Shown: piece by piece, positions 1 to 64,000 of the stretch
Layout: each line of letters begins with the position of its first letter
Numbering within the stretch: position 1 is the first letter of the stretch
Source of the DNA: Anabaena lutea FACHB-196
GTDB lineage: Bacteria; Cyanobacteriota; Cyanobacteriia; Cyanobacteriales; Nostocaceae
Direction of reading: 5' to 3'
NCBI RefSeq assembly: GCF_014698305.1
Contig: NZ_JACJST010000003.1
Span: 1-64,000, forward strand
Length of the DNA: 64,000 bases
The notes under the pieces: generated by a model
Database searches by the model: none
What the model was told of the DNA's origin: nothing
What the model saw: only the letters and a program-made list of their open reading frames with translations
Translations under genes and position numbers: made by a program

Positions 1-100
1 AGTAATATTATTTATTTGTTATGTGTAAAATCATTTTTTTGTACGGTAAAGATTTTTTAGTGATGCCTGTTTTTAACTTGGCGATCGCACTTTTTTTGCC

Positions 101-643
101 CTACCTCACAAAATCGCGTTGCTCCCGATCAACTTTAGCTAAGTCTGCACCAGTTAAATTAGCGCCCCGTAAATCAGCCTTATGCAGGTTCGCACCTCGG
201 AGAATAGCAGAATAGATTCTCTGTTCTTCTCGCAGGTTAGCACCACGCAGGCACGCACCTGTTAAGTTAGCACCACTGAGATCTGCACCACGCAAATCAG
301 CATCCATCAAGTTAGCATCCAGCATATCCGCCAAAGTTAAATTGGCATTACGCAAATCAGCACCCTGCAAAGTTGCACCATGCAAATCAGCATCATGCAA
401 ATTGGCACTTATTAAACTCGCTTGATTGAGGTTTGCACCACTTAGCTTGGCCGAAATTAGATTTGCCTTGTTCAATATTGCCCGACTTAGATAGCTAAAA
501 GTTAGGATAGCATTATGCAAATCCGCCCTATTCAAGGCTATACCAATCAAGTCTGCACCAAAAAGATTTACTCCATTTAAATTGGCTTCGATAAATTTTG
601 TTTCTCCATCTGCATATCGCTTCAGAAGTTCATTGGCATCCAT
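101..643 (-). CDS. Pentapeptide-repeat protein
   Basis: The 180-residue product is almost entirely A(D/N)Lxx-type pentapeptides from about residue 18 to 170 (for example ANLNG, ADLRG, GANLT), which fold into a right-handed quadrilateral beta helix. The repeat run is interrupted once, near residues 139-145 (REEQRIY), probably a loop. A short N-terminal cap (MDANELLKRYADGE) precedes the helix and is common in cyanobacterial members. No signal peptide or membrane segment is visible, so it is probably cytosolic. The molecular function of most such cyanobacterial proteins is unknown, and nothing here indicates a gyrase-inhibitor role. It lies 69 bp downstream of the gene at 713-1597 on the same strand and may be co-transcribed with it. 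Confidence 0.9.
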   Translation of the reverse strand: MDANELLKRYADGETKFIEANLNGVNLFGADLIGIALNRADLHNAILTFSYLSRAILNKANLISAKLSGANLNQASLISANLHDADLHGATLQGADLRNANLTLADMLDANLMDADLRGADLSGANLTGACLRGANLREEQRIYSAILRGANLHKADLRGANLTGADLAKVDREQRDFVR

Positions 644-712
644 ATTTTTACCCTGTCAATTACCAAAATCTTTTCAAATTTCCCTAGCATCAATAATGCT
701 ATAAAATTGCCA

Positions 713-1597
713 TCATTGTTTTTTATTGAACATATCTTTCGTAGGAGGTACTATAAATTGACAGGTATTCTCGTCATCTATTTCATTCTCATAGATATGA
801 TCAACATCAGTTAATGTCATGTCATAATTAAGAGCAACTAAAGGTCTAGTTTCTTGAGATGAATAGCTGCTGTTAATTGGTTGATCTTGGGTGGCGCTGG
901 TGGATGAAATATCCCTATATAAACCTCGCATAGATTGGATAATTGCACTGGCTACTTGAGTATTTTCATCCGGGTTGCCTAGAGAGATAACGCTATTATT
1001 TAGTTTAAATTCAAGCTCTCTGAGAGTTGAACAAGAATCAAACAATTTCTGCAATAAGCTATCAAGCTCTTCTGATCTCAGTTTAAACCAGTCTTCTTCC
1101 TGGAAAGTAAATTTATGGTAAAGTACAGAAAATAGAATTATCTTAGCCCTAAGCGGGTTAGTATATTTCATAAGATTTTGCCGTAAATCAAACTGATCAT
1201 ATTGAGATTTGATTTTACTGTTTGGAGATTGATTCAGGGCATTTGATGATATTTGTTCAGATTGATTGGGTTGATTTGATAGTATTCCTGTTGATTCTTG
1301 ATCCTTTATATATAACTTCTGTACTTCATTAAAAACTACACTGGCAAATAGGGAGTATTCAGCTTGTTTGTTAAGGCTTTTTACAACTTTAGATAAAGAT
1401 AATTTTAAGCTATCTAAAGTTGGATTCAATGTGCATAATTCTTGAATTAATTCTGGTAATTTAAAGTTATTTAGCTTCTCTTGATCGTTCTCCCAAATAT
1501 TTGTACAAGCACAGAATATTAATTTTTTAATCCGTGTTGAGTTTTCATGCTGTTCTAAATATTTCGCTACTTCATCAAGGCTAGATAGAGTTTTCAT
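713..1597 (-). CDS. Unknown protein with two copies of a ~80-residue helical domain
   Basis: I do not recognise a named family. The 294-residue sequence contains an internal duplication. Residues about 19-97 and about 146-227 align along their length: both begin N-(S/P)-x-R-(I/A)-K and end with a VASAI/FASVV-like stretch and then (K/G)LY. The copies are predicted mostly alpha-helical and are joined by a Ser/Asn/Gln-rich linker (about 105-135). The C-terminal 60 residues are polar and acidic. No signal peptide or transmembrane helix is seen. The ATG at 1597 is the only convincing start. The gene stands upstream of the pentapeptide gene on the same strand. A protein-interaction role is conceivable but is only inference. 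Confidence 0.75.
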   Translation of the reverse strand: MKTLSSLDEVAKYLEQHENSTRIKKLIFCACTNIWENDQEKLNNFKLPELIQELCTLNPTLDSLKLSLSKVVKSLNKQAEYSLFASVVFNEVQKLYIKDQESTGILSNQPNQSEQISSNALNQSPNSKIKSQYDQFDLRQNLMKYTNPLRAKIILFSVLYHKFTFQEEDWFKLRSEELDSLLQKLFDSCSTLRELEFKLNNSVISLGNPDENTQVASAIIQSMRGLYRDISSTSATQDQPINSSYSSQETRPLVALNYDMTLTDVDHIYENEIDDENTCQFIVPPTKDMFNKKQ

Positions 1598-1653
1598 CGG
1601 TAGATCTCCGGCACAGGTATCCGATAGGAATAAATTATAACTGGACTAACGCT

Positions 1654-1759
1654 CTAGTACCGCTTTCTCGGAATTAAAAATTAAAAATTAAAAAAGCAGA
1701 TTACACAAGCTTTTCAGTAATTTTTTAATGGTCTGTTTATTTACGCCGTTCTGTACTAG
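1654..1759. repeat. CTAGTAC/GTACTAG-bounded short palindromic element, copy 1
   Basis: A ~106 bp segment begins with CTAGTAC (1654-1660) and ends with its inverse GTACTAG (1753-1759). Inside are AATTAAAA repeats and a conserved block starting AAAAAGCAGATTACA and ending TTTTTTAATGG. A second copy with the same ends and the same internal block lies at 54444-54554. The size, terminal inverted repeats and lack of coding capacity suggest a non-autonomous (MITE-like) element; mobility is inferred. Confidence 0.6.
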
Positions 1760-2149
1760 TGGGTAGTAAAAGTTTTTTATCAGTTGATAACAAGGAGGCA
1801 AAATAAGGGAAACCGGGTAAAAGACAATACGCTTGGCGTTAAGGAAAATTATCTATTTAGGCAAGCTGGGGCAGATAAATAGGTTGATCTGAACTGTATT
1901 GAGGTAAGCATAAAGTTTCAAAAGTATATAGTAGTAACCGTACTTTGTGGCTTTGTCTGGCATCCCAGTAAAAAACGCTATATTATAACTAAGTGTATCT
2001 TATTCAACTGAAAACCGCTAGATCAACCTAGATACAATTTAAAATGTGGCTGGGGTTAAGGGACAGCACACCCGATAAAAGCTGTAATCCCACATTCGTG
2101 AGGTACAGCGAGAAAGATTTAACCGCAACAGGACTTTACGCAAATATAG

Positions 2150-2220
2150 CAGGAGTCAGGAGACGCTTCGCAGACCTCCGGTTCAGGAGTAAAACCCTCC
2201 AACGGTGGGCAATGCCCACC
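2150..2220. repeat. Dispersed repeat module (CAGGAGTCAGGAGACGCTTC type)
   Basis: The segment from 2150 to 2200 matches 60532-60602, except that the later copy carries an extra ~28 bp insert between its two halves. It is followed by a 17 bp palindrome (2204-2220). Such modular repeats are frequent between genes in Nostocales; no function is known. Confidence 0.6.
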
Positions 2221-2269
2221 CTACGTATATTTCAAAAATAAAATATTAGTCCTATATTTCTCATCTAAA

Positions 2270-4963
2270 TTATTGAGGATAATGCTGGGCTAAAAATTCT
2301 CTGGCTTCTGCTTGATCCTTAATTAAACCATCCAGAGTAGCAGTTAATAAATCATCAAGAATTTGCTTATATTTGGGACTAGGTTTATAACCTAATTCTT
2401 TTAAATCATTTCCAGTTAATAGCGGTTGTACATTTGCCCATGTTGTTAAATATTGCCAAATCTTTCTTCTAATTTTTCGTGAACTTTGTAAAGCAATTAA
2501 GATTAAAGTTAGTAAATCATGCTTTTTGAGTAAATCTACAGTTTGACTGGGATGATCGAAAGTAGGTAATAATGTGATTATCTCAGATTGAGTGTGGGAT
2601 AAATTCTTTAATCTGGCAATACTATCATCAGCTAATTGCAGATTTTTGGCTACCTTTGCCCGATATTCTGGTTTTAAATAGCCGATTAGTGCTTCTAGGC
2701 GAATTTGCCAATTGCTTAAGGTTTGTTTTCTATCAAATCTCCCTAAACAGCGTTCTAATAAATTTAATTGTCGGCAGAGTTCTGAATCTAATTTTAGGGT
2801 AGGATGGATACACTGCAAAGCACCTAAATTATCCAGCAATTTTAAAGCTGATTGCCAATAAGGAGCTAATAAGATATATTTTAATTCTGTTTTGAGGCGA
2901 GTTTGTAAAGCGGGTGTTTTGCTGTTTTCTTGGGAAGTGCGATCATATACTCCGCTATTTATGGCATAATGGATATATTCCTCAGTGCGCTTTTCAATTT
3001 GAAAACCGAAACGTACAGCGAAACGGACACCGCGATAAATTCGAGTAGGATCTTCAATAAAGCTATTAGCGTGTAAAATCCGAATTTGCTTGGCTTGTAA
3101 ATCTAAGAAACCACCAAAAAAATCCAGTAATTCACCAGCGCGAGGAGAAGTTAACCTTAATGCCATAGCATTAATAGTAAAATCCCGTCGATATAAATCT
3201 TGACGAATTGAACTCGCTTCTACTTCTGGATTGGCTGCGGGATAAGGATAAAATTCAGTTCTAGAAGTGGCAATATCTACCCATAATGAATCTAATTCTG
3301 GGTCTTTGTGCCATAATAAGGCAGCAGTTTGAAATGCACCATGAATTTCTAAACGGGCATTTTTATAAATTTCCTGGAGTGCTTTTGCTAATTCTACACC
3401 TGCACCCACAGATGCTGTTTTATGAAAACCATCAACTACTAAATCAATATCATTAATCATTAAAGTGCCGGTTTCAGTTTCTGCTAATAGCAAATCCCGC
3501 ACTGCACCACCTACTAAATAAAGATGCCAACCACGTTTTTCTGCTTCTTGAGATGCGGTGGTGAGTAGTTGCCAAAGTTGGGGATTTAATTTATTTTGCA
3601 ATTGTGGCAGATTAATATTAATTTCACCATCTTTTTGTATTTCTCCATCCAATATATCTGCTTGATGTAATTCCCTTAACACATCGGTGCGGGTAACAAT
3701 ACCAACGAGATTATTATTTTCTAATACTGGTAAACGTCCAATATCATAAGTCACCATTAAGGACTCAATTTCTGGCAAAGTGGTATCTGGGGTGATTGTC
3801 TTTAAATTGGTTGTCATGTAGCCTTTAACTGGTGCATGACTAAAGCCATGATGTAAGGCTATATCTAAATCACGTCGTGAAATTATACCAACTAATTGCC
3901 CTTGGGGATTGACGACAGATAAACCAGAATGGCCGTAACGTAGTAAGATGCGTTGTGCTTCGGCTATTGTGGTTTCTGGTCGAATGGTGCGGACTGGGGA
4001 AGACATTAAATCCCTAGCTGTGGGAGGGTGAGGAATTTGGGCTTTTAACCCATCTAGGAGTTGCTGTAAGATTGGCTGTGAGTCTTGTGTGCGAAGATTC
4101 AAGGAAGCGGCTTGAGAATGTCCACCACCGTCAAATACTTGAAAGAGAAGATTCAGATTTGTACCGGAAATGTGCGATCGCCCAATCACAGTTAATCGCC
4201 ATTCATCATCACCTAAAGCATATTCATTTGCCAACAGGATGGCATCAATTTCTGTTAATTCGACCAGTTCTGTAGCCAAACTTGATAACCCTGGCACAAA
4301 ATCATCTGTTTTTAATATCACCCAACCTATCGTATATCCCCTGAGACAAATATACTCTAAAGTTTCCAAAGCCTGACTTAATAATTGTTGCAATTGTGGC
4401 GATAAACCAGGATCACGATAGGTAGAAATTACTGATAAACTCGCTCCCTGTGCCATCAACCAAGCCAAAGCTAAAGCATCTCTGGCTGTAGATTGGTCAT
4501 AAGTTAACGAACCTGTATCCACATGAATACCCAAAGCCATGACAGTTGCTTGGGCAGAAGTTAAAGAAATATGACGTTTTTGTAATTCTTCCACCATTAA
4601 AGTTGTCGTAGCGCCCACCCGCTCAAGATACAATTGTGTGGCAGGAATATCACTATCTTGTCCGAGATGATGGTCATAAACTACAACTTCTTGGATATTG
4701 GGTAAATCGAACCATTCAGCAGCTTTACCCAAGCGATCGCGCTGTTGAGTATCCACAACCGTTAAAGAGCGAATCTTTTCTGGATTTACCGCACGTCTTT
4801 CAATTAGCGCATACTCATCTCGATGCAACGCTAAAAAGTCACGCACAGGCGGATGCGCTCCCCCAGTTAGCACAATCTTACTCCCTGGTAGCAGACAAGT
4901 TAAGCCAACAGCCGCCCCCAAAGCGTCAAAATCAGCAGTTGTGTGACAAAGAATTAAATCCAT
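2270..4963 (-). CDS. DHH phosphoesterase - CBS pair - CCA-adding/poly(A) polymerase fusion
   Basis: This is a multidomain protein of about 897 residues. The N-terminal DHH domain shows the DFD motif (11-13) and DHH (97-99), followed by a DHHA1 region to about residue 290. Two CBS domains follow (about 310-430). The C-terminal half is a tRNA nucleotidyltransferase/poly(A) polymerase head: LVGGAVRDLLL near 495, then a DIDLVV metal-binding pair, then RNA-binding helices. The expected role is tRNA 3'-end CCA (or A) addition, with an added phosphoesterase module and nucleotide-sensing CBS domains. This architecture is known in cyanobacteria. I chose the ATG at 4963 because the open frame upstream of it is repeat sequence and MDLILCHTTADFD is a natural DHH start. 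Confidence 0.88.
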   Translation of the reverse strand: MDLILCHTTADFDALGAAVGLTCLLPGSKIVLTGGAHPPVRDFLALHRDEYALIERRAVNPEKIRSLTVVDTQQRDRLGKAAEWFDLPNIQEVVVYDHHLGQDSDIPATQLYLERVGATTTLMVEELQKRHISLTSAQATVMALGIHVDTGSLTYDQSTARDALALAWLMAQGASLSVISTYRDPGLSPQLQQLLSQALETLEYICLRGYTIGWVILKTDDFVPGLSSLATELVELTEIDAILLANEYALGDDEWRLTVIGRSHISGTNLNLLFQVFDGGGHSQAASLNLRTQDSQPILQQLLDGLKAQIPHPPTARDLMSSPVRTIRPETTIAEAQRILLRYGHSGLSVVNPQGQLVGIISRRDLDIALHHGFSHAPVKGYMTTNLKTITPDTTLPEIESLMVTYDIGRLPVLENNNLVGIVTRTDVLRELHQADILDGEIQKDGEININLPQLQNKLNPQLWQLLTTASQEAEKRGWHLYLVGGAVRDLLLAETETGTLMINDIDLVVDGFHKTASVGAGVELAKALQEIYKNARLEIHGAFQTAALLWHKDPELDSLWVDIATSRTEFYPYPAANPEVEASSIRQDLYRRDFTINAMALRLTSPRAGELLDFFGGFLDLQAKQIRILHANSFIEDPTRIYRGVRFAVRFGFQIEKRTEEYIHYAINSGVYDRTSQENSKTPALQTRLKTELKYILLAPYWQSALKLLDNLGALQCIHPTLKLDSELCRQLNLLERCLGRFDRKQTLSNWQIRLEALIGYLKPEYRAKVAKNLQLADDSIARLKNLSHTQSEIITLLPTFDHPSQTVDLLKKHDLLTLILIALQSSRKIRRKIWQYLTTWANVQPLLTGNDLKELGYKPSPKYKQILDDLLTATLDGLIKDQAEAREFLAQHYPQ

Positions 4964-5220
4964 AGGGAATAGGGAATAGGGAACGGGGAACGGGGAACAG
5001 GGAGCAGAGGAAAGATACATACTCTCCCCAATGACCAATCACCAATCACCAATGACGAATGACGAATGACAATTGATCATCTGTTACAAACCGGACGTAA
5101 AATATTAATGGTTCAGAAGACCAAGTGAGTTCACAGGGGTCACTGAACAACCCAGTCTGTCCATCATACAGCGACAGTCTTGGGACAATTTACGATATCG
5201 CTGTGTTGGGAAAAGTAAAA

Positions 5221-5409
5221 ATGACCTTAGTATTCCAATTTGCTTTAGTATCTCTAGTTCTAATGTCTTTTGTCTTGGTGATTGGCGTTCCTGTCGCTTA
5301 TGCAACCCCTCAAAATTGGGTTGAATCGAAAAAGCTGCTGTGGGTTGGTTCTGGAATTTGGACTGTTTTAGTGCTGTTAGTTGGGATATTAAACTTTTTT
5401 GTGGTGTAG
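5221..5409 (+). CDS. psbZ: Photosystem II reaction centre protein Z (Ycf9)
   Basis: The 62-residue product has two transmembrane helices (about 4-27 and 37-60) joined by a short loop ([12 protein letters not shown]), which is diagnostic for PsbZ. PsbZ sits at the periphery of photosystem II and helps hold antenna and core together. The reading frame is open further upstream, but the ATG at 5221 gives the family's normal length and N-terminus (MTLVFQFAL). It lies upstream of ribH on the same strand, a common cyanobacterial arrangement. Confidence 0.95.
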
Positions 5410-5450
5410 AGGACGGCTGCAAACAGTCAAAAGCACATAACATAAAAATT

Positions 5451-5550
5451 TAGAGGAGCAGAAAAGCTAAGGTAATAAGGTCAAAAAAGAAAAAGAGAGA
5501 TTTTCTTTTTCCGGATGACTTTTTCCTGAACTTGCTTTCCTGCTCCTCTA
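5451..5550 (+). terminator. Long hairpin between psbZ and ribH
   Basis: A 17-nt arm at 5451-5467 is the inverse of 5534-5550 with one mismatch (TAGAGGAGCAG core). The 66-nt loop contains a second hairpin with stem GAAAAAGA (5489-5496) pairing with 5504-5511. The nested structure lies 41 bp after the psbZ stop and ends 57 bp before ribH. It could be a terminator, an mRNA 3'-end stabiliser or an attenuator for ribH. The assignment rests on base pairing only. Confidence 0.55.
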
Positions 5551-5607
5551 TATTGACGGCAGAAAAGTGTATTGGCTAAGAATTTATAGTTAATTTAAGA
5601 GGCAGTC

Positions 5608-6165
5608 ATGGCAGTTTTTGAGGGAAATTTTACTCAAACAGAGCCTTTGCGGTTTGCAATGGTGATTGGTCGATTCAATGACTTAGTTACTCTCAAACTT
5701 GTAGAAGGATGTCAAGATTGTCTAAAACGTCATGGTATAAATCCTGATCCTCAAGGCAATCAAGTAGACTATGTTTGGGTTCCAGGCAGTTTTGAAGTTC
5801 CTACGGTCGCTCGGCAGTTGGCACTCTCCCATCGTTATGATGCCATAATTTGCCTGGGTGCGGTGATTAAAGGACAAACGCCCCATTTTGATTATGTATC
5901 ATCTGAAGTAGCTAAGGGTATTGCTGCTGCCAGCTTTCAAACAGGTGTACCCGTGATTTTTGGTATTTTGACAACGGACACGATGCAACAGGCATTAGAG
6001 CGAGCCGGAATTAAAAGTAATCACGGCTGGGATTATGCCATGAATGCCATAGAAATGGCCAGCCTGATGCGTAATTTACGCTCTAGCCTAGCAGAACCTT
6101 ATGCTCGGAATCCTCAAACCTTACCAGCTTCAATCCAAAACCCTGTGGAGTCAGAGGTGGTTTAG
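5608..6165 (+). CDS. ribH: 6,7-dimethyl-8-ribityllumazine synthase
   Basis: This enzyme condenses 5-amino-6-ribitylamino-uracil with 3,4-dihydroxy-2-butanone 4-phosphate, the penultimate step of riboflavin synthesis. Visible family motifs are VIGRFND (about 20-26), WVPGSFEVP (about 57-65), [14 protein letters not shown] (about 86-99, with the catalytic His) and the [16 protein letters not shown] segment (about 119-134). The 185-residue length is about 25 residues longer than short homologues because of a polar C-terminal tail (from about 160) typical of cyanobacteria. The start ATG is preceded by AAGAGGCAGTC, a fair ribosome-binding site. Confidence 0.96.
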
Positions 6166-6166
6166 C

Positions 6167-6325
6167 GGTGACGCGGAGACGGGGTGACGCGGGGATGGGG
6201 TGACGCGGAGACGGGGAGATGAATAACCCAATGACCAATCACCAATCACCAATCACCAATCACCAATCACCAATCACCAATCACCAATCACCAATCACCA
6301 ATCACCAATCACCAATCACCCATTA
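6167..6325. repeat. Short tandem repeats (GTGACGCGG-type, then CACCAAT heptamers)
   Basis: Immediately after ribH comes a GC-rich GACGCGGnGAnGGGG repeat (about 6167-6222), then about 13 near-perfect CACCAAT heptamers (about 6231-6325). Both are typical cyanobacterial short tandemly repeated sequences. Similar GACGCGG runs occur at 25801-25858, and related heptamers occur at 5030-5072. Confidence 0.9.
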
Positions 6326-6347
6326 CCAAAAAACATAAATTTAGGGG

Positions 6348-6376
6348 TTGACAAACCAGGAAAAATCTGAGATAGT
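6348..6376 (+). promoter_or_regulatory. Sigma-70-type promoter of tRNA-Gly
   Basis: A perfect TTGACA -35 box (6348-6353) is followed after 17 bp by GATAGT (6371-6376) as -10 element. It lies 18 bp before the tRNA 5' end, a plausible distance for a short pre-tRNA leader. Confidence 0.55.
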
Positions 6377-6394
6377 TATATTAATGTGAAAGTT

Positions 6395-6466
6395 GCGGGT
6401 ATAGCTCAGTGGTAGAGCGCAACCTTGCCAAGGTTGATGTCGCGCGTTCGAATCGCGTTACCCGCT
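6395..6466 (+). tRNA. tRNA-Gly (GCC anticodon)
   Basis: A full cloverleaf is visible: acceptor GCGGGTA pairing with TACCCGC (6459-6465), D-arm GCTC/GAGC, anticodon stem CAACC/GGTTG around loop TTGCCAA giving anticodon GCC, and T-arm GCGCG-TTCGAAT-CGCGT. The discriminator base is T at 6466. CCA is not encoded. Confidence 0.96.
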
Positions 6467-6887
6467 TTTCAGTTAATATCAAAAAGCTCAGATTACTAAA
6501 TCCCTGATTGCACCTGTTTATGTAAGAACAAAGGCAAAGGGCAAGCTGAATCTGAGCCATTATGCCGTAATGCAGCATTTATAAACCTTACGCAAAATTC
6601 AGGGTAGCGGAATTTTTTCCGGCTAAGTATTTTGTCAATTTGAAAATGGCGACTACAATGCAGCCAGAAATATACTAGAAATAGTGATGACTGTGGCGAT
6701 ATCCGCCATGACTAAAACTGCTGAAAGCAGCGTTTAAAAAGTGTGAAGTTTTCTTCCTGGTAGCAACTGGTGTTGAAGAATTCCGCTGACTGAAGCTGAC
6801 TTTTAGAAATAGTAGTCCAAGAATTACTTCTTGGAGTCACCAGCTAGAACAGTTAAGAAAAACACGCTCAAGTTATTTATATCGCTT
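6467..6887. other. Gene-free stretch between tRNA-Gly and the small membrane protein
   Basis: No gene is supported here. A TTG at 6831 would extend the downstream open frame by 19 residues but has no visible ribosome-binding site. A short inverted repeat TGGCG-ATATC-CGCCA lies near 6694-6708. The promoter of the following two-gene unit is expected here. Confidence 0.5.
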
Positions 6888-7295
6888 GTGCCATCTCAAA
6901 AACCTGAAAAAATAGACTTGAATACGGAATATATTTGTCCTTGCCGTCGCCGTGGGCAATTAATCCCGATTACGCTAACAGAAGCATTTGGATGCGATCG
7001 CTGTCAGCAAATTTTTGTTGTGGAAGATGATGGACACGTGCTAGAAAAACTTTCTCCCACCTATCCGTATAAGCGAGCTTGGCACTGGACAGGAAATAGT
7101 TGGCGCGATGTCCAACCCCGATGGAGAGAAAATTATTGGCCGATAGCACTGGGCATTATTTTCGTGTTAGTGATTATATGGCTACCATTAGCACTGCGAT
7201 TAGCCAATGCTTCAAGCATTCTTGTTTGGGCAATAGTAGCACTGCTGTTGGCTATCCCACCAGTAATTATGGTCTGGCTTACCTACAGACGTTAA
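6888..7295 (+). CDS. Conserved cyanobacterial zinc-ribbon-like two-helix membrane protein
   Basis: The product is about 135 residues from the GTG at 6888. The N-terminal part carries two Cys pairs (CPCRRRG near 15-21 and CDRC near 36-39), a pattern suited to a small zinc ribbon, followed by a hydrophilic segment rich in Trp. Two transmembrane helices follow (about 80-102 and 107-128), ending in a short cytosolic tail. It resembles conserved hypothetical proteins of cyanobacteria; no function is known. The stop codon is 4 bp before proA, so the two genes are surely co-transcribed. The alternative TTG start at 6831 adds residues with no clear family support. Confidence 0.7.
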   Translation: MPSQKPEKIDLNTEYICPCRRRGQLIPITLTEAFGCDRCQQIFVVEDDGHVLEKLSPTYPYKRAWHWTGNSWRDVQPRWRENYWPIALGIIFVLVIIWLPLALRLANASSILVWAIVALLLAIPPVIMVWLTYRR

Positions 7296-7299
7296 CTCA

Positions 7300-8565
7300 A
7301 TGACCGTTGAAGTTTTTGATGATTTTTCTGAACCTGTAAAAAGTGCTAAACGCGCTTATCAAGCTTCCCTGAAGTTAGGTATCACAAAGGGAGTAGATCG
7401 GAGTCGCGCTGTGCTGGCAATGGCAAAAGCGCTAAAACGTTCATTTGACGACATTCTAGAAGCCAATACATTGGATCTAGAAGCCAGTCGAGAAATGGCG
7501 GTATCAGAGTTGATTTTAGATTGGTTGAAGCTAACTCCCTCAAGGTTAGAGAATACAGTGGAAATTCTCCAACGGTTGGGGGAATTATCAGATCCATTGC
7601 GACGGGTAAGAACTGCCGATTATCAACAGGAAGACTCCCAAAGTTATACCCAGTTGATGCCTTTGGGCGTGATTGGATTTATTTATGAGGCTTTTCCTGA
7701 TTTGGGTGCGATCGCAGCTGGTTTTTGTATTAAAACTGGTAATAGTTTGATTCTCAAAGGCAGTACAGAAGCTAGTCATTCTAACGCTGCGATCGCAGAA
7801 GTACTGCAAAATGCTATTACTGAAGTCGGTTTACCAGCCGGTTGTATAGAACTAGTGACAGCCGAACATGGTGCTTCAATTCGAGATTTAGTGACTCAAG
7901 ATCAGTATTTAAGTTTAGTCATTCCCTATGGACGTTCTAGCTTAATTCAGCAGGTGGTAAGACAAGCAACTTGTCCGGTTTTAAAGTCAGCGATGGGTAA
8001 TTGTTACCTGTACTGGTCGCTCAATAGTAGCTTGGAAATGGTGCGCTGGATGATTCTCGATAGTCATGAGAGTGAACCAGATCCGGTAAACGCCATTGAA
8101 AAGGTTCTCATTCATCGTCAAGCTTTACCATCTTCCTTGTCTGTGTTGTGGAATAGCTTAAAGGACAAAGGCTTTGAACTCAAAGCAGATGAGGAATTAG
8201 TAGAAGCTTTTCCCCAGTTGCAGTTAGCGAAAGAGGGAGAATGGGGAACACCGTATTTAACGAAAACAGTGGCTTTTAAATTGGTGGATAGCTTAGAAAA
8301 TGCGATCGCTTGGATTAATCAATATAGTAGCGGTCATGCTGATTGCATTGTCACAGAATCTTACCAGGAAAGCCGACAATTTGCTTTAGGAGTCAACAGC
8401 GCCTCTACCTACATCAATGCTTCCCCTCGGTTTTCCCGCAACTCTTCACGGGGAGATGCAGTATTTTTGGGAATGTCGAATCAAAAAGGACATCGCCGGG
8501 GATTTATTAGTTTGGAGACTTTGACGACTGTGAAGCATATTGTCCAGGGGAATGGACGGTTTTAG
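7300..8565 (+). CDS. proA: Glutamate-5-semialdehyde dehydrogenase (gamma-glutamyl phosphate reductase)
   Basis: ProA reduces gamma-glutamyl phosphate to glutamate-5-semialdehyde with NADPH in proline synthesis. The 421-residue length matches the family. Recognisable segments are PLGVIGFIYEAFPD (about 114-127), the LILKGSTEASHSN region (about 149-161), and the catalytic cysteine in KSAMGNC (about 229-235). The C-terminal SASTYINASPRFSRN motif is also present. The sequence belongs to the cyanobacterial ProA variant with MGNCYLYW around the active-site Cys. It follows the small membrane protein by 4 bp. Confidence 0.94.
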   Translation: MTVEVFDDFSEPVKSAKRAYQASLKLGITKGVDRSRAVLAMAKALKRSFDDILEANTLDLEASREMAVSELILDWLKLTPSRLENTVEILQRLGELSDPLRRVRTADYQQEDSQSYTQLMPLGVIGFIYEAFPDLGAIAAGFCIKTGNSLILKGSTEASHSNAAIAEVLQNAITEVGLPAGCIELVTAEHGASIRDLVTQDQYLSLVIPYGRSSLIQQVVRQATCPVLKSAMGNCYLYWSLNSSLEMVRWMILDSHESEPDPVNAIEKVLIHRQALPSSLSVLWNSLKDKGFELKADEELVEAFPQLQLAKEGEWGTPYLTKTVAFKLVDSLENAIAWINQYSSGHADCIVTESYQESRQFALGVNSASTYINASPRFSRNSSRGDAVFLGMSNQKGHRRGFISLETLTTVKHIVQGNGRF

Positions 8566-8714
8566 GAGTTACAGCAGCGGTTAGCAGTCAGCAGTAAAAA
8601 GCACCTCAATTTGTAGCAGAATTGCCAAGCCGCTGCTTTTCCTTATGTGCCACTGGTAGTAAATTTTGGTGATTTTGGGTAAGAGAGAAAATGAGCGATC
8701 GCTAACGATGCTTA

Positions 8715-9200
8715 TCATTCTCCAATTAATGCGAGTGCTTGATTAATTACACGGTCAGATAGATACATTCCTAGTGAGCGTAAATTATCTAAAACTGGCC
8801 TTGCTGCTGGTATTTTACCTCTTTGCTTCGCTGTTAAAACTAGCCCTAATGTTCCACGAACAGGAATTCCCAGTACGGCTGCACATCGACGAGCCGCCAA
8901 ATCATCTACAATTGCTTCTGTATTAGGGTGTGTATACGCCCAAGTCAAAACAGATGATTCCCCTTTACCTAAATCCCAAGATTGGATAATTTCAGGAGTT
9001 GGCGGTGTTTCTACAACAACTAACCAGTCGGTTTGTGTTAGTGCTAAAACAGTGGGGTCTTCCGCACCTCTTTGTTGAATCTCAACAGCTACTGCTGAAG
9101 GAACTAAAATTTCATCACCCAATAATTGCAATAAATCTATTAACCCACCTCTAGATAAAAATATCAGAGGTGAAGCATTAATTACAGGTCTTTCAGCCAC
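8715..9200 (-). CDS. DUF3368 PIN-like toxin
   Basis: The 161-residue protein matches the DUF3368/PIN-like fold: an N-terminal INASPLIFLSR strand with conserved Asn/Ser, an acidic residue in GKGESSVLTWA (about 78-88), and EAIVDDLAARR (about 95-105) with the acidic cluster expected for metal binding. The C-terminal GTLGLVLTAKQRG helix is typical. Such proteins are the presumed RNase toxin of type II modules with UPF0175 antitoxins. Its start overlaps the end of the upstream gene by 8 bp, supporting translational coupling. Confidence 0.87.
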   Translation of the reverse strand: MAERPVINASPLIFLSRGGLIDLLQLLGDEILVPSAVAVEIQQRGAEDPTVLALTQTDWLVVVETPPTPEIIQSWDLGKGESSVLTWAYTHPNTEAIVDDLAARRCAAVLGIPVRGTLGLVLTAKQRGKIPAARPVLDNLRSLGMYLSDRVINQALALIGE

Positions 9201-9444
9201 GTTCTAATTCTCTTTGTAGGTCGTCAAAATCAACATTAAAAACATCTATTTTTTCACGGGATAAAGCGAGGATAAAATCTGTTCTATCTAAACCTGCAAT
9301 ATTTGCGGCTTTTTCTTGGGAGATTTCACCCCGTTGATACCAGTGAATAGCTGCTGCAAGACGTAATTCTTGGACAAATTCATTAGGTGAAAGTCGCAAG
9401 GCTGAAAATATTTCTTCGGGTAGTTCTAAGGTAATGGTAGTCAT
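9193..9444 (-). CDS. UPF0175 family antitoxin
   Basis: The 83-residue product starts with an ITLELPEEI-type strand and continues with a helix-turn-helix-like AAIHWYQRGEISQEKAANIA segment (about 31-50) and LDRTDFILALSREKI, the UPF0175 signature. It precedes and overlaps the DUF3368 gene by 8 bp and probably both represses the operon and neutralises the toxin. There is nothing unusual in sequence or length. Confidence 0.87.
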   Translation of the reverse strand: MTTITLELPEEIFSALRLSPNEFVQELRLAAAIHWYQRGEISQEKAANIAGLDRTDFILALSREKIDVFNVDFDDLQRELERG

Positions 9445-9605
9445 GAAGGTGATTTGGGGTGGAAGGCTATTATATATTTCACTTTAGCAATTTTGGGGTG
9501 TGGGGTAGGAAAATAGGGTAATCGCACTATCGCCATCATGCTGGATTCAAGTTGCCAAGACCTTTGTATGTGAAAATTGATCCAAGTATTTTGGAAGTTG
9601 TAAAA

Positions 9606-9737
9606 ATGGCTTGGGTAGCAGGTGATCAGTTGCAAGGTGGAAGATACACAATTGAAAGAGAGTTGAGAAGGGGACGCTTTGGTATTACTTATTTGGTGAG
9701 AAACAAAAGGGGTAGCTGGGGCTTGGGCTGTAACTAG
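9606..9737 (+). pseudogene. N-terminal fragment of a Ser/Thr protein kinase
   Basis: From the ATG at 9606 the frame encodes 43 residues. These match the first beta strands of cyanobacterial Hanks-type kinases: GGRYTIERELRRGRFGITYL includes the glycine-rich loop, with its first Gly replaced by Arg. The frame then enters a G-rich repeat and stops at 9737. The catalytic Lys, HRD and DFG motifs are absent, so no kinase can be made. A frame further on (9754-10032) may hold the original C-terminus. This is a remnant of a deleted gene. Confidence 0.7.
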
Positions 9738-9915
9738 GGTTGGGGCTTGGGCTGTGGTTGGGGTTATGGTTGTGGCTTGGGCTGTGGCTGTGGTTCGTAC
9801 GGCTGGGTTTGTGGTTGGGGGTGGGGCTGTGGTTGTGATTGGGGCTGTGTTTGCGGTTGTGATTTGGGCTGTGATTGGGGCTGTGATTGGGGCTGTGATT
9901 GGGGCTGTGGCTGGG
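9706..9915 (+). repeat. G-rich GGGGCTGTGATT-type tandem repeat
   Basis: About 210 bp of degenerate 6- and 12-bp units (GGCTGT, GGGGCTGTGATT) are strongly strand-asymmetric, with the G on the plus strand. The last units (about 9870-9917) are nearly perfect 12-mers. Many GGG/GGGG runs a few bases apart could form G-quadruplexes. The repeat separates the kinase N-terminal fragment from a hydrophobic open frame. Confidence 0.85.
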
Positions 9916-10032
9916 GGTGAATTAAAAAAATACTTTAGCAAGTTTCATACTTTTCTAATTTTGACTGGTACATCCAATATAGGCTTAGGTTTAGGATGGA
10001 TAATACACAGACTTTTTAACCCATCTTCATAG
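9754..10032 (+). pseudogene. Possible C-terminal remnant of the same gene (Ala/Val/Gly-rich membrane segment)
   Basis: This open frame reads the repeat as Ala-Val-Ile-Gly-rich hydrophobic sequence and then a non-repetitive tail (GELKKYFSKFHTF and GLGLGWIIHRLF) up to a stop at 10032. The tail has normal composition, suggesting a real former C-terminus. It is in a different frame from the kinase fragment. Because the repeat units are 6 or 12 bp, a separate indel would be needed to lose the frame. I infer a decayed gene, not an active one. Confidence 0.35.
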
Positions 10033-10058
10033 TTTGGTAAATATTAAATTGCATTTGA

Positions 10059-10478
10059 TCAGGTTCTTTTTGGTTGAATTTCAAACGCTAATTGAGAACG
10101 ATAAAAACACACATCAAATGCTAGAAAAAAATTCATGTGTCCCAAAATCAAGGGAGCATTTCGATCTTGCGTCCAAGCAAAAGCCAAATCTACAACTGGA
10201 AATTGCTCCACCTGTGCAGTTAAAACCAATGCTCGTGCCTCAAATCTAGACAAATTACCACCTAACGGAACAGAGAGCCTTTGCCGTTCCCAAACTGCTC
10301 CCAGTCTCAACCCCATTTCATAGGGTAATACATTGACACTAGAACCTGTGTCGAGTAAGCCTGACACCTGCAAAGATTGATTCTGATAACTAAAAGTTAT
10401 TGGCAGATAGGGAAGTGTACTCAATGCACCGAGATTTGGATCAACCTCAGTAAAGGCAAATCGGACTTTATCAACCAC
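10059..10478 (-). CDS. Retropepsin-like aspartic protease
   Basis: The 139-residue protein has the single-domain aspartic protease layout: LLDTGSSVNVLPY near residues 41-53 with catalytic DTGS, a flap-like region, and a C-terminal APLILGHMNFF near 109-119 matching the ILG motif that follows the second hydrophobic strand. A retroviral-type enzyme would act as a homodimer. No signal peptide is visible. It overlaps the upstream small gene by 8 bp. Substrates of such cyanobacterial proteins are unknown. Confidence 0.75.
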   Translation of the reverse strand: MVDKVRFAFTEVDPNLGALSTLPYLPITFSYQNQSLQVSGLLDTGSSVNVLPYEMGLRLGAVWERQRLSVPLGGNLSRFEARALVLTAQVEQFPVVDLAFAWTQDRNAPLILGHMNFFLAFDVCFYRSQLAFEIQPKRT

Positions 10479-10719
10479 GTGTTGCTACTTTTTCCTCTGC
10501 TAGTGCTTTTGCTAAGACAGCAGCAGCCTCAAAAGAATCGTGTAAACCTTGACTTGCGACTTTACCTTGAGCATCTAATGGGGTTAAATTTGAATCTTTC
10601 AATAACTCTCCTCCCAGGAAATGTAGGAGTAATAGCTTATCAGAATAAGATAGTTCTCTAAGAAAAGGTAAAAGTTCAGTGAGAGGCATAGTTTTTTGAG
10701 TATGGCGGGTTATATCCAT
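10471..10719 (-). CDS. Small partner protein of the retropepsin-like protease
   Basis: The 82-residue protein has a central helical stretch (LRELSYSDKLLLLHFLGGELL, about 20-40, quoted only as its outline) and an Ala/Glu-rich C-terminal helix. No named domain is recognised. The overlap of 8 bp with the protease gene implies coupled translation, as in a toxin-antitoxin-like cassette. A start at the internal Met (residue 11, MPLTELLPF) is an alternative. A role as regulator or substrate adaptor of the protease is inference. Confidence 0.65.
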   Translation of the reverse strand: MDITRHTQKTMPLTELLPFLRELSYSDKLLLLHFLGGELLKDSNLTPLDAQGKVASQGLHDSFEAAAVLAKALAEEKVATRG

Positions 10720-10795
10720 TTTAGAGCCTTAAGTTCTCATCAGTAAAATCATCGGCATTAAGTATAGTTAAACTACTGTGCCATCGCATTTAATA

Positions 10796-11497
10796 TTAAG
10801 CTTCCGGTTCAATTCCTAAAACACGTAATTGTGCAGTCAAGCGATTTGCTCTTTCCTCACCAGTCAACAACAAATTACCTTGCAAATCCCACCACCGCAG
10901 CCAGGGTAATTCCATATTTTGATATTCACCTTGCCATAAACCTAACTCCACTCCCATAAGTGTAATTGGATAATGTCCCCGTTCATTTGCTGGTAATAAC
11001 TGATATTGTCCTTCTATGAGGTGATATACTTCAAGACTAGCTTTACTCACTTCATAAATGCCATAAAAAACAGGTTTAATTACCTGTTCATAAATCCAAA
11101 ATTTACCCTGCCAAGGGGTTTTATCTCGTTCTTCTGCGCCATTTCCTGAAACAAATTCTAAGGCAATTAATGGCGAAATATATTCTTGCCAAAGGACATA
11201 GGAACGGCGAAATTGACCATTTAATAAAAGTGGCACATTGGGAACATAAAACCAATCTGGAGCTTCTGCACCGCGTTCTGGAGGATCAGTGATACGCCAG
11301 TAGATTCCTAAATCTTGACCAATACAATACTGACCATCTGGATGACGTTTTTGTAATACTGGTGTGATAGACTCTGTTAGCAAAATGCTTTGGGGATGTT
11401 CTTGCCAATTTTTCACAAATGTACCGTTAGACTCTGGGAGTTGGGTGTGATCTGGAAGGGAGGTTTCTGTATAGGGAGCATCTGTAGTAAATTTCAT
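10796..11497 (-). CDS. Uma2 family endonuclease (DUF820)
   Basis: The 233-residue protein has the PD-(D/E)xK-like Uma2 core seen in large cyanobacterial families: PDWFYVPNVPLL (about 79-90), the SPLIALEFVSGNG segment (about 108-120) with the acidic residue, and the KFWIYEQVIKPVFYGIYE segment (about 131-148). A C-terminal Arg/Leu-rich helix (ERANRLTAQLRVLGI) is also family-typical. These genes are highly multi-copy in Nostocales and are predicted restriction-like or mobile-element-linked nucleases; their biology is poorly known. Confidence 0.88.
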   Translation of the reverse strand: MKFTTDAPYTETSLPDHTQLPESNGTFVKNWQEHPQSILLTESITPVLQKRHPDGQYCIGQDLGIYWRITDPPERGAEAPDWFYVPNVPLLLNGQFRRSYVLWQEYISPLIALEFVSGNGAEERDKTPWQGKFWIYEQVIKPVFYGIYEVSKASLEVYHLIEGQYQLLPANERGHYPITLMGVELGLWQGEYQNMELPWLRWWDLQGNLLLTGEERANRLTAQLRVLGIEPEA

Positions 11498-11596
11498 AAC
11501 TTCCTCGGATTTTATGAGGTTTGTTTTAGTTTAGCAAAATTAGCAATATATAGAGACATCGAACTTTCTTTAAATATGCGTGATGTCAAAATCCTT

Positions 11597-11624
11597 GTAG
11601 AGACGTTCCATGGAACGTCTCTAC
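11597..11624. terminator. 28-bp perfect palindrome (GTAGAGACGTTCC type)
   Basis: Positions 11597-11610 are the exact inverse of 11611-11624. The palindrome lies 39 bp beyond the stop of the minus-strand metF-like gene and could end its transcript. A near-identical imperfect copy lies at 16209-16237 and looser GTAGAGA hairpins lie at 13794, 53442 and 61884, so it is also a dispersed repeat. Confidence 0.6.
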
Positions 11625-11662
11625 TAAATCCATACTTTAATTATGCAACGCCGCTTTTCCTG

Positions 11663-12577
11663 TTAACTAACCTTTCCCACTCCTGCTAAATCCAAAATGG
11701 GCGGAATCAAATCTTCCCGCTTCACCGCCATCAGATGCACACCCTGACACAATCCCCGCGCAATTTGCACTTGTTCCGCTGCAATTTTCATCCCTTCTTC
11801 TAGGGGATGTTTCGCTTTTGCTAACCTATCAATAATGTGTTCAGGAATATTTACACCGGGAACCGCTTTATTAATAAACTGGGCATTTTTTGCTGATTTC
11901 AACAGAAAAATTCCCGCCAAAATTGGTTTATTGTAACTAGAGGCAATTTTATCCATGAACTTTTCTAATCTTTCAAAATCAGTAATTAATTGACTTTGAA
12001 AAAATTGCGCTCCGGCTTCTATCTTCTTTTCAAACCGACTTTGCAAACCTGACCAACTTGCACATTGAGGATCTACCGCTGCACCTGTAAATAAATCTAA
12101 AGCGCCATCATTCAGGGCTTTATTATTAAAATCAACACCCTGATTCATCTTCCTAATTAACTGCAATAACCGCACAGCTTCTAAATCAAAAACGGCTTTT
12201 GCTTCAGGATGATCACCGGCTTTTACAGGGTCGCCAGTTAAAGCTAAAATGTTGCGGATACCCAAAGCATGAGCGCCCATTAAATCTGCTTGTATTCCAA
12301 TTCTATTGCGATCGCGACAAGCAACCTGACAAATCGGCTCAATTCCATTCTGCAACAAAATCACCGACGCTGCCAACGAAGACATTCCCAACACAGCGCG
12401 GCTACCATCAGTAATATTGACAGCATGAACTCTTCCCTTAAGAGTCGCCGCCATTTCGATCATATGGATGGCATTTCCGCCCTTGGGAGGTGCAACTTCG
12501 GCGGTAATTAAAAATTCACCCGCAAGGGCTGCTTTACGGAAGTTATTAAAAGCACTGGAGCTATGGGTATCCGGCAT
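11663..12577 (-). CDS. metF: Methylenetetrahydrofolate reductase family protein
   Basis: The 304-residue TIM-barrel protein fits the 5,10-methylenetetrahydrofolate reductase family. This enzyme uses FAD and a nicotinamide cofactor to make 5-methyl-THF for methionine synthesis. Visible motifs: EVAPPKGG near 28-35, the QVACRDRNR segment (about 83-91), NILALTGDP (about 108-116), and GAAVDPQ followed by EKKIEAGAQFFQSQL (about 183-197). It is a little longer than E. coli MetF but similar to cyanobacterial forms. A close paralogous role cannot be excluded. It follows trpS on the same strand by 59 bp. Confidence 0.85.
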   Translation of the reverse strand: MPDTHSSSAFNNFRKAALAGEFLITAEVAPPKGGNAIHMIEMAATLKGRVHAVNITDGSRAVLGMSSLAASVILLQNGIEPICQVACRDRNRIGIQADLMGAHALGIRNILALTGDPVKAGDHPEAKAVFDLEAVRLLQLIRKMNQGVDFNNKALNDGALDLFTGAAVDPQCASWSGLQSRFEKKIEAGAQFFQSQLITDFERLEKFMDKIASSYNKPILAGIFLLKSAKNAQFINKAVPGVNIPEHIIDRLAKAKHPLEEGMKIAAEQVQIARGLCQGVHLMAVKREDLIPPILDLAGVGKVS

Positions 12578-12636
12578 AACATTAAAGTTTCAGTTTTCTA
12601 ATAGGGTAAAACACATTACACCTAAAAGCCTAAACC

Positions 12637-13644
12637 TTATAGAGGAACAGAGAAACCCAAAGCAGCTTTGACTTGCATTAGAGTTTGATTAGCTATAGCC
12701 TCCGCTTTCTCCCTACCATCTCGCAAAACTGACTCTAAATAACCTTTATCCGCCATTACTTCCTGATATTTTTCTTGAATTGGTTTTAAAGCATTAATTG
12801 CTGTTTCCGTCAACAAAGGTTTGAATTGTCCCCAACCCATATCTGCACATTCAACCGCTACCGCTTCTTTAGTTTTTCCAGACAGCAGCATATACAGAGT
12901 TAACAGGTTATGACATTCTGGGCGTTCTGAATCATCAAAAGTTAAACCCCGCACCAAATCAGTTTTACAGCGTTTAATTTTTTTAGTAATCTCTTCTGGA
13001 GAATCTAAAACATTAATTCGGCTTAATTCCGCAGGATCTGACTTTGACATTTTCCGTGTTCCATCTGTCAAACTCATCACCCTTGCACCTTCCTTTCTAA
13101 TTAAAGGATCTGGTAATTTTAATACAGGTGCTTTTTTCGCAAATTGGTGATTAAATCTGTTGACAATATCCCGCGTCAGTTCCAAATGTTGCTTTTGGTC
13201 TTCACCCACCGGTACTTTATCCGCTTGATAAAGGAGAATATCCGCAGCCATGAGTACGGGATAATCTAACAAACCAACACCGACATTTTCACCTTGTTTA
13301 ATCGCTTTTTCCTTAAACTGGATCATATCTTGCAACCAGTTCAGCGGTGTAATGCAATTTAGCAACCAGGTGAGTTCACTGTGGGCGGAAACATGAGATT
13401 GGACAAAAATGCTAGAATGACTCAAATCGATACCACAGGCTAAATATAAAGCAGCAATGGTGTAAGTATCAGCCGCAAGAGTGGCGGGGTTGTGCGGTAC
13501 GGTAATGGCGTGTAAATCCACCACACAAAAGAAATTTTCATACTGGTCTTGAATTTCTACCCAGTTACGAATCGCACCTAAATAGTTACCCAAGTGTAAG
13601 TTACCAGTTGGTTGAACTCCCGACAGAACGCGCTGCTTACCCAT
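12637..13644 (-). CDS. trpS: Tryptophanyl-tRNA synthetase
   Basis: TrpRS charges tRNA-Trp. The 335-residue class I synthetase shows GVQPTGNLHLGNYLGA (about 9-24) with the HIGH-like LHLG, and the KMSKS motif within GTRKMSKSDP (about 195-204). It also has the VPVGEDQKQHLELTRDI segment (about 145-161) typical of TrpRS. Length matches bacterial TrpRS. The start ATG gives MGKQRVLSG, which is conventional. Confidence 0.96.
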   Translation of the reverse strand: MGKQRVLSGVQPTGNLHLGNYLGAIRNWVEIQDQYENFFCVVDLHAITVPHNPATLAADTYTIAALYLACGIDLSHSSIFVQSHVSAHSELTWLLNCITPLNWLQDMIQFKEKAIKQGENVGVGLLDYPVLMAADILLYQADKVPVGEDQKQHLELTRDIVNRFNHQFAKKAPVLKLPDPLIRKEGARVMSLTDGTRKMSKSDPAELSRINVLDSPEEITKKIKRCKTDLVRGLTFDDSERPECHNLLTLYMLLSGKTKEAVAVECADMGWGQFKPLLTETAINALKPIQEKYQEVMADKGYLESVLRDGREKAEAIANQTLMQVKAALGFSVPL

Positions 13645-13793
13645 AATTTTTCAGTTAATGAAGCTAATACCCCGACTATGTTACAGCTATTTTCAGGTAA
13701 ATAAACCACATTTTTTTCTCACGCAGAGGCACAGAGAGAAATCAACAGTGTGGTCTAAATACATGAAAACTGCTGTAATTTGACAGTTTCAAA

Positions 13794-13827
13794 AATGTAG
13801 AGGCGTTTTATGCAAAATCTCTACATT
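13794..13827. terminator. AATGTAGAG/CTCTACATT hairpin
   Basis: A 9-bp perfect inverted repeat (13794-13802 with 13819-13827) flanks a loop that can pair further (TTTT with AAAA). It lies just downstream of the minus-strand TPR fragment (ends 13852) and belongs to the GTAGAGA hairpin family of this window. Confidence 0.5.
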
Positions 13828-13851
13828 CTTGTTAAGGGGTTTTTATTGATA

Positions 13852-14208
13852 TTAACGCAACTGTGATAACAAGGTTTTTATCTTGGGAGTAGATAGCAAT
13901 TTCTGAGCATCAGTAATTATGCTTTGACCCCAAAGATTCTTTCTCATACAATGAAAATCAGCAAAGTTTTTATCTAACTTTAATGCAGTTTCTGCTAATT
14001 TATAAGCCTGTTGTTGTTCTCCTTTAACATACAAAGCAACAGCTAAAGCTAACATGGGTTCAGCAGATTGATTGTTAATTTTTATGGCTTGTTGCCATTG
14101 TTTAATAGCTGTTTCTTTATCTCCCTGTTCATATTTAATGAAGCCTATATTATTGATGGCTGCTAAGTGATTGACATCTTGAGCAACTGCTTGATTATAA
14201 TTGGACAT
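13852..14208 (-). pseudogene. TPR protein, probably 5'-truncated
   Basis: The frame encodes about 118 residues with two to three tetratricopeptide motifs (AINNIGFIKYEQGDKETAI, then AEPMLALAVALYVKGEQQQA, then ALKLDKNFADFH), which mediate protein-protein interaction. The first ATG falls inside helix B of a TPR (MSNYNQAVAQD). The same frame stays open for about 80 bp upstream without a start codon, encoding LGNGINA-like TPR residues before a TGA. This suggests loss of the true N-terminus. The truncation point lies close to dispersed repeats at 14303-14327. A shorter functional protein from the ATG remains possible. Confidence 0.6.
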
Positions 14209-14655
14209 AGCATTTATACCGTTTCCTAGTGGATAATAGTTAATACATCTACTAGGGTAAGCATCCGTAAAATATTGATGATTTTTTTGTCAGAAATGGC
14301 TTACGCCTCCCGTAAGGGATACAGGATATCTAGGATTTAAGGATTTATGGCTTTAGCTTGCGTGACGACGTAGGAGTCATACGCCTCCCGTAAGGGATAC
14401 AGGATGTGGGATATTTGTAATATTGATGGAATTGTTGAGATTAATTTTTCTATTATTATGTCAATTTTAAAACTGAATATATATAGGCTAAACATAGAAC
14501 ACAACGTCAAAGTTCTAAATCGGTACAATATATAGCTAGCTTATCATTCCCTGAGATTCCCTGGTAACTTAGCTGCTGAAAAATAATAATTATTGTGACA
14601 ATACTATTGTGACAGCAATTTTGTCATTAGACGTAGCAAAAAATATTTTGTTCCT
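14209..14655. other. Gene-free stretch with two 25-bp direct repeats
   Basis: Identical 25-bp repeats (ACGCCTCCCGTAAGGG...) lie at 14303-14327 and 14381-14405, each containing a TCCC-GTA-GGGA hairpin. The right part is AT-rich and should contain the mobA promoter. No coding region is supported. Confidence 0.65.
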
Positions 14656-15240
14656 ATGATTAATTTAACCGCCATAGTCTTAGCAGGAGGCAAAAGTTCT
14701 CGTATGGGAGAAGATAAAGCCTTAATTTCCATTCAGGGAATACCCTTATTGCCAAGAGTTTGTAATGTCGCTAAAAGTTGCACTGATACCATATATATAG
14801 TCACACCTTGGCCAGAACGATATCAACACTTGTCGTTGCCTCGATGTGAATTTATACAAGAAAACCCCAGCGACACACAAGGACCCCTAGTAGGTTTTGC
14901 ACAAGGACTGGAGAAAGTAAAAACAGAATGGGTATTATTATTAGCTTGTGACTTACCGAACTTGCGAGTTGAAGTGTTGCAAGATTGGGTGAAAAGACTG
15001 GATACTGTAGAAGAAGAAAATATTGCCTATTTAGTAAAAAACACTAAAGGTTGGGAACCACTTTGTGGTTTTTATCGCAGTCGTTGTTTACCCCTACTAT
15101 TAAATTTTATCAACCAAGGAGGACGCTCATTTCAAAAGTGGCTAAAACAATATCCAGTAAAAGTTTTACCATTATCAGAACCAGATATCCTCTTTAACTG
15201 CAACACCCCAGAAGATGTACAGCAATTTTTAGTTAATTAA
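14656..15240 (+). CDS. mobA: Molybdenum cofactor guanylyltransferase
   Basis: MobA transfers GMP from GTP to molybdopterin, forming the guanine-dinucleotide cofactor. The 194-residue protein has the nucleotidyltransferase signature LAGGKSSRMGEDKAL (about 9-23), the GPLVGFAQGL segment (about 76-85) and the metal-binding ACDLPNL (about 97-103). The C-terminal FNCNTPEDVQ is also typical. Length fits MobA. In this group nitrate reductase is a likely client, although no molybdoenzyme gene is nearby. Confidence 0.92.
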   Translation: MINLTAIVLAGGKSSRMGEDKALISIQGIPLLPRVCNVAKSCTDTIYIVTPWPERYQHLSLPRCEFIQENPSDTQGPLVGFAQGLEKVKTEWVLLLACDLPNLRVEVLQDWVKRLDTVEEENIAYLVKNTKGWEPLCGFYRSRCLPLLLNFINQGGRSFQKWLKQYPVKVLPLSEPDILFNCNTPEDVQQFLVN

Positions 15241-15308
15241 GCCATAATAAAAACAAATTCACCTCCTCTTAACCTCCGCGTTACCTCTGCGTTAAAAAAA
15301 AATTAATT

Positions 15309-16172
15309 ATGCCTTGGATATCATCTGCAATAGCACTCATCTTAACTCTCTTCTTATTCTCCTGTACCACAGCAACAACTCAAATACCGCCACAAAAGTC
15401 CAACATAACATCAGCCACAAGAGTTGTTTCTCTTTCCTCTCTTGCAGCTGATATTATCTTGCAGTTAGATAAAAGTAAACTTGTCGGAATTACTGGTAGT
15501 AGCTTATTTAAAAATGACTCCAAATTTGAAAATATTCCCCGTGTTAGCGAAGGTCAAAGTCCGCCGAATTTAGAAAAAATTGTTTCTTTAAAACCAGATT
15601 TAGTTATTGGTACGACTGGTTTTTCTGACGTACCCATGCAAAAACTTAAACAGCTAGGAATACCCACTTTATCTACTCAAATAAATAGCTGGAAATCTCT
15701 AGAACAACTAACTAAAACACTTGCTCAAGCAATTGATGTAGATCCGCAACCGTTATTAAATCGCTACAAAACTCTTTTACCTAATAACCCAACTCAAAAT
15801 CCTTCTACTTTAGTTTTAGTTAGTCGCCAACCGATTTTAACACCAAATAAAAATAGTTGGGCTGGTGATTTAATTGCCAGATTTGGAGCGAAAAATATAG
15901 CTGCTGAATTACAAGGTAACAGTCCCATTGGTGGGTATGTGACACTTTCAGCGGAGAAAGTTTTAGAGTCAAATCCAGAAGTTTTAATTGTCGTTAATGC
16001 TGAACCAACCTTATTAGATTCATTAAAAAAAGAACCGTTTTGGCAGAAACTACAAGCTACTAAAAATAACCGAGTTTATGTTTTTGATTATTATGGACTG
16101 GTAAATCCAGGTAGCCTAAATGCGATTGAGAAAGCTTCTGAGCAGTTGAATAAAGCTTTATTAGTAAAATAA
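15309..16172 (+). CDS. Periplasmic binding lipoprotein (BtuF/FhuD-like)
   Basis: The 287-residue protein begins with a lipoprotein signal: hydrophobic residues 6-17, then LFSC with Cys19. The remainder fits the PF01497 fold: TRVVSLSSLAADII (about 36-49), the LEKIVSLKPDLVIG strand (about 92-105) and a long linking helix. It should bind a corrinoid or iron chelate for an ABC importer; no permease or ATPase lies adjacent. It follows mobA by 68 bp and converges on the Ftr1 gene, so iron or cobalamin acquisition would fit the metal-rich neighbourhood. The ligand cannot be told from sequence. Confidence 0.85.
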   Translation: MPWISSAIALILTLFLFSCTTATTQIPPQKSNITSATRVVSLSSLAADIILQLDKSKLVGITGSSLFKNDSKFENIPRVSEGQSPPNLEKIVSLKPDLVIGTTGFSDVPMQKLKQLGIPTLSTQINSWKSLEQLTKTLAQAIDVDPQPLLNRYKTLLPNNPTQNPSTLVLVSRQPILTPNKNSWAGDLIARFGAKNIAAELQGNSPIGGYVTLSAEKVLESNPEVLIVVNAEPTLLDSLKKEPFWQKLQATKNNRVYVFDYYGLVNPGSLNAIEKASEQLNKALLVK

Positions 16173-16208
16173 TTAAAAGTTTGTAGTCAGCGCTTTAGCC
16201 CTACTTTT

Positions 16209-16237
16209 GTAGAGACGTTCCGGTGGAACGTCTGTAC
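16209..16237. terminator. GTAGAGACGTTCC hairpin between convergent genes
   Basis: An imperfect inverted repeat (GTAGAGACGTTCC with GGAACGTCTGTAC, loop GGT) lies between the converging binding-protein and Ftr1 genes, suiting a bidirectional terminator. It is nearly the same sequence as the palindrome at 11597-11624. Confidence 0.55.
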
Positions 16238-16270
16238 TTGCTAATTCTGCTGTATCTATAATCTGCAGTT

Positions 16271-17218
16271 TTATTTTTGAGCAATTGCAACAGGTTTTTG
16301 ATTTGGACTCTTTCCACCAGTAATGCTGCGGAAATACAAACCACCAATACTTAGTAGAAACAGTAAATAGCCAACAGCTTGTACTAGATAGAGGTTGTCT
16401 CTATAACCAAATAAAGATTTGAGAATGATGCCAGGAAATTGTTCATCAGACAAAATTTTCTTGGTATTCCAAACCATTGGTCCTAAGATGCAAGAATGAA
16501 CTCTAGTAAAGTGTTCATAATAAAAACAAAGGTTTTCTGAAGAACGACTACTCAGAGCCAGGTTAGCTGTAGCATCATCAAAATGTTGTAAAGCTGAAAC
16601 TACTAACCCAGCAACAATCAAAACTAATAAAACGCCCATGACTTGAAAAAACTGGCGGATATTAATTTTCACACCCCATTTAAATAACAATACACCAATT
16701 GCGGCAGCGGTGGCTAAACCACCAAGTGCGCCCAAAGTAGGTAATAAACCTTGTTGAAAATTGGCTGCTACAAAGAGGACAGTTTCAAAACCTTCACGCA
16801 CAATAGCAACTAAAATTAAACTAAAAACGCCCCAACCTGCATTTGAATTTTGTGTTAGTGCTGCGGTGACGGCTCCCTCAACTTGCGCTTTCATAAATCT
16901 GGCTTGCTTAGTCATCCAGATTAGCATCCAACTGAGCATGACTATTGCTAACAGACTAAACACACCTTCTAAAATGGGTTCAACGACAGAAGTGTATTGA
17001 GGATTAATTGAGCCAAGTATTTTAATTAGCCAAGTGAATAAGACACCTATCAAAAGGCTGACGACAAGCCCAACAGCGATACCAGCATATACCCAATATT
17101 TAAGTCGAGATTGTTTGGCTTTTTTTAACAAAGCTAGGACAATACCCACTACTAGGGCTGCTTCTACTCCTTCTCGGAGGGTAATTACAAAAGTAGGTAA
17201 GGCAGTAGTAAAATCCAT
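16271..17218 (-). CDS. FTR1-family iron permease
   Basis: The 315-residue protein has about seven transmembrane helices and the two duplicated iron-transport motifs of the Ftr1/EfeU family: REGVEAALV (about 15-23) and REGFETVLF (about 141-149). It moves ferric iron across the membrane, normally together with a ferroxidase. It is the last gene of a minus-strand set with a ferritin-like protein, an HHH lipoprotein and a multicopper oxidase, which supplies a plausible oxidase partner. The gap to the upstream gene is 75 bp. Confidence 0.92.
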   Translation of the reverse strand: MDFTTALPTFVITLREGVEAALVVGIVLALLKKAKQSRLKYWVYAGIAVGLVVSLLIGVLFTWLIKILGSINPQYTSVVEPILEGVFSLLAIVMLSWMLIWMTKQARFMKAQVEGAVTAALTQNSNAGWGVFSLILVAIVREGFETVLFVAANFQQGLLPTLGALGGLATAAAIGVLLFKWGVKINIRQFFQVMGVLLVLIVAGLVVSALQHFDDATANLALSSRSSENLCFYYEHFTRVHSCILGPMVWNTKKILSDEQFPGIILKSLFGYRDNLYLVQAVGYLLFLLSIGGLYFRSITGGKSPNQKPVAIAQK

Positions 17219-17293
17219 GTTCTTTTTTATTTTTTATGATTCATTGGTCATTAGTTCAAAAATGTTTAAATTTTGACTAATGACCAGAGAATA

Positions 17294-17728
17294 TTAGCTG
17301 AAATCGCGTAACATTTTCTTCAGTTCGAGATTATGCATCTCTTCTTGTCCAATCATGCCACGGGCGAATTCTTCTAAATAGATGCTGGCATTAGTAACGG
17401 TTTCTAGGAGACTTTTGTACAAATCCAATGCTGTTTTTTCATGGGATAAGCTTTCTGTCAAAATATCTTTGACTGTGTGCTTATAAGTTTCTTCCATTGG
17501 GGTGATTTTCAATGAGGGATGCCCTTCTAAGCCTGTAAGAATTTCTCCTACTTGTTGAGCGTGGAGTAGAGATTCAGCGGCTTGGGCTTTGAAAAAAGCG
17601 ACAATGGGGATGCGGTTTGGGCCTGTCACCATTAAGGAATAATGGGTGTAGCGGACTACCCCAGCTAGTTCAAATTCCATGATGGCATTGAGTAGGTCTA
17701 TGGCTTTTTTTTGGTCGAGTTCTTGCAT
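17294..17728 (-). CDS. Bacterioferritin/ferritin-like diiron protein
   Basis: The 144-residue four-helix protein keeps diiron ligands expected for a ferritin: Glu in EFELAGVVRYTHY (about 18-30), the ExxH of ESLLHAQQ (about 51-58), Glu in SHEKTALDLY (about 94-103), and the second ExxH in GQEEMHNLE (about 127-135). It resembles the bacterioferritin-like group of cyanobacteria. A heme-binding Met is not certain. It probably stores or buffers iron brought in by the adjacent Ftr1 permease. The start ATG at 17728 gives the usual N-terminus. Confidence 0.85.
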   Translation of the reverse strand: MQELDQKKAIDLLNAIMEFELAGVVRYTHYSLMVTGPNRIPIVAFFKAQAAESLLHAQQVGEILTGLEGHPSLKITPMEETYKHTVKDILTESLSHEKTALDLYKSLLETVTNASIYLEEFARGMIGQEEMHNLELKKMLRDFS

Positions 17729-17903
17729 TTGTTGTTAAGTTCAGCAAAATTACAAATTGAGAGTAATTTAGTTAGGAGTTATACAGTTTTTAGGTGTTAG
17801 AAGCTGGGATTATTCTTCACTTTTAACTTTTAACTTTTAACTATTTTCTCTCTTATCAATCATTTTAATCTGCTTATTCTGTGGTTCCAATGGTGTCTGA
17901 TTA

Positions 17904-18932
17904 CTAAATTTGTGCTTTAGTGATAGTTTTGTCTCGCACTTTTTGAGTATTTTCCTCTATGGTTTTCACCAATTTGGTAACATCTTCAGGGGTTTTGAGT
18001 GCTTGGGCGGGTGGGATAGCAGTCGGCCAAACTTTCACCAGTTCAGCCAAAGCTGTATCTATGGCTTTGTGTACTTCAGGATTTTCTTGAGCCATTTGGC
18101 TAGAAATCCCTTTATATAGTTCATTAGAGTAGACTACAAAGCCACGGGAGTCCTGATATTCAATGGGGGCGGTAATTTTGCCATTTGCAACTGCTGCACC
18201 ATATTCTGAGTTAGCTGCATCTAGCAAACCACCAATTACTTGTAGCACAAAGCTCGATTTTGAAAGTTGCTCTGCGGGTAGGGCTGCGATCGCACTATCA
18301 ACTGCTTGCACAGAAGTGGTAAAGTTAGTTTTTATTTTGGCATCCTTGGGATTAGATTTGACTAACTCGGTTAAACTTACCAAGTTGCTTTTAAATTCTT
18401 TAACGTTGCGTTCATTGAGTTGTTCTTCTACATCAACATAAATCTCTTCAACTGGATGTCCAATATGGGGTTCTGCTTGTTTAGGCTGATTTTGATCTAG
18501 CAGTTCTTTGGCTACTAACAGATGTCCCTTCATTAATCCCAGTTTGGTTATGTAATCAACATCTTTTGCTTCACCTGTAAGTACCACTTCCTGAACAGTC
18601 ACCATGTCTTTAATTTGGTCAAACTGTTGTTGAGTAATTACTTTTTTGCTAACTAAATCTTCTGGACTAGCGTAGGGACGATTTGCTTGAATTTTGTTAG
18701 ATAAAGCGGGAACACCTAGTTTAGCTTCAAATTTATCTAACTGCGATAATATCGCATTATTAATGTTGATTTGAGCTTTACTACCGTGACCACTGTGGGT
18801 AGTACTTTCTGTAACCGTTGCTGTACCTGGTGTTGATTTAATGTCTGCTGTTGGTGTGTCGCTGGTACAAGAACTCAGGGAAACTATGGCACAAGCAGCG
18901 ATAGACAAGAAGATGTAACGGTATTTAATCAT
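17904..18932 (-). CDS. Lipoprotein with helix-hairpin-helix motif, linked to iron uptake
   Basis: The 342-residue protein starts with a lipoprotein signal (hydrophobic 7-19, LSSC with Cys22). A ComEA-like helix-hairpin-helix region (about 54-110) contains ININNAILSQLDKF and ASPEDLVSKKVITQQQFDQI. The rest is a long helical domain with repeated acidic/His segments (EPHIGHPVEEIYVDVEEQL near 158-176), reminiscent of the EfeO/imelysin-type periplasmic component. The start ATG at 18932 is preferred over the TTG 33 bp upstream. Its place between the multicopper oxidase and the ferritin-like and Ftr1 genes suggests it is the periplasmic iron-handling part; this is inference. Confidence 0.75.
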   Translation of the reverse strand: MIKYRYIFLSIAACAIVSLSSCTSDTPTADIKSTPGTATVTESTTHSGHGSKAQININNAILSQLDKFEAKLGVPALSNKIQANRPYASPEDLVSKKVITQQQFDQIKDMVTVQEVVLTGEAKDVDYITKLGLMKGHLLVAKELLDQNQPKQAEPHIGHPVEEIYVDVEEQLNERNVKEFKSNLVSLTELVKSNPKDAKIKTNFTTSVQAVDSAIAALPAEQLSKSSFVLQVIGGLLDAANSEYGAAVANGKITAPIEYQDSRGFVVYSNELYKGISSQMAQENPEVHKAIDTALAELVKVWPTAIPPAQALKTPEDVTKLVKTIEENTQKVRDKTITKAQI

Positions 18933-19039
18933 TTTTGCTCTTAGGGAATTGAATACTTTTGACAAACTTGATAGTTATTTGTTTAGTAACTCTTCTCTTC
19001 ATTTTTTACTAGTTATATACAGCAAAAATATTCATATCA

Positions 19040-19056
19040 GATAATAAATATTCTCA
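19040..19056 (-). promoter_or_regulatory. Possible Fur-like box upstream of the HHH lipoprotein
   Basis: GATAATAAATATTCTCA resembles the repeated NATWAT pattern of Fur sites and lies about 108 bp before the start of the lipoprotein gene. The match is partial and the region is AT-rich, so this is tentative. Confidence 0.3.
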
Positions 19057-19098
19057 CTATATATAGAAAAAATGGTTTAAAGATTTCATGACTTGGAT

Positions 19099-20124
19099 TT
19101 AGATTTGCTTGCGGGGGTTTTTGGAGTCTTTTTCGGCGACGACTTCAAATTGACCCATACATCCATTTTCAGCCACAGCATCCTGATGAGGATGAAACAT
19201 ATACTTACCCGGATACCGAAAAGCAAATTCTAAAATGTGCCTTTCTGCAACACCCATTGTTAAAACATCTGTTTTTTCACTGGGAGTCATAGTCATCCCG
19301 GAACGATAAACATCAAAAAAGTTAGCGTGAAGGTGAAACGTCACAGCGGGGTCAAATTCAATAATATTCAGAACATATAATCGAATTAGCTGATTTTGAT
19401 AAATTTGGATGGGATGATGCATAAAATGGTGCGGAAGACCATTAAAGGCGTAATATTCATTTCGGTTATCATCATTCACGTCATACCCAGACATGATTAA
19501 AACAATTTCATCAGCTGGGGGGCGGGGTTGAGGGGGATCGATAATAAACATTCCGTATAAACCCTTAGCAATGTGGCGAGTCACTGGTTCAATATGGCAG
19601 TGATACAAGTGAACGCCATAGGGTTCGGCATCAAATTCATAAATTGTGGCTTTACCGTTACTCACGGGACGCACCCCATCCATTTCTGAGGGATGAACGC
19701 CATGAAAATGCAGAGAATGGGAATGTCCTGCATTATTGAGAAACAGTACCCGCACCCGTTCACCTTGTTTTGCTCGTAATGTGGGGCCGGGAATACGTCC
19801 ATTTAAGTCCCAGATATTGTATGATACTGCACTGTTAAGCTGAATAGTAGAAGTACCCGCTGTCAACTCAAATTCTCGAATAGTGCGTCCATTCTCTCGC
19901 TTCACAGTCCCATATTCAAAATCCCGTAACACCTGCATCGGGTTAGCAGCGTCATGATGTGCCATCATTTCCATAGGTGGCACTCTCACAAGTGAGGAAT
20001 TTTTTGCATTTAGCATCTGCCAAATTGCTGCCCCACCCGTGATCCCAGCACCTGTTAAGCCTAGTTTCAGCAGTTGGCGACGGCTCCAAAGTTTATCTTT
20101 ACTCAAGGTAAAGTTTTTAAACAT
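19099..20124 (-). CDS. Two-domain multicopper oxidase with Tat signal
   Basis: The 341-residue protein starts with a twin-arginine signal (SRRQLLKLG, about 14-22), so it is exported folded with copper. Domain 1 has HFHGVHP (about 141-147) and LYHCHIEPVTRH followed by GLYGMF (about 176-193), a complete type 1 copper site including Cys. Domain 2 has FHLHANFFD (about 269-277) and FHPHQDAVAENGCMGQF (about 309-325), where the usual HCH is HPH. Type 1 copper is therefore expected only in domain 1, as in type-C two-domain oxidases. With Ftr1 next door, a ferroxidase role is likely. The start ATG at 20124 replaces a TTG 36 bp upstream. Confidence 0.85.
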   Translation of the reverse strand: MFKNFTLSKDKLWSRRQLLKLGLTGAGITGGAAIWQMLNAKNSSLVRVPPMEMMAHHDAANPMQVLRDFEYGTVKRENGRTIREFELTAGTSTIQLNSAVSYNIWDLNGRIPGPTLRAKQGERVRVLFLNNAGHSHSLHFHGVHPSEMDGVRPVSNGKATIYEFDAEPYGVHLYHCHIEPVTRHIAKGLYGMFIIDPPQPRPPADEIVLIMSGYDVNDDNRNEYYAFNGLPHHFMHHPIQIYQNQLIRLYVLNIIEFDPAVTFHLHANFFDVYRSGMTMTPSEKTDVLTMGVAERHILEFAFRYPGKYMFHPHQDAVAENGCMGQFEVVAEKDSKNPRKQI

Positions 20125-20349
20125 GAAATTAATCAAGGTAAGCAGAAATAAAAGTTGCAAAAGATTCGCAATTAATTTGCATAGTATACTGAATCAGAAA
20201 TTCTTGTCAATAAGTCTCAATTACTTTGAAAGTGCAATTTATTTTCCTTGAGTTAAGCTAGTTGTCAAAAGTCCAACGATAATAATAATCGTATTAGATT
20301 CAGACAACCCACAAAATACATTTGCGAGGTATGGAACTTGCCAAAAATT
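20125..20349. promoter_or_regulatory. Divergent control region between the iron and cobalt gene sets
   Basis: This 225 bp AT-rich region separates the minus-strand oxidase/iron genes from plus-strand cbiM. At 20278-20296 the sequence GATAATAATAATCGTATTA fits two consecutive NATWAT hexamers followed by a third, degenerate one, a Fur/Nur/Zur-type pattern. I see no cobalamin riboswitch core. A 9-codon upstream frame (20331-20357) begins with ATG just after GCGAGGT and overlaps the cbiM start. Confidence 0.45.
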
Positions 20350-21123
20350 ATGATTAAATCAAAACGTGTATCCCTGATTCTGATTGGGATTCTCAGCTTT
20401 TATCTAGTTGTGGGAGCATCTGCACCAGCCTATGGGATGCATATTATGGAAGGTTATTTACCACCTGGTTGGGCAATTTTTTGGTGGGTGGTAGCTTTGC
20501 CATTTTTTGGGTTAGGATTGCGATCGCTCACCCGCATCACCCAAGCGAACCCAGAACTAAAATTACTCCTAGCATTATCGGGAGCCTTTACCTTTGTTTT
20601 ATCAGCCCTAAAAATGCCTTCAGTCACAGGTAGTTGTTCCCATCCTACAGGAACAGGGTTAGGCGCGGTGCTATTTGGACCATTGGCGATGTCGGTTTTA
20701 GGAACTTTAGTATTATTATTTCAAGCACTACTTTTAGCTCATGGTGGTTTGACTACATTAGGAGCGAATGCTTTTTCAATGGCTATTGCAGGTCCATTTG
20801 CTGCTTACTGGATATATCATCTAACAATACGGCTAACTGGTAAACAAAAAATCGCCATTTTTATAGCCGCAGCTTTAGCAGATTTACTTACATATATCAT
20901 TACTTCTGCACAACTCGCCTTAGCTTTTCCTGCTCCCGTCGGTGGATTTATCGCTTCATTCGCCAAGTTTGCGGGAATTTTTGCCATTACTCAAATTCCT
21001 CTAGCAATTAGTGAAGGATTATTAACAGTATTGGTGTGGAACTGGTTACAATCCTATTCTTCTCCAGAACTAGAATTGTTGAAATTAATCAAACAGGAAC
21101 CTCAAATCAATGAATCAATCTAA
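20350..21123 (+). CDS. cbiM: Cobalt ECF transporter substrate-binding protein CbiM
   Basis: CbiM is the metal-specific membrane component of the CbiMNQO importer. The protein has a signal-like N-terminus (about 1-29, ending APAYG), then [17 protein letters not shown]. Removal of the signal would expose Met-His-Ile, the N-terminus that chelates the metal in this family. Six or so further transmembrane helices follow, with [18 protein letters not shown] (about 95-112), a CbiM hallmark. A TTG at 20338, with GAGG 9 bp upstream, is an alternative start that adds four residues. It overlaps cbiN by 14 bp. Confidence 0.94.
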
Positions 21124-21412
21124 AAACGGATTGAATAACTGGCTGTTAATAATAGCAGTGATTACCTTAGCAATCATACCTTTAGTATTCGTGCGCGAAG
21201 GTGAATTTTCTGGTTCAGATAGCAAAGCCCAAAAAGCGATTAGTGAAGTACAGCCAGGATATAAACCCTGGTTTGAACCCTTATATAAACCGCCAAGCGG
21301 GGAAATAGAAAGCCTATTATTTTGCTCTCAAGCTGCTTTAGGTGCTGGGGTAATTGGTTACGCAATCGGATTGTATAAGGGGCGTTCCCAGCAGCAAAAA
21401 AATAAAGAATGA
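21110..21412 (+). CDS. cbiN: Cobalt transport accessory protein CbiN
   Basis: The 100-residue protein has two transmembrane helices (about 10-28 and 68-86) around a periplasmic loop with the family segment [22 protein letters not shown] (its key residues are WFEP and PPSGEIE). CbiN interacts with CbiM and is required for metal entry. The presence of a separate CbiN favours cobalt as substrate over nickel. The gene starts inside the end of cbiM and is followed by a repeat-containing gap before cbiQ. Confidence 0.94.
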
Positions 21413-21418
21413 CCGAAT

Positions 21419-21608
21419 TGAAATAATTCGTAATTCGTAATTCGTAATGCCTCTTTCAGAGGAGCTATGCCTACGGCACGCTACGCTAACGTAATTCGTA
21501 ATAATTCCTCTTGTCCCCCTAGGGATAAGTAATTAAGTTTTGCAACGGGGATTTAGTCCCCAGAATTGGTTAAGAATCCAAAATCCAAAATCCAAAATCC
21601 AAAATTGA
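21419..21608. repeat. Dispersed repeat inserted between cbiN and cbiQ
   Basis: The gap contains AATTCGT repeats, then a module GCCTCTTTCAGAGGAGC (hairpin CCTCT-TTC-AGAGG), ATGCCTACGGCACGCTACG and another AATTCGT run (about 21421-21512). The same module in inverse orientation occupies 30140-30227, and part of it occurs at 50640-50697. The last 35 bp are CCAAAAT heptamers. It splits an otherwise tightly packed transport operon. Confidence 0.8.
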
Positions 21609-22394
21609 TTGACTCTACAAATAGATACCCTTGCTTACACAAATAGGTTGCGTTGGTTAGCACCTCAACAAAAATTACTCTTAGCAATTGCACTCTTAAT
21701 TATCGCTGCTTTTGCCCATCCCCAAGTACAAATTTTAATTACCATTTGGATAAGTATTTGGACAGTTGTTTATGCTGGTATTCCCGCTAAAATTTACCTC
21801 AAATTAGTTTATATCGGCTCTTTATTTTGTTTAACCAGTTTACCAGCTTTACTAATCAATGGAGTAGAAACTAGTCACATAAATTTGGTGCATAACGACT
21901 CAGTTACAGGACTGACTTTAGGTAATTTTTATGTATACGTCAGTAGACATGGAATTGAGCAAGGATTCACCATTTTAACAAGAGCAATTTCTTCACTTTT
22001 TTGCCTATATTTCATAATTCTCACCACCCCATTTACTGAAATTCTTCAAACTATGCGCCGTGTGGGATTTCCGGTGCTTTTAACAGACCTGTTATTATTG
22101 ATGTACCGCTTTATTTTTGTCTTGTTAAACACAGCATCTGAGTTATGGACAGCGCAACAGTCTCGTGGTGGCTACCGCACTTTTAAAACTGGCATAAAAA
22201 GTTTATCTTTGCTCATTGGTCAATTACTCAAACGCACTTTCATCAATTATCGTCAAATCTCTTTAACTTTAGCATCACGGGGTTTTAATGGAGAGTTTAA
22301 ATTTTGGCATCCGCAACGTTATTTTGTATCTAAACGCTATGGGATTGAGGCAATTATTGGATGTGTGATCTTAATAATATTAGAATTTAGATGA
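21609..22394 (+). CDS. cbiQ: Energy-coupling factor transmembrane protein CbiQ
   Basis: CbiQ is the T-component that couples ATP hydrolysis by CbiO to the substrate-binding unit. The 261-residue protein has about five transmembrane helices and two coupling-helix motifs (AQQSRGGYRTF near 180-190, and the LASRGF segment near 220-225, matching the A-R-G pattern). The start is TTG at 21609, giving MTLQIDTLAYTNRLR, which resembles homologous N-termini; no clear ribosome-binding site is seen because a repeat lies directly upstream. Its stop overlaps the cbiO start by 4 bp. Confidence 0.9.
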   Translation: MTLQIDTLAYTNRLRWLAPQQKLLLAIALLIIAAFAHPQVQILITIWISIWTVVYAGIPAKIYLKLVYIGSLFCLTSLPALLINGVETSHINLVHNDSVTGLTLGNFYVYVSRHGIEQGFTILTRAISSLFCLYFIILTTPFTEILQTMRRVGFPVLLTDLLLLMYRFIFVLLNTASELWTAQQSRGGYRTFKTGIKSLSLLIGQLLKRTFINYRQISLTLASRGFNGEFKFWHPQRYFVSKRYGIEAIIGCVILIILEFR

Positions 22395-23233
22395 ATATGG
22401 ATAATGACGAATATTTAATAGAGTTTGAAGAAGTTTATTATACTTATGCTGGAGCCAAACAATCAGCTTTAAATGGGTTAAGTTTGAAAATTCCTGCTCA
22501 TAAAAAATGCGCGTTAATTGGTCAAAATGGTTGTGGTAAAACTACCTTGTTTTTATTGGCTAATGGTTTATATAAGCCGCACAAAGGTAAGCTATATTGG
22601 AGAGGTAATACCATCAAATATGACCGTGAATCACTAACAGATTTACGTCAAAAAGTTGGGTTAATTTTTCAAGATCCAGAACAGCAATTAGTTGCTTCTA
22701 CCGTAGAAGAAGATATTTCCTATGGTTTGTGTAACTTGAGTTTACCAGTTGCAGAAATTAAAGCGCGAGTTGAACAAGCTTTAGATGAATTTGCTTTACA
22801 TGAATTTGCCGAAAGACCAGTACATCATCTTAGTTTAGGACAAAAAAAACGCGTTTCTATTGCAGATGTAATGGTATTAAAACCAGAATTGTTGTTGTTA
22901 GATGAACCTACAGCATATTTAGATAAACTGCATACTCGTAATTTAATGAAAACGTTGAAAAAAATTCATACAGATGGAACTACAATATTAATGGCAACTC
23001 ATGATCTTGATTTAGTTTATCTTTGGTCTGATTGGATCTTTGTCATGGATAAGGGAAAGTTAATATTAGAGGGAACACCTCAAGATGTGTTTAGCCAGAC
23101 TGATATTATGGAAGAGTTACAGTTAGGTGTGCCATTGATATATGAGATGCTTTTTAACGATGTAACTTCTGAAGAAAAGCCAATTTTAGAAAAGCTAAGT
23201 CAGAAAATATTGAAATCACATCGTTATTTTTAG
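22391..23233 (+). CDS. cbiO: Energy-coupling factor ATP-binding protein CbiO
   Basis: This ABC ATPase powers the cobalt importer. Walker A is GQNGCGKTT (about 44-52), the Q-loop lies in LIFQDPEQQL (about 91-100), the signature is LSLGQKKR (about 146-153), Walker B is LLLLDEPTA (about 166-174), and the H-loop is ATHD (about 202-205). QDPEQQL is characteristic of ECF ATPases. Length 280 is standard. The ATGA overlap with cbiQ implies coupled translation. Confidence 0.95.
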   Translation: MNMDNDEYLIEFEEVYYTYAGAKQSALNGLSLKIPAHKKCALIGQNGCGKTTLFLLANGLYKPHKGKLYWRGNTIKYDRESLTDLRQKVGLIFQDPEQQLVASTVEEDISYGLCNLSLPVAEIKARVEQALDEFALHEFAERPVHHLSLGQKKRVSIADVMVLKPELLLLDEPTAYLDKLHTRNLMKTLKKIHTDGTTILMATHDLDLVYLWSDWIFVMDKGKLILEGTPQDVFSQTDIMEELQLGVPLIYEMLFNDVTSEEKPILEKLSQKILKSHRYF

Positions 23234-23277
23234 CCAAATAAAATTTTAAAAAAATAGTCTAGATTCGCAATCATTGC

Positions 23278-24924
23278 TCACAAAACTTGAATTAGTTGAT
23301 AATTTTTAATTGTGCCGATAATACGATGAGGTCTAGATAAATCACCAGGTTCAGGTTTATAAATCCAAGCATAACTAAAAGCTGGTAATTGAGAAATTGA
23401 GTCTACTGTTTTACCATGAATAGGGGTATAGAAGTTAATCAATACAGCATCTTTGCCTTCTAATTTAGCAAAAAAGATAGGATTGTTTTTAAGAATTGAG
23501 GCTATTTCTTGCCGTTGAAAAAAGACTCTAAAATTAGGGTTAAAATCACTTAACAACCCTAAATTACCAGCAGTAGCTATAGATAGCCAACAAGCAATTA
23601 ACCAACTTGCTACCCAGTAGCGAGAAGTCAGCAAATTGTTATCAAAATAGTAACGACTAATCCAAACTAAAGGCACAATTAAGCAAGCAAAACCCAAAAT
23701 TAAAGCAAGAATTGCATATTTGCGAATATCAATACTACCTGCTACCAAAGCTACTATACCAGCTAAAATAGCTACACTACCTAACACACCAAAACCATAA
23801 CTAAGATTTCGAGGAAGATATCTCATACTTCCAGAAAAAAGCCATATTTTTCTTGGTTCCTGTGTTGGTGTAAATTCTCTATTGTAAATTTCCCCCAGCC
23901 AATCTAAACCTACAGCCGCAAGTATAGCAATAAAGGGATAAAGGTAAAGACTGTAGTGAGATAAACGAGTTGAAAATAGACTAATTTCCGTAAATAAAGT
24001 CAGAGGAAAACCCACTAATAACAATTGGTAGCGAGGAATTGGATAACGAATTACTAAAGCTAATCCAAAAAGGCTGAAAAAGAACCAAGGAAAAGATTTT
24101 AAAGGCACATTCCAGAAATAGAAAAGTATGCCATTTCCCTGTCGTTCATTACTACCTAGTTCTACCACAAATCCCAATAATTTTCCAAAACTATCACTTC
24201 CATAACGCAGCCAGTTAAACCATAACCAAATCAAAGTAGGAATTAAACCGACTAAAACTCCCAAATACAACAGGGGGTTAAAAAGATGACGATGACGACG
24301 ATGTTCCCCAATTAAATAAGGTAATAATGCAGTTATTGGTACAACAATCATCAAACTTCTCATTAAGAAGCCTAGTCCAAAACTTAACCCAGTTATAAAA
24401 ACATAAATATAGCGATTTTGCGGCTCTAATTCAGCTTTGAGTAACGCCAAAATAGCTACACATACTAATAAAATTGTTGGTAAATCTGGTGTAGATAACC
24501 GACAATATTGCAGCCAGAGAAATTCTACACTCAAAATAGCAGCCGCAAGATATGCTATTTTTTGATCAAGTAATATTTTCGCTATTTCATATATTACTAA
24601 TAAACTGAAAATTCCGGCAATCATACTAGGTAGTCGCGCACTAGTATCACTAACGCCAAATAATTTATAAAAAATAGCAATTAACCAATAAAAACCAGGA
24701 GTTTTATGATGAGCATTACCCCAAGGAGCGATCCAGTCACCAGAATCAAACATCTGACGCGCTCTCCGCGCATACAGTGCTTCATCATGCGCCATGAGGC
24801 TATTTTCTCCAGAAGTAAATAATAATAAAGGAATTAGCCAAATTAATAAATTAAAATAAGGAAATCTCCTCAGCAAAAGAAGACGCTGCCAAATAGCAAG
24901 AAACAATGATGATTTGTACAACAT
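23278..24924 (-). CDS. GT39-family glycosyltransferase (ArnT/PMT-like)
   Basis: The 548-residue protein has about 11-12 transmembrane helices and the GT-C fold hallmark in its first loop: MAHDEALYARRARQM (about 44-58), with the Asp-Glu pair, and AHHKTPGFYWL (about 71-81). It should transfer a sugar from a polyprenyl-phosphate donor to a lipid or protein on the outer face of the cytoplasmic membrane. Substrate unknown. It converges with cbiO (44 bp apart) and has no obvious functional partner nearby. Confidence 0.85.
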   Translation of the reverse strand: MLYKSSLFLAIWQRLLLLRRFPYFNLLIWLIPLLLFTSGENSLMAHDEALYARRARQMFDSGDWIAPWGNAHHKTPGFYWLIAIFYKLFGVSDTSARLPSMIAGIFSLLVIYEIAKILLDQKIAYLAAAILSVEFLWLQYCRLSTPDLPTILLVCVAILALLKAELEPQNRYIYVFITGLSFGLGFLMRSLMIVVPITALLPYLIGEHRRHRHLFNPLLYLGVLVGLIPTLIWLWFNWLRYGSDSFGKLLGFVVELGSNERQGNGILFYFWNVPLKSFPWFFFSLFGLALVIRYPIPRYQLLLVGFPLTLFTEISLFSTRLSHYSLYLYPFIAILAAVGLDWLGEIYNREFTPTQEPRKIWLFSGSMRYLPRNLSYGFGVLGSVAILAGIVALVAGSIDIRKYAILALILGFACLIVPLVWISRYYFDNNLLTSRYWVASWLIACWLSIATAGNLGLLSDFNPNFRVFFQRQEIASILKNNPIFFAKLEGKDAVLINFYTPIHGKTVDSISQLPAFSYAWIYKPEPGDLSRPHRIIGTIKNYQLIQVL

Positions 24925-25153
24925 TTGTGGAATACGAGTTGAATATTATTAGCTCTAAGTGTTTGAGTTGGGTTTGGTGATGAAAATAAGGTAAGTTAAT
25001 ATAGGATTTCCTAGTCTAATGAAGTACAAAATTATCTGCGTCCATCTGCGTCCATCTGCGTTTAATTATTACTGCTTGTACCTCACTTGAATGGGAATTG
25101 CTATATACAAAATTAGCACAATCTAGTGCAAGACTCTTCCAAGATAGACATTT

Positions 25154-25861
25154 ATGCTACTTAGACCAAATCAACGCCTTAAGTTAGATGACACCGATGA
25201 TAAGTTATTTTATGACTATCCGCGCTTTGTCACCCATGTAGATGAAGGCTTTATTCAACAGTTGACAGATTTATATCGTCAGCGACTTAAACCCGACACA
25301 AGAATTTTTGATATGATGAGCAGTTGGGTGTCTCATTTACCAGCAGAAATAGAGTTTGATCATGTGGAAGGACATGGACTCAACGCTGAAGAACTTGCAC
25401 GTAATCCTCGCTTAAACCATTACTTTGTGCAGAATATCAACGAGAAGCCTCAGCTACCTTTACCTGATCAAGATTTCGATGCTGTTATCAACTGTGTTTC
25501 TGTGCAGTATATGCAGTATCCAGAAGCAGTATTTACGGAAATTCACCGCATCCTCAAACCGGGTGGTGTCGCTATTATCAGCTTTTCTAACCGGATGTTT
25601 CATCAAAAGGCGATTCAAGTGTGGCGGGATGTGTCGGAAGCGTCTAGAGTCGAATTAGTTAAGCGTTACTTTGCCTCAGTACCGGGATTTACTACTCCAG
25701 AAGTGATTGTCAATCAATCAACAGCGCCGAACTTCTTACAATGGTTGGGTATACCAGGAGGAGATCCCTTCTATGCTGCGATCGCTTATCGTCATGAAGA
25801 CACGGTGACGCGGGGACACGGTGACGCGGGGATAGGGAGACGCACAGACGCGGGGAGTTAA
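25154..25861 (+). CDS. SAM-dependent methyltransferase
   Basis: The 235-residue protein has the C-terminal part of a class I methyltransferase: DFDAVINCVSVQYM (about 98-111), then PEAVFTEIHRILKPGG (about 114-129), typical motif II/III-like elements. The first SAM-binding motif is weak (RIFDMMSSWVSHLP, about 50-63), with Asp-Met where a glycine-rich loop is expected. The substrate is unknown. The last ~20 codons, from about 25797, read through a GACGCGG tandem repeat, so the natural C-terminus probably ended near YRHEDT. Confidence 0.8.
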   Translation: MLLRPNQRLKLDDTDDKLFYDYPRFVTHVDEGFIQQLTDLYRQRLKPDTRIFDMMSSWVSHLPAEIEFDHVEGHGLNAEELARNPRLNHYFVQNINEKPQLPLPDQDFDAVINCVSVQYMQYPEAVFTEIHRILKPGGVAIISFSNRMFHQKAIQVWRDVSEASRVELVKRYFASVPGFTTPEVIVNQSTAPNFLQWLGIPGGDPFYAAIAYRHEDTVTRGHGDAGIGRRTDAGS

Positions 25862-25990
25862 TCACAAAGCTGCCGGAAAATTGGTAATTCTCAATACAAA
25901 TAATGATCAAAAAGTAAATTTTCCGGTACAAAACCTACAGTAGCGCAGATAATTGCTTCAAACCTCTCACATTTTAAGGAGAACCCAATC

Positions 25991-26500
25991 GTGATTTTAT
26001 CCCGTGGGCGCAGGATTTTAGCTAGTTTGTTACTGTGTGTCTTACTACTGACTACAGCTTGTGCTACGAAAGCACCTAACCGCTTTGACCAGGTACAACA
26101 GGAAAGCACTAAGCAAAAAAGTGGTCAGTCCGTTGCTCAAAATGCTACACAGGGTAGTAAATTAAACGCTTTTTTCCCTGATGGGGAAGATGGCTATGAG
26201 CGAGTCTATACCCAAGAGAAAAAAGGCTTTTCGGAAGCGAATTTGAAAAAAGACGGCAAGGTAGTCGCGCAATTGGCTATTTCTGACACTACCAGCTTAC
26301 CTGGAGTAGCTTCAAAATATGCCAATAGCACCAAGAAAATTGACGGCTATCCCGCAGTGGAACAGGGCAAAACCCAAACTTCTATTTTGGTTGGTAAGTA
26401 CCAAGTCAAGGTGATTTCTAAAGATCCATTATTCACTGCAAGCGATCGCGCTGACTGGATTGAGAAATTTGATCTTGATGATCTCGCTAAATTGAAATAA
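25991..26500 (+). CDS. Conserved cyanobacterial lipoprotein
   Basis: The 169-residue product starts at GTG (25991) with AAGGAGAACC just upstream. A signal peptide (hydrophobic 9-20) leads to LTTAC with Cys24, so the mature protein is lipid-anchored. The body (about 50-160) includes LNAFFPDGEDGYERVYTQEK and a C-terminal DRADWIEKFDLDDLAKLK segment; it is conserved-looking but I cannot name a domain. It is followed after 47 bp by another GTG-start gene of unknown function, so the two may form a unit. Confidence 0.75.
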   Translation: MILSRGRRILASLLLCVLLLTTACATKAPNRFDQVQQESTKQKSGQSVAQNATQGSKLNAFFPDGEDGYERVYTQEKKGFSEANLKKDGKVVAQLAISDTTSLPGVASKYANSTKKIDGYPAVEQGKTQTSILVGKYQVKVISKDPLFTASDRADWIEKFDLDDLAKLK

Positions 26501-26547
26501 CCGTTACTCTCAACTTCAGATAACAAACCCTCAAATAGGAGATTTTT

Positions 26548-27435
26548 GTGAGCAAATCCATCTTTGAATTAGTTGATGAGCTACCAACCAGTAACTTGAC
26601 TGTATCTATGCTCAGATCCTTAGATTTTGTCGCTCCCGGTGAGTGGCAAAATACTGTCGGCTTTGTCAACACGATTAAAACCGTCACCGGTGAAGATGAC
26701 GACAGTTTAATTCAGCAAATTGGTGAACGCGCAATTTATCTATTCAACGACAAATCCCAAGGATATCAAACAGCTTTGTGGCTTTATCAAACTGTTGATG
26801 GTACAGATAAAGCTTTAGGTGCAGCCGCTTTAGCTAATAAAGTAGGTGAATCAATTCCCCTATTAGGCTTTTTAAACTCTATCACTCCCAAACCAGATAA
26901 AGCTCAAACCATTGACTTAACCTTAAAAGTAGTGGCTGAATTAGTAGCTTTTTGCCAAATAAACGGTATTCCCGGTGATAGTATTGGCGATTTTGTTGCC
27001 TCTTTAGGTGAGTATAGTGGTGAGTCACTCATCCGCATGGTGGCTTTAATTTGCGTCGATGGTTTAATCCCCCTAGGACCTGACTTCATCAACAAAGCCC
27101 TATCAGGTATTAGTCAGATGAGTCCCCAGGACTTAGGACAAAACTCAACTTTCCAAAACATCAAAAATACTATTCCTGGCAACAATGATGCTGGTAAACT
27201 CAACTTTATCGGCGAAAGTTTTGATTCCGTTAAAGGTTGGATGAGTGGTATTGTGGCAGCTAATGATTTAACACCACAAAAGGTTGTTGGTAACTTGCAA
27301 AATTTTGTCCAACTCGCTGATGACAAATTAGACTACCTGGCAGCCTTCCTGGATGTAGCTACAAATTACTATGAACACACTGGTACGCAAACTTTAGCTC
27401 GGCGTTTAATTGAACGCGCAGTGGCGGAAATTTAG
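26548..27435 (+). CDS. Conserved hypothetical helical protein
   Basis: The 295-residue protein is predicted largely alpha-helical and soluble, without signal or membrane segments. Distinct stretches are FELVDELPTSNLTVSML near the N-terminus and the ALICVDGLIPLGPDFINKAL segment (about 166-185). I do not recognise a domain. The GTG start has AATAGGAG 6 bp upstream. It lies downstream of the lipoprotein gene and ends before a double hairpin. Confidence 0.75.
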   Translation: MSKSIFELVDELPTSNLTVSMLRSLDFVAPGEWQNTVGFVNTIKTVTGEDDDSLIQQIGERAIYLFNDKSQGYQTALWLYQTVDGTDKALGAAALANKVGESIPLLGFLNSITPKPDKAQTIDLTLKVVAELVAFCQINGIPGDSIGDFVASLGEYSGESLIRMVALICVDGLIPLGPDFINKALSGISQMSPQDLGQNSTFQNIKNTIPGNNDAGKLNFIGESFDSVKGWMSGIVAANDLTPQKVVGNLQNFVQLADDKLDYLAAFLDVATNYYEHTGTQTLARRLIERAVAEI

Positions 27436-27499
27436 GCTAAATAATTCTGCCTAAATACAACTTGTAGTAGTGCCGCCAATAAATACAGCACTACTACAA
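27431..27499. terminator. Two tandem hairpins between convergent genes
   Basis: TTTAGGC...GCCTAAA (27431-27455, 7-bp stem that includes the stop codon) is followed by a perfect 12-bp stem TTGTAGTAGTGC/GCACTACTACAA (27462-27473 with 27488-27499). Placed between the convergent unknown gene and rpsU, they fit a bidirectional terminator. Confidence 0.65.
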
Positions 27500-27631
27500 A
27501 TAGGTTTTTATTAACTTGTGCGTGCTATTTGCGGCTGTTAGGAAAGATCACCACAAATAACACAAGTGAAGCGGAATAATGAAGAGATGCAGACTGGATT
27601 TACAGCCGCAATAGACATTACTCTAAAGTTC

Positions 27632-27826
27632 TTACTTGAAGCGAGAACGTTGTTGACGACGTTGCTTGTGTCTAGCGATTGCTTTACGCTTCTCTTTTTC
27701 TAAAGGTGTTTCAAAATGGCGATTCTTCCGCATATCTTGGAAAATTCCAGCTTTAGAAACTTCACGTTTAAATCTCCGCAAAGCTGATTCAATACCTTCA
27801 TTTTCCCCCAAAACTACTTGCGTCAT
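27632..27826 (-). CDS. rpsU: 30S ribosomal protein S21 (longer paralogue)
   Basis: S21 is a small, basic 30S subunit protein near the platform that influences mRNA binding. The 64-residue product [20 protein letters not shown]... ends in a highly basic tail ([13 protein letters not shown]). The ATG at 27826 is preferred because AGGAGG lies 7 bp upstream; the ATG 6 bp earlier would be too close. It lies 122 bp downstream of the RNA-binding protein gene on the same strand, the classical cyanobacterial rbp-rpsU arrangement. A second rpsU occurs at 37292. Confidence 0.95.
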
Positions 27827-27948
27827 TCTCATTCCTCCTATTGTGGGTGAATATATACTATACTAGAGTTAAAAAAATATATCAGCAGAGTTGACTCTTG
27901 GGATTTATCTATTGGCGACTCTAGGGTTAAAAATTTTTCAGAACAGGA

Positions 27949-28251
27949 TTAATAACGGCGATTATCACGATCATTATTACCCCAGCTACCACGAGAAGGA
28001 CTTCTTTCTTCACGGGGTTTAGCTTTATTTACCTTTAAAACACGACCCATCCATTCAGCGCCATCAAGTGCTTCAATGGCTTTAGTTTCTTGGTCATCAC
28101 CTTGCATTTCCACGAAAGCAAAACCACGTGGTCGTCCTGTTTCCCTATCAGTGGGTAACTGCACACGATTGACCTTCCCATACTCAGAAAAAGCCAATTT
28201 CAGGTCTTCTTCTGTAACCTGATAGGACAGATTTCCAACGTAAATCGACAT
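27949..28251 (-). CDS. RRM-type RNA-binding protein (cyanobacterial Rbp)
   Basis: The 100-residue protein is a single RRM followed by a short Arg/Gly/Asn tail. RNP2 is IYVGNL (about 3-8) and RNP1 is RGFAFVEM (about 43-50). Such proteins in Anabaena are often cold-induced and bind RNA, some directing mRNAs to thylakoids. It precedes rpsU on the same strand. The 5' region (28252-28380) is AT-rich with a long possible leader, consistent with cold regulation but not proving it. Confidence 0.94.
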   Translation of the reverse strand: MSIYVGNLSYQVTEEDLKLAFSEYGKVNRVQLPTDRETGRPRGFAFVEMQGDDQETKAIEALDGAEWMGRVLKVNKAKPREERSPSRGSWGNNDRDNRRY

Positions 28252-28556
28252 AGTAACAGGCTGTCTCCCAAATCAAATAGTGTAGAAAGTTAGATTCGGA
28301 GAGACTCATTTATAAAGAAATTAAAACGACTTACTCAACCGAAAATAATCCTTACATCCTACACTATAGCATAGCCTTTGTATATGAACTCATAACGAGT
28401 AACATTTCTAGAAAAACTCATAGAATCATATCTTGCACCATTATCTTATTGCGAAAATCTAAGTCTACAACCCTTATTATTGCGTAGGGTGGGCATTGCC
28501 CACCGCACCCTTATTGAGAAGGTGCAAGATGTGAGTAGACTTACTCAAGGCACATT
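28252..28556. other. 5' region of the RNA-binding protein gene with a shared palindrome
   Basis: This 305 bp region has no gene. It contains the upstream leader of the rbp gene on the minus strand and, at 28488-28504, the 17-bp palindrome GGTGGGCA-T-TGCCCACC also seen at 2204-2220. Confidence 0.55.
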
Positions 28557-29405
28557 TTAGGCAAACTCTGCTAAGGTTTGTGCTGATTTCTGACACAATA
28601 TCTGATGATGTTGAGAACTACTAGCCAGCAAACCGCCCCATTGACTAATATCACCAGTGTTATACTTTAACGGACTGCCATCGAAGTGAGTAAATTTACC
28701 ACCAGCTTCTGTTAAAATTAGTTCAGGTGCAGCTATATCCCAATCTTTGGGTGCAGATTTACCAGAAAGAGAAATGTAAATATCTGCCTCTTGTTCAAGA
28801 ATAGCAGCGATTTTACAGCCGACACTACCAATGGCTTTGTGATTTTGACAGGGTAGATTTTTCAGGAGATATTCTAATCTTTCATTGCGGTGAGAACGAC
28901 TGACAACTAAGGTTAAATCTTCGATGGGTTTATTGTCAGCTACTTTTAAGGGAACAGAACCATTAACGGTTTCCACAAAAGTACCGCCACCTTTGGTAGC
29001 ATAATATAACTTTTCCGCTTCTGGTATGGCCACCACTGCTAAAACTGGACTTGTTCCTTGAACTAAAGCAATGTGAATTGCATATTCACCGGTTTTGTTG
29101 ATAAAGTCCCGGGTTCCATCTAAAGGATCAATAATCCAAACCCATTCACAAGGATTTTTACCCTGTTGAGATTTATAGGTTTCTTCACTGATATAGCCAA
29201 ATTCTTCATTACCTAAAGCTGCTTGTAGCTTGTCTAAAATATATTGACTAACGGCTACATCTGCAACAGTTACAGGCTCATTTTGTTTATATTGTACGTT
29301 TAAGTTTCCGTCTTCGACAGTTCCGTGATAATAAGAGCGCAGTAATTTAGCTGCACCCCAACCTACCTCACGAGTAATTTTTAGTATTTCTTCTAAGTTT
29401 GGCAT
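28557..29405 (-). CDS. cysQ: 3'(2'),5'-bisphosphate nucleotidase (CysQ-like, inositol monophosphatase family)
   Basis: The 282-residue protein has the Mg-dependent, Li-sensitive phosphatase motifs: Glu-Glu in YISEETY (about 75-81), WIIDPLDGTRDFINKTGEYAI (key residues DPLDGT, about 92-97), and the C-terminal APKDWDIAAPELILTEAGG (key residues WDIAAPE). It likely removes the 3' phosphate from PAP in sulfur metabolism; a general inositol phosphatase activity cannot be excluded. It is divergent from the DUF218 gene with only 29 bp between starts. Confidence 0.85.
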   Translation of the reverse strand: MPNLEEILKITREVGWGAAKLLRSYYHGTVEDGNLNVQYKQNEPVTVADVAVSQYILDKLQAALGNEEFGYISEETYKSQQGKNPCEWVWIIDPLDGTRDFINKTGEYAIHIALVQGTSPVLAVVAIPEAEKLYYATKGGGTFVETVNGSVPLKVADNKPIEDLTLVVSRSHRNERLEYLLKNLPCQNHKAIGSVGCKIAAILEQEADIYISLSGKSAPKDWDIAAPELILTEAGGKFTHFDGSPLKYNTGDISQWGGLLASSSQHHQILCQKSAQTLAEFA

Positions 29406-29434
29406 TCTTTTGATTTTGGTAAAGTATAGATTCT

Positions 29435-30070
29435 ATGAAAAGCTCACGTAAAGAGGTAAAGGCGCAAAGGTATAATCATTTTCCAAAAAATAAGTTAGTT
29501 TTGGTAATTTTATCCTTAATCTCTGCCTTATTGATTGCGATCGCTTCTACAGCTACTAATATATATTTTTATGGTAACAATTATACTCCTATTCGGGCAG
29601 ATGCCGCAATTGTTTTAGGTGCAGCAGTTTGGGGAAAACAACCATCTCCTGTGTTTCGAGAACGGATTAACCACGCTATTAATTTATATCAAAACGGTTA
29701 TGTCCGCACTCTCATTTTTACAGGTGGAGTCGGTAATGGTGATGAACTAGCAGAAGCGCTAGTTGGTAAACTCTATGCTGTCAGCAAAGGTGTAAAATCA
29801 TCTGATATTCTCATAGAAACCACGTCCCGAACTACTTCCCAAAATCTACAAAATGCTTCAGAATTAGTGGCAAATTACCAATTTAAGAAAATTCTCATTG
29901 TTAGTGATCCATTACATTTAAAACGTGCTGTTTTAATGGCTAGAAATTTAGGCTTAGATGCCCAACCATCTCCCACACCGACTACCCGCTATCAAAGTTT
30001 AAATAGTCAGTTGCCTTTTTTGATCAGAGAAACTTATTTCTACTTTGTTTATTTGTTATTTAAAATCTAA
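29435..30070 (+). CDS. YdcF/SanA family membrane-anchored protein (DUF218)
   Basis: The 211-residue protein has one N-terminal transmembrane helix (about 21-42) and a DUF218 domain: ADAAIVLGAAVWGKQPSPVF (about 54-73), then LIFTGGVGNGDELAEA, then the TSQNLQNA and ILIVSDPLHLKRAV segments. Family members are linked to envelope integrity, but the reaction is unknown. Divergent from cysQ. Confidence 0.87.
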   Translation: MKSSRKEVKAQRYNHFPKNKLVLVILSLISALLIAIASTATNIYFYGNNYTPIRADAAIVLGAAVWGKQPSPVFRERINHAINLYQNGYVRTLIFTGGVGNGDELAEALVGKLYAVSKGVKSSDILIETTSRTTSQNLQNASELVANYQFKKILIVSDPLHLKRAVLMARNLGLDAQPSPTPTTRYQSLNSQLPFLIRETYFYFVYLLFKI

Positions 30071-30106
30071 TTTTCAATCTACAGCGGTCTAAATCCCCGT
30101 TGCAAA

Positions 30107-30228
30107 ACTTAATTACGTTGGCGGTAGCCTGCCGTAGGCATTATTACGAATTACGTTAGCGTTCGCGTAGCGTGCCGTAGGCATAGCTCCTCTGAAAGAG
30201 GCATTACAAATTACGAATTACGAATTAT
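30107..30228. repeat. Dispersed repeat module, inverse copy of the cbiN-cbiQ insert
   Basis: AATTACGTTGGCGGTAGCCTG, a TACGAATTACG run, TAGCGTGCCGTAGGCAT and GCTCCTCTGAAAGAGGC together mirror 21421-21512. The left part also matches 50640-50697 in inverse. It abuts the stop of the PfkB kinase gene. Confidence 0.8.
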
Positions 30229-30229
30229 T

Positions 30230-31087
30230 TTAACTTTCCATCCAACGGCGTGTACCAAAATATTTACAAGTTTCAGCCGCAATATTACGAGCTAATTCTA
30301 GAGATTGCTGAAAATTAAATTGTAAAATGTAATGACAGAATGCACCATGAAAAATATCTCCTGCGCCTAATGTATCAACGGTTTTAATTTTCGGTACATT
30401 GATTAAACCTCTTTTTTGATAACTTAAATATTCTATCGGTTTTTCTCCTTGGGTAATGGCAATATGGGGAATGTTAAAATTCTGAAGATAGGTAAAAACA
30501 TCTTCTTGATTTTTGCAGCCTGGAGGATAAAAGTTAGCAGAACAAAGTGCATAATCTACAAAAGGCAAGATTTCCTCAAATCCGGGTTTCCAACTTCCAC
30601 CATCAATCACAACGGGGATATTTTGGTTTTTAGCTGTTTCGGCAATAATTTTACTAACTGCCATTTGATGTCCATCGATAAGTATGATATCAGTGTTTTG
30701 TAAAATATTTGTGGGAATAGAGGTAATATTAGCCTGAGTTTTCACGGCATTAATAGAAATTACTGCCCTTTCGCCCGTACTTTGGGTGACAATAATAGAA
30801 GAAACTGGTGGTGGTGTATCTTTGCTAGAGTCTAAGTCAATAATTGCAACTTGATAATTTCCTAAATCGGTGCGAATTAGCTGCGTCATTGGGTGAGAAC
30901 CCAACACAGTTAAGAGTTGAGCTTGATTACCTAAATGACTAAAAGTAACAGACGCATTTGTTGCTGGCCCACCTGCTGCTACAGTATAGTCAGTAGCAAC
31001 GAGCTTTTGATTATTTTTTGGAGGAGAGTCGGCCAGATAAATTAAATCTAAGGTGACTAAACCGACAAATAAGGCAGAATTTGTCAT
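30230..31087 (-). CDS. PfkB-family sugar kinase
   Basis: The 285-residue protein is a ribokinase-like kinase: an N-terminal substrate segment with AAGGPATNASVTF (about 33-45), a central nucleotide region, and the C-terminal VDTLGAGDIFHGAFC (about 241-255) with the catalytic GAGD. The sugar cannot be predicted; ribose, fructose or adenosine-like substrates are options. It is divergent from the DUF29 gene (49 bp apart). Confidence 0.88.
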   Translation of the reverse strand: MTNSALFVGLVTLDLIYLADSPPKNNQKLVATDYTVAAGGPATNASVTFSHLGNQAQLLTVLGSHPMTQLIRTDLGNYQVAIIDLDSSKDTPPPVSSIIVTQSTGERAVISINAVKTQANITSIPTNILQNTDIILIDGHQMAVSKIIAETAKNQNIPVVIDGGSWKPGFEEILPFVDYALCSANFYPPGCKNQEDVFTYLQNFNIPHIAITQGEKPIEYLSYQKRGLINVPKIKTVDTLGAGDIFHGAFCHYILQFNFQQSLELARNIAAETCKYFGTRRWMES

Positions 31088-31136
31088 TTGTAATTGCTAA
31101 CTTGATCTAATTATTAAATGAATTATAGGATAATCT

Positions 31137-31571
31137 ATGAGTCTAACTACCCATGATCATGATTTTTATGCTTGGACACTAGAACAAGCGCATTTGCTAA
31201 GAACTAGACAATTTAATCAAATTGATTTTGATCATATTGCGGAAGAGATTGAAGACATGGGACGTTCTGAAAAACGAGAATTAGAAAGCCGATTAGAAGT
31301 GTTAATTATGCATTTACTGAAATGGCAATTTCAGCCTAACTTACGTTCTCGATGTTGGCAATTAACTATCAAAGAGCAACGCTTACGCTTAGAAAAACTC
31401 CTGGCTGAAAATCCCAGTCTTAGCTCTTTTTTAGCTGATTCTCTAGATAAAATTTATCAACTTGCTACTATTAGCGCAGAACGAGAAACGGGATTGTCTT
31501 TATTTCCTGAAACTTGTCCTTACAGCTTAACAGAAATTTTTACACTTGAATTTTTACCCACTGATATATAA
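31137..31571 (+). CDS. DUF29 family protein
   Basis: The 144-residue protein matches the DUF29 family, abundant in cyanobacteria: DHDFYAWTLEQAHLLRT (about 7-23), HIAEEIEDMGRSEKRELESR (about 34-53) and the QPNLRSRCWQLTIKEQRLR region (about 77-95). It is probably a helical dimer; the function is unknown. Similar genes are often multicopy and near toxin-antitoxin or mobile regions. Confidence 0.87.
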   Translation: MSLTTHDHDFYAWTLEQAHLLRTRQFNQIDFDHIAEEIEDMGRSEKRELESRLEVLIMHLLKWQFQPNLRSRCWQLTIKEQRLRLEKLLAENPSLSSFLADSLDKIYQLATISAERETGLSLFPETCPYSLTEIFTLEFLPTDI

Positions 31572-31619
31572 TAAAACTTATAAGAGTAGAAGTCGTTTCT
31601 TTCTGGAGAGCAACAAATT

Positions 31620-32231
31620 ATGTTCAAAAATATGGCGATGGATGCACTAGGTTTGAGTGATATTGGTGCTGTGATCAAACCCGAAGATTATAACAAGGTG
31701 GAGAGTGATGACTATGTGATGCATGAAGAAGGTGAAAAAATATATTTTCTGATTAAATCAAAAACCGATGAATACTGTTTTACTAATCTAGCTTTGATTC
31801 ATCTGGATGGAACTTCTGCGGTTAGTAAAAAACGCTTACTCAAACGCTTTAGTTATAGTCAACACGCTATTAAAGATGTGAGGTTAGAAACAGCAGGAAC
31901 AATAGATATGGATATCGAAATTAAGTTAACGATGGGTGATCAATCCTACTCTATTGATGTTGCTAAAATTTATATTTCCCCCTTGAAAGACTTGTACAAA
32001 GCTTTACTAAAAATTGCATCCATTCAACGTGAAAATGCCGTCTATTATCAATATGCTCAAACTAGTTTAAATACAGCCTCCAGCACAGTCAGTCGTGCTA
32101 CAAATATATCTACTTCAGAAGAACAGTTTAAGGCAATTAACTGGTATGCATTTAATTGGTTAAAGTATGCCCATGAAACTTATGTACGTAAGGATTTTGG
32201 TGAGGTTTTTGAGAAGTTTATTAACAACTAA
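31620..32231 (+). CDS. Bacterial PH-domain protein (YvbH-like)
   Basis: The 203-residue protein has a bacterial pleckstrin-homology domain (about 20-130: MHEEGEKIYFLIKSKTDEY, FTNLALIHLDGTSAVSKKR, the IDMDIEIKLTMGDQSYSID strands), followed by a helical C-terminal oligomerisation region (about 130-203, ending DFGEVFEKF). Family members form rings or assemblies of unknown purpose. The gene is preceded by CTGGAGAGCAAC as a ribosome-binding site. Confidence 0.85.
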   Translation: MFKNMAMDALGLSDIGAVIKPEDYNKVESDDYVMHEEGEKIYFLIKSKTDEYCFTNLALIHLDGTSAVSKKRLLKRFSYSQHAIKDVRLETAGTIDMDIEIKLTMGDQSYSIDVAKIYISPLKDLYKALLKIASIQRENAVYYQYAQTSLNTASSTVSRATNISTSEEQFKAINWYAFNWLKYAHETYVRKDFGEVFEKFINN

Positions 32232-32350
32232 TTTGTAGTTGTATGGTAACTTAATTTTCAAGGTGTAATTTGAATTTCTTTTTTCTGTGTCTCGGCTGTT
32301 TCAGTTTTTATTTTGCCATAGGTAAATTGTAGTTGGATACAATACAATCG

Positions 32351-32605
32351 AGGGCGGGGTTTCCCCGCCTCACAAGGGTAGGTATTTTACATTGTCGTGA
32401 GGGCTAGACTTGGTGGACAAGGAAGGACAGTGGACAAGGGAGGAAAACCGTACAAAATCATATTCTCTTGGTAACAAGAACAGTCCGTCAAAAGACCATT
32501 GTGCGTATAAAATCTTCCTTGTCTACCTTCCCTCCTTGTCTTCCTAGTCCTGCCTTCACAGATAATATTAAAAACCTACCCTTGTGAGGGGAACCCCGCC
32601 CCTAC
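32351..32605. mobile_element. ~255 bp non-autonomous palindromic element (MITE-like)
   Basis: The segment is one long imperfect inverted repeat. The outer arms GGGCGGGGTT...CCTCACAAGGGTAGGT (32352-32384) mirror 32570-32604, and pairing continues inward through GACAAGGAAGG-type sequences (about 32412-32445 with 32518-32550). Only the central ~70 bp is unpaired. It has no coding capacity and could form a long hairpin or cruciform. Size and structure fit a MITE. I could not define a target duplication with certainty. Confidence 0.65.
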
Positions 32606-32741
32606 ATGGTTGGCGATGAAAAACTGTACAGTGAAAACAGCTATAAAAACCAATTTAATCAAATAGTTGCTGTTGGAAGTTCTTCTGCTCAACTCAACTT
32701 ACAAATGAGAATTATTGTCTTTTGATCATGTAAAATATTTT

Positions 32742-33617
32742 ATGCAAACTGATCCAAAACCATCAACACTTTATATTGTCGGTACACCGATTGGCAACTT
32801 AGAAGATATCACTTTTCGGGCAGTGCGAATTTTGCAAACTGTGGATATGATTGCGGCGGAAGATACACGCCACACCGGGAAACTACTGCAACATTTTCAG
32901 GTGAAAACTCCCCAAATGAGTTATCATGAACATAACCAGAATAGCCGCATTCCTGAGTTATTAGAGCATTTGACGAATGGGAAAGCGATCGCACTGGTTA
33001 GTGATGCGGGAATGCCCGGAATTTCTGATCCTGGATATGAATTGGTAAAAGCCTGTATTGAAGCAGGAATCACAGTTGTACCTATTCCTGGTGCAAGTGC
33101 AGCAATTACAGCTTTGAGTGCAGCAGGATTACCAACAGATAAGTTTATTTTTGAAGGCTTTTTAGCAGCAAAGAGTCAACAACGACGACAACAGTTAGAA
33201 TATTTGCAAGCCGAACCCCGGACGTTGATTTTTTACGAGTCTCCTCACCGCTTACGGGACAGTTTAGAGGATTTAGGGACAGTGTTGGGGAGCGATCGCT
33301 CTATAGTCATAGCAAGAGAACTCACTAAATTATACGAAGAATTTTGGCGGGGGACAATAGGAGAAGCGATCGCACATTACCAGCAAAAAGAACCCCAAGG
33401 CGAATATACCCTGTTAGTTGCAGGAACTCCAGCCAGTAAACCCCAACTCACAGAAGCAGAACTCAAAGCCGAATTATTACAGATTATGAAACAGGGAGTT
33501 TCCCGTTCCCAAGCCAGCCGTCAATTAGCCAAAGATACTGCCGTATCCCGTCGTCAACTGTATCAGTTAGCCCTTGCTATAGAGTTCGATTCTGAATCTG
33601 TAGTTACCTCTGAATGA
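32742..33617 (+). CDS. rsmI: 16S rRNA 2'-O-ribose C1402 methyltransferase
   Basis: RsmI methylates the ribose of C1402 in the 30S decoding centre. The 291-residue protein shows LYIVGTPIGNLEDIT (about 10-24), IAAEDTRHTGKLL (about 39-51), ALVSDAGMPGISDPGYELV (about 82-100), and IFYESPHRLRDSL (about 162-174). The ATG at 32742 is preferred over a TTG 27 bp upstream because it gives the standard N-terminus. The C-terminal helical extension with SRSQASRQLAKDT is usual. Confidence 0.94.
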   Translation: MQTDPKPSTLYIVGTPIGNLEDITFRAVRILQTVDMIAAEDTRHTGKLLQHFQVKTPQMSYHEHNQNSRIPELLEHLTNGKAIALVSDAGMPGISDPGYELVKACIEAGITVVPIPGASAAITALSAAGLPTDKFIFEGFLAAKSQQRRQQLEYLQAEPRTLIFYESPHRLRDSLEDLGTVLGSDRSIVIARELTKLYEEFWRGTIGEAIAHYQQKEPQGEYTLLVAGTPASKPQLTEAELKAELLQIMKQGVSRSQASRQLAKDTAVSRRQLYQLALAIEFDSESVVTSE

Positions 33618-33623
33618 AAAAAG

Positions 33624-33669
33624 AACCAGGGAGAAGAGAATAGAGAAATACTAATCTTCTCCCCTGGTT
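33624..33669. terminator. Bidirectional terminator hairpin
   Basis: AACCAGGGAGAAGA (33624-33637) pairs with TCTTCTCCCCTGGTT (33655-33669) with one bulge, preceded by an A-run. It stands between the convergent rsmI and phosphatase genes. Confidence 0.75.
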
Positions 33670-33704
33670 AATAGCTACTAACAAAAGAAAATCAAAGGTT
33701 GAAA

Positions 33705-36700
33705 TTAGGATTGAAAAACAAAATTGGTATTGACATCCAAACCAGTAACGTCATTAACAATAGCAACTGTTTGACCATCCAAGCCAATTACAGTATTACC
33801 ACTGACAACACTGAGAGTCAAACTGCTAGAGGAAATACCAAGAACCCCGATCACATCAACACCCTTTTGGAAATCAAGGATAGTATTAGCAGCATCAGGT
33901 AGTTCAACAGTGGCAATCCAGAATTGGTCAGCACCAGCACCACCAGAGAGTAAGTTACCACCACCTAACTGGACATAGAACTTATCATCACCATCCCCAC
34001 CTAGAGCGCGATCGCCCATACCCAGGTAGAAGATATCATTATCAGCACCACCAGACATCCGATTACCACCTTGAGCATCGGTAGCATCTAATACGTCATT
34101 ACCGCTACCACTAAAAGCGCTATCGCCCTTGTTTACATAGATAGTATCTGCACCACTACCAGTATTGATGCGGTTACGGCCAGCAATGGTCGAAGACGCT
34201 GTTTGAGCATCTACATCATCGTTAGCAGCACCAGTAAACACAGAATCATTAATACCATCAAAGGTAGTATTAGCTGCACCAGCAATTAATATGTCAGCAC
34301 CAGGAGTTCCTGAAACTAATTGGGTTTCTTGTTGTGCTGCGGCCTCTTCTGGAGTCACACCGAACAAAGTCTGGTACATGAGGTCATATATCTCAGTATT
34401 GTCCAGAGTGCTGGGTAATAGATCCGCATTCATCCCATAAGCTTTAGAAACAATACTACCAGGGAAATCGGGAGTACCCACCCAAGCAACACCAAAATTA
34501 CCCATTTCTCCATCTATGCTATCTACAGATGGGAAGGGTATCCAAGGCGCTTCTGGCGTACCTGTACTGCCATTGATACCATCCAAAACTGCCCGGTTAG
34601 TATTGGTTGTGGTGGGATTGACACCGATGAATGGCGCACTAGGCTCGCTATCTGCCAGTGGAGGATTACTGGTAGAGTTACCAGATGGACGAGTGTAAGG
34701 AGTATATTGGAAAACCTGCATCCCACCAGCATCACTATCAGCGGCTGTCAATACCAAAGTATTTGGATCTTGGGTATTGACATAATCCATTGCTACACCG
34801 ATAGCTGCATCAGCCCGACGTACAGCTTCAATAGTACCGACAGCATTGTTGTTGTTAGCAAAGTTGTCACTACCTTCTTCTTCAACTACGACAAAGAAAC
34901 CATCGGGGTCTTTGTTGAGAATTTTCAAAGATGCTTCGAGCATCTCAGCTACTGTGGGCGCAGTAGCCACATATAGGGGTAGAGGACTAGAACTATTTAG
35001 CCCTAGTTCTTCTTCGGTGCGATCGTCAAAGGTATGTTCAGCAGCAAATACACCTAAAAGCTTAGTTGGTGGGTTTTGGCTATTTACCACCTGATTCATT
35101 TGCGCTTCGGTGTAAACTACCGTATAACCCAAGGATTGCGCTAGTTCGATGAGGTTGATGCTTGGGCGACGAACTGGGCTGGTTTCTGAGGCATCTATCT
35201 CAGCAGTAACGTGGAAACCAGTTGTGCCTTGAGGCAACATATACAACTCACCACCACCCATGATTACGTCTGTACCAGAGCGGATGACTTGTTCAATAAT
35301 CTCAGCGTATTTATCTCGCGCTCGGTTATTGTCACCTAAACGGTTGGTGGTTTCCGCAGCAAAGGCAGCAGTACCAGGTTCAGCTAAGTGACCAGATTGT
35401 AATAATGCTGTAGCTTTACCAGCAGCGATCGCTTCTTCTAAAATTGTATAGCCAACTTTGCCAGAAGCCGGGGTAACAACAGATTGATCTTCATTCAATC
35501 CAAAGGATTCGTTAAATACCTTCACACCGTTGGCGTGGGTGACAGCACCAGCATTGGAAGTACCAGTTAACTGGTTTTCCATATGTCCCAAGTACACACC
35601 AGCATTGGACATCATATCCCAATTCAGTCTCCCATCAGGACCCTTGTCAATATTGCGGGCTGCCATGTAGTGAGAAGGACTTGTACCATCTGGATGGATA
35701 AAAATCACATTTCCAGTATTTTTCGTGGCTTGGGGTGCTGGTGTCGGTACAGGATTACGAGATTCTAGTTCAGTCTCGAACAGAGTCTCATACATCAACT
35801 CATAAATTTTGGTATTGTCTAAGGTTGCAGGTAATTTCTCTGCATTTAGACCATGAGCTTTAGAAACTATAGAACCACTAAAATCTGGTGTACCCGCCCA
35901 AGCGATGCCAAAATTGAATACATCACCATTAGCATCTGGAGCAGCGACAAAAGGCAAGGTGTTAGCCCCGGTTTGCCCGTCCAATGGTACGTTACGGGAT
36001 TCTGTGGTGGGGTTATTGTTAATATTGCCTAGATTTTGTCCAGCAGTGCGGGGATCTACCACCTGTAAACCACCGGCATCACTGTCAGCGGCAGTTAACA
36101 TCAAAGTGTTAGGATACTTCTCGATGAAGTCCATTGCTACCCCAATGGCTGCATCTGTCCGCCGCAAGCCTTCTAAAGTCCCAGCAGCGTTGTTGTTGTT
36201 ACCGAAGTTATCTGTACCTTCTTCTTCAACAATCGTAATTGAACCATTATCAAAGTTGGGGTGTTTTTCCATCAACTTCTGGGTGACATCCAGCATCTCT
36301 GCAATGGTTGGCGCTGTTTCCAGATACAGTGGTAAATTAGCTGCTGCTAAAACTTCTTCAGGGCGATCGTTAAAGGTATGGATAGGTGCAAATACACCTA
36401 ACACTTTGGTTGGTGGTGTAGGCAGATCAAGTAAAGCTGTGAGTTGTGCTTCTGTGTAAACAACTGTATAACCTAAACTTTCTGCTAATTCAATCAGGTT
36501 TTCTGTGGGGCGTTGTAGGGAATTGGTACTTAGAGCATCAAGTTGAGCAGCTGTACCGTGAAAACCAGCAGTACCAACTGGTAAAAGGTTGAGTTCACCA
36601 CCACCCAGGATAAAATCAACACCTGATTCAATTACCTGTTTGGCAATATCAGCAGCCCTTTGTCTGGGAGGAACTCTACTTCCATCATCACGAATCAGTT

Positions 36701-37088
36701 CACCAACTTGAGCAACGAAGGCCGCTGTACCAGGTTCAAAAATCGCACCAGACTGAACTAGGGCAGTTACTTTGTTAGCTGCGATCGCTTCCTGTACAAT
36801 TGTTTTACCTGTGTTAGTAGCACCAGATAGAGGCACAATTTCTGAACCATCTACTTCTAACCCAAAAGATTCGGCGTAAACTTTAGCACCTGTAGCATGG
36901 GTAACAGCACCAGCATTGGATGTACCACCTAGCTGATCTTCCATGTGACCCAGATAAACACCAGCGTAGTCAAGTTTGTCCCAATTCAAACGTCCATCGG
37001 GTCCGTGATCTACAAACCGTGCAAAAGCATAGTGAGATGGACTAGTCCCATCTGGATGCATGAAAATGACATGATTACCTGTTGTCAT
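33705..37088 (-). CDS. Secreted protein with two PhoA-type alkaline phosphatase domains and an RTX-like tail
   Basis: The 1127-residue protein contains two alkaline phosphatase-like domains (about 5-450 and 460-905) that align with each other: HPDGTSPSHY near 11 and 469, GTSNAGAVTHA(T/N)G near 55 and 513, and LTAADSDAGG late in each. Where classical PhoA has TDSA around the nucleophile Ser, both copies have GTSNA, and TADH is replaced by TAADSD, so the catalysis is atypical. Residues about 930-1075 carry glycine/aspartate repeats (LGGDGDDKF, LSGGAGADQF), typical of Ca-binding RTX proteins exported by type I secretion; no N-terminal signal peptide is seen. It probably releases phosphate from organic esters outside the cell. 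Confidence 0.88.
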   Translation of the reverse strand: MTTGNHVIFMHPDGTSPSHYAFARFVDHGPDGRLNWDKLDYAGVYLGHMEDQLGGTSNAGAVTHATGAKVYAESFGLEVDGSEIVPLSGATNTGKTIVQEAIAANKVTALVQSGAIFEPGTAAFVAQVGELIRDDGSRVPPRQRAADIAKQVIESGVDFILGGGELNLLPVGTAGFHGTAAQLDALSTNSLQRPTENLIELAESLGYTVVYTEAQLTALLDLPTPPTKVLGVFAPIHTFNDRPEEVLAAANLPLYLETAPTIAEMLDVTQKLMEKHPNFDNGSITIVEEEGTDNFGNNNNAAGTLEGLRRTDAAIGVAMDFIEKYPNTLMLTAADSDAGGLQVVDPRTAGQNLGNINNNPTTESRNVPLDGQTGANTLPFVAAPDANGDVFNFGIAWAGTPDFSGSIVSKAHGLNAEKLPATLDNTKIYELMYETLFETELESRNPVPTPAPQATKNTGNVIFIHPDGTSPSHYMAARNIDKGPDGRLNWDMMSNAGVYLGHMENQLTGTSNAGAVTHANGVKVFNESFGLNEDQSVVTPASGKVGYTILEEAIAAGKATALLQSGHLAEPGTAAFAAETTNRLGDNNRARDKYAEIIEQVIRSGTDVIMGGGELYMLPQGTTGFHVTAEIDASETSPVRRPSINLIELAQSLGYTVVYTEAQMNQVVNSQNPPTKLLGVFAAEHTFDDRTEEELGLNSSSPLPLYVATAPTVAEMLEASLKILNKDPDGFFVVVEEEGSDNFANNNNAVGTIEAVRRADAAIGVAMDYVNTQDPNTLVLTAADSDAGGMQVFQYTPYTRPSGNSTSNPPLADSEPSAPFIGVNPTTTNTNRAVLDGINGSTGTPEAPWIPFPSVDSIDGEMGNFGVAWVGTPDFPGSIVSKAYGMNADLLPSTLDNTEIYDLMYQTLFGVTPEEAAAQQETQLVSGTPGADILIAGAANTTFDGINDSVFTGAANDDVDAQTASSTIAGRNRINTGSGADTIYVNKGDSAFSGSGNDVLDATDAQGGNRMSGGADNDIFYLGMGDRALGGDGDDKFYVQLGGGNLLSGGAGADQFWIATVELPDAANTILDFQKGVDVIGVLGISSSSLTLSVVSGNTVIGLDGQTVAIVNDVTGLDVNTNFVFQS

Positions 37089-37291
37089 AAAACCTCTGAA
37101 TTAACCAGTTCAGTGTTTGGGAGTCATTCTCACTTAACTATGCTTTAGTTAAGAAAAGTTACTGCAACAGGTTAACTCAAATTTATTTATTTCTTAAAAT
37201 TTCTCTTCCGCTCTATACTAGAGGAATTTGCTAAGTTTGAGGCTAATATTACAATGGAAATTATTGAGAAGAAGTTGAGGATAGACTGAGA

Positions 37292-37468
37292 ATGACCCAG
37301 GTGGTTTTAGGAGAAAACGAAGGTATAGATTCAGCCCTCCGTCGGTTTAAACGCCAAGTCTCCAAAGCTGGTATATTGGCCGATGTAAAGTATCATAAGC
37401 ACTTTGAAACTCCCCAAGAAAAACGCAAACGGAAGGCAGTCTCAGCTAGACGCAAACGTCGTTTTTAA
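37292..37468 (+). CDS. rpsU: 30S ribosomal protein S21, second copy
   Basis: This 58-residue product reads [19 protein letters not shown] and continues with [20 protein letters not shown] and a basic [13 protein letters not shown] tail. It is about 75% identical to the copy at 27632-27826 but has a shorter C-terminus. It lies alone on the plus strand, between the divergent phosphatase gene and the convergent pth gene. Two S21 paralogues are common in cyanobacteria. Confidence 0.93.
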
Positions 37469-37566
37469 ATATCCATTCGGCTTGGTACTGGTGTAATAGT
37501 AGGTGAGAGGTGAAAAGAGGAAGTTTACCAATCACCAATTACCCATTACCAGCCCAAACCAGATAG

Positions 37567-38211
37567 CTAGCCACTTGGGTTAATATCAATAGTCCAGCTA
37601 TTACAACGATTCATAGCCTTTTCTACACCCTGCTTCAGGCTAAGTTCAACACACTCAACCACAAACTCCAGCACCAGAGTCATCAATTTAGTTTCTGTAG
37701 CAGAAAATCGCCCCAACACATGGGAAACCGTCTCAGAATTATCATCATTAGCTACACCCTTGGGTTTACCAATACCAATTCGCAACCGGGGAAAGTTTTG
37801 GCTACTCAAATGGGAAATAGTGCTTTTCATCCCATTATGTCCCCCCGCAGAACCAGACAAGCGCAGACGCGTTTTTCCCAAAGGTAAATCCATATCATCA
37901 TAAATTACCAGCACTGACTCAGGCGGTAATTTATACCAACTTGTCACCGCTTGAATAGACTGTCCAGAACGATTCATATAAGTTAGCGGCTTCAGCAGAC
38001 GAATTTTACCGCCACCCCGTGCAGTCCCTTCACCAAACTGTCCTTGAAATTTGCGATTTTCCGCCAGGGGAATTTGCCAAGCACGAGAAAGAGCATCTAA
38101 AGCGGCAAAGCCAATATTATGGCGAGTTTGGTCATATTTAGGCTCTGGATTCCCCAACCCGACAATTAGCTGGGGAATTACCAAAGCTGGTTGGGTAAGA
38201 ACTTCTGTCAT
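37567..38211 (-). CDS. pth: Peptidyl-tRNA hydrolase
   Basis: Pth recycles peptidyl-tRNA released from ribosomes. The 214-residue protein shows LIVGLGNPEPKYDQTRHNIGF (key residues GLGNP, and the catalytic His in TRHNIG), KPLTYMNRSGQSI (about 74-86), VIYDDMDLPLGKTRLR (about 101-116) and GSAGGHNGMKSTISHL (about 119-134). It follows tatA by 5 bp on the same strand. The first ~13 residues are an extension compared with E. coli. Confidence 0.95.
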   Translation of the reverse strand: MTEVLTQPALVIPQLIVGLGNPEPKYDQTRHNIGFAALDALSRAWQIPLAENRKFQGQFGEGTARGGGKIRLLKPLTYMNRSGQSIQAVTSWYKLPPESVLVIYDDMDLPLGKTRLRLSGSAGGHNGMKSTISHLSSQNFPRLRIGIGKPKGVANDDNSETVSHVLGRFSATETKLMTLVLEFVVECVELSLKQGVEKAMNRCNSWTIDINPSG

Positions 38212-38216
38212 TTTTC

Positions 38217-38489
38217 CTAACTGGTGGGAGAAGAACCAGCAGTATCCTGCTGCGATTTTGCTGATTCAATTTTCTTCGGTTCCAGTTCAGCAGTAGTTTT
38301 GACAGCTTCTTCCAATTGTTCAGCTTCCCGTTTAAACTCAGTTTGAAATTCATTGGAAGCTTCTTGGAAACTGCGAATAGTTTTACCTAAGCTACGACCA
38401 ATTTCTGGTAGCTTCTTGGGGCCAAAGATTAACAGTGCCACTACCATAATTAAACCCATTTCTGGCAGACCAATACCAAAGATGTTCAT
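38217..38489 (-). CDS. tatA: Twin-arginine translocase subunit TatA/E
   Basis: The 90-residue protein has one N-terminal transmembrane helix (about 6-22), the FGPKKLPEIGRSLGK hinge (about 23-37), an amphipathic helix, and a polar C-terminal tail. This is the pore-forming component that exports folded proteins into the thylakoid lumen or periplasm, for example the Tat-signal multicopper oxidase in this window. The close spacing to pth suggests co-transcription. Confidence 0.93.
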   Translation of the reverse strand: MNIFGIGLPEMGLIMVVALLIFGPKKLPEIGRSLGKTIRSFQEASNEFQTEFKREAEQLEEAVKTTAELEPKKIESAKSQQDTAGSSPTS

Positions 38490-38679
38490 GATTTTTCTCC
38501 TTTAGACTCTCTAACCGCAGTAGAACCTCACCATTATGTAGTCTAATCAATAGTTATATCAATAAAGAAAAATAATAGCGACAGATAGAAAACTGCAAAG
38601 CTGATGCAGTAAGTCTTTGACAATCTAAAATTTAAAATGGTATTAGCTGTTGGTGATTAACAACCATTACCCAAAGAGC

Positions 38680-38701
38680 AAAAAACCCGGACAAGCCGGG
38701 T
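38680..38701 (-). terminator. Rho-independent terminator of psbH
   Basis: On the minus strand, ACCCGG-CTTGT-CCGGGT is followed directly by a run of T. It lies about 42 bp after the psbH stop, a textbook intrinsic terminator. Confidence 0.8.
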
Positions 38702-38742
38702 CTATGGTAACTTGTTATCCAAGCTTGATGTTTTAATGGCAA

Positions 38743-38946
38743 TTAGCCGCCTAAACTGCGCCAATCAACAAGTACATCCTGAATCAACAGAGATTTATTG
38801 TAAACTTGCAGAATAATTAACAAAAACACCAAAAATAAAGCCATAAAAACACCCATTAAAGGTGTCGTTCCCCAACCCGGAGATACTTTACCATACTCAG
38901 CATTTAAGGGTCTGAGGATATCTCCCAACTTAGTCCGTTGTGCCAT
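38743..38946 (-). CDS. psbH: Photosystem II reaction centre protein H
   Basis: The 67-residue protein has the family layout: a cytoplasmic N-terminus with [22 protein letters not shown] (key residues LRPLN and PGWGT), one transmembrane helix (about 30-50), and a luminal tail ending DWRSLGG. PsbH stabilises photosystem II and bicarbonate binding near QB. It is divergent from psbN, the order conserved in many cyanobacteria and plastids, and is followed by an intrinsic terminator. Confidence 0.97.
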
Positions 38947-39179
38947 AGTTCACCTAAGATCAATTGCCAAAGCTTTTTTAATTTTCTTATTGCCCACTGT
39001 AGGGTGCTGCAATATTTCAGCAGGATGTTTACCTTACAGATGAGATTATTCTGACTATGACGATAATACCACTATGAGGGTAGGGTGGTTTGCCTGGGTT
39101 TAGTGAATGCATGGGTGGTATTTATGTTAAATTTTGTAATATTCTATAAACATAGCTCTCATAATATAAACCTAAATTT

Positions 39180-39317
39180 ATGGACTTAGAACCCGGTTTA
39201 GTGCTTGGTGTTTCTTTCTGTGCAATCCTAGTTGCCATTACTGGCATGGCAATTTACACATCCTTTGGGCCTCCTAGCACTCAGTTAGACGATCCTTTTG
39301 ATGACCACGAAGATTAA
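39180..39317 (+). CDS. psbN: PsbN, photosystem II assembly factor
   Basis: The 45-residue product has one transmembrane helix (about 6-27) and the conserved C-terminus YTSFGPPSTQLDDPFDDHED, matching PsbN. Despite its name, PsbN is needed for assembly or repair rather than being a stable photosystem II subunit. It is divergent from psbH with a 233 bp intergenic promoter region. Confidence 0.95.
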   Translation: MDLEPGLVLGVSFCAILVAITGMAIYTSFGPPSTQLDDPFDDHED

Positions 39318-39329
39318 TCAATCTATTAA

Positions 39330-39530
39330 CTTAAAAGGATTCTAGCTTAAGTGGTCTCGTTGAACCAAGAATCCCCGTGTCTTTAGACCGGGGAATGTCA
39401 ACGAAAAAATGGGTTTGAGGTTCCCCGTCCAACGAGCGACGGCTTTCTGATAAAGTAGTAAGACGGTATAAAACTGCAACTGTTGTTTAAACCCAGAATC
39501 TCCGCATTTTTAGGGTGGGGAGTATGTCAA
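39330..39530 (+). ncRNA. IS200/IS605 right-end / omega-RNA-like remnant
   Basis: The segment contains GAATCCCCGTGTC-TTTA-GACCGGGGAATGTCAA (hairpin 39373-39393) and, about 120 bp on, a degenerate second version (AGAATCTCCG...GGTGGGGAGTATGTCAA, ending 39530). Between them is GACGGCTTTCTGATAAAGTA-type sequence. From memory, such AGAATCCCCG...GGGGAGTGTCAA ends occur at the right end of cyanobacterial IS200/IS605 elements, where the TnpB guide RNA is encoded. No tnpA or tnpB is present. The remnant reaches into the stop codon of the minus-strand TonB-like gene. Confidence 0.45.
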
Positions 39531-41227
39531 TCGTTACTACTTCCATTAGAGGAAGGCGCAGATTCAGATGGTTGTCGAGAACGACGTAAAGCATTCTGTA
39601 ACCTAGTCCCGCTATCTGATGATTGATTTGATTGGTTCAATTCCCGTCGCCGTCTTCGAGTCGATGTTTGTGGCGCTCCTGATGTTCTGACATCTGCTGT
39701 AATTTCCCGTCGCCGACGTAAGCGATTACCAAGAGAATTCGGCTCAGAACGTCGTATCCGTCGAGGGGTTGAATCTTCAGAATTTGCGCTACTGACGTTT
39801 GTTTGTCGCCGCAAACGACGACTCAATCTGCTGCTTACTGATTGTTCAGAATTGGAAGAGGCTGTTTCCAAATTTCTCCGTCTTCTTTGTGTGCGAGGAA
39901 CTTCTGTATTATTACTTGATGCCTCTAAACGCTGTCTGCGTCTTGGGGTTTCTTGGGAAGAGTTTTCGGATGAAGCTACTTGCTGTTGCCTTTGTTGTTG
40001 TTCTCGTTTCTGCTGCCTCTCGCGCACTTGGCGAAAACGGCGAGAACCTTCAATAGCGTATTCTGTGGCGATTGAAACTCCTTTTCTTCCTGACTGGGAA
40101 GGCTTTAATTTCCATTCCCGCGCTTGTCTAAGGTGTTCTTCATCCAATTCCCTATCTCCACTAGAACGAGCCAAGCGGACATTAGTGACTTTACCGTTTT
40201 CATCCGTATCAACTGCTACCTCAACTCGACCTTCCGCACCTCGCCGTCTTGCCCTTTCGGAATACTTGGTTTTACAATCACTGCAAGCTGCACGACCATT
40301 GCCTGAACCATTAGAATTACCACTGCTGTCAGGTTTTTCTACTTCAGTTGGTAGCTGAGGCTGTGTTGGGGCTGCCGCTACAATTTCGCGCCTTCTACGT
40401 TCAGAAGTACCTGTCCCATTACCGGAACCTGTACCACTTCCTGTCCCATTACCAAAACCTATTCCACTGCCACTTCCACTGCCACTGCCACTTCCACTTC
40501 CACTGCCACTGCCACTTCCACTTCCACTTCCACTTCCACTTCCACTTCCACTACCTCCTGTTGGTTGATTAGATTCAGAAGAATTATTGCCAGTTCCGAT
40601 TTGACCGGCTCTTGTATCTCTAATCTGACCCAGCAAGTTTCTCAAATTATCACTACTTGCTTGCGTATTAGTAGATGATTGCACAGAGGTAGTATTAGTT
40701 ACTACTTTTGTCGAAACTTGAGGCTGGATATTTTCAACTGGCTTTTTTGGTTCCTGAGAAATTACAGGATCTTCCTTAAGTGGTTGAGGTGGAGAAACAG
40801 ACTGGGGCTTAAAGTTATCAACCAACTTTTGTACGGGTGCGATCGCTTTTTGAATAACTGGTGGCTTTTCCACTGTTACAGGTGTTTGCGGGGGGGCTTG
40901 AACAGTTACTGGAGTCTGCGTCTGGGGTTTTGCAACAGATGCTGCGAAGGAATTACCTCCTCCACCTCCACCGCCTTCAGATGATGTTTTTTCTTCTGCT
41001 TTTTTCTCGAATGGTAATATCGGTGTTTCCTTGGCATCTGGTTCAACCAAGGTTAATTCTATAGGTTCCTCTTCCAGTTCCGGCGTTCTAGCCAAAAAAT
41101 TACCAATCCCAGAGGCTAGTACCGCCATATGCAGCACCAGTGAACCAATCATACTGAAAGTCAGGAATGATTTGAGCGCCTTGACCTCTTTGACTCGCTG
41201 TTCGACTGTAATAGTGGAGAAGCTCAT
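39527..41227 (-). CDS. TonB-family energy-transducer-like protein with Ser-Gly repeat and Arg-rich tail
   Basis: The 566-residue protein has one N-terminal membrane anchor (about 23-43), a Pro/Gln/Lys-rich periplasmic linker, a (SG)n run of about 16 units (about 225-262), and a TonB C-terminal domain (about 318-392: GRVEVAVDTDENGKVTNVRLARS, LRQAREWKLKPS). It then continues for 170 residues of Arg/Ser/Asn-rich repeats (TRRRRR, RLRRR) not found in normal TonB, which ends with its C-terminal domain. It should pass proton-motive force to outer-membrane receptors. The divergent ExbD gene supports this. Its stop codon lies in IS-like sequence. Confidence 0.85.
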   Translation of the reverse strand: MSFSTITVEQRVKEVKALKSFLTFSMIGSLVLHMAVLASGIGNFLARTPELEEEPIELTLVEPDAKETPILPFEKKAEEKTSSEGGGGGGGNSFAASVAKPQTQTPVTVQAPPQTPVTVEKPPVIQKAIAPVQKLVDNFKPQSVSPPQPLKEDPVISQEPKKPVENIQPQVSTKVVTNTTSVQSSTNTQASSDNLRNLLGQIRDTRAGQIGTGNNSSESNQPTGGSGSGSGSGSGSGSGSGSGSGSGSGSGSGSGIGFGNGTGSGTGSGNGTGTSERRRREIVAAAPTQPQLPTEVEKPDSSGNSNGSGNGRAACSDCKTKYSERARRRGAEGRVEVAVDTDENGKVTNVRLARSSGDRELDEEHLRQAREWKLKPSQSGRKGVSIATEYAIEGSRRFRQVRERQQKREQQQRQQQVASSENSSQETPRRRQRLEASSNNTEVPRTQRRRRNLETASSNSEQSVSSRLSRRLRRQTNVSSANSEDSTPRRIRRSEPNSLGNRLRRRREITADVRTSGAPQTSTRRRRRELNQSNQSSDSGTRLQNALRRSRQPSESAPSSNGSSND

Positions 41228-41609
41228 AATGTTATTGCTATTTTATATCGTTAATGTTCTGACAATAAAATGATTATCCACAAATGTAAAGCTATAAAAA
41301 ATTCCTCTTGTAGCGACTTCCATCGGTTATGATTCAGGATAAATTTATACATATTAAGGCTTTTAGCATAAAATTTCCATAATAAAACTAATAATTAATC
41401 TCATTAAACAGTGACAAGCTCTTGACTTGTATTTTAGTTTGTTTAATTTTTTTGAAAAAAAATATCATTTATTAAACGACAATATTAGCTTGATAATAGC
41501 TAGTTTAGCGGCTTCTACTAACGATGGATAGCTTTCCTCCAAAAAGAATATGGCGAACAGCAAGCCCTACTATAATTAAGTCGCTACGAACAAGGAGGAG
41601 AGAAAACTG
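41228..41609. promoter_or_regulatory. Divergent TonB/ExbD control region
   Basis: This 382 bp AT-rich spacer separates the two divergent starts. ATAAAATGATTATCC (41265-41279) is weakly Fur-like. The plus-strand side has AAGGAGGAGAG as a strong ribosome-binding site for exbD (41592-41602). No coding sequence is visible. Confidence 0.4.
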
Positions 41610-42014
41610 ATGCGGCTACCAGATGAACCAGATATTCCAGCACAGATCAATATCGTACCCATGATTGATGTGATCTTTGCAATTTTGACGTTTTTTATCA
41701 TGTCAACGCTATTTTTAACGCGTCAAGAAGGTTTACCCGTAAATTTGCCAAAGGCGGCGACATCACAGCAATCCCAAATTCCTACTAAAATTACCGTGAC
41801 TCTAGAATCATCTGGACTCGTAAGCCTGAACAAAAAGCCGACAACAGTTGATGCTTTATCTGAGGAAATACGTACTTTAATGGGTACAGATTCAGAATCA
41901 ATCGTAATAATTAATGCAGATGCTAAGGTTGAACATGGGAATGTTGTAGCGGTGATGGATAAAGTGCGTCAGGTGAAAGGTGCAAAGTTAGCGATCTCTA
42001 CTCAAAAGCCTTAG
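41610..42014 (+). CDS. exbD: ExbD/TolR biopolymer transport protein
   Basis: The 134-residue protein has a short cytosolic N-terminus, one transmembrane helix (about 17-36) beginning INIVPMIDVIFAIL with the essential Asp, and a periplasmic domain ending with VAVMDKVRQVKGAKLAI. It channels protons with ExbB to energise TonB. No exbB lies in the window, so the partner must be elsewhere. It is divergent from the TonB-like gene. Confidence 0.92.
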   Translation: MRLPDEPDIPAQINIVPMIDVIFAILTFFIMSTLFLTRQEGLPVNLPKAATSQQSQIPTKITVTLESSGLVSLNKKPTTVDALSEEIRTLMGTDSESIVIINADAKVEHGNVVAVMDKVRQVKGAKLAISTQKP

Positions 42015-42139
42015 TACAAGATTTCAGTAAGCCTCTTTTGGGAGAACTTTACCAAAAAACTTTTCTCCTAACTCTTCCTAACCCTCCCCTTGTAGGGGAG
42101 AGAAGAGGATCAGCTTTGATTTTTTGTATCGGTGAGGTT

Positions 42140-43183
42140 CTAGAAAAACCAACCGTAAGAATGTAAACCCTTACCCAAAAGATTTACACCGAGATAGCAA
42201 ATCCAAACGACAACAAAGCCCGTGGCGGCTAAAATTGCAGGTTTGCGTCCTTGCCAACCGCGAGTGATTCTAGAATGCAGATAAGCCGCGAAAACTAACC
42301 AAGTGATTAACGCCCAAGTTTCTTTTGGGTCCCAACTCCAGTAAGAACCCCATGCTTCATTAGCCCAGACACCACCAGCAATAATACCGATTGTTAGTAG
42401 GGGAAATCCCAAACCGATAATGCGATAACTGATATTGTCGAGGGTTTCCGCTAAAGTCAGGCGTTGAGGTGACAGGATTTCAGCAGTTGCAATTGGAGTA
42501 GTTGTTACTGCATCCAAAACAGCAGTACCATTACCGTTGTTGTTGCTTTCATAACGAGAAAAGCCATTATTTTCCGAGGGAGGTGTTGGCGGTTGAGTAA
42601 CTAATTCTCCAGCTTTAAGCAGTTTGTAACCGTTGCTGCGATAACCACCATTACCAACAGAACTACCTTGTAATTGGATATTTTGTCCGCGAGTCACAAT
42701 TAAAAATGCGATCGCTAACAAAGAACCCACCATCAAAGCCGAATAACTCAACATCATCACACTGACGTGCATCATCAGCCAATTCGACTTTAAAGCAGGA
42801 ACTAAAGGTTCTGACAATTGCATTGTTGATGGTAGTGTCAAAGTAGCAAAAGCCGCAATTCCCATAGCAACAGGTGCAGTGACAACCCCAACTAAACGAC
42901 TACGGCTGTTATTCTCTGCAATTAAATGAACAGCGGTAATTCCCCAAGTTAAGAAAAATAGAGACTCGTAGAGATTACTCAGGGGAAAATAACCAGCTTC
43001 TATCCATCTTGCTCCTAAGAGGGTAGCAATACACAAATTAGCGATCGCCATTCCAGCTGTCCCCAAAGCCGCAGTCACCGATAAACTCGGAAAAGCCGCC
43101 CCCACCCAATACACCAACATAGTGCAGAATAAGATGGCAAAGGACGCATTATCTAGCCAGTTCTGGAGTACAACCAGATTCAT
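42140..43183 (-). CDS. ccsA: Cytochrome c biogenesis protein CcsA (Ycf5; also called CcsB)
   Basis: The 347-residue polytopic protein carries the tryptophan-rich heme-handling motif [18 protein letters not shown] (about 279-296), conserved His residues, and about eight transmembrane helices. It delivers and ligates heme to apocytochromes c on the luminal side in the system II pathway with Ccs1. A hydrophilic loop of about 60 residues (about 175-240) between helices is typical of cyanobacterial forms. Confidence 0.94.
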
Positions 43184-43614
43184 AAACTTTTCTCTCCAGT
43201 GGATACTTGAATCAATTATCAGTTATCAGTTCTCAGAGAGAGTTAAAGAATAAACCTAACTCAAAAAAAGATCACTTACAGCAGAATTCAGTAGGGGTTT
43301 AGCAGTTCTAAACCCGTACAGGAGTAAAAACCCCTTGATACCCGATTGTTGGTTTAAATTTCCTACTTCCTGCAACCTGCAATCTGCTGTATCACTGATT
43401 TAATTCCGACTATTCTGATCCTATCTAGTTTTGGTCATTGCTAATTGGGTGATATCAAGTCCCCCTAATTGCTGTTCAAAAAACTCTCCCCATCCCCCTT
43501 TCTTCGTCTCTCCCCATCTCCCCATCTCCCTATCCCCCTTTCTCCGCGTCCCCGCGTCCCCCTGTCAGCCCTAATGATCAGTATTTAACCGTAGAGAATA
43601 TATCTTCTCAGTCC
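43184..43614. other. Gene-free stretch with hairpin and short tandem repeats
   Basis: No gene is visible. GGGTTTAG-CAGTT-CTAAACCC (43295-43315) is a perfect 8-bp stem. CTCCCCAT-type repeats and CGCGTCCC repeats occupy about 43485-43565. The ccsA promoter is expected at the left side. Confidence 0.55.
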
Positions 43615-45303
43615 CTATTTACCCACTTTCTTGAGTTCTAAAAAAATGTCATAGCGCTGACTACGACTATCATTAACCGCAGTCGTCACCCCAATATTCC
43701 GTGTCGCTGCGAGAAGTTTCTGTTGATTGGGAAACAAAGAATTGAGGGTAAAACTTTTAACAGTCCTGTCCACATCCAAGAAAAATTGACCCTTGGGTGG
43801 ATTAAGTTCTGTGGGGACTGTCTCTTGAAAAGAGAGATTACTAGCTAAAGAGTTATTAGGTTTGGGAAGAATTTTATCAGTAATGGGAGCGCCCAAGACA
43901 AAGAAAGCCACATCATCATCTAACCAGCCATGAGTAGCCGTTAAAGTTCCAAAAGGTGAAATCCAGTTGACAACAGGTTTACCCGCCACCTTAGCCCCTT
44001 GGATCTTAAATTGGAATTGATTTTGCATAGCCTCGTCTAGCTGTTTTAAGGAATTTTCCCCAGCTTGGCGTAGGTTTTGCCCACCATTGGCATTGCTTGC
44101 CTGTACCATAAATACTAAACCTGACCGAAAATTATCTGGTGAACCATCTTTGGGAGTATTGGGAATCACCGCCACAGAAAATTCTCCTTTCATCCAAGTC
44201 AGCAAATCTCGCTCTAAATCCAGATTTGTCAAAGACTTTACACCCTGTCGCACTTGTTCTGGCGAAATGGGTGATAAAGGATTTCTTTGAGAAGTAGAAA
44301 CATAGTCTCCCCAAAGCCGCTGTAAGTTACTCCCAGACAGCATCATTAAAGTTTCACTGGGAAGACGATTTTGCATTTTCCCAGCTTTATTCTCTACCGC
44401 CAACACCCGCTGACTATTAGGATTTAACCAAGAAACACCCTTTAAGCCTATTCCTTTGTCCTCTAAGATGACAGTTCCCGCTAAACCTTGGTTATTTTGA
44501 AGTTGAGCCAAAACCTGAGCAGGTAAAGGCCGATTCCTATCCGTAGCAGCTATTTTCGCAGCGGTGGGAATATTGACGTAAAACTGGGCAAAAGGTTGAT
44601 AACTGGAAGTTTTTGGGAAATTCTCAACAAAGCCGGCGCTTGTCGCTAGAGATACTTTAGTTTTGTAGGCATCAATTGTTCTTTCTGCGGCTTTAGGATT
44701 ATCGGTGATGACAAGAAACCGCTTATCTATTAATGCTGCTGAGAGATTTTCCCCAGCTTTTCCCTCAGTTTGTTTAATGGCGATTCCTTGATAAATCCTG
44801 TCAATCCATTTACCTTGTTTGAGCGGTTTAGGTTGTTCCAAGATACTATTGGCGATTTCTAGATTTTTGATTGGTAGCACCATTACCACTGATTGCTCAG
44901 AAGCCACTTCCGCATTAGTAGCTATTGGTTTAGGTGCAGGTTTTCCCACCGGGGGAGCCAGAATTGCAATGGTAACTTCATCACCTACCCAAGGTTGAAT
45001 ATCTTTCTGGAAATCGTAACCATTATTAGCCAGAAATCGTTGTTGCAATTGTACTAAATTCTTATCTAGTTCCGCTTGGGTTTCTGATGTCCCAAACTCC
45101 CGCAACTTCTGCCATTGTTTAGTATCCGTCGTCAAGGAAACTGCTAATAATGCATCTTGAGGAATAATATTTGCACCCACCGGCAAATCTCTAGATAATG
45201 GCTGTCCTTGAGTTAAGAACCAATATGCTACACTCCCCGCACCAATCAATAACCCAGCCGCTGAGAGTGTCAGCAGCAAAGACGGTTTCTTTTTTTTATT
45301 CAT
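43615..45303 (-). CDS. DUF3352 family membrane-anchored protein
   Basis: The 562-residue protein has one N-terminal transmembrane segment (about 8-30) and a large extracytoplasmic body with the DUF3352 features: IIPQDALLAVSLTTDTKQW (about 46-64), WVGDEVTIAIL (about 104-114), and later repeats such as FVLGAPI. These proteins are conserved in cyanobacteria; their role is unknown. The ATG at 45303 (MNKKKKPS) is chosen over a GTG 12 bp upstream. Confidence 0.83.
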   Translation of the reverse strand: MNKKKKPSLLLTLSAAGLLIGAGSVAYWFLTQGQPLSRDLPVGANIIPQDALLAVSLTTDTKQWQKLREFGTSETQAELDKNLVQLQQRFLANNGYDFQKDIQPWVGDEVTIAILAPPVGKPAPKPIATNAEVASEQSVVMVLPIKNLEIANSILEQPKPLKQGKWIDRIYQGIAIKQTEGKAGENLSAALIDKRFLVITDNPKAAERTIDAYKTKVSLATSAGFVENFPKTSSYQPFAQFYVNIPTAAKIAATDRNRPLPAQVLAQLQNNQGLAGTVILEDKGIGLKGVSWLNPNSQRVLAVENKAGKMQNRLPSETLMMLSGSNLQRLWGDYVSTSQRNPLSPISPEQVRQGVKSLTNLDLERDLLTWMKGEFSVAVIPNTPKDGSPDNFRSGLVFMVQASNANGGQNLRQAGENSLKQLDEAMQNQFQFKIQGAKVAGKPVVNWISPFGTLTATHGWLDDDVAFFVLGAPITDKILPKPNNSLASNLSFQETVPTELNPPKGQFFLDVDRTVKSFTLNSLFPNQQKLLAATRNIGVTTAVNDSRSQRYDIFLELKKVGK

Positions 45304-45403
45304 CACATCAAACACAAACCGTAGTTGTTAATAGTAACGCTATAGCGCCTTAGATACTATTGATAACTTCAGCACTGACTACAAAGTATTTTTTCTCCCT
45401 AAT

Positions 45404-46027
45404 TCAATCACCATTAGCACTCTTCTGTGTGTTTCCCAAATATTTGGTTAGATAAGGCGAAAATACTTCATAAATCAAGGTTAGAGGCTGTCCATGATGC
45501 CAAAACAAATAATGACGACCCCAGAAGGGGCCAACCTCATCAAAGCCTGACTCCAGCGCAGCTGAGTAACCACAGTAAATTCCTCGAATATCTCGATACA
45601 ACTCGGTGCGAATCTGAGCTAAACTCGCCCAAATTGGTAAGGAACGGTTTTGCAGATACTCATCTACATGACTCGCTTCCCACCATGAAGTAGCATATCC
45701 CAATCGCTGTCCAGAGGCAGTACGTAGCCACACCTGTCGGCGCAGTCTGGGACTGGGAACAACTTGAATTAAATCGGGAGCGTTATCTGGGTTTGTGCCA
45801 ATTAACGACATATCGATAACATCCACTTCTATAGGCTCACAAGTGAGTAATTGTAAGTGTCTGGTGGGGGAGCCATCACCCAAAAGTAGCAGTTGCCAAG
45901 CTGGCGCTAACTGAGTGTGAGACAAACCTTTTTGAATATCTTCTTCTTTACCTTGCCAAATCGGATTTAGCCTATGCCAAGCAGTTGGCAATGTCAAGTT
46001 ATTTGTTTGTGTAACAGTAGTAGTCAA
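45404..46027 (-). CDS. Chorismate lyase (Ycf21/DUF98 type)
   Basis: The 207-residue protein matches the DUF98 chorismate lyases that release 4-hydroxybenzoate for plastoquinone biosynthesis in cyanobacteria. Features: LGDGSPTRHLQLL (about 49-61), the PRLRRQVWLRTASGQRLGYATSW strand pair (key Arg residues about 93-97), and a C-terminal GRHYLFWHHGQPLTLIYEVFSP (key residues GRHYLF and IYEVF). It lies upstream of the DUF3352 gene, 100 bp apart. Confidence 0.87.
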   Translation of the reverse strand: MTTTVTQTNNLTLPTAWHRLNPIWQGKEEDIQKGLSHTQLAPAWQLLLLGDGSPTRHLQLLTCEPIEVDVIDMSLIGTNPDNAPDLIQVVPSPRLRRQVWLRTASGQRLGYATSWWEASHVDEYLQNRSLPIWASLAQIRTELYRDIRGIYCGYSAALESGFDEVGPFWGRHYLFWHHGQPLTLIYEVFSPYLTKYLGNTQKSANGD

Positions 46028-46064
46028 TTTTATTTACAAAACTTCACCTATCTCTATGAAAGCA

Positions 46065-46098
46065 CAAAAAACCCAGCGTCCCAAGGGGAATCTGGGTT
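46065..46098 (-). terminator. Terminator of tRNA-Leu
   Basis: On the minus strand AACCCAG...CTGGGTT (7-bp stem with an inner CCCC/GGGA pairing) is followed by a T-run. It lies about 55 bp downstream of the tRNA-Leu 3' end and before the chorismate lyase gene. Confidence 0.75.
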
Positions 46099-46153
46099 AG
46101 ATAAGCTGACAAATATATTATCAATCAGCAGTTGTTAATTAAGACCTAAAAAA

Positions 46154-46234
46154 TGCGGATGGCGAGACTCGAACTCGCAAGGCAAAGCCACACGCACCTC
46201 AAGCGTGCGCGTATACCAATTCCGCCACATCCGC
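46154..46234 (-). tRNA. tRNA-Leu (GAG anticodon)
   Basis: On the minus strand: acceptor GCGGATG pairs with CATCCGC, anticodon stem CACGC/GCGTG surrounds TTGAGGT giving anticodon GAG, a long class II variable arm follows, then the T-arm GCGAG-TTCGAGT-CTCGC. The discriminator is A. The 81-nt length suits tRNA-Leu. CCA is not encoded. Confidence 0.95.
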
Positions 46235-46305
46235 ACGGGTTGCCTAGATTTAGAATATAGCATAAAAAAGAGAATATCCCAAATATTTCCCAAATTTCTT
46301 TATTG

Positions 46306-46381
46306 GGATGATGGGGTGATGGGGTGATGGGGTGATGGGGTGATGGGGTGATGGGGTGATGGGGTGATGGGGTGATGGGGT
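46306..46381. repeat. GGGGTGAT octamer tandem repeat
   Basis: About nine perfect GGGGTGAT units follow tRNA-Leu on its 5' side. Similar octamers with a different unit (CTCCCCAT) occur at 57060-57110. Confidence 0.92.
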
Positions 46382-46531
46382 CACGCGGAGATGAGGAAAT
46401 GAGGATCAATAATTATCTACTGCCCCCTGCCCCCTGACAAAATTTGTGAGAATTTGCAGTAATGCGACAGCTTTATCTCAACGAGATGGGAGAGAATGTC
46501 AATCTACTGGTACTAATATCAAAGCTAGAAA

Positions 46532-47878
46532 ATGAAGTTTGACAAAATTTTAATTGCTAATCGGGGAGAAATAGCTCTTCGCATTCTCCGAGCTTGTGAA
46601 GAAATGGGAATTGCGACGGTTGCTATTCACTCCACTGTTGACCGGAACGCTCTCCACGTCCAACTTGCGGATGAGGCAGTTTGCATTGGCGAACCTGCCA
46701 GCAGTAAAAGTTATTTGAATATTCCCAATATTATTGCCGCCGCCTTGACGCGCAATGCCACGGCCATTCATCCTGGTTATGGCTTTTTAGCTGAAAATGC
46801 TCGGTTTGCAGAAATTTGTGCTGACCATCACATTGCCTTTATTGGCCCTAGTCCCGAAGCCATCCGGTTGATGGGGGATAAAGCCACGGCCAAAGAAACC
46901 ATGCAAAGAGCAGGAGTACCAACTGTACCGGGTAGCGATGGTTTGGTAGAATCTGAGCAAGAAGGTAAGAAAATCGCTGAAGATATCGGCTACCCTGTGA
47001 TGATCAAAGCCACCGCAGGTGGTGGTGGACGTGGTATGCGCCTTGTCCGCTCAGAAGAAGAGTTTGTCAAACTTTTTTTAGCAGCCCAAGGAGAAGCAGG
47101 AGCCGCTTTTGGTAATGCTGGCGTTTATATAGAAAAATTTATCGAACGTCCCCGCCACATTGAATTTCAAATCTTGGCAGATAACTATGGTAATGTCATC
47201 CACTTAGGCGAGAGAGATTGTTCAATTCAGCGTCGCAATCAAAAGCTACTGGAAGAAGCTCCTAGCCCTGCGCTCGACTCAGCCCTTCGGGAAAAAATGG
47301 GAGATGCTGCCGTCAAAGCAGCCCAATTCATCAACTACACTGGCGCAGGAACTATCGAGTTTCTTCTGGATAAATCCGGTAAATTCTATTTTATGGAAAT
47401 GAACACCCGGATACAAGTTGAGCATCCTGTCACAGAGATGATTACTGGTATAGACTTAGTGGTTGAACAAATCCGCATTGCCCAAGGTGAAAGACTGCAA
47501 CTGACTCAAGACCAAGTAGTTTTAAGGGGTCATGCCATTGAATGCCGGATTAACGCTGAAGATCCCGATCATGATTTTCGTCCCTCTCCTGGAAAGATTA
47601 GCGGCTATCTACCACCTGGAGGACCCGGCGTGCGGATTGATTCTCATGTATACACAGATTACCAAATTCCCCCTTATTATGACTCCCTGATTGGTAAGCT
47701 AATTGTGTGGGCCCCAGACCGCCCCACTGCCATTAACCGGATGAAACGCGCTTTGCGGGAATGTGCCATTACCGGACTACCCACTACCATCGGGTTTCAT
47801 CAAAAAATCATGGAAACTCCGCAGTTTTTGGAAGGCAATATTTACACCGATTTTGTCCAGGAAATGAAATTGCAGTAA
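46532..47878 (+). CDS. accC: Biotin carboxylase subunit of acetyl-CoA carboxylase
   Basis: AccC carboxylates biotin on the carrier protein using ATP and bicarbonate, the first half-reaction of fatty-acid synthesis. The 448-residue protein has the ATP-grasp fold: [18 protein letters not shown] (about 5-22), the glycine-rich [14 protein letters not shown] (about 159-172), the metal/bicarbonate site around [18 protein letters not shown] (about 287-304), and [13 protein letters not shown] (about 334-346). Length is standard. accB is not adjacent. Confidence 0.97.
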
Positions 47879-48002
47879 TTGGGAAAATGGGGAGATGGAG
47901 ATTTATTAAGAAAACTGGGAGCAGCAGAGCGTCTAAGGGTCTGAATCCCGCCCTCTCCGCGTCTCCCCCTCTCCCCATTTCCCATCTCCTGCCTCCAATC
48001 AC

Positions 48003-48299
48003 CTAGTTCACACGAGACATCATGGTCAGTAATCCTTGCTGACCTAGTAAAATTTCTCGAATGAGGCTCAAAATAGCAACCCAAATAATGGGGGTAATAT
48101 CCACTCCGCCAATAGGTTGTACTAGCTTTCGCAATGGCACTAAAAAGGGTTCCGTTGGCCAAGCTATGAGATTAAAAGGCAAACGATTGAGATTCACTTG
48201 TGGATACCAAGTGAGAACGATACGGAAAATAAACAAAAATGTCATCACTCCCAAAACGGGTCCGAGAGTCCAAGAGGTCAGGTTAACACCAGTCATCAC
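48003..48299 (-). CDS. YGGT family membrane protein (Ycf19)
   Basis: The 98-residue protein has two transmembrane regions and the YGGT features: FLFIFRIVLTWYPQVNLN (about 21-38), then EPFLVPLRKLVQPIGGVDITPII (key residues P.R...PIGG.D..P). Family members help organise nucleoids or membrane insertion in chloroplasts and cyanobacteria. It converges with accC across a stretch of CTCCCC repeats. Confidence 0.93.
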   Translation of the reverse strand: MMTGVNLTSWTLGPVLGVMTFLFIFRIVLTWYPQVNLNRLPFNLIAWPTEPFLVPLRKLVQPIGGVDITPIIWVAILSLIREILLGQQGLLTMMSRVN

Positions 48300-48540
48300 T
48301 TTCAGCTACTATCTGTGAAGAAATCAAAAACTTGGGGTCTGCCAAAAAAGTTTAAGCTTTGTAAAGCATTCTCTCTCTCATTTTAACCAAATGCTGTCGT
48401 CTTACCTGAGATTGGTGTCTTTTTTGTCGAGCGATGAAGCTGATAATTGATAATTGATAACTGATAACTGATAATTGCTTCTCAAGAAAGTGATACAAGA
48501 TTAAAATTAGGATGAACAGTGTAAAAAAAGGTTGAGAACT

Positions 48541-48660
48541 ATGACACCCTCTTTAGCAAATTTTCTTTGGAGTCTGGTTTGGGGTACTGCAATTGTGGTT
48601 ATCCCTGCAACAGTTGGGCTGATTTTCATTAGCCAAAAAGATAAAATCCAACGTTTTTAA
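48541..48660 (+). CDS. psbX: Photosystem II protein X
   Basis: The 39-residue product has one transmembrane helix (about 9-30) and the tail FISQKDKIQRF. This fits PsbX, a small subunit near cytochrome b559 that influences quinone exchange at QB. AAGGTTGAGAACT precedes the ATG. It lies upstream of ycf66 on the same strand, a known cyanobacterial neighbourhood. Confidence 0.93.
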   Translation: MTPSLANFLWSLVWGTAIVVIPATVGLIFISQKDKIQRF

Positions 48661-48874
48661 TGCTTGGGGACTAGGGACTGGGGAATGGGGACTGGGAAAT
48701 TGATATTTCGTATCTGCTCCCCAGCACCTATGCCCTAATGATGCTAAAAAGCTTCAGAGCTTCTTTGCCAGATGCTTTGAAGCTTAATTTGAAGCTTAAA
48801 TATATGGTCAATAGTTTAGAGTAGTGATTTTAATTGTGACTCGCTAACATAGATTTGATATTGGGAAAACAGAA

Positions 48875-49783
48875 ATGATAAATTTTGGGCTGAATTCAGC
48901 TGGTGTTTTGGCTCAGGTTAATTTTGGGACGAACTCAGCCAGTATTCTAGGAATTTTCCTGGCTGTGGCTGGAGCAGCACTGTATTTTCTTCGCACTGTG
49001 CGTCCAGAACTTTCACGAGATCAAGATATCTTTTTTGCAGCAGTAGGCTTGCTGTGTGGTTTTATTCTAATCTTCCAAGGATGGCGGCTAGACCCAATTC
49101 TACAATTTGGTCAGTTGCTTTTAGTTGGTACTACTGTATTTTTTGCAGTTGAAAGTATTCGTCTACGGAGTATAGCGACTCAACAAGCTAAACGGAATAC
49201 GCCAATTGTGGACGATGAGCGCGAGGTCAGCAGAAAATATTCTTACTCTGAGCGGCGGAATTATCAAGCTGAGATGGATGCAGATTTGGAACCACTGCCT
49301 TATGAGGAGGAAGAACGTCCTCAACGTGCTAGGATTCGCGGTAGCAGAGATGAAGAATCCGGGCGTGATGATTATTATGAGGAGCAACCTCCCCGCCGTT
49401 CAGAACGCCGCAATAATCGGGAAAAACCAGAAACAGGCGAGACTAACCGTCGTCCCAGTTCTAGGCGTTCAGTCAGTCGCCCTACTGAAAGTTATGAAGA
49501 AGAAAATTGGGGTTCTGTTTCTAGGGGAGTTGATGATTGGGAAAGTCCACCAGAGGACGTAAAAAAAACACCCCGTCGTACTAATAACCGACCCCAGCGT
49601 CCAGAAAGTCGTGAGGATGATGTTGCTCCCAGACCAAGAAAGCGTCGTCCACCGACTGATTCTACTCCCCGCAGACAGAGGGATGATGATGAAGCAATTC
49701 CCACTGATTATGTGCCATACAACCCAATCGAAAAGCCAAGTGAGCGGCCAGATAATTCCAACGATTTTGATGACGACATTTAA
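48875..49783 (+). CDS. ycf66: Ycf66 family protein
   Basis: The 302-residue protein has a conserved N-terminal half with three hydrophobic helices (about 23-45, 52-70 and 76-92) that identify Ycf66, then a long charged, Arg/Glu/Pro-rich and probably disordered tail (about 105-302: RRNNREK, RPQRPESRE). Ycf66 is conserved in cyanobacteria and some plastids; its function is not established. It lies downstream of psbX, suggesting a photosynthesis-linked role. Confidence 0.9.
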   Translation: MINFGLNSAGVLAQVNFGTNSASILGIFLAVAGAALYFLRTVRPELSRDQDIFFAAVGLLCGFILIFQGWRLDPILQFGQLLLVGTTVFFAVESIRLRSIATQQAKRNTPIVDDEREVSRKYSYSERRNYQAEMDADLEPLPYEEEERPQRARIRGSRDEESGRDDYYEEQPPRRSERRNNREKPETGETNRRPSSRRSVSRPTESYEEENWGSVSRGVDDWESPPEDVKKTPRRTNNRPQRPESREDDVAPRPRKRRPPTDSTPRRQRDDDEAIPTDYVPYNPIEKPSERPDNSNDFDDDI

Positions 49784-49884
49784 AATATTTGGGGTGGTGA
49801 TTGTCTCGGAGGAGAGGGCTAAAAACTGGAGTCAAAATTTTAGCTAAATCTACTGAAAATTGTTTAAATTTAAGTAAAAAAGTA
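49784..49884. other. Intergenic spacer after ycf66
   Basis: No gene is seen. The AT-rich sequence leads into a recognisable promoter at 49885-49914. Confidence 0.45.
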
Positions 49885-49914
49885 TTGACAAAGGTAAATT
49901 AGTTAATCTAGGAT
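49885..49914 (+). promoter_or_regulatory. Sigma-70-type promoter
   Basis: TTGACA (49885-49890) is followed after 18 bp by TAGGAT (49909-49914). Transcription from here would cover the structured segment at 49920-50070 and then the lipoprotein gene at 50091. Confidence 0.5.
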
Positions 49915-49919
49915 GCCTT

Positions 49920-50070
49920 ATGGGCAATAACCAAGCCTTAAATTATGAGAATTCTAAGGTAGAGTAAGCTTCGTCCAAACCTAAAGCCTGTAGATTAAGT
50001 AAGTGCCGTCACTCTTAAAGTGAAGCAGGAAGCTAACTTCAAATCTTGAGGTAGATTTGAATAAGTTTAG
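49920..50070 (+). ncRNA. Orphan omega-RNA-like / IS605 right-end sequence
   Basis: The segment has AAGTGCCGTCACTCTTAAAG, then GAAGCAGGAAGC (50022-50033), then a perfect 9-bp hairpin TTCAAATCT/AGATTTGAA (50038-50061). A GAAGC(A/G)(A/G)GAAG motif followed by a hairpin is what I recall from TnpB guide RNAs of IS200/IS605 elements (ISDra2-like). No tnpB is nearby, and it has its own upstream promoter. It may be a remnant, a domesticated RNA, or the 5' leader of the lipoprotein gene. Confidence 0.5.
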
Positions 50071-50090
50071 TAAAGCGGAAAAAGTTTGAT

Positions 50091-50648
50091 GTGAAAATAT
50101 TTATATCTAGATTTTGGCTCCAACAACCAATTCATTGGAGCCTAATTTTTGGTTTGACAAGCTTACTTGTATCCTGTGGTGCTAATGATATTTCTTTAGG
50201 GCCTACTTCTCTGAATAGTCGCTATAAGGAGGAGCAACCTGCATTTAGTGGAAATGGTCGGTTTTTAGCTTTTGTATCCAATCGCAATGGTAGTCAGCAG
50301 TTGTTAGTGTACGACTTAGAAACCCAAGTTTTTATTCGTACACCGGGTTTAAACAGACGGGAAACAATTGCCGAAAGTCCTAGCCAGAGCTATACAGGTC
50401 GTTATATCTGTTATATTACCAGCGACCAAGGTAGGCCAGTGATAGCATTGTACGATCGCTCTATACAACAGTCACAAATCCTCACTCCTACCTATCGGGG
50501 TTGGATCAGAAATCCTTACATCAGTCCTGATGGACGTTACGTTGTGTTTGAATCTGCTAGTCGTGGACAGTGGGATATTGAAGTTTTAGATCGAGGTCCG
50601 ACTGTGGAGTTAGATATTCCCAATGGTGCAACTGTGAATAATTCGTAA
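50091..50648 (+). CDS. Short TolB-like propeller lipoprotein (1)
   Basis: The 185-residue protein starts at GTG, has a signal peptide and lipobox (LLVSC with Cys29), and then three TolB/WD40-like blades: FSGNGRFLAFVSNRNGSQQL (about 53-72), GRYICYITSDQGRPVIALYDR, and SPDGRYVVFESASRGQWDIE (about 145-164). A full propeller needs five to seven blades, so it may be partial or act as an oligomer. It resembles the next gene (50773). Probably periplasmic and envelope-linked; the exact role is unknown. Confidence 0.82.
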   Translation: MKIFISRFWLQQPIHWSLIFGLTSLLVSCGANDISLGPTSLNSRYKEEQPAFSGNGRFLAFVSNRNGSQQLLVYDLETQVFIRTPGLNRRETIAESPSQSYTGRYICYITSDQGRPVIALYDRSIQQSQILTPTYRGWIRNPYISPDGRYVVFESASRGQWDIEVLDRGPTVELDIPNGATVNNS

Positions 50649-50785
50649 TTCGTAATAATGCCGACCGCAGGCTACCGCCAACGTAATTCGTAATTGGGAA
50701 CAGGAATTATTGATTCTCCTGTGCCTCCCAATAACCAATGACTAATGACTAATGACTAATGACTAATGACTAATGACTAATGACA
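50640..50785. repeat. Dispersed AATTCGT module plus ATGACTA heptamer repeat
   Basis: The segment 50640-50697 matches, in inverse, part of the module at 30107-30160. At 50735-50785 there are about seven ACTAATG heptamers that run into the start codon of the next gene. Confidence 0.85.
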
Positions 50786-51303
50786 AATTATCTATTATTA
50801 TTTTATTTTTAAGCTCTAGTTTGTTGACTGGGTGTTTTGGCTACCCGCGTTTGTTAAGTTATCCATTTGATGCCGGTGGTCGGAGTCTCAATAGTCTGGC
50901 TTCAGAAGTAAATCCCCAAATTTCTGGGAGATATATTGTGTTTACGACTGACCGCAGGGGTAGCCAAGATGTCTATATGTTCGATACGGTGACTCGGAAT
51001 TTGGTGGACTTACCGGATTTGAATTCCTTTGATAGCATTGCAACTCATCCTTCAGTGACTCAAGATGGTCGTTATATTGTGTTTGTGGGGAGTCGTCAGG
51101 GGAGATCTGCGATTTTTCTCTATGACCGAGAAACTCGTCAATCACGGAATTTAACTGCTAATCTGCAAGCGGAAATCCGCAATCCTACAATTAGTGCTGA
51201 TGGGACTAGGATTGCTTTTGAGTTTAGTAATAATGGGCAATGGGATATTTTACTGTATGACCGTTCTGGACGACAGTTGAATATCCCACAAGAACCTAAA
51301 TAA
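50773..51303 (+). CDS. Short TolB-like propeller lipoprotein (2)
   Basis: The 176-residue protein is a paralogue of the preceding one: lipobox LLTGC with Cys21, then blades with ISGRYIVFTTDRRGSQDVYM (about 49-68), TQDGRYIVFVGSRQGRSAIF, and SADGTRIAFEFSNNGQWDIL (about 140-159). The ATG used lies inside a run of ATGACTA repeats, and the first three residues are repeat-derived. Like its neighbour, it is short for a complete propeller. It should be anchored in the envelope; the partner and function are unknown. Confidence 0.82.
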   Translation: MTNDKLSIIILFLSSSLLTGCFGYPRLLSYPFDAGGRSLNSLASEVNPQISGRYIVFTTDRRGSQDVYMFDTVTRNLVDLPDLNSFDSIATHPSVTQDGRYIVFVGSRQGRSAIFLYDRETRQSRNLTANLQAEIRNPTISADGTRIAFEFSNNGQWDILLYDRSGRQLNIPQEPK

Positions 51304-51335
51304 TTCGTAATTCGTAATTACTACCCAGTCCCCAG

Positions 51336-52334
51336 TCAGGATTCGGTTTTTTGGACGGATTCGATGAGCGATCGCACTTGTTGTGTCCCTGCTGATGGTT
51401 CAAACCAGAGGGGGAATTTACCCCGGACGAGCATTCGCAAGCCTAAAGGTGCAAGGCTGAGTAATCCTTTTAAATCGCGGAAGTAGTTACCAACTACTTG
51501 GATACCAAATTGACGTTCATCAATCCAACCACCTGCTTTCACTAACTCGATCAATACTTTGCGGTGACGAATGGAACGGCTATCACTGGCTTGTTTGCGA
51601 TCGAGAATTTCTTGTTTAATTTTGGTGATTTGTTCTAATGGTGCAACTTCCATTGGACAAACTGAATCGCAGTATAAACAGCGAGTACAACCCCAAACGC
51701 CTTTAGTACCTTCGTTATAGTTTTCTAAACGATTTTCAGTATCACAATCGCGGGAATCGGCTACCATGCGATATGCTTTGGCCAGAGCATGAGGTCCAAC
51801 AAAGTCGGAATTTACTTCACGGGCGTTGCATTCAGAGTAGCAAGCACCGCACATAATACAATTGCCGGTTTGATCGAGGAGCGATCGCTCTTGTGGTGTT
51901 TGCAAAAACTCTTTTTCTGGTACTTGTCGTGCTGCGGTACTCACATAAGGAGCAACAGCTTCTAAATTATTCCAAAAACTGCTCATATCCACGACCAAAT
52001 CCTTAATTACGGGCATATTACCCAAAGGAGCGATGGTGATTTCGTGAATGGTATGATCTTGGGTTTTAGATGATGAAATTTGTGGTAATCTAGCTAATTC
52101 ACTGCCAACATTTTCCTTACAAGCTAAAGCCGAACGTCCATTGATTCGCATCGCACAGCTACCACAAATGGTATTGCGGCAATTTTTGCGAAATGCTAAA
52201 GTTCCATCTTGTTCCCACTTAATCTGATTGAGGCAATCTAGGATTGTATTACCTGGTTCTACCTGCAAAGGATAAGTTTGCACAACAGGGACGGAATTTT
52301 GTTGCTGCCGAATAATCTTAAAAATAACTTCCAT
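51336..52334 (-). CDS. sdhB: Succinate dehydrogenase/fumarate reductase iron-sulfur subunit
   Basis: SdhB passes electrons from the flavoprotein to quinone. The 332-residue protein has the 2Fe-2S ferredoxin motif CRNTICGSCAMRINGRSALAC (key Cys residues about 56, 61, 64 and 76). It also has two 4Fe-4S/3Fe-4S motifs: CIMCGACYSEC (about 160-170) and CTRCLYCDSVCP (about 217-228). The start ATG at 52334 (MEVIFKIIRQ) is preferred over one 48 bp upstream. It is longer than E. coli SdhB because of a C-terminal extension of about 80 residues, as in other cyanobacteria. sdhA is not in the window. Confidence 0.92.
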   Translation of the reverse strand: MEVIFKIIRQQQNSVPVVQTYPLQVEPGNTILDCLNQIKWEQDGTLAFRKNCRNTICGSCAMRINGRSALACKENVGSELARLPQISSSKTQDHTIHEITIAPLGNMPVIKDLVVDMSSFWNNLEAVAPYVSTAARQVPEKEFLQTPQERSLLDQTGNCIMCGACYSECNAREVNSDFVGPHALAKAYRMVADSRDCDTENRLENYNEGTKGVWGCTRCLYCDSVCPMEVAPLEQITKIKQEILDRKQASDSRSIRHRKVLIELVKAGGWIDERQFGIQVVGNYFRDLKGLLSLAPLGLRMLVRGKFPLWFEPSAGTQQVRSLIESVQKTES

Positions 52335-53402
52335 TGTTACCCACCAAATTATTAAAATTGCCTCACCTGGCTCCGAAATCATGAATACAAGCTAGTTGTT
52401 GTGAAAAATCAGCAGCTAAGAGGCTGACATTTCTGGATCTGATGATTTCACTTCAAGGATAACTACTAAGATTTTAGTTGTGGAAGTGCCGTCCGGGGCA
52501 TTTGTCTGCAAAAAGCATATGGTTCGATTTCATTTACTTGTTGGACAGTACAAGGTAGCGGTGTTTAACCGTGCCAATTTTAGATTTTGGATTTTGGAAA
52601 ATGGAATTGTTTTTTTGTACCCTTACGGGGAAGCAAGCTATATACCTCACCCCTTGTGGGTGCAGTCAATCTCAAATCGCAAATCTAAAATCCAAAATTG
52701 TTTGACCTAGAAAGGTGCTTGCCTGATTAAATGTACCTTAGACTATCATTACATCTTGAAGTCTGCTCAAGGATGAAGGCTTGGGGACTGGACTTTTCCA
52801 CCTTTACAGGTATGGAGCATAAATTTTGAAAAATCTTTTTTTATTTTCGCCGACAAGCAGCGAGGGATTTACTGATAACTACTTTAACCTTGATCCTTCA
52901 CACTTCACACTTCTTTAGTCAAGTCCCAGTTATAAAAATTCTTCAAGCAGTAGGGAAGAACGATATTTTAAATATGTAGAAGTGTTAAAGCGGATGACAA
53001 TCATCTGGTCGTGACTATCAAGCAGCGGATAGATGTGGTAAATTGTTTCTTCCCCTAGACAGACTTACAGAATAATTCGAGAGATTTGGCCTGATGCTAA
53101 TAAAAGGGTGGAAAATCCAGCCTGCTTTTTGTTTCATCTCTATCAAGAAAACTGTAGATTTAACTCACTCACTCAAAATTGCTCCTCTCAATTAGATAAA
53201 TTTTTATAAAAGCCATGACCCAATACTCATGAGAGCATAAACCCAGAGGAAAATCCACACTGCTTTTTCTCTCCCCACGTTCAGGGATTAAAAAAAAAGT
53301 TGCGCCGCAAGTTGAATTTTAAATTAAACAAATATTTTGCTATTATTAGTCCATGCTAGTATTTAATAGAAAATTACGAAGGAACAAAACCAAAGCTAAT
53401 AA

Positions 53403-53470
53403 CCGCACTTGTGCGGCTACTGCTGATTTGTTTATTCGTAATGTAGAGATAAGACAATTCACATCTCTAC
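53403..53470. repeat. Palindrome plus GTAGAGAT hairpin
   Basis: A 14-bp perfect palindrome (53403-53416) is followed by an 8-bp stem GTAGAGAT/ATCTCTAC with a 12-nt loop (53443-53450 with 53463-53470). The latter belongs to the GTAGAGA hairpin family of the window. Confidence 0.55.
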
Positions 53471-53613
53471 TGGCTGGACAAAAGGGTGTATGTCCGTAAG
53501 ACCATAAGCAAATACTATGCTGTCTTAAGCTTGAGATGAGGAGTGGGGACTACCCTACAAGTCAAGGTCAAGAAAGGCAAGCACTGAAAGTGGAAAACCT
53601 GCAATTTATTGTC

Positions 53614-53635
53614 TCTACTACTTTTTTGTAGTAGA
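53614..53635. terminator. TCTACTAC-TTTTTT-GTAGTAGA hairpin
   Basis: A perfect 8-bp stem with a T6 loop lies in the gene-free region. It may end an unannotated small transcript; there is no T-run after the stem, so the call is tentative. Confidence 0.4.
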
Positions 53636-53938
53636 ACTAACCTGATTTGTAAAGGTGGCTTAAAATTACACCCCTACAGTAACGCCAAAAGATAAAATAC
53701 TTTTATTTCTAATGGCGAATGATGGTTAAAAGTGCTGTAAAATCACCTAAATAAATGTCTGTGACTACCATGACCTCTAATTTATTGTGGATAGAGGTGC
53801 TTGGGCTGCTCATATCAGCAGGAATTCACTCCTAACCCTAGAGTCTTCAGTAGCTCTATGCAGTGGCTAAGAAGCCAAATACTGGGATAAAACGACATTG
53901 TTGATCAGCTTGGAGAGATTAAGGAAATTTTGAGAATA

Positions 53939-54376
53939 ATGACTGAAACTGCAACCGCCGCATTAACTGGAAAAGCACTACTTGCTAAAGTAAAAGAGCT
54001 TTCTAATTTACCCCGCCGAGAAAGAGCAAAGCAGTGCGGCTATTACACCGTCACTAAAAATAACCAAGTTCGTGTTAATCTCACCGATTTTTATGATGCT
54101 TTGCTGTCTGCTAGAGGTATTCCTCTTAGTCCAGAAGCACCTAAAGATGGACGTGGCCGCGAACCGACATACCGCGTAAGTGTTCACCAAAATCGTCAAA
54201 TTGTCATTGGTGCTACTTATACCAAAGCAATGGGCTTAAAACCTGGTGATGAGTTTGAAATTAGGCTCGGTTACAAGCATATTCACTTGATTCAGTTAGG
54301 TGAAAGTGATAAAAAATTAACATCCCAGGATGTAGACTCTGACGAAACAGAGTTAGAAGATGAAGAGGAAAATTAA
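53939..54376 (+). CDS. cyabrB1: cyAbrB-family transcriptional regulator (CalA-like)
   Basis: The 145-residue protein has a central-N-terminal cyanobacterial AbrB region (LLAKVKELSNLPRRERAKQCGYYT, key residues LPRRERAKQCGY, about 25-36). It also has a swapped-hairpin AbrB-type C-terminal domain (PTYRVSVHQNRQIVIGATYT, then AMGLKPGDEFEI, about 81-113). It ends in an acidic tail. cyAbrB proteins are global regulators of carbon/nitrogen balance, hydrogenase and heterocyst genes. The ATG at 53939 gives the familiar MTETATAALTGKALL start; a TTG 9 bp upstream is unlikely. Confidence 0.93.
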   Translation: MTETATAALTGKALLAKVKELSNLPRRERAKQCGYYTVTKNNQVRVNLTDFYDALLSARGIPLSPEAPKDGRGREPTYRVSVHQNRQIVIGATYTKAMGLKPGDEFEIRLGYKHIHLIQLGESDKKLTSQDVDSDETELEDEEEN

Positions 54377-54813
54377 ATTTTTCTGATAGTAGGGGTAAGT
54401 TTTGGGTGAATGCTTGATAACTTGTCCCTACAGCTACAGGTAACTAGTACAGCAGGGCGGAATTAAAAATTAAAAATTAAAAATTAAAAAAGCAGATTAC
54501 ATCAGCTGTTGAAGAATTTTTAATGGTTGGTTGGCGGCTGCCTTTGTGTACTAGGATTTGTAGGTTAAAAATTCATTCACAAAAAAATTCCGACTTTACC
54601 AACAATTTAAGATTTTAGAAAAGCCGATTTGAGATTTTTTTGTTTGAGGTTGATGAGGGATTAAAGTTTCTCTAAGCCAAAACCCTTTGTGGGTGACATA
54701 AATCCAAAATCTAAAATCCAAAATCCAAAATTGGTGAAACTTTTGCATGAGTCACAAATTCTAGTAGAGTCTTGATTAATAAACAAGAACTCTATTTTGG
54801 ATAGAAGTATATC
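54377..54813. other. Gene-free stretch with MITE-like copy 2 and CCAAAAT repeats
   Basis: The region contains the CTAGTAC-bounded element (54444-54554) and a short CCAAAAT repeat (about 54705-54733). No gene is seen. The promoter of the CPBP protease gene is expected at the right end. Confidence 0.6.
54444..54554. repeat. CTAGTAC/GTACTAG-bounded element, copy 2
   Basis: The ends CTAGTAC (54444-54450) and GTACTAG (54548-54554) and the inner AAAAAGCAGATTACA and TTTTTAATGG blocks match the copy at 1654-1759. The middle differs by substitutions and one extra AATTAAA unit. Confidence 0.65.
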
Positions 54814-55674
54814 GTGTTTTTTTTGTCTGTTTCAATAGCATTTTTAGAGCCATTGGCCAATACCTTACTGACATTTCTTAAAGATTCCTCAGTATTGTAC
54901 ATTGTCATGGCTTTTTTAATTACTTGGGTAGGGTGCTGGTTGCCAATAGCAGCGATAATTGGGATGGTTATAAATTGGCAACTTAATAAACCTTTACAAC
55001 CAGATCAAAAAATACCTTTATTGGTGTCCCTCTATTTATTAGCACCCTTGATTCTCTGGGGAATAAATGGGCTAGGACTGGGGTCTTTTGCTGATTATGG
55101 TTTGGTTGTTAACCGTTCTATTTTTGGTTCCTTACTGCTGGGTTTTGGTTTGGGTGTGTTGGGATTAGTTGTAGTGTTTACCTGCCAATTTTGGCTAGGT
55201 TGGTGCTATTTAGAAAAATCAAATATCAAGTTAATACCAACTATTTTGCTACCAATTTCCTTGGTGGCTTTGTTTGTGGGTGGGATAGAAGAATTAGTTT
55301 TTCGGGGTTTTTTATTGACTCAGTTAGAGAAGGATTACGCAATTTGGGTAGCAGCGATTATTTCCAGCTTGATTTTTGCTTTACTACATTTAGTTTGGGA
55401 ACAACGGGAAACTGTACCGCAAATCCCTGGGTTGTGGTTAATGGGAATGGTTTTAGTGGTGGCCAGATTCGCTGATAGTAATAATTTAGGAATAGCTTGG
55501 GGACTTCATGCCGGATGGGTATGGGCGATCGCTACCATAGATACAGCAGAACTCATTACCTACACAGGTAAAGTCTCAGAATGGCTAACAGGTAAAAACA
55601 AAAAACCCCTAGCTGGTTTGGCTGGGGTTCTGTGCGTTCTGCTAACAGGAGCAATTCTTTGGTGTTTTTCTTAA
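54814..55674 (+). CDS. CPBP-family intramembrane metalloprotease
   Basis: The 286-residue membrane protein has about seven helices and the CPBP (Rce1-like) motifs: GGIEELVFRGFLL (about 152-164) with the EExxxR, and later LLHLVWEQRE (about 190-199) and ..WGLHAGWVWA (about 229-238) with catalytic His. It may process prenylated or immunity-type peptides; in bacteria many act as self-immunity proteins. The start is GTG at 54814. It converges with the reductase gene. Confidence 0.88.
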   Translation: MFFLSVSIAFLEPLANTLLTFLKDSSVLYIVMAFLITWVGCWLPIAAIIGMVINWQLNKPLQPDQKIPLLVSLYLLAPLILWGINGLGLGSFADYGLVVNRSIFGSLLLGFGLGVLGLVVVFTCQFWLGWCYLEKSNIKLIPTILLPISLVALFVGGIEELVFRGFLLTQLEKDYAIWVAAIISSLIFALLHLVWEQRETVPQIPGLWLMGMVLVVARFADSNNLGIAWGLHAGWVWAIATIDTAELITYTGKVSEWLTGKNKKPLAGLAGVLCVLLTGAILWCFS

Positions 55675-55694
55675 AATGAGTTATGAAAAACAAG

Positions 55695-55723
55695 ATCCCG
55701 AACTTATTGGATAAGTCCGGGAT
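55695..55723. terminator. Hairpin between convergent CPBP and reductase genes
   Basis: ATCCCGAACTTAT (55695-55707) pairs with ATAAGTCCGGGAT (55711-55723), one mismatch, loop TGG. It is followed by a run of GAATTAC repeats (about 55737-55768). Confidence 0.7.
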
Positions 55724-55775
55724 ATGAGTGTAATTACGAATTACGAATTACGAATTACGAATTACGAATTATTAC

Positions 55776-56897
55776 CTAGCCGCCAAAACCAGGGATTAAA
55801 CGTTTCAATGCGCGACCGGCAACATCGCCATAGCGCAATTCCCCACAAAGAATTTTACCCATGATTTGAGCGCCGGAGGGACGTTTAACACCCACTTTAT
55901 AACCAATACCAGGGAAGCGATAAAATGCTCCGGCTAATTTTTGCGCCCAAGCCATTTCAGAACCCCATTGTTCGTTAACGGCGTTGCTATATTGCTCTAA
56001 GGCGTTGATATCCCCACTAAGAGCATCGTTAATGGATGCTGCGGCTAGGACACCACTAAAAATAGAGGGACGAATACCTTCGGCGGTAAAAGGATCAACT
56101 ACACAAGCGGCTTCACCGGCTAAAACTGCATTTTGGGTATGCAGCTTTTGGTTTCCATCCCAGATGCACAGGGGATGACCATACTGCTTGCTATTGGTGA
56201 CATTCACATTAAAAGATTTGGCGTATTCATCTAAAATTTTCTTAAAATCCTGGGGTTCGCCACCTATAAATGTACCAACCCCGATAGAATAACCGTCAGC
56301 TTTGGGGAAATTCCAGATATAACCGTTTTTGACTAAACCAAACTCAAAGTGAATTGTCGATTTATTTTCTACATTTGCCGGAATTTCGGCTTCTAATGCT
56401 CCTGCTAGACGGCGTTTACGGTCTTTGAAGCCGAGCCATTTTGCCATTGGACCCTTTGCACCATCAGCGGCGATTAGGTAGCGGCCTTCTACTGATCCGT
56501 TGGCTGTGTTAACTTGCCAATAATCGGTTTTAAATTCAATGCCTGTGACTTCTGTATTGTCTCGTAGTTCAGCGCCTTGACTTTGAGCTTGCTGTACTAA
56601 GAAATGGTCAAAAACATCTCGCCGCACCATCCAGACTGGTTCTTTGGTGGCGATTTTGGCTTCTACGGGGTCGCCTAATTTCCAAGTGAAGCGGAGAGAG
56701 TCAGCTTTGACAGAAATTGCGGGGCTAAAGTCAAAGTCAAACCATTGCGCGATCGCTGGTGACACACCACCACCACAAGGCTTATATCTGGGCAGGGATT
56801 CTTTTTCCAGAACTAAGACTGAGCGTCCTCGCTTGGCTAAATGATATGCTGCTGTTCCACCCGCTGGGCCAGCACCGATGATGATGCAGTCGTACAT
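55776..56897 (-). CDS. Geranylgeranyl reductase family flavoprotein
   Basis: The 373-residue FAD protein has the dinucleotide fold DCIIIGAGPAGGTAA (about 3-17), the RYKPCGGGVSP segment (about 37-47), and GEAACVVDPFTAEGIRPSI (about 269-287). It resembles ChlP-type enzymes that reduce the geranylgeranyl chain of chlorophyll or tocopherol precursors. It could be a paralogue acting on other isoprenoids, so I do not assign chlP. No operon partner is visible. Confidence 0.85.
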   Translation of the reverse strand: MYDCIIIGAGPAGGTAAYHLAKRGRSVLVLEKESLPRYKPCGGGVSPAIAQWFDFDFSPAISVKADSLRFTWKLGDPVEAKIATKEPVWMVRRDVFDHFLVQQAQSQGAELRDNTEVTGIEFKTDYWQVNTANGSVEGRYLIAADGAKGPMAKWLGFKDRKRRLAGALEAEIPANVENKSTIHFEFGLVKNGYIWNFPKADGYSIGVGTFIGGEPQDFKKILDEYAKSFNVNVTNSKQYGHPLCIWDGNQKLHTQNAVLAGEAACVVDPFTAEGIRPSIFSGVLAAASINDALSGDINALEQYSNAVNEQWGSEMAWAQKLAGAFYRFPGIGYKVGVKRPSGAQIMGKILCGELRYGDVAGRALKRLIPGFGG

Positions 56898-57059
56898 AAT
56901 GGCTGAATTTTTGCGTTTTATTTTAATTAGTTGATTTTCCAGTATATATAAGCGTTTCGGATTTTTGGTGAAGTTTCAATAAATATCGGGAAGGGGAATA
57001 GGTGACAGGTGACAGGGAACAGGAAACAGGAGGCAGGAATAATAAAGAAAGATAAATAC

Positions 57060-57112
57060 TCTCCCCATCTCCCCATCTCCCCATCTCCCCATCTCCCCAT
57101 CTCCCCATCTGG
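57060..57112. repeat. CTCCCCAT octamer tandem repeat
   Basis: Six or more CTCCCCAT units lie just downstream (minus strand) of the frr gene's stop and upstream of the reductase gene, next to GACAGG-type repeats (57000-57036). Confidence 0.92.
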
Positions 57113-57124
57113 AGCGTCCCCAGC

Positions 57125-57673
57125 TTAGACGGTGGTGATGTCTTTTTCTTTGTCTGTCAACAACTCATCAATTCTGGCAGTGTACTTATTTGTCAGTTTT
57201 TGCAGTTTGTCTTGCTGATCTCGTGATTCGTCTTCGGAAATTTCCGCAGCTTTTTCCTGTTTACGAATCGAGTCAAGAGCATCACGGCGGATATTGCGAA
57301 TGCCTACCCGACCTTCTTCAGCATACTTAGCGGCCATTTTGACAAATTCTTTCCGGCGATCGCTTGTCAAAGGTGGAATATTGAGCCGAATGACAGAACC
57401 GTCATTACTGGGGGTTATACCTATATCTGACAAAGAAATTGCCTTTTCAACTATGTTGAGACTGCTCTTATCGTAAGGCTGAATCAAGATTGTTGAAGCA
57501 TCAGGGGTGCTGATATTTGCTAGAGATTTCAAGGGGGTGGGTGTACCGTAATATTCCACCTGTACCTTATCTAGTAGACTTGCATTGGCACGACCAGTGC
57601 GAATGGTATTAAAAGCTCGTTGAGTGGCCTCAACGGTATGTTGCATTTTACTTTCAGCTTCAGCTAATTTCAC
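57125..57673 (-). CDS. frr: Ribosome recycling factor
   Basis: RRF splits post-termination ribosomes together with EF-G. The 182-residue protein shows [20 protein letters not shown] at the N-terminus, [24 protein letters not shown] (key residues RTGRA and YYGTPTPL), and the C-terminal helix. The GTG at 57673 is chosen because GGGAGG lies 5 bp upstream and the protein then begins like other RRFs. It overlaps the end of pyrH by 14 bp, the standard pyrH-frr pairing. Confidence 0.96.
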
Positions 57674-58388
57674 AAGAACCTCCCACAAGGGTACCGATAG
57701 ATTCTCCCATTACTGCTCGGTGGATGTTACCTCGCACCGTTAAGTCAAATACAAGAATGGGAATATTATTTTCTTTACACAAGGCAATTGCGGTGCTATC
57801 CATGACTCGCAAATCTTTAGCCAAAACATGGGCGTAGGTGAGGGTTTTATAACGCTTGGCATCAGGATGAATTTGAGGATCAGCGTCGTAGATTCCGTCT
57901 ACTTTAGTGGCTTTAAAAATCACTTCTGCATCAATTTCGGCTGCTCTTAAAGCGGCAGTGGTATCTGTTGTAAAGAAGGGATTTCCCGAACCTGCACCAA
58001 AAATTACCACCCGTCCTTTTTCGAGATGACGGATGGCACGACGACGAATATACGGTTCTGCTAATTCTTGCATAGCGATCGCGGTTTGTACCCGCGTCTG
58101 TACCCCTATTCGTTCTAGCGAATCTTGCAGCGTCATGGCATTCATTACCGTGGCAATCATCCCTATGTAGTCAGCGGCTGCCCTGTCCATACCCGCCGAT
58201 GCCGCTTTGACACCTCTAAAAATATTGCCGCCGCCAACGACGATGGCGATTTGAACGCCAGTGGTTACCACCTCTCCTACCTCTGCGGCTATTTCTTTGA
58301 CCACTTCTGGATCAATACCATAGCCCATGTTGCCCATCAAGGCTTCACCACTCAGTTTAAGTAAAACCCGTCGGTAATTCGTTCCCAT
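57660..58388 (-). CDS. pyrH: UMP kinase
   Basis: PyrH phosphorylates UMP to UDP. The 242-residue amino-acid-kinase-fold protein has [13 protein letters not shown] (about 6-18), [10 protein letters not shown] (about 50-59), and the [21 protein letters not shown] segment (key [13 protein letters not shown]). The ATG at 58388 (MGTNYRRV) is preferred over one 57 bp upstream. The frr gene begins inside its 3' end. Confidence 0.96.
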
Positions 58389-58469
58389 GAAGTTTCGCTT
58401 TATCAAAAAAGTTGCAATTGCCTCCAATTTAAGATAGCAGTACAATGACTATCTGTGTTTAGTTCTGGT

Positions 58470-59051
58470 CTATTTCCGCCATACTAATGGCGTACCAACT
58501 GGTTGTGTTTGTACTGGCTGGATTTCTTGACCTTGAAATAATGCTGCGATCGCATTTCTTAAATAATCTGTTCCCTCTGCTAATGGATCTTGGGGATGAT
58601 CGTCAATTTGTCCTTTGTACCGCAAAATTCCATCATGATCGATTAAAAAAGCTGTAGGTGTGATGATGGCACCAAAGCTACAAGTCACATCCTGGGTTGA
58701 GTCCCTTAGGTAGGGAAAGTTTAACTCATGTTGCTGGGCAAAAGCTTTCATTTTCTCAAAGTTTGACCCAGGGCTAAAGTCTTCTCCATTTTTAACATCA
58801 TTATTATTGGCATGACTACCATTTAATCCGATTAGTGTGAAGCCACTTGGGGAGAATTCCGCTTGAATACTCTTTAGCCTACTAACATACAACTCTACAT
58901 AGGGACAATCGTTACACATCGAGATGACACATACAGAGCGTAAATTTTCTAAATAACGGCTGAGATGGTGTACGCGCTCATCAACTCCTGGTAACTCAAA
59001 ATCTGGGGAATAACTGCCAATCGGCGTATCAATTGTTTCTAGTATAGTCAT
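58470..59051 (-). CDS. Thioredoxin-fold peroxiredoxin-like protein
   Basis: The ~193-residue protein has an AhpC/TSA-type fold: DFELPGVDERVHHLSRYL (about 16-33), CVISMCNDCPYVELYVSRL (about 41-59) with a CxxC (CNDC) plus an upstream Cys, and a C-terminal TPTAFLIDHDGILRYKG. This family of cyanobacterial thioredoxin/redoxin proteins lacks clear assignment; it probably reduces peroxides or protein thiols. The ATG at 59051 is preferred over the GTG at 59123, where the extra 24 residues look unrelated. Confidence 0.83.
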   Translation of the reverse strand: MTILETIDTPIGSYSPDFELPGVDERVHHLSRYLENLRSVCVISMCNDCPYVELYVSRLKSIQAEFSPSGFTLIGLNGSHANNNDVKNGEDFSPGSNFEKMKAFAQQHELNFPYLRDSTQDVTCSFGAIITPTAFLIDHDGILRYKGQIDDHPQDPLAEGTDYLRNAIAALFQGQEIQPVQTQPVGTPLVWRK

Positions 59052-59286
59052 CTTCTCTTGCCCGAAGGAACTAGGAACAAAAACTTTTTCAAAATCAGCG
59101 TTGGTTTGCAGGTGTAAAACCACGCCTTAGCATCTGTTTTATATCCAATTAATTTTATATACTAATTTAGGTGGCGTAAATTGTAAAACTACCCAATCTA
59201 GTACTGGTGCTATTTTCATCATCCGAAAGTATATTTTTTATGTGAATTTTATTTAAAAATATTGCCAAGCACCACGTAAATTTTTT

Positions 59287-60198
59287 ATGACAAATTCTAC
59301 AGACGCATTTACATCCACAAAAACCTGGCTTTGGCAAGGGTTTCCCATCTGTTACCAAACCCAAGGAACTAGTGGACCGGCTGTGATTCTGGTGCATGGC
59401 TTTGGCGCATCATGGCTACACTGGCGCAAAAATATACCAGTTTTAGCAGAAAATTGTCGGGTTTATGCCATTGATTTAATTGGCTTTGGTGGTTCAGCTA
59501 AACCTGCACCCGGTGAGACAATTACCTACACACTAGAAACTTGGGGACAGCAAATAGCAGATTTTTGTCGGGAAGTGGTGGGTGAACCTGCGTTTCTAGT
59601 GGGAAATTCCATTGGTTGTATTGTCGCTCTGCAAGCTGCGGTAATTAACCCGGATATGGCTTTAGGAACTGCGCTACTGAACTGTTCTTTGCGGTTATTG
59701 CACGATCGCAAGCGTGTTACTTTACCTTGGATCAAGCGGTTTGGTGCGCCTATTCTACAAAATTTTTTATCTATTAAACCAGTAGGTAATTTCTTTTTTA
59801 GTCAATTAGCTCAACCAAAAACAGTCAAAAAGATTCTTTTACAAGCCTATGCTAACGGAGAAACAGTGACAGATGAGTTAGTAGATATTTTGATGACACC
59901 GGCAAAAGATCCTGGTGCTGCTGCTGTATTTTTGGCTTTTACTGCTTATTCCAGTGGACCTTTAGCGGAAGAATTATTACCTATATTATCTTGTCCAGCG
60001 ATTATTTTATGGGGAACGGCTGACCCTTGGGAACCTATTGATTTAGGTAAAGAGTTAGCCAATTTTCCCCAAGTACAAAAGTTTATTCCTTTAGAAGGTG
60101 TGGGGCATTGCCCTCAAGATGAAGCTCCTGAGTTGGTAAATCCCATTTTACTCGATTGGATTGGTGAGCAATCTCCACATATACCCAGCGGTCACTGA
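59287..60198 (+). CDS. Alpha/beta-fold hydrolase
   Basis: The 303-residue protein has the classical fold: ILVHGFGASWLHWRKN (about 35-50), the nucleophile elbow FLVGNSIGCIVALQA (about 99-113) with the catalytic Ser, Asp in WGTADPWEP (about 249-257) and His in GVGHCPQDE (about 277-285). The related cyanobacterial proteins are of unknown substrate, often called haloalkane-dehalogenase- or pheophytinase-like. It converges with the peptide cluster that begins at 60224. Confidence 0.88.
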   Translation: MTNSTDAFTSTKTWLWQGFPICYQTQGTSGPAVILVHGFGASWLHWRKNIPVLAENCRVYAIDLIGFGGSAKPAPGETITYTLETWGQQIADFCREVVGEPAFLVGNSIGCIVALQAAVINPDMALGTALLNCSLRLLHDRKRVTLPWIKRFGAPILQNFLSIKPVGNFFFSQLAQPKTVKKILLQAYANGETVTDELVDILMTPAKDPGAAAVFLAFTAYSSGPLAEELLPILSCPAIILWGTADPWEPIDLGKELANFPQVQKFIPLEGVGHCPQDEAPELVNPILLDWIGEQSPHIPSGH

Positions 60199-60223
60199 TA
60201 GGTGATTTATTGAGTTGAATTAC

Positions 60224-60391
60224 TTACCAGCCACGTCCGCGACCGTAACCGCCCCAGCCACGTCCGCGACCGTAACCACCCCAGCCACGTCCGCGACCAT
60301 AACCACCCCAGCCACGTCCCCCTGCTAAAACTTCCTGTTCCTCTGCGGATAATTCCGTCAACAACTTAGATGAAATAATTTTATTTGACAT
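60224..60391 (-). CDS. Double-glycine leader peptide 1: Gly/Arg/Trp/Tyr repeat core
   Basis: This 55-residue gene is below usual gene-finder size. The leader ends ELSAEEQEVLAGG (Gly24-Gly25). The core is three 9-residue repeats RGWGGYGRG followed by RGW, encoded by a 27-bp tandem repeat. The DNA upstream is GGAGGCTAACAACT before the ATG, a good ribosome-binding site shared with the other peptide genes. Trp and Tyr recur every 9 residues and each Tyr sits in YGR. The leader implies cleavage after GG and export, probably by the adjacent ABC transporter. Modification of aromatic and Arg residues is possible but no enzyme is in view. Confidence 0.85.
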   Translation of the reverse strand: MSNKIISSKLLTELSAEEQEVLAGGRGWGGYGRGRGWGGYGRGRGWGGYGRGRGW

Positions 60392-60531
60392 AGTTGTTAG
60401 CCTCCATTAGTTGAGAAATCTTATTCAGTCATAATCTTTTTATAAAGTTAATCTTGATCAATTCAATTATTCTATGGTTATAAACTAATAGTTATAATTT
60501 CTATCTTTTGGAGCAAATCAATTATAGGAGG

Positions 60532-60602
60532 AGTCAGGAGACGCTTCGCAGACCTATGGCTTACGCCACGCTGCGCTATCGGGTCAGGAGTAAAACCCTC
60601 TT
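60532..60602. repeat. Dispersed repeat module with extra insert
   Basis: GAGTCAGGAGACGCTTCGCAG and GGGTCAGGAGTAAAACCCTC flank an insert with GGCTTACGCCACGCTGCG. The same outer sequence without the insert lies at 2150-2200. Confidence 0.75.
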
Positions 60603-60785
60603 ATAGTAAGAGTTTCATTATCAATTGATGTCCTAACCACCCTGTCCACGGCTATAATTTATGAGTTGATTTTTCCCATCAGAAACTACTACAATCATGC
60701 GTAATTCACAATTTAAAAATTTCATATTAAAAAAGGAGAGAGGAGAAAATTAGGTATGAATCCTAGCAGGTTTCTATTTTATTTC

Positions 60786-60838
60786 TCAGCCGTGGACGTA
60801 AAGATTTACGAGTAGATCTGAGACTTAGATACGGCTGA
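60786..60838. other. Three-way-junction-like inverted repeats
   Basis: TCAGCCGT (60786-60793) pairs with ACGGCTGA (60831-60838). Inside are CGTAAA/TTTACG (60797-60810) and ATCT/AGAT (60816-60830). The single-stranded fold would be a compact three-armed structure in the intercistronic RNA or a repeat element. Structural evidence only. Confidence 0.45.
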
Positions 60839-60955
60839 TGCTTGATAGCAAGTGATTGATACGAAAATTTCCCTTCATCCGATAACTACAAGATTAAAAA
60901 ACCAAGACTATCAAAGATAGCTCAGTTTATAAACTTTACCTACTGAGGAAGAGAA

Positions 60956-61162
60956 TTACTCACGGTATTTATCGCAAGTATCAGAATAGCTCTCATCCTC
61001 GTCAGAGGGTGTATATTGATTATATTTTTGGTAGTCGCCTCCACATTTTTGTTTTTTCGGTTTACAGGAACGGGTAGACTTGTAACATCCTCCAGATAAA
61101 AGTTGTTGTTCTTCTGCGGATAGTTCTACAAGCAAGTTAGATATATTGTGTTGAAGTGACAT
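60956..61162 (-). CDS. Double-glycine leader peptide 2: Cys/Tyr/Lys-rich core
   Basis: The 68-residue peptide from the ATG at 61162 has the leader ...LLVELSAEEQQLLSGG (Gly24-Gly25). Its 43-residue core starts directly with Cys and contains four Cys (26, 33, 40 and 63; the first three in C-x6-C-x6-C spacing), seven Tyr and many Lys followed by an acidic segment (DEDESY). Disulfides or Cys-based modifications are plausible. The ATG is preferred over the one 15 bp upstream because it aligns the leader with the other peptides. Confidence 0.85.
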   Translation of the reverse strand: MSLQHNISNLLVELSAEEQQLLSGGCYKSTRSCKPKKQKCGGDYQKYNQYTPSDEDESYSDTCDKYRE

Positions 61163-61409
61163 AATTATGTGCCTCATCTGAGGGAATTGTTTTCTTTTTC
61201 ATTAGGAGGAAAGAGAAAGTGAAGAGTTATCTCTAGTAGTTTCCTTGGGAGTATCTAGAAGTTGAATGTAATGTTTGAAGAGAACATCTGAGACTACCCA
61301 AACTCTCTCAAAATTCAATTATTTTGAGGCAGTTATATCAGCTTTCTCTTTCCTCTAGTCAATGCAAGATTCAAATTAAATGGCTACCCAATTTATGGGT
61401 TTTATCCAC

Positions 61410-61640
61410 TTAAAATCTCCGCCGTCTACCTCTTTCGACATCGACATCGACATCAACATCAACATCACGTCCTCTACCACCTCTACCACCTCTACCACCT
61501 CTATCAAAATCGTCTTCATAGGGACCGTAGCTATAGCAGATTATTGGTCGACGAGACCTTTGTTGTCCTCCGGATAAAAGTTGTTGTTCTTCTGCTGATA
61601 GTTCTACAAGTAAATCAGATTGAATGTTTTGATTTGACAT
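61410..61640 (-). CDS. Double-glycine leader peptide 3: Arg/Gly and Asp-Val repeat core
   Basis: The 76-residue peptide has the same leader (...LLVELSAEEQQLLSGG, Gly24-Gly25). The core begins QQRSRRPIICYSYGPYEDDF, then has three GGR-like repeats and five DV repeats, ending RGRRRRF. GGR is encoded by a 9-bp tandem repeat and DV by a 6-bp repeat. TGAGGCTAACAATC precedes the ATG. An exported low-complexity peptide is predicted; the function is unknown. Confidence 0.85.
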   Translation of the reverse strand: MSNQNIQSDLLVELSAEEQQLLSGGQQRSRRPIICYSYGPYEDDFDRGGRGGRGGRGRDVDVDVDVDVERGRRRRF

Positions 61641-61942
61641 GATTGTTAGCCTCAATTTATGAACAGGTGAATAACACCTATGCTTCTTTTATAAACATTC
61701 ATTCTTAGAAATTAATGACTCCCTAGTTATAAATTTAATACAACTTAAGTTCTTCCTAGGTTCTAATAATTTCAGATGAATATCTTTCTTTTAACTGATG
61801 TTTATTGTTTATATATCTATTTAAAAATAAAGCTATAATATAGAATTAGAAATGTTTTATTGATTTAATCAAGCAACAAAAAATGTAGAGAAAACATAAA
61901 GCTATCTCTACAAAAAGATGTTTGAATTTAATTCTGGCTATT
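61641..61942. other. Spacer between peptide genes 3 and 4
   Basis: This 302 bp AT-rich spacer contains the TGTAGAGA/TCTCTACA hairpin at 61884-61912 and otherwise nothing I can identify. Confidence 0.6.
61884..61912. terminator. TGTAGAGA/TCTCTACA hairpin after peptide gene 4
   Basis: An 8-bp perfect stem (61884-61891 with 61905-61912) lies 30 bp beyond the stop of peptide 4 on the minus strand. It may partially terminate or protect the transcript. Confidence 0.55.
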
Positions 61943-62269
61943 TTATGAAAATAAATTATTTAGAAGATTGGGTAATAAATTACTCAATTTATCACTATTA
62001 GAACTAATTGTTAGCAACCCAAACGTGAAAGAAAGTCCTATAGTGAGTTGGGAGAATTTATATTTGGTGGTTTGTGAGGTAGAATCACCTGAAGCGAGAG
62101 TTACATCACTTTCTCCTTCAGTTTCGATATCAGTTTTTTGGAAGAATAACTTACTTTCACCTAATAGATCTAACATAGGAAATATCTGCCCACCAACTAG
62201 AGATTCTTGCTCGGTATCAGAAAGATATTTAAATAATTGAGGATGATTCAATCGAGTATGTTTAGGCAT
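61943..62269 (-). CDS. Double-glycine leader peptide 4: longer hydrophobic core
   Basis: The 108-residue protein has a related but divergent leader, FKYLSDTEQESLVGG (Gly26-Gly27). Its 81-residue core is mixed: QIFPMLDLLGESKLFFQ, a polar Thr/Ser segment, then LTIGLSFTFGLLTISS (a membrane-length hydrophobic stretch) and a Leu/Asn-rich end. It could be a bacteriocin-like pore former or a structural peptide. GCAAGGAGTAATCAT precedes the start. It is the peptide gene nearest the transporter (75 bp). Confidence 0.8.
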   Translation of the reverse strand: MPKHTRLNHPQLFKYLSDTEQESLVGGQIFPMLDLLGESKLFFQKTDIETEGESDVTLASGDSTSQTTKYKFSQLTIGLSFTFGLLTISSNSDKLSNLLPNLLNNLFS

Positions 62270-62344
62270 ATGATTACTCCTTGCACAAGTAACTAGGTTG
62301 GGTTAAACTATGGCAGAATAGCAGAAAGTTCTGAAAATATTAAT

Positions 62345-64000
62345 TTATACAGTCAAAAACTGCAAATGCTCTCCAGGTTTTGATAAAAATGTATCAGGAG
62401 TGCCTTGAATTTGTATCTGACCTTTTTCTATGAGAACAATCCAATTAGCGCGATGGATAACGCTAGGACGATGGGTAATTAAAATTGTGGTTTTACCTGT
62501 GCGATATTCCAAAAGACGATCTAGAACATGAGCTTCACTCATGGGGTCTAGTCCAGCGGTAGCTTCATCTAAAATGAGTATAGGTGGATTTTTGATAATT
62601 CCGCGTGCGATCGCTAATCTTTGTCTTTGTCCACCTGAAAGATTTGCTCCAAATTCCCCTAATACGGTTTGATATTTATTCGGTAATTGACTGATAAAAC
62701 CATCTGCATCAGCAATATCACAAGCTTGAACAATCTCTTCAAAAGAAATATTAGGTGTGCCTAAACGGAAGTTTTCCAAAATTGAACGACTCCAAAAATG
62801 AGGTTCTTGGGGTACATAAACTACTTGTTGTCGGTAACAATCTAAGGCAATATCTTGAATATTAAAAAAACCGATGCGGATATTACCAGATTCTGGTACA
62901 TATAAACCAGCTAATAATTTAGCTAAAGTGCTTTTACCACAACCTGATTTACCAATTAAAGCAATTACTTTTCCTCCAGGAATCTGGATAGAAAAATCAT
63001 CTAATAAGTCAACTCTGCCTGGGTGATGAAATTTGAGATGGGAACAACTAATATCTGCATTACTGGAAATTTGGGCAATTGGCTTTTGACTTCCTCCTAC
63101 TACTTCTGGTGTGGCATCAATAACTTCTAATAATCGAGAAACTGCGGTTTGGGAGCGAAAATATTCATCAACGAAGCCAACTAATGAATTAATTAAAGCT
63201 AAAACATTAACTTGTAAAGCATTAAAAGCTAACATTTGTCCAATGCTTAAATCGCCTTTAATTACTAAAAGACTCCCAAATCCTAGTAAAATGACACCAC
63301 CAATTGTAGATATAAGTCTAGCAATAGTACCATTAATAATTGCTATTTGAACTGTGCTAAAAGCAAGATTAGCCAGACGACCAAAACGACTTTGAAATTC
63401 ATCCCAAAATTGAGGAGCAGCATTTGTAGTTTTAATTACCTGTGCGCCTTTAAATGTTTCTACTAAAACACCCTGATTTTCTGCTCCTAAGACTAAGAGA
63501 CTTCGGGTTTTTTGTTGAAGAATGGGTAAGAAAGGTAAGGTAGATAAAGTTATGAAACTAGCAATTAATAAGACTGCTATTGTTAATTGCCAGCTATAAA
63601 ATAACATTAAGCATAAAGAAATAACAGCGATAAAAAACTGGCTCGGTAAAACAATGACAATTTGTGATACTAATTGGTTAATTTCACTAATATCTCGGAG
63701 TCGGCTTGTGATTTCACCACTTCGACGAGATTCATAATAATTTAAGGGTAATTGGAGAAGTTTTTTGCCAAATTCTAGAACTAAGCCTAATTGTAATCTC
63801 TGCCCAAAATGAGAAATCATTAAGGCTTGAAATACTTGCAAACCTCCACTGAATAAGCTCATGACGACAACTGCGGAAACTACAACAGTAAGTAATTGCA
63901 CATCTCCTCGAACTAGAACATCATCTGTGAGTAATTGAATTAAAACAGGAGTTCCTAGAGCTAGTAAACCCAGGACGATATTGATCATTAAAACCTGAGT
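62345..64000 (-). CDS. ABC exporter of the peptidase-containing/HlyB type (partial, cut by window edge)
   Basis: The visible 551 residues include the transmembrane domain (NYYESRRSGEITSRLRD is the conserved cytosolic loop) and an ATPase with Walker A GKSGCGKSTL, signature LSGGQRQR, Walker B ILILDEAT and H-loop ITHR. The frame is open to base 64000, so the N-terminus lies outside. Exporters of double-glycine peptides carry an N-terminal C39 peptidase domain there, which would cleave after the GG of the four downstream leaders; this is predicted, not seen. All five genes share one strand and probably an operon. Confidence 0.88.
   Translation of the reverse strand, partial: TQVLMINIVLGLLALGTPVLIQLLTDDVLVRGDVQLLTVVVSAVVVMSLFSGGLQVFQALMISHFGQRLQLGLVLEFGKKLLQLPLNYYESRRSGEITSRLRDISEINQLVSQIVIVLPSQFFIAVISLCLMLFYSWQLTIAVLLIASFITLSTLPFLPILQQKTRSLLVLGAENQGVLVETFKGAQVIKTTNAAPQFWDEFQSRFGRLANLAFSTVQIAIINGTIARLISTIGGVILLGFGSLLVIKGDLSIGQMLAFNALQVNVLALINSLVGFVDEYFRSQTAVSRLLEVIDATPEVVGGSQKPIAQISSNADISCSHLKFHHPGRVDLLDDFSIQIPGGKVIALIGKSGCGKSTLAKLLAGLYVPESGNIRIGFFNIQDIALDCYRQQVVYVPQEPHFWSRSILENFRLGTPNISFEEIVQACDIADADGFISQLPNKYQTVLGEFGANLSGGQRQRLAIARGIIKNPPILILDEATAGLDPMSEAHVLDRLLEYRTGKTTILITHRPSVIHRANWIVLIEKGQIQIQGTPDTFLSKPGEHLQFLTV

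What the first reader, a model, noticed from the sequence alone, without database searches (positions are those of the whole stretch)
60224..64000. Locus of four double-glycine peptides with one leader and unrelated cores, beside an ABC exporter
Seen: peptides 1-3 share a 25-residue leader with GG at exactly residues 24-25, and peptide 4 has a related one. The cores are wholly different, all genes are on one strand, and they follow an ABC exporter. Established: such leaders are cleaved and exported by C39-peptidase ABC transporters. Inferred: a secreted-peptide system in which a fixed leader carries diversified cargo. No radical-SAM, lanthionine or cyclodehydratase gene is in the window, so the class of modification is unknown.
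Basis: partly seen in the sequence, partly recalled or inferred. Interest (0 to 1): 0.85.

Follow-up and report, generated by a model that had tools for sequence, protein, structure and literature searches.

The report
Fixed-leader secreted peptide array, cyanobacterium
A filamentous cyanobacterium carries a row of small genes that share one export tag but have very different cargoes, next to the machine that by its sequence should cut off that tag and secrete the cargo; the overall kind of system is known, but relatives show an orderly pattern, often with a glycine- and aromatic-rich repeat peptide last in the row, that makes its purpose testable.

Summary
Three minus-strand ORFs share a 25-residue leader ending in GG at residues 24-25; a fourth has a related 27-residue leader. 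They lie downstream of a 722-residue exporter that does carry a C39 peptidase domain. Beyond 64000 lie a HlyD adaptor and a CTB-family precursor; no maturase was found. This is the short C39 plus HlyD layout of group III of Wang et al. 2011.

"Unrelated cores" is half right. In 61 orthologous loci (own plus 60) I counted 139 array peptides. Leaders stay alike (mean identity 0.57), cores fall to 0.16 (shuffled 0.14). DNA identity between neighbouring genes drops from 0.82 to 0.29 right after the GG codon. But slots recur: the last gene encodes a Gly/aromatic, mostly Arg-rich repeat peptide in 28 of 47 loci, against 6 of 83 non-last genes; this label changes at least 12 times on the exporter tree.

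Export and leader removal are near certain by homology. What the cargo does is inferred: I favour antagonism by cationic glycine-rich peptides, with a biofilm-matrix role as in EbfG a close rival.

The parts
60224..60391 (-). Peptide 1 gene, 55 aa: 25-aa leader (60317-60391) plus a 30-aa core of three 9-residue Gly/Arg/Trp/Tyr units and a partial fourth (distal slot)
   Evidence: 27-nt tandem repeat, 3.4 copies; the differences between the printed units are synonymous
60956..61162 (-). Peptide 2 gene, 68 aa: 25-aa leader (61088-61162) plus a Cys/Lys/Asp/Tyr-rich core
   Evidence: similar core in Anabaena catenula L073
61410..61640 (-). Peptide 3 gene, 76 aa: 25-aa leader (61566-61640) plus a core with RPIICY, RGG repeats and DV repeats
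   Evidence: 6-nt and 9-nt repeats
61943..62269 (-). Peptide 4 gene, 108 aa: 27-aa leader (62189-62269) plus a core conserved across species (QKTDIET family), directly after the exporter gene
   Evidence: family alignment A2, 25 sequences; long beta-hairpin predicted at moderate confidence
62345..64000 (-). C39-peptidase ABC exporter; the gene runs on to contig position 64513 (722 aa in all)
   Evidence: PF03412, PF00664 and PF00005 over their cut-offs; residues 9-710 align with solved 'ABC-type bacteriocin transporter' 4ry2
60317..60408 (-). 5' module of peptide 1: ribosome-binding site plus leader, ending at the GG codon
61088..61176 (-). 5' module of peptide 2, ending at the GG codon
61566..61661 (-). 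5' module of peptide 3, ending at the GG codon
60227..60319 (-). 27-nt tandem repeat in the core of peptide 1

Best explanation
This is a type-I secretion locus with no maturase found. A C39-peptidase ABC exporter and a HlyD adaptor recognise a conserved leader, cut it after Gly-Gly and push the cores out of the cell, probably through a TolC-like channel encoded elsewhere. The cargo falls into three groups: a CTB-family peptide encoded upstream, a conserved peptide directly behind the exporter (peptide 4), and a variable array (peptides 3, 2, 1). In the array the leader is held fixed by selection on its protein sequence, while cores diverge, expand by in-frame DNA repeats and come and go between sister species. 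The last array gene often encodes a Gly- and aromatic-rich, mostly Arg-rich cationic repeat peptide. I think the array most likely acts outside the cell against competitors, with the distal peptide binding anionic surfaces or nucleic acid like glycine-rich antimicrobial peptides. Shown by homology or count: exporter domains, leader family, sharp boundary at GG, slot order, turnover, no maturase found. Inferred: cleavage and export in this strain, the outer-membrane channel, and all of the biological function. Export mechanism about 0.9; antagonistic function about 0.45.
For: C39, transmembrane and ATPase domains over their Pfam cut-offs; HlyD_3 in the next gene. CTB precursor over the NCBIfam cut-off at contig 67001-67222, 75.5 bits. 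The four window peptides hit the same CTB model, below its cut-off. 139 array peptides in 56 of 61 loci; leader identity 0.57, core 0.16, shuffled core 0.14. Within-locus identity falls from 0.82 at the last leader codon to 0.29 at the first core codon, 66 pairs in 29 loci. Distal Gly/aromatic peptide last in 28 of 47 loci against 6 of 83 non-last genes, 0 of 10000 shuffles; after collapsing at 90% exporter identity 12 of 20 against 3 of 40, 0 of 10000. Gly/aromatic cores (35): mean net charge +5.3, none negative, 25 of 35 at +5 or more, Glu 0.0%, Trp 11.7%; significant in-frame repeats in 28 of 34 tested. At least 12 label changes on the exporter tree. pN/pS 0.34 for leaders and 0.48 for alignable cores in 85 ortholog pairs. 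Nematode NLP and caenacin peptides are described as basic and enriched in glycine and aromatics with YGGYG/YGGWG motifs; synthetic NLP-31 was active in vitro against a fungus (PMC6780910 and PMC2453101, passages).
Against: No immunity-like gene recurs in the arrays: the only recurring extra ORFs of 45 or more residues are further GG peptides (shorter ORFs and other places were not examined). Some distal cores have little charge (L081 and L109 have net 0) and look structural. The cyanobacterial GG-protein array with a tested role serves biofilm, not killing (PMC4997328). I saw no activity, expression or mass-spectrometry datum for this locus. The Gly/aromatic class was defined after looking at the data, and 19 of 47 loci do not end in it. 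At the 85% collapse only three loci remain and the slot test is weak (446 to 1707 of 10000 by setting). Two loci with 10 kb downstream (L080, L095) and two further unnamed relatives (L069, L070) have an exporter but no array found.
Confidence: 0.5

Rival explanations
1. Matrix or surface peptides: the exporter lays down a mixture of adhesive or self-assembling peptides, in which the cationic Gly/aromatic repeat peptide crosslinks acidic sheath polysaccharide or acidic partner peptides, much as the EbfG proteins serve biofilms of Synechococcus elongatus.
For: EbfG1-4 are GG-motif proteins from a four-gene operon, secreted with the help of a C39 exporter (PteB) and needed for biofilm (PMC4997328). 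EbfG1-3 form amyloid and EbfG4 lies on the cell surface and in the matrix (PMC9981879 passages). Mature EbfG cores lack homologues of known function, and mature EbfG1 is Tyr/Pro-rich, like the L084 core. Low-complexity repeats, acidic and cationic cores in the same arrays and no recurring immunity gene fit a material.
Against: The window exporter was not shown to be orthologous to PteB; the paper likens PteB's domain order to HetC, which has an extra nucleotide-binding domain that this exporter lacks. Turnover between sisters (A. catenula lacks peptide 1) and the Trp/Arg-rich, Glu-free composition fit an antagonistic peptide at least as well.
Confidence: 0.37
2. Peptides that are modified in trans by an enzyme encoded elsewhere, for example cyclophanes on the Trp-Gly and Tyr-Gly repeats.
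For: Exporters 60-63% identical sit beside LanM plus a lantibiotic in Trichormus variabilis plasmid A and beside MvdC/MvdD plus a microviridin in Nostoc sp. UHCC 0870. Gly-rich repeats are substrates of GrrM radical-SAM enzymes (recalled).
Against: GrrM: 0 matches in the genome. One SPASM protein in the genome, on another contig. No LanM, MvdC or MvdD homologue and no CX3CX2C motif in long ORFs around 61 loci. YcaO and LanB-type enzymes were not searched for.
Confidence: 0.1
3. Signalling peptides (pheromones) for filament differentiation or population sensing.
For: C39 exporters export pheromones elsewhere, and HetC, a C39 exporter, acts in heterocyst differentiation (PMC10986499 passages).
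Against: Cores vary strongly between close relatives and many are long repeats, which is unlike a signal read by a receptor. Receptors were not searched for.
Confidence: 0.05

Closest known systems
Group III cyanobacterial bacteriocin gene clusters (Wang, Fewer and Sivonen 2011, PMC3140520)
   Same: Short-type C39 ABC exporter, HlyD, several double-glycine precursors with poorly conserved cores, no SurA, no LanM; cores of the two named precursor families there are called rich in Gly, Cys, Ser and Thr
   Different: The text read (parts 1-3 of 5; no supplementary table seen) does not describe a fixed slot order, a distal Gly/aromatic repeat peptide or Gln at -7; single members may be listed in its Table S3
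EbfG1-4/PteB biofilm system of Synechococcus elongatus PCC 7942 (PMC4997328, PMC9981879)
   Same: Array of GG-motif small proteins with cores lacking homologues, exported with the help of a C39 transporter
   Different: Different cores; orthology of the exporters not tested; no distal Gly/Arg/aromatic repeat peptide mentioned in the passages read
CTB family bacteriocin (NCBIfam NF038167)
   Same: Leader resembles those of all four window peptides; a true member lies in the same locus at contig 67001-67222
   Different: The four window peptides score 16-29 bits, under the 32-bit cut-off; in peptides 1-3 the match is mainly the leader
Nematode NLP/caenacin glycine-rich antimicrobial peptides (PMC6780910, PMC2453101, passages)
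   Same: Basic, glycine- and aromatic-rich, clustered genes, rapid diversification
   Different: No homology is claimed; kingdom and export route differ; a likeness of composition only

Membership tests
Group III cyanobacterial bacteriocin cluster | Short-type C39-ABC exporter (no CAP_ED extension) | tested here: met
   722 aa, C39 domain at residues 11-142, no further N-terminal domain found
Group III cyanobacterial bacteriocin cluster | HlyD in the cluster | tested here: met
   HlyD_3, 58 bits, next gene
Group III cyanobacterial bacteriocin cluster | No LanM and no second, peptidase-free ABC transporter | tested here: met
   No LanM homologue in 61 loci; no second ABC gene seen on reading the ORFs of L009
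Group III cyanobacterial bacteriocin cluster | Exporter falls in the group III clade of the C39 tree | not tested
   The sequences of the published tree were not fetched
CTB family bacteriocin NF038167 | Whole-protein score at or above 32 bits | tested here: not met
   Peptides 1-4 score 29.3, 23.2, 24.0 and 16.0
Canonical C39 double-glycine leader | Hydrophobic residues at -12 and -4, GG at -2/-1 | tested here: met
   L-12 99%, L/I/V-4 97%, GG 99-100% of 139; hydrophobic -12 and GG were partly required by the search
Canonical C39 double-glycine leader | Leu at -7 (ComA consensus; LahT groove; PMC6363468 passages) | tested here: not met
   Gln at -7 in 99% of 139; in 25 of 25 peptide-4 relatives (Q21 invariant)
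GrrA/GrrM glycine-rich radical-SAM system | GrrM (TIGR04261) in the genome | tested here: not met
   0 matches at E <= 0.001
EbfG/PteB biofilm system | Exporter orthologous to PteB and a biofilm role | not tested
   PteB sequence was not at hand; no phenotype data
Bacteriocin | Growth inhibition of relatives and self-immunity | not testable with these tools
   No recurring immunity-like ORF of 45 or more residues in 56 arrays; activity needs experiment

The most novel reading that the evidence does not exclude
Nostocales run a slot-ordered secreted peptide cocktail. One Gln(-7)-type leader exports a conserved peptide, acidic and Cys-rich partners and, last in the array, a rapidly evolving cationic Gly/Arg/aromatic repeat peptide that grows by in-frame DNA repeats. 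This would be a bacterial counterpart, reached independently, of the YGGYG-type antimicrobial peptides of nematodes.
Probability: 0.3. Interest if true: 0.75.

Novelty: new variant of a known kind. Interest (0 to 1): 0.52.

Why it matters
Hundreds of cyanobacterial double-glycine precursors have been listed since 2011 with no rule for their cores and few tested functions. The comparison here turns a list into an order: a leader under constraint, a boundary exactly at Gly-Gly, slots with recurring chemistry, and a cationic repeat peptide that comes and goes between close relatives. That makes the function testable with a handful of synthetic peptides and one deletion, and it decides between two very different roles, weapon or building material.

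Tried and rejected
Copying of a leader cassette between neighbouring genes: tested and mostly rejected. At leader positions where the amino acid agrees, codons agree in 0.580 of within-locus comparisons and 0.567 of comparisons between loci (bootstrap 0.556-0.611), so selection on the protein explains the conserved leader. Window peptides 2 and 3 are an exception (16 of 19 codons).

Local or trans maturase: no LanM, MvdC or MvdD homologue in 61 loci; the queries found their own sources L154 and L155. No GrrM in the genome. A Pfam scan of 79 neighbouring ORFs (79 of the 136 listed, from 14 of 41 eligible loci; ORFs over 600 aa had been left out) showed no recurring maturase among the 25 commonest of 114 families; the other 89 families were not printed.

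RNA elements: no Rfam match in 56000-64000. Promoter-like sites 6 against 8.7 expected, terminator-like sites 3 against 1.3 expected. Immunity genes: none recurring. A fold search with the model of peptide 4 was not run, because its mean pLDDT is only 62.7.

Selection within repeats: across 29 Gly/aromatic cores with clear repeats, pN/pS between units is 0.53 on only 5.5 synonymous and 9.5 nonsynonymous differences, too few to lean on.

Rows dropped and limits: of 80 loci, 20 with exporter identity under 75% were left out of the counts; they show no array, and at most one peptide resembling peptide 4 (6 of 20). The printed output was cut in the middle; later counts used the stored data. In the first, pattern-only look, 15 of 20 regions from unnamed relatives had GG peptides behind the exporter and 5 had none (L055, L069-L072). 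Array counts are lower bounds: one search found five loci with missed peptide-4 relatives and four with GG peptides missed by the same-strand filter. The 139 array peptides include at least one peptide-4-type row (L148, 1/4). The search pattern required GG and a hydrophobic residue at -12, so those percentages are partly built in; at -7 it allowed Gln, Leu and others. The thresholds for the Gly/aromatic class were set after seeing the data; three other settings gave 0, 4 and 15 of 10000 at the 90% collapse, and 446 to 1707 of 10000 at the 85% collapse, where three loci remain. The label on the tree depends on that cut-off: L085 and L127 end in cationic aromatic cores that fall outside the class, so 12 label changes are not 12 gene gains or losses.
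Full report
What is there. Four ORFs on the minus strand follow a large ABC exporter gene. Peptides 1, 2 and 3 have 25-residue leaders ending in Gly-Gly; peptide 4 has a 27-residue leader. Each of peptides 1-3 has GAGG nine bases before its ATG. The window is the first 64000 bases of a 352-kb contig, so the flank could be read. The exporter is 722 aa (contig 62345-64513) with C39 peptidase, transmembrane and ATPase domains over their Pfam cut-offs; its residues 9-710 align with the solved 'ABC-type bacteriocin transporter' 4ry2 (known as PCAT1, recalled). Upstream of it lie a HlyD-family gene (contig 64626-66200) and a CTB-family precursor (match at 67001-67222, 75.5 bits, over the 32-bit cut-off). 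In the five relatives aligned the array lies between the exporter and the same alpha/beta-hydrolase gene as here (window 59287-60198).

Is it more than chance? The leader of peptide 3 finds five places in the 6.06-Mb genome at E <= 10, four of them in this locus. The scan of genome contigs gave 80 named loci. With the own locus, 61 have an exporter at least 75% identical; by record title they are Nostocales except one named only 'uncultured cyanobacterium' (L079), which groups with Anabaena and Dolichospermum in the tree. In 56 of the 61, one to four leader peptides follow the exporter (139 in all). Five have none: three are cut by contig ends (87, 519 and 620 bases left) and two, L080 and L095, are not. 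Two more unnamed relatives with 9 kb downstream, L069 and L070, also have none. 34 of 61 have a peptide-4 relative by my filter; one search added five. Array frames look selected: in 85 ortholog pairs pN/pS is 0.34 for leaders and 0.48 for cores (pairs were picked by core similarity and are not independent).

Leader against core. Mean pairwise identity is 0.57 for the last 23 leader residues and 0.16 for cores, against 0.14 for shuffled cores. In 66 within-locus pairs from 29 loci, DNA identity is about 0.3 upstream of -20, about 0.7 through the leader, 0.82 at the last leader codon and 0.29 at the first core codon. The edge lies exactly at Gly-Gly. Codon identity at conserved leader positions is hardly higher within loci than between loci (0.580 and 0.567), so protein-level selection, not recent copying, explains the fixed leader. 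The leader has Leu at -12 (99%), Gln at -7 (99%) and Leu/Ile/Val at -4 (97%). The passages read of the LahT paper give Leu at -7 in the ComA consensus and in the protease's hydrophobic groove (PMC6363468). Gln at -7 is thus a departure from the textbook leader; it is shared by the CTB leader (read) and is invariant in the 25 aligned peptide-4 relatives.

The cores are not simply unrelated. Blast clustering puts 139 cores into 26 groups, though the largest, of 54, joins even peptides 2 and 3 of the window and is chained by low complexity, not a clean family. Recurring kinds include cores ending in a basic strand after an acidic stretch, cores with a PDITVTGILTDSSG.FPVRILGF-like segment, and Cys-rich cores. 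Most striking is the distal gene. With a class defined as Gly >= 20% and Trp+Tyr+Phe+His >= 20%, the last gene qualifies in 28 of 47 loci with two or more array genes, against 6 of 83 non-last genes; 0 of 10000 shuffles reach this (mean 12.1). Collapsing loci at 90% exporter identity leaves 20 loci: 12 of 20 against 3 of 40, again 0 of 10000; three other thresholds give 0, 4 and 15 of 10000. At 85% only three loci remain and the test is weak (446 to 1707 of 10000). The 35 cores of this class have mean net charge +5.3, none negative, Gly 38.7%, Arg 14.3%, Trp 11.7%, Glu 0.0%; 28 of 35 end in Trp, Tyr or Phe; 28 of 34 tested have significant in-frame DNA repeats, as do 48 of 104 other cores. In the window the unit is 27 nt, 3.4 copies, and the two differences among the printed units are synonymous. 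On a maximum-likelihood tree of 55 exporters (those with at least 3.3 kb downstream or with the class) the class is present in 32 and needs at least 12 changes, 10 of them forced by well-supported branches. It is still more clustered than chance (shuffled mean 17.8; 1 of 500 shuffles as low). Some changes reflect the cut-off, not gene loss: L085 and L127 end in cationic aromatic cores just outside the class. One clear case of gene presence and absence is the nearest relative, Anabaena catenula FACHB-362 (exporter 98% identical), which lacks the peptide 1 gene: about 690 bases of the window correspond to about 105 bases there.

No maturase, no immunity gene found. Around 61 loci (1.21 Mb) there is no LanM, MvdC or MvdD homologue and no CX3CX2C motif in any ORF of 250 or more residues. 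The genome has no GrrM match and one SPASM protein on another contig. Less close exporters (60-63% identical) do sit with a LanM/lantibiotic pair and with a microviridin operon on named plasmids, so the exporter family also serves modified peptides. In 56 arrays the only recurring extra ORFs of 45 or more residues are more GG peptides.

How it most likely works. By homology, the C39 domain binds the leader, cuts after Gly-Gly, and the core leaves through exporter, HlyD and an outer-membrane channel. What the cores do is not shown. Cationic, Trp/Arg-rich, Glu-free repeats that differ between close relatives suggest antagonism. Basic glycine- and aromatic-rich peptides with YGGYG and YGGWG motifs are known as antimicrobial or candidate antimicrobial peptides of nematodes (PMC6780910 and PMC2453101, passages only; the former adds that direct tests are few); this is a likeness, not kinship. 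Against it stands a tested cyanobacterial case: EbfG1-4 with the C39 exporter PteB are needed for biofilm in Synechococcus elongatus (PMC4997328, first part and passages), EbfG1-3 form amyloid and EbfG4 is on the surface and in the matrix (PMC9981879, passages). A matrix role fits the low-complexity repeats, the members with little charge and the lack of a recurring immunity gene. I put antagonism at about 0.45, matrix at about 0.37.

Known or new. Wang et al. 2011 (PMC3140520, parts 1-3 of 5 read) listed 145 clusters with 290 precursors and stated that cores are hardly conserved. Short C39 exporter plus HlyD plus several precursors is their group III, so the kind is known. PMC4558948 (passages) adds that short peptides crowd such clusters. 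The slot order, the distal Gly/Arg/aromatic repeat peptide and the near-invariant Gln at -7 were not found in print by the searches; most of their hits were seen as listings only, the library holds open-licence papers only, and no supplementary tables could be read. Transcripts of CTB-family genes rise under phosphate limitation in Nodularia spumigena (PMC9846622, passages), which shows expression of related genes, not of these.

Noticed in passing
L010 8222-15053 (contig C60 of the same genome): A second C39 exporter plus HlyD, 63% identical to the first, with one short GG peptide upstream and, after HlyD, what look like a response regulator and a histidine kinase (by reading, not by a search); no array behind it was noticed
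   Followed up: partly
L014 1375-1575 (contig C56, leader at 186565-186639): An orphan peptide with the array-type leader (MSNQMFMFDLLEELSTEAQEFLVGG) and a Pro/Gln/Gly core, with no exporter in the 3 kb seen
   Followed up: partly
L020 1501-1722 (contig C13): An orphan GG peptide with a short leader like the one of the second exporter locus (MSNLLFTNVPVEQQEIIVGG)
   Followed up: no
L154 3746-11090 and L155 2383-9139 (named plasmids): Exporters 60-63% identical sit with LanM plus a mersacidin-type precursor (Trichormus variabilis plasmid A) and with MvdC/MvdD plus a microviridin precursor (Nostoc sp. UHCC 0870)
   Followed up: partly
L076, L081 and L087, about 1.2-1.8 kb behind the exporter, minus strand: Further GG-leader peptides on the opposite strand inside arrays (four loci, three printed), missed by the same-strand filter
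   Followed up: no
window 61943-62269: Peptide 4 family: conserved core predicted as a long beta-hairpin with a C-terminal helix (hairpin pLDDT about 76-84, mean 62.7); invariant Gln residues; function unknown
   Followed up: partly
window 57020-57108 and contig about 69957-70240: Short CCCCATCT-type tandem repeats between genes, seen as MGRWGDGE repeats in spurious ORFs
   Followed up: no
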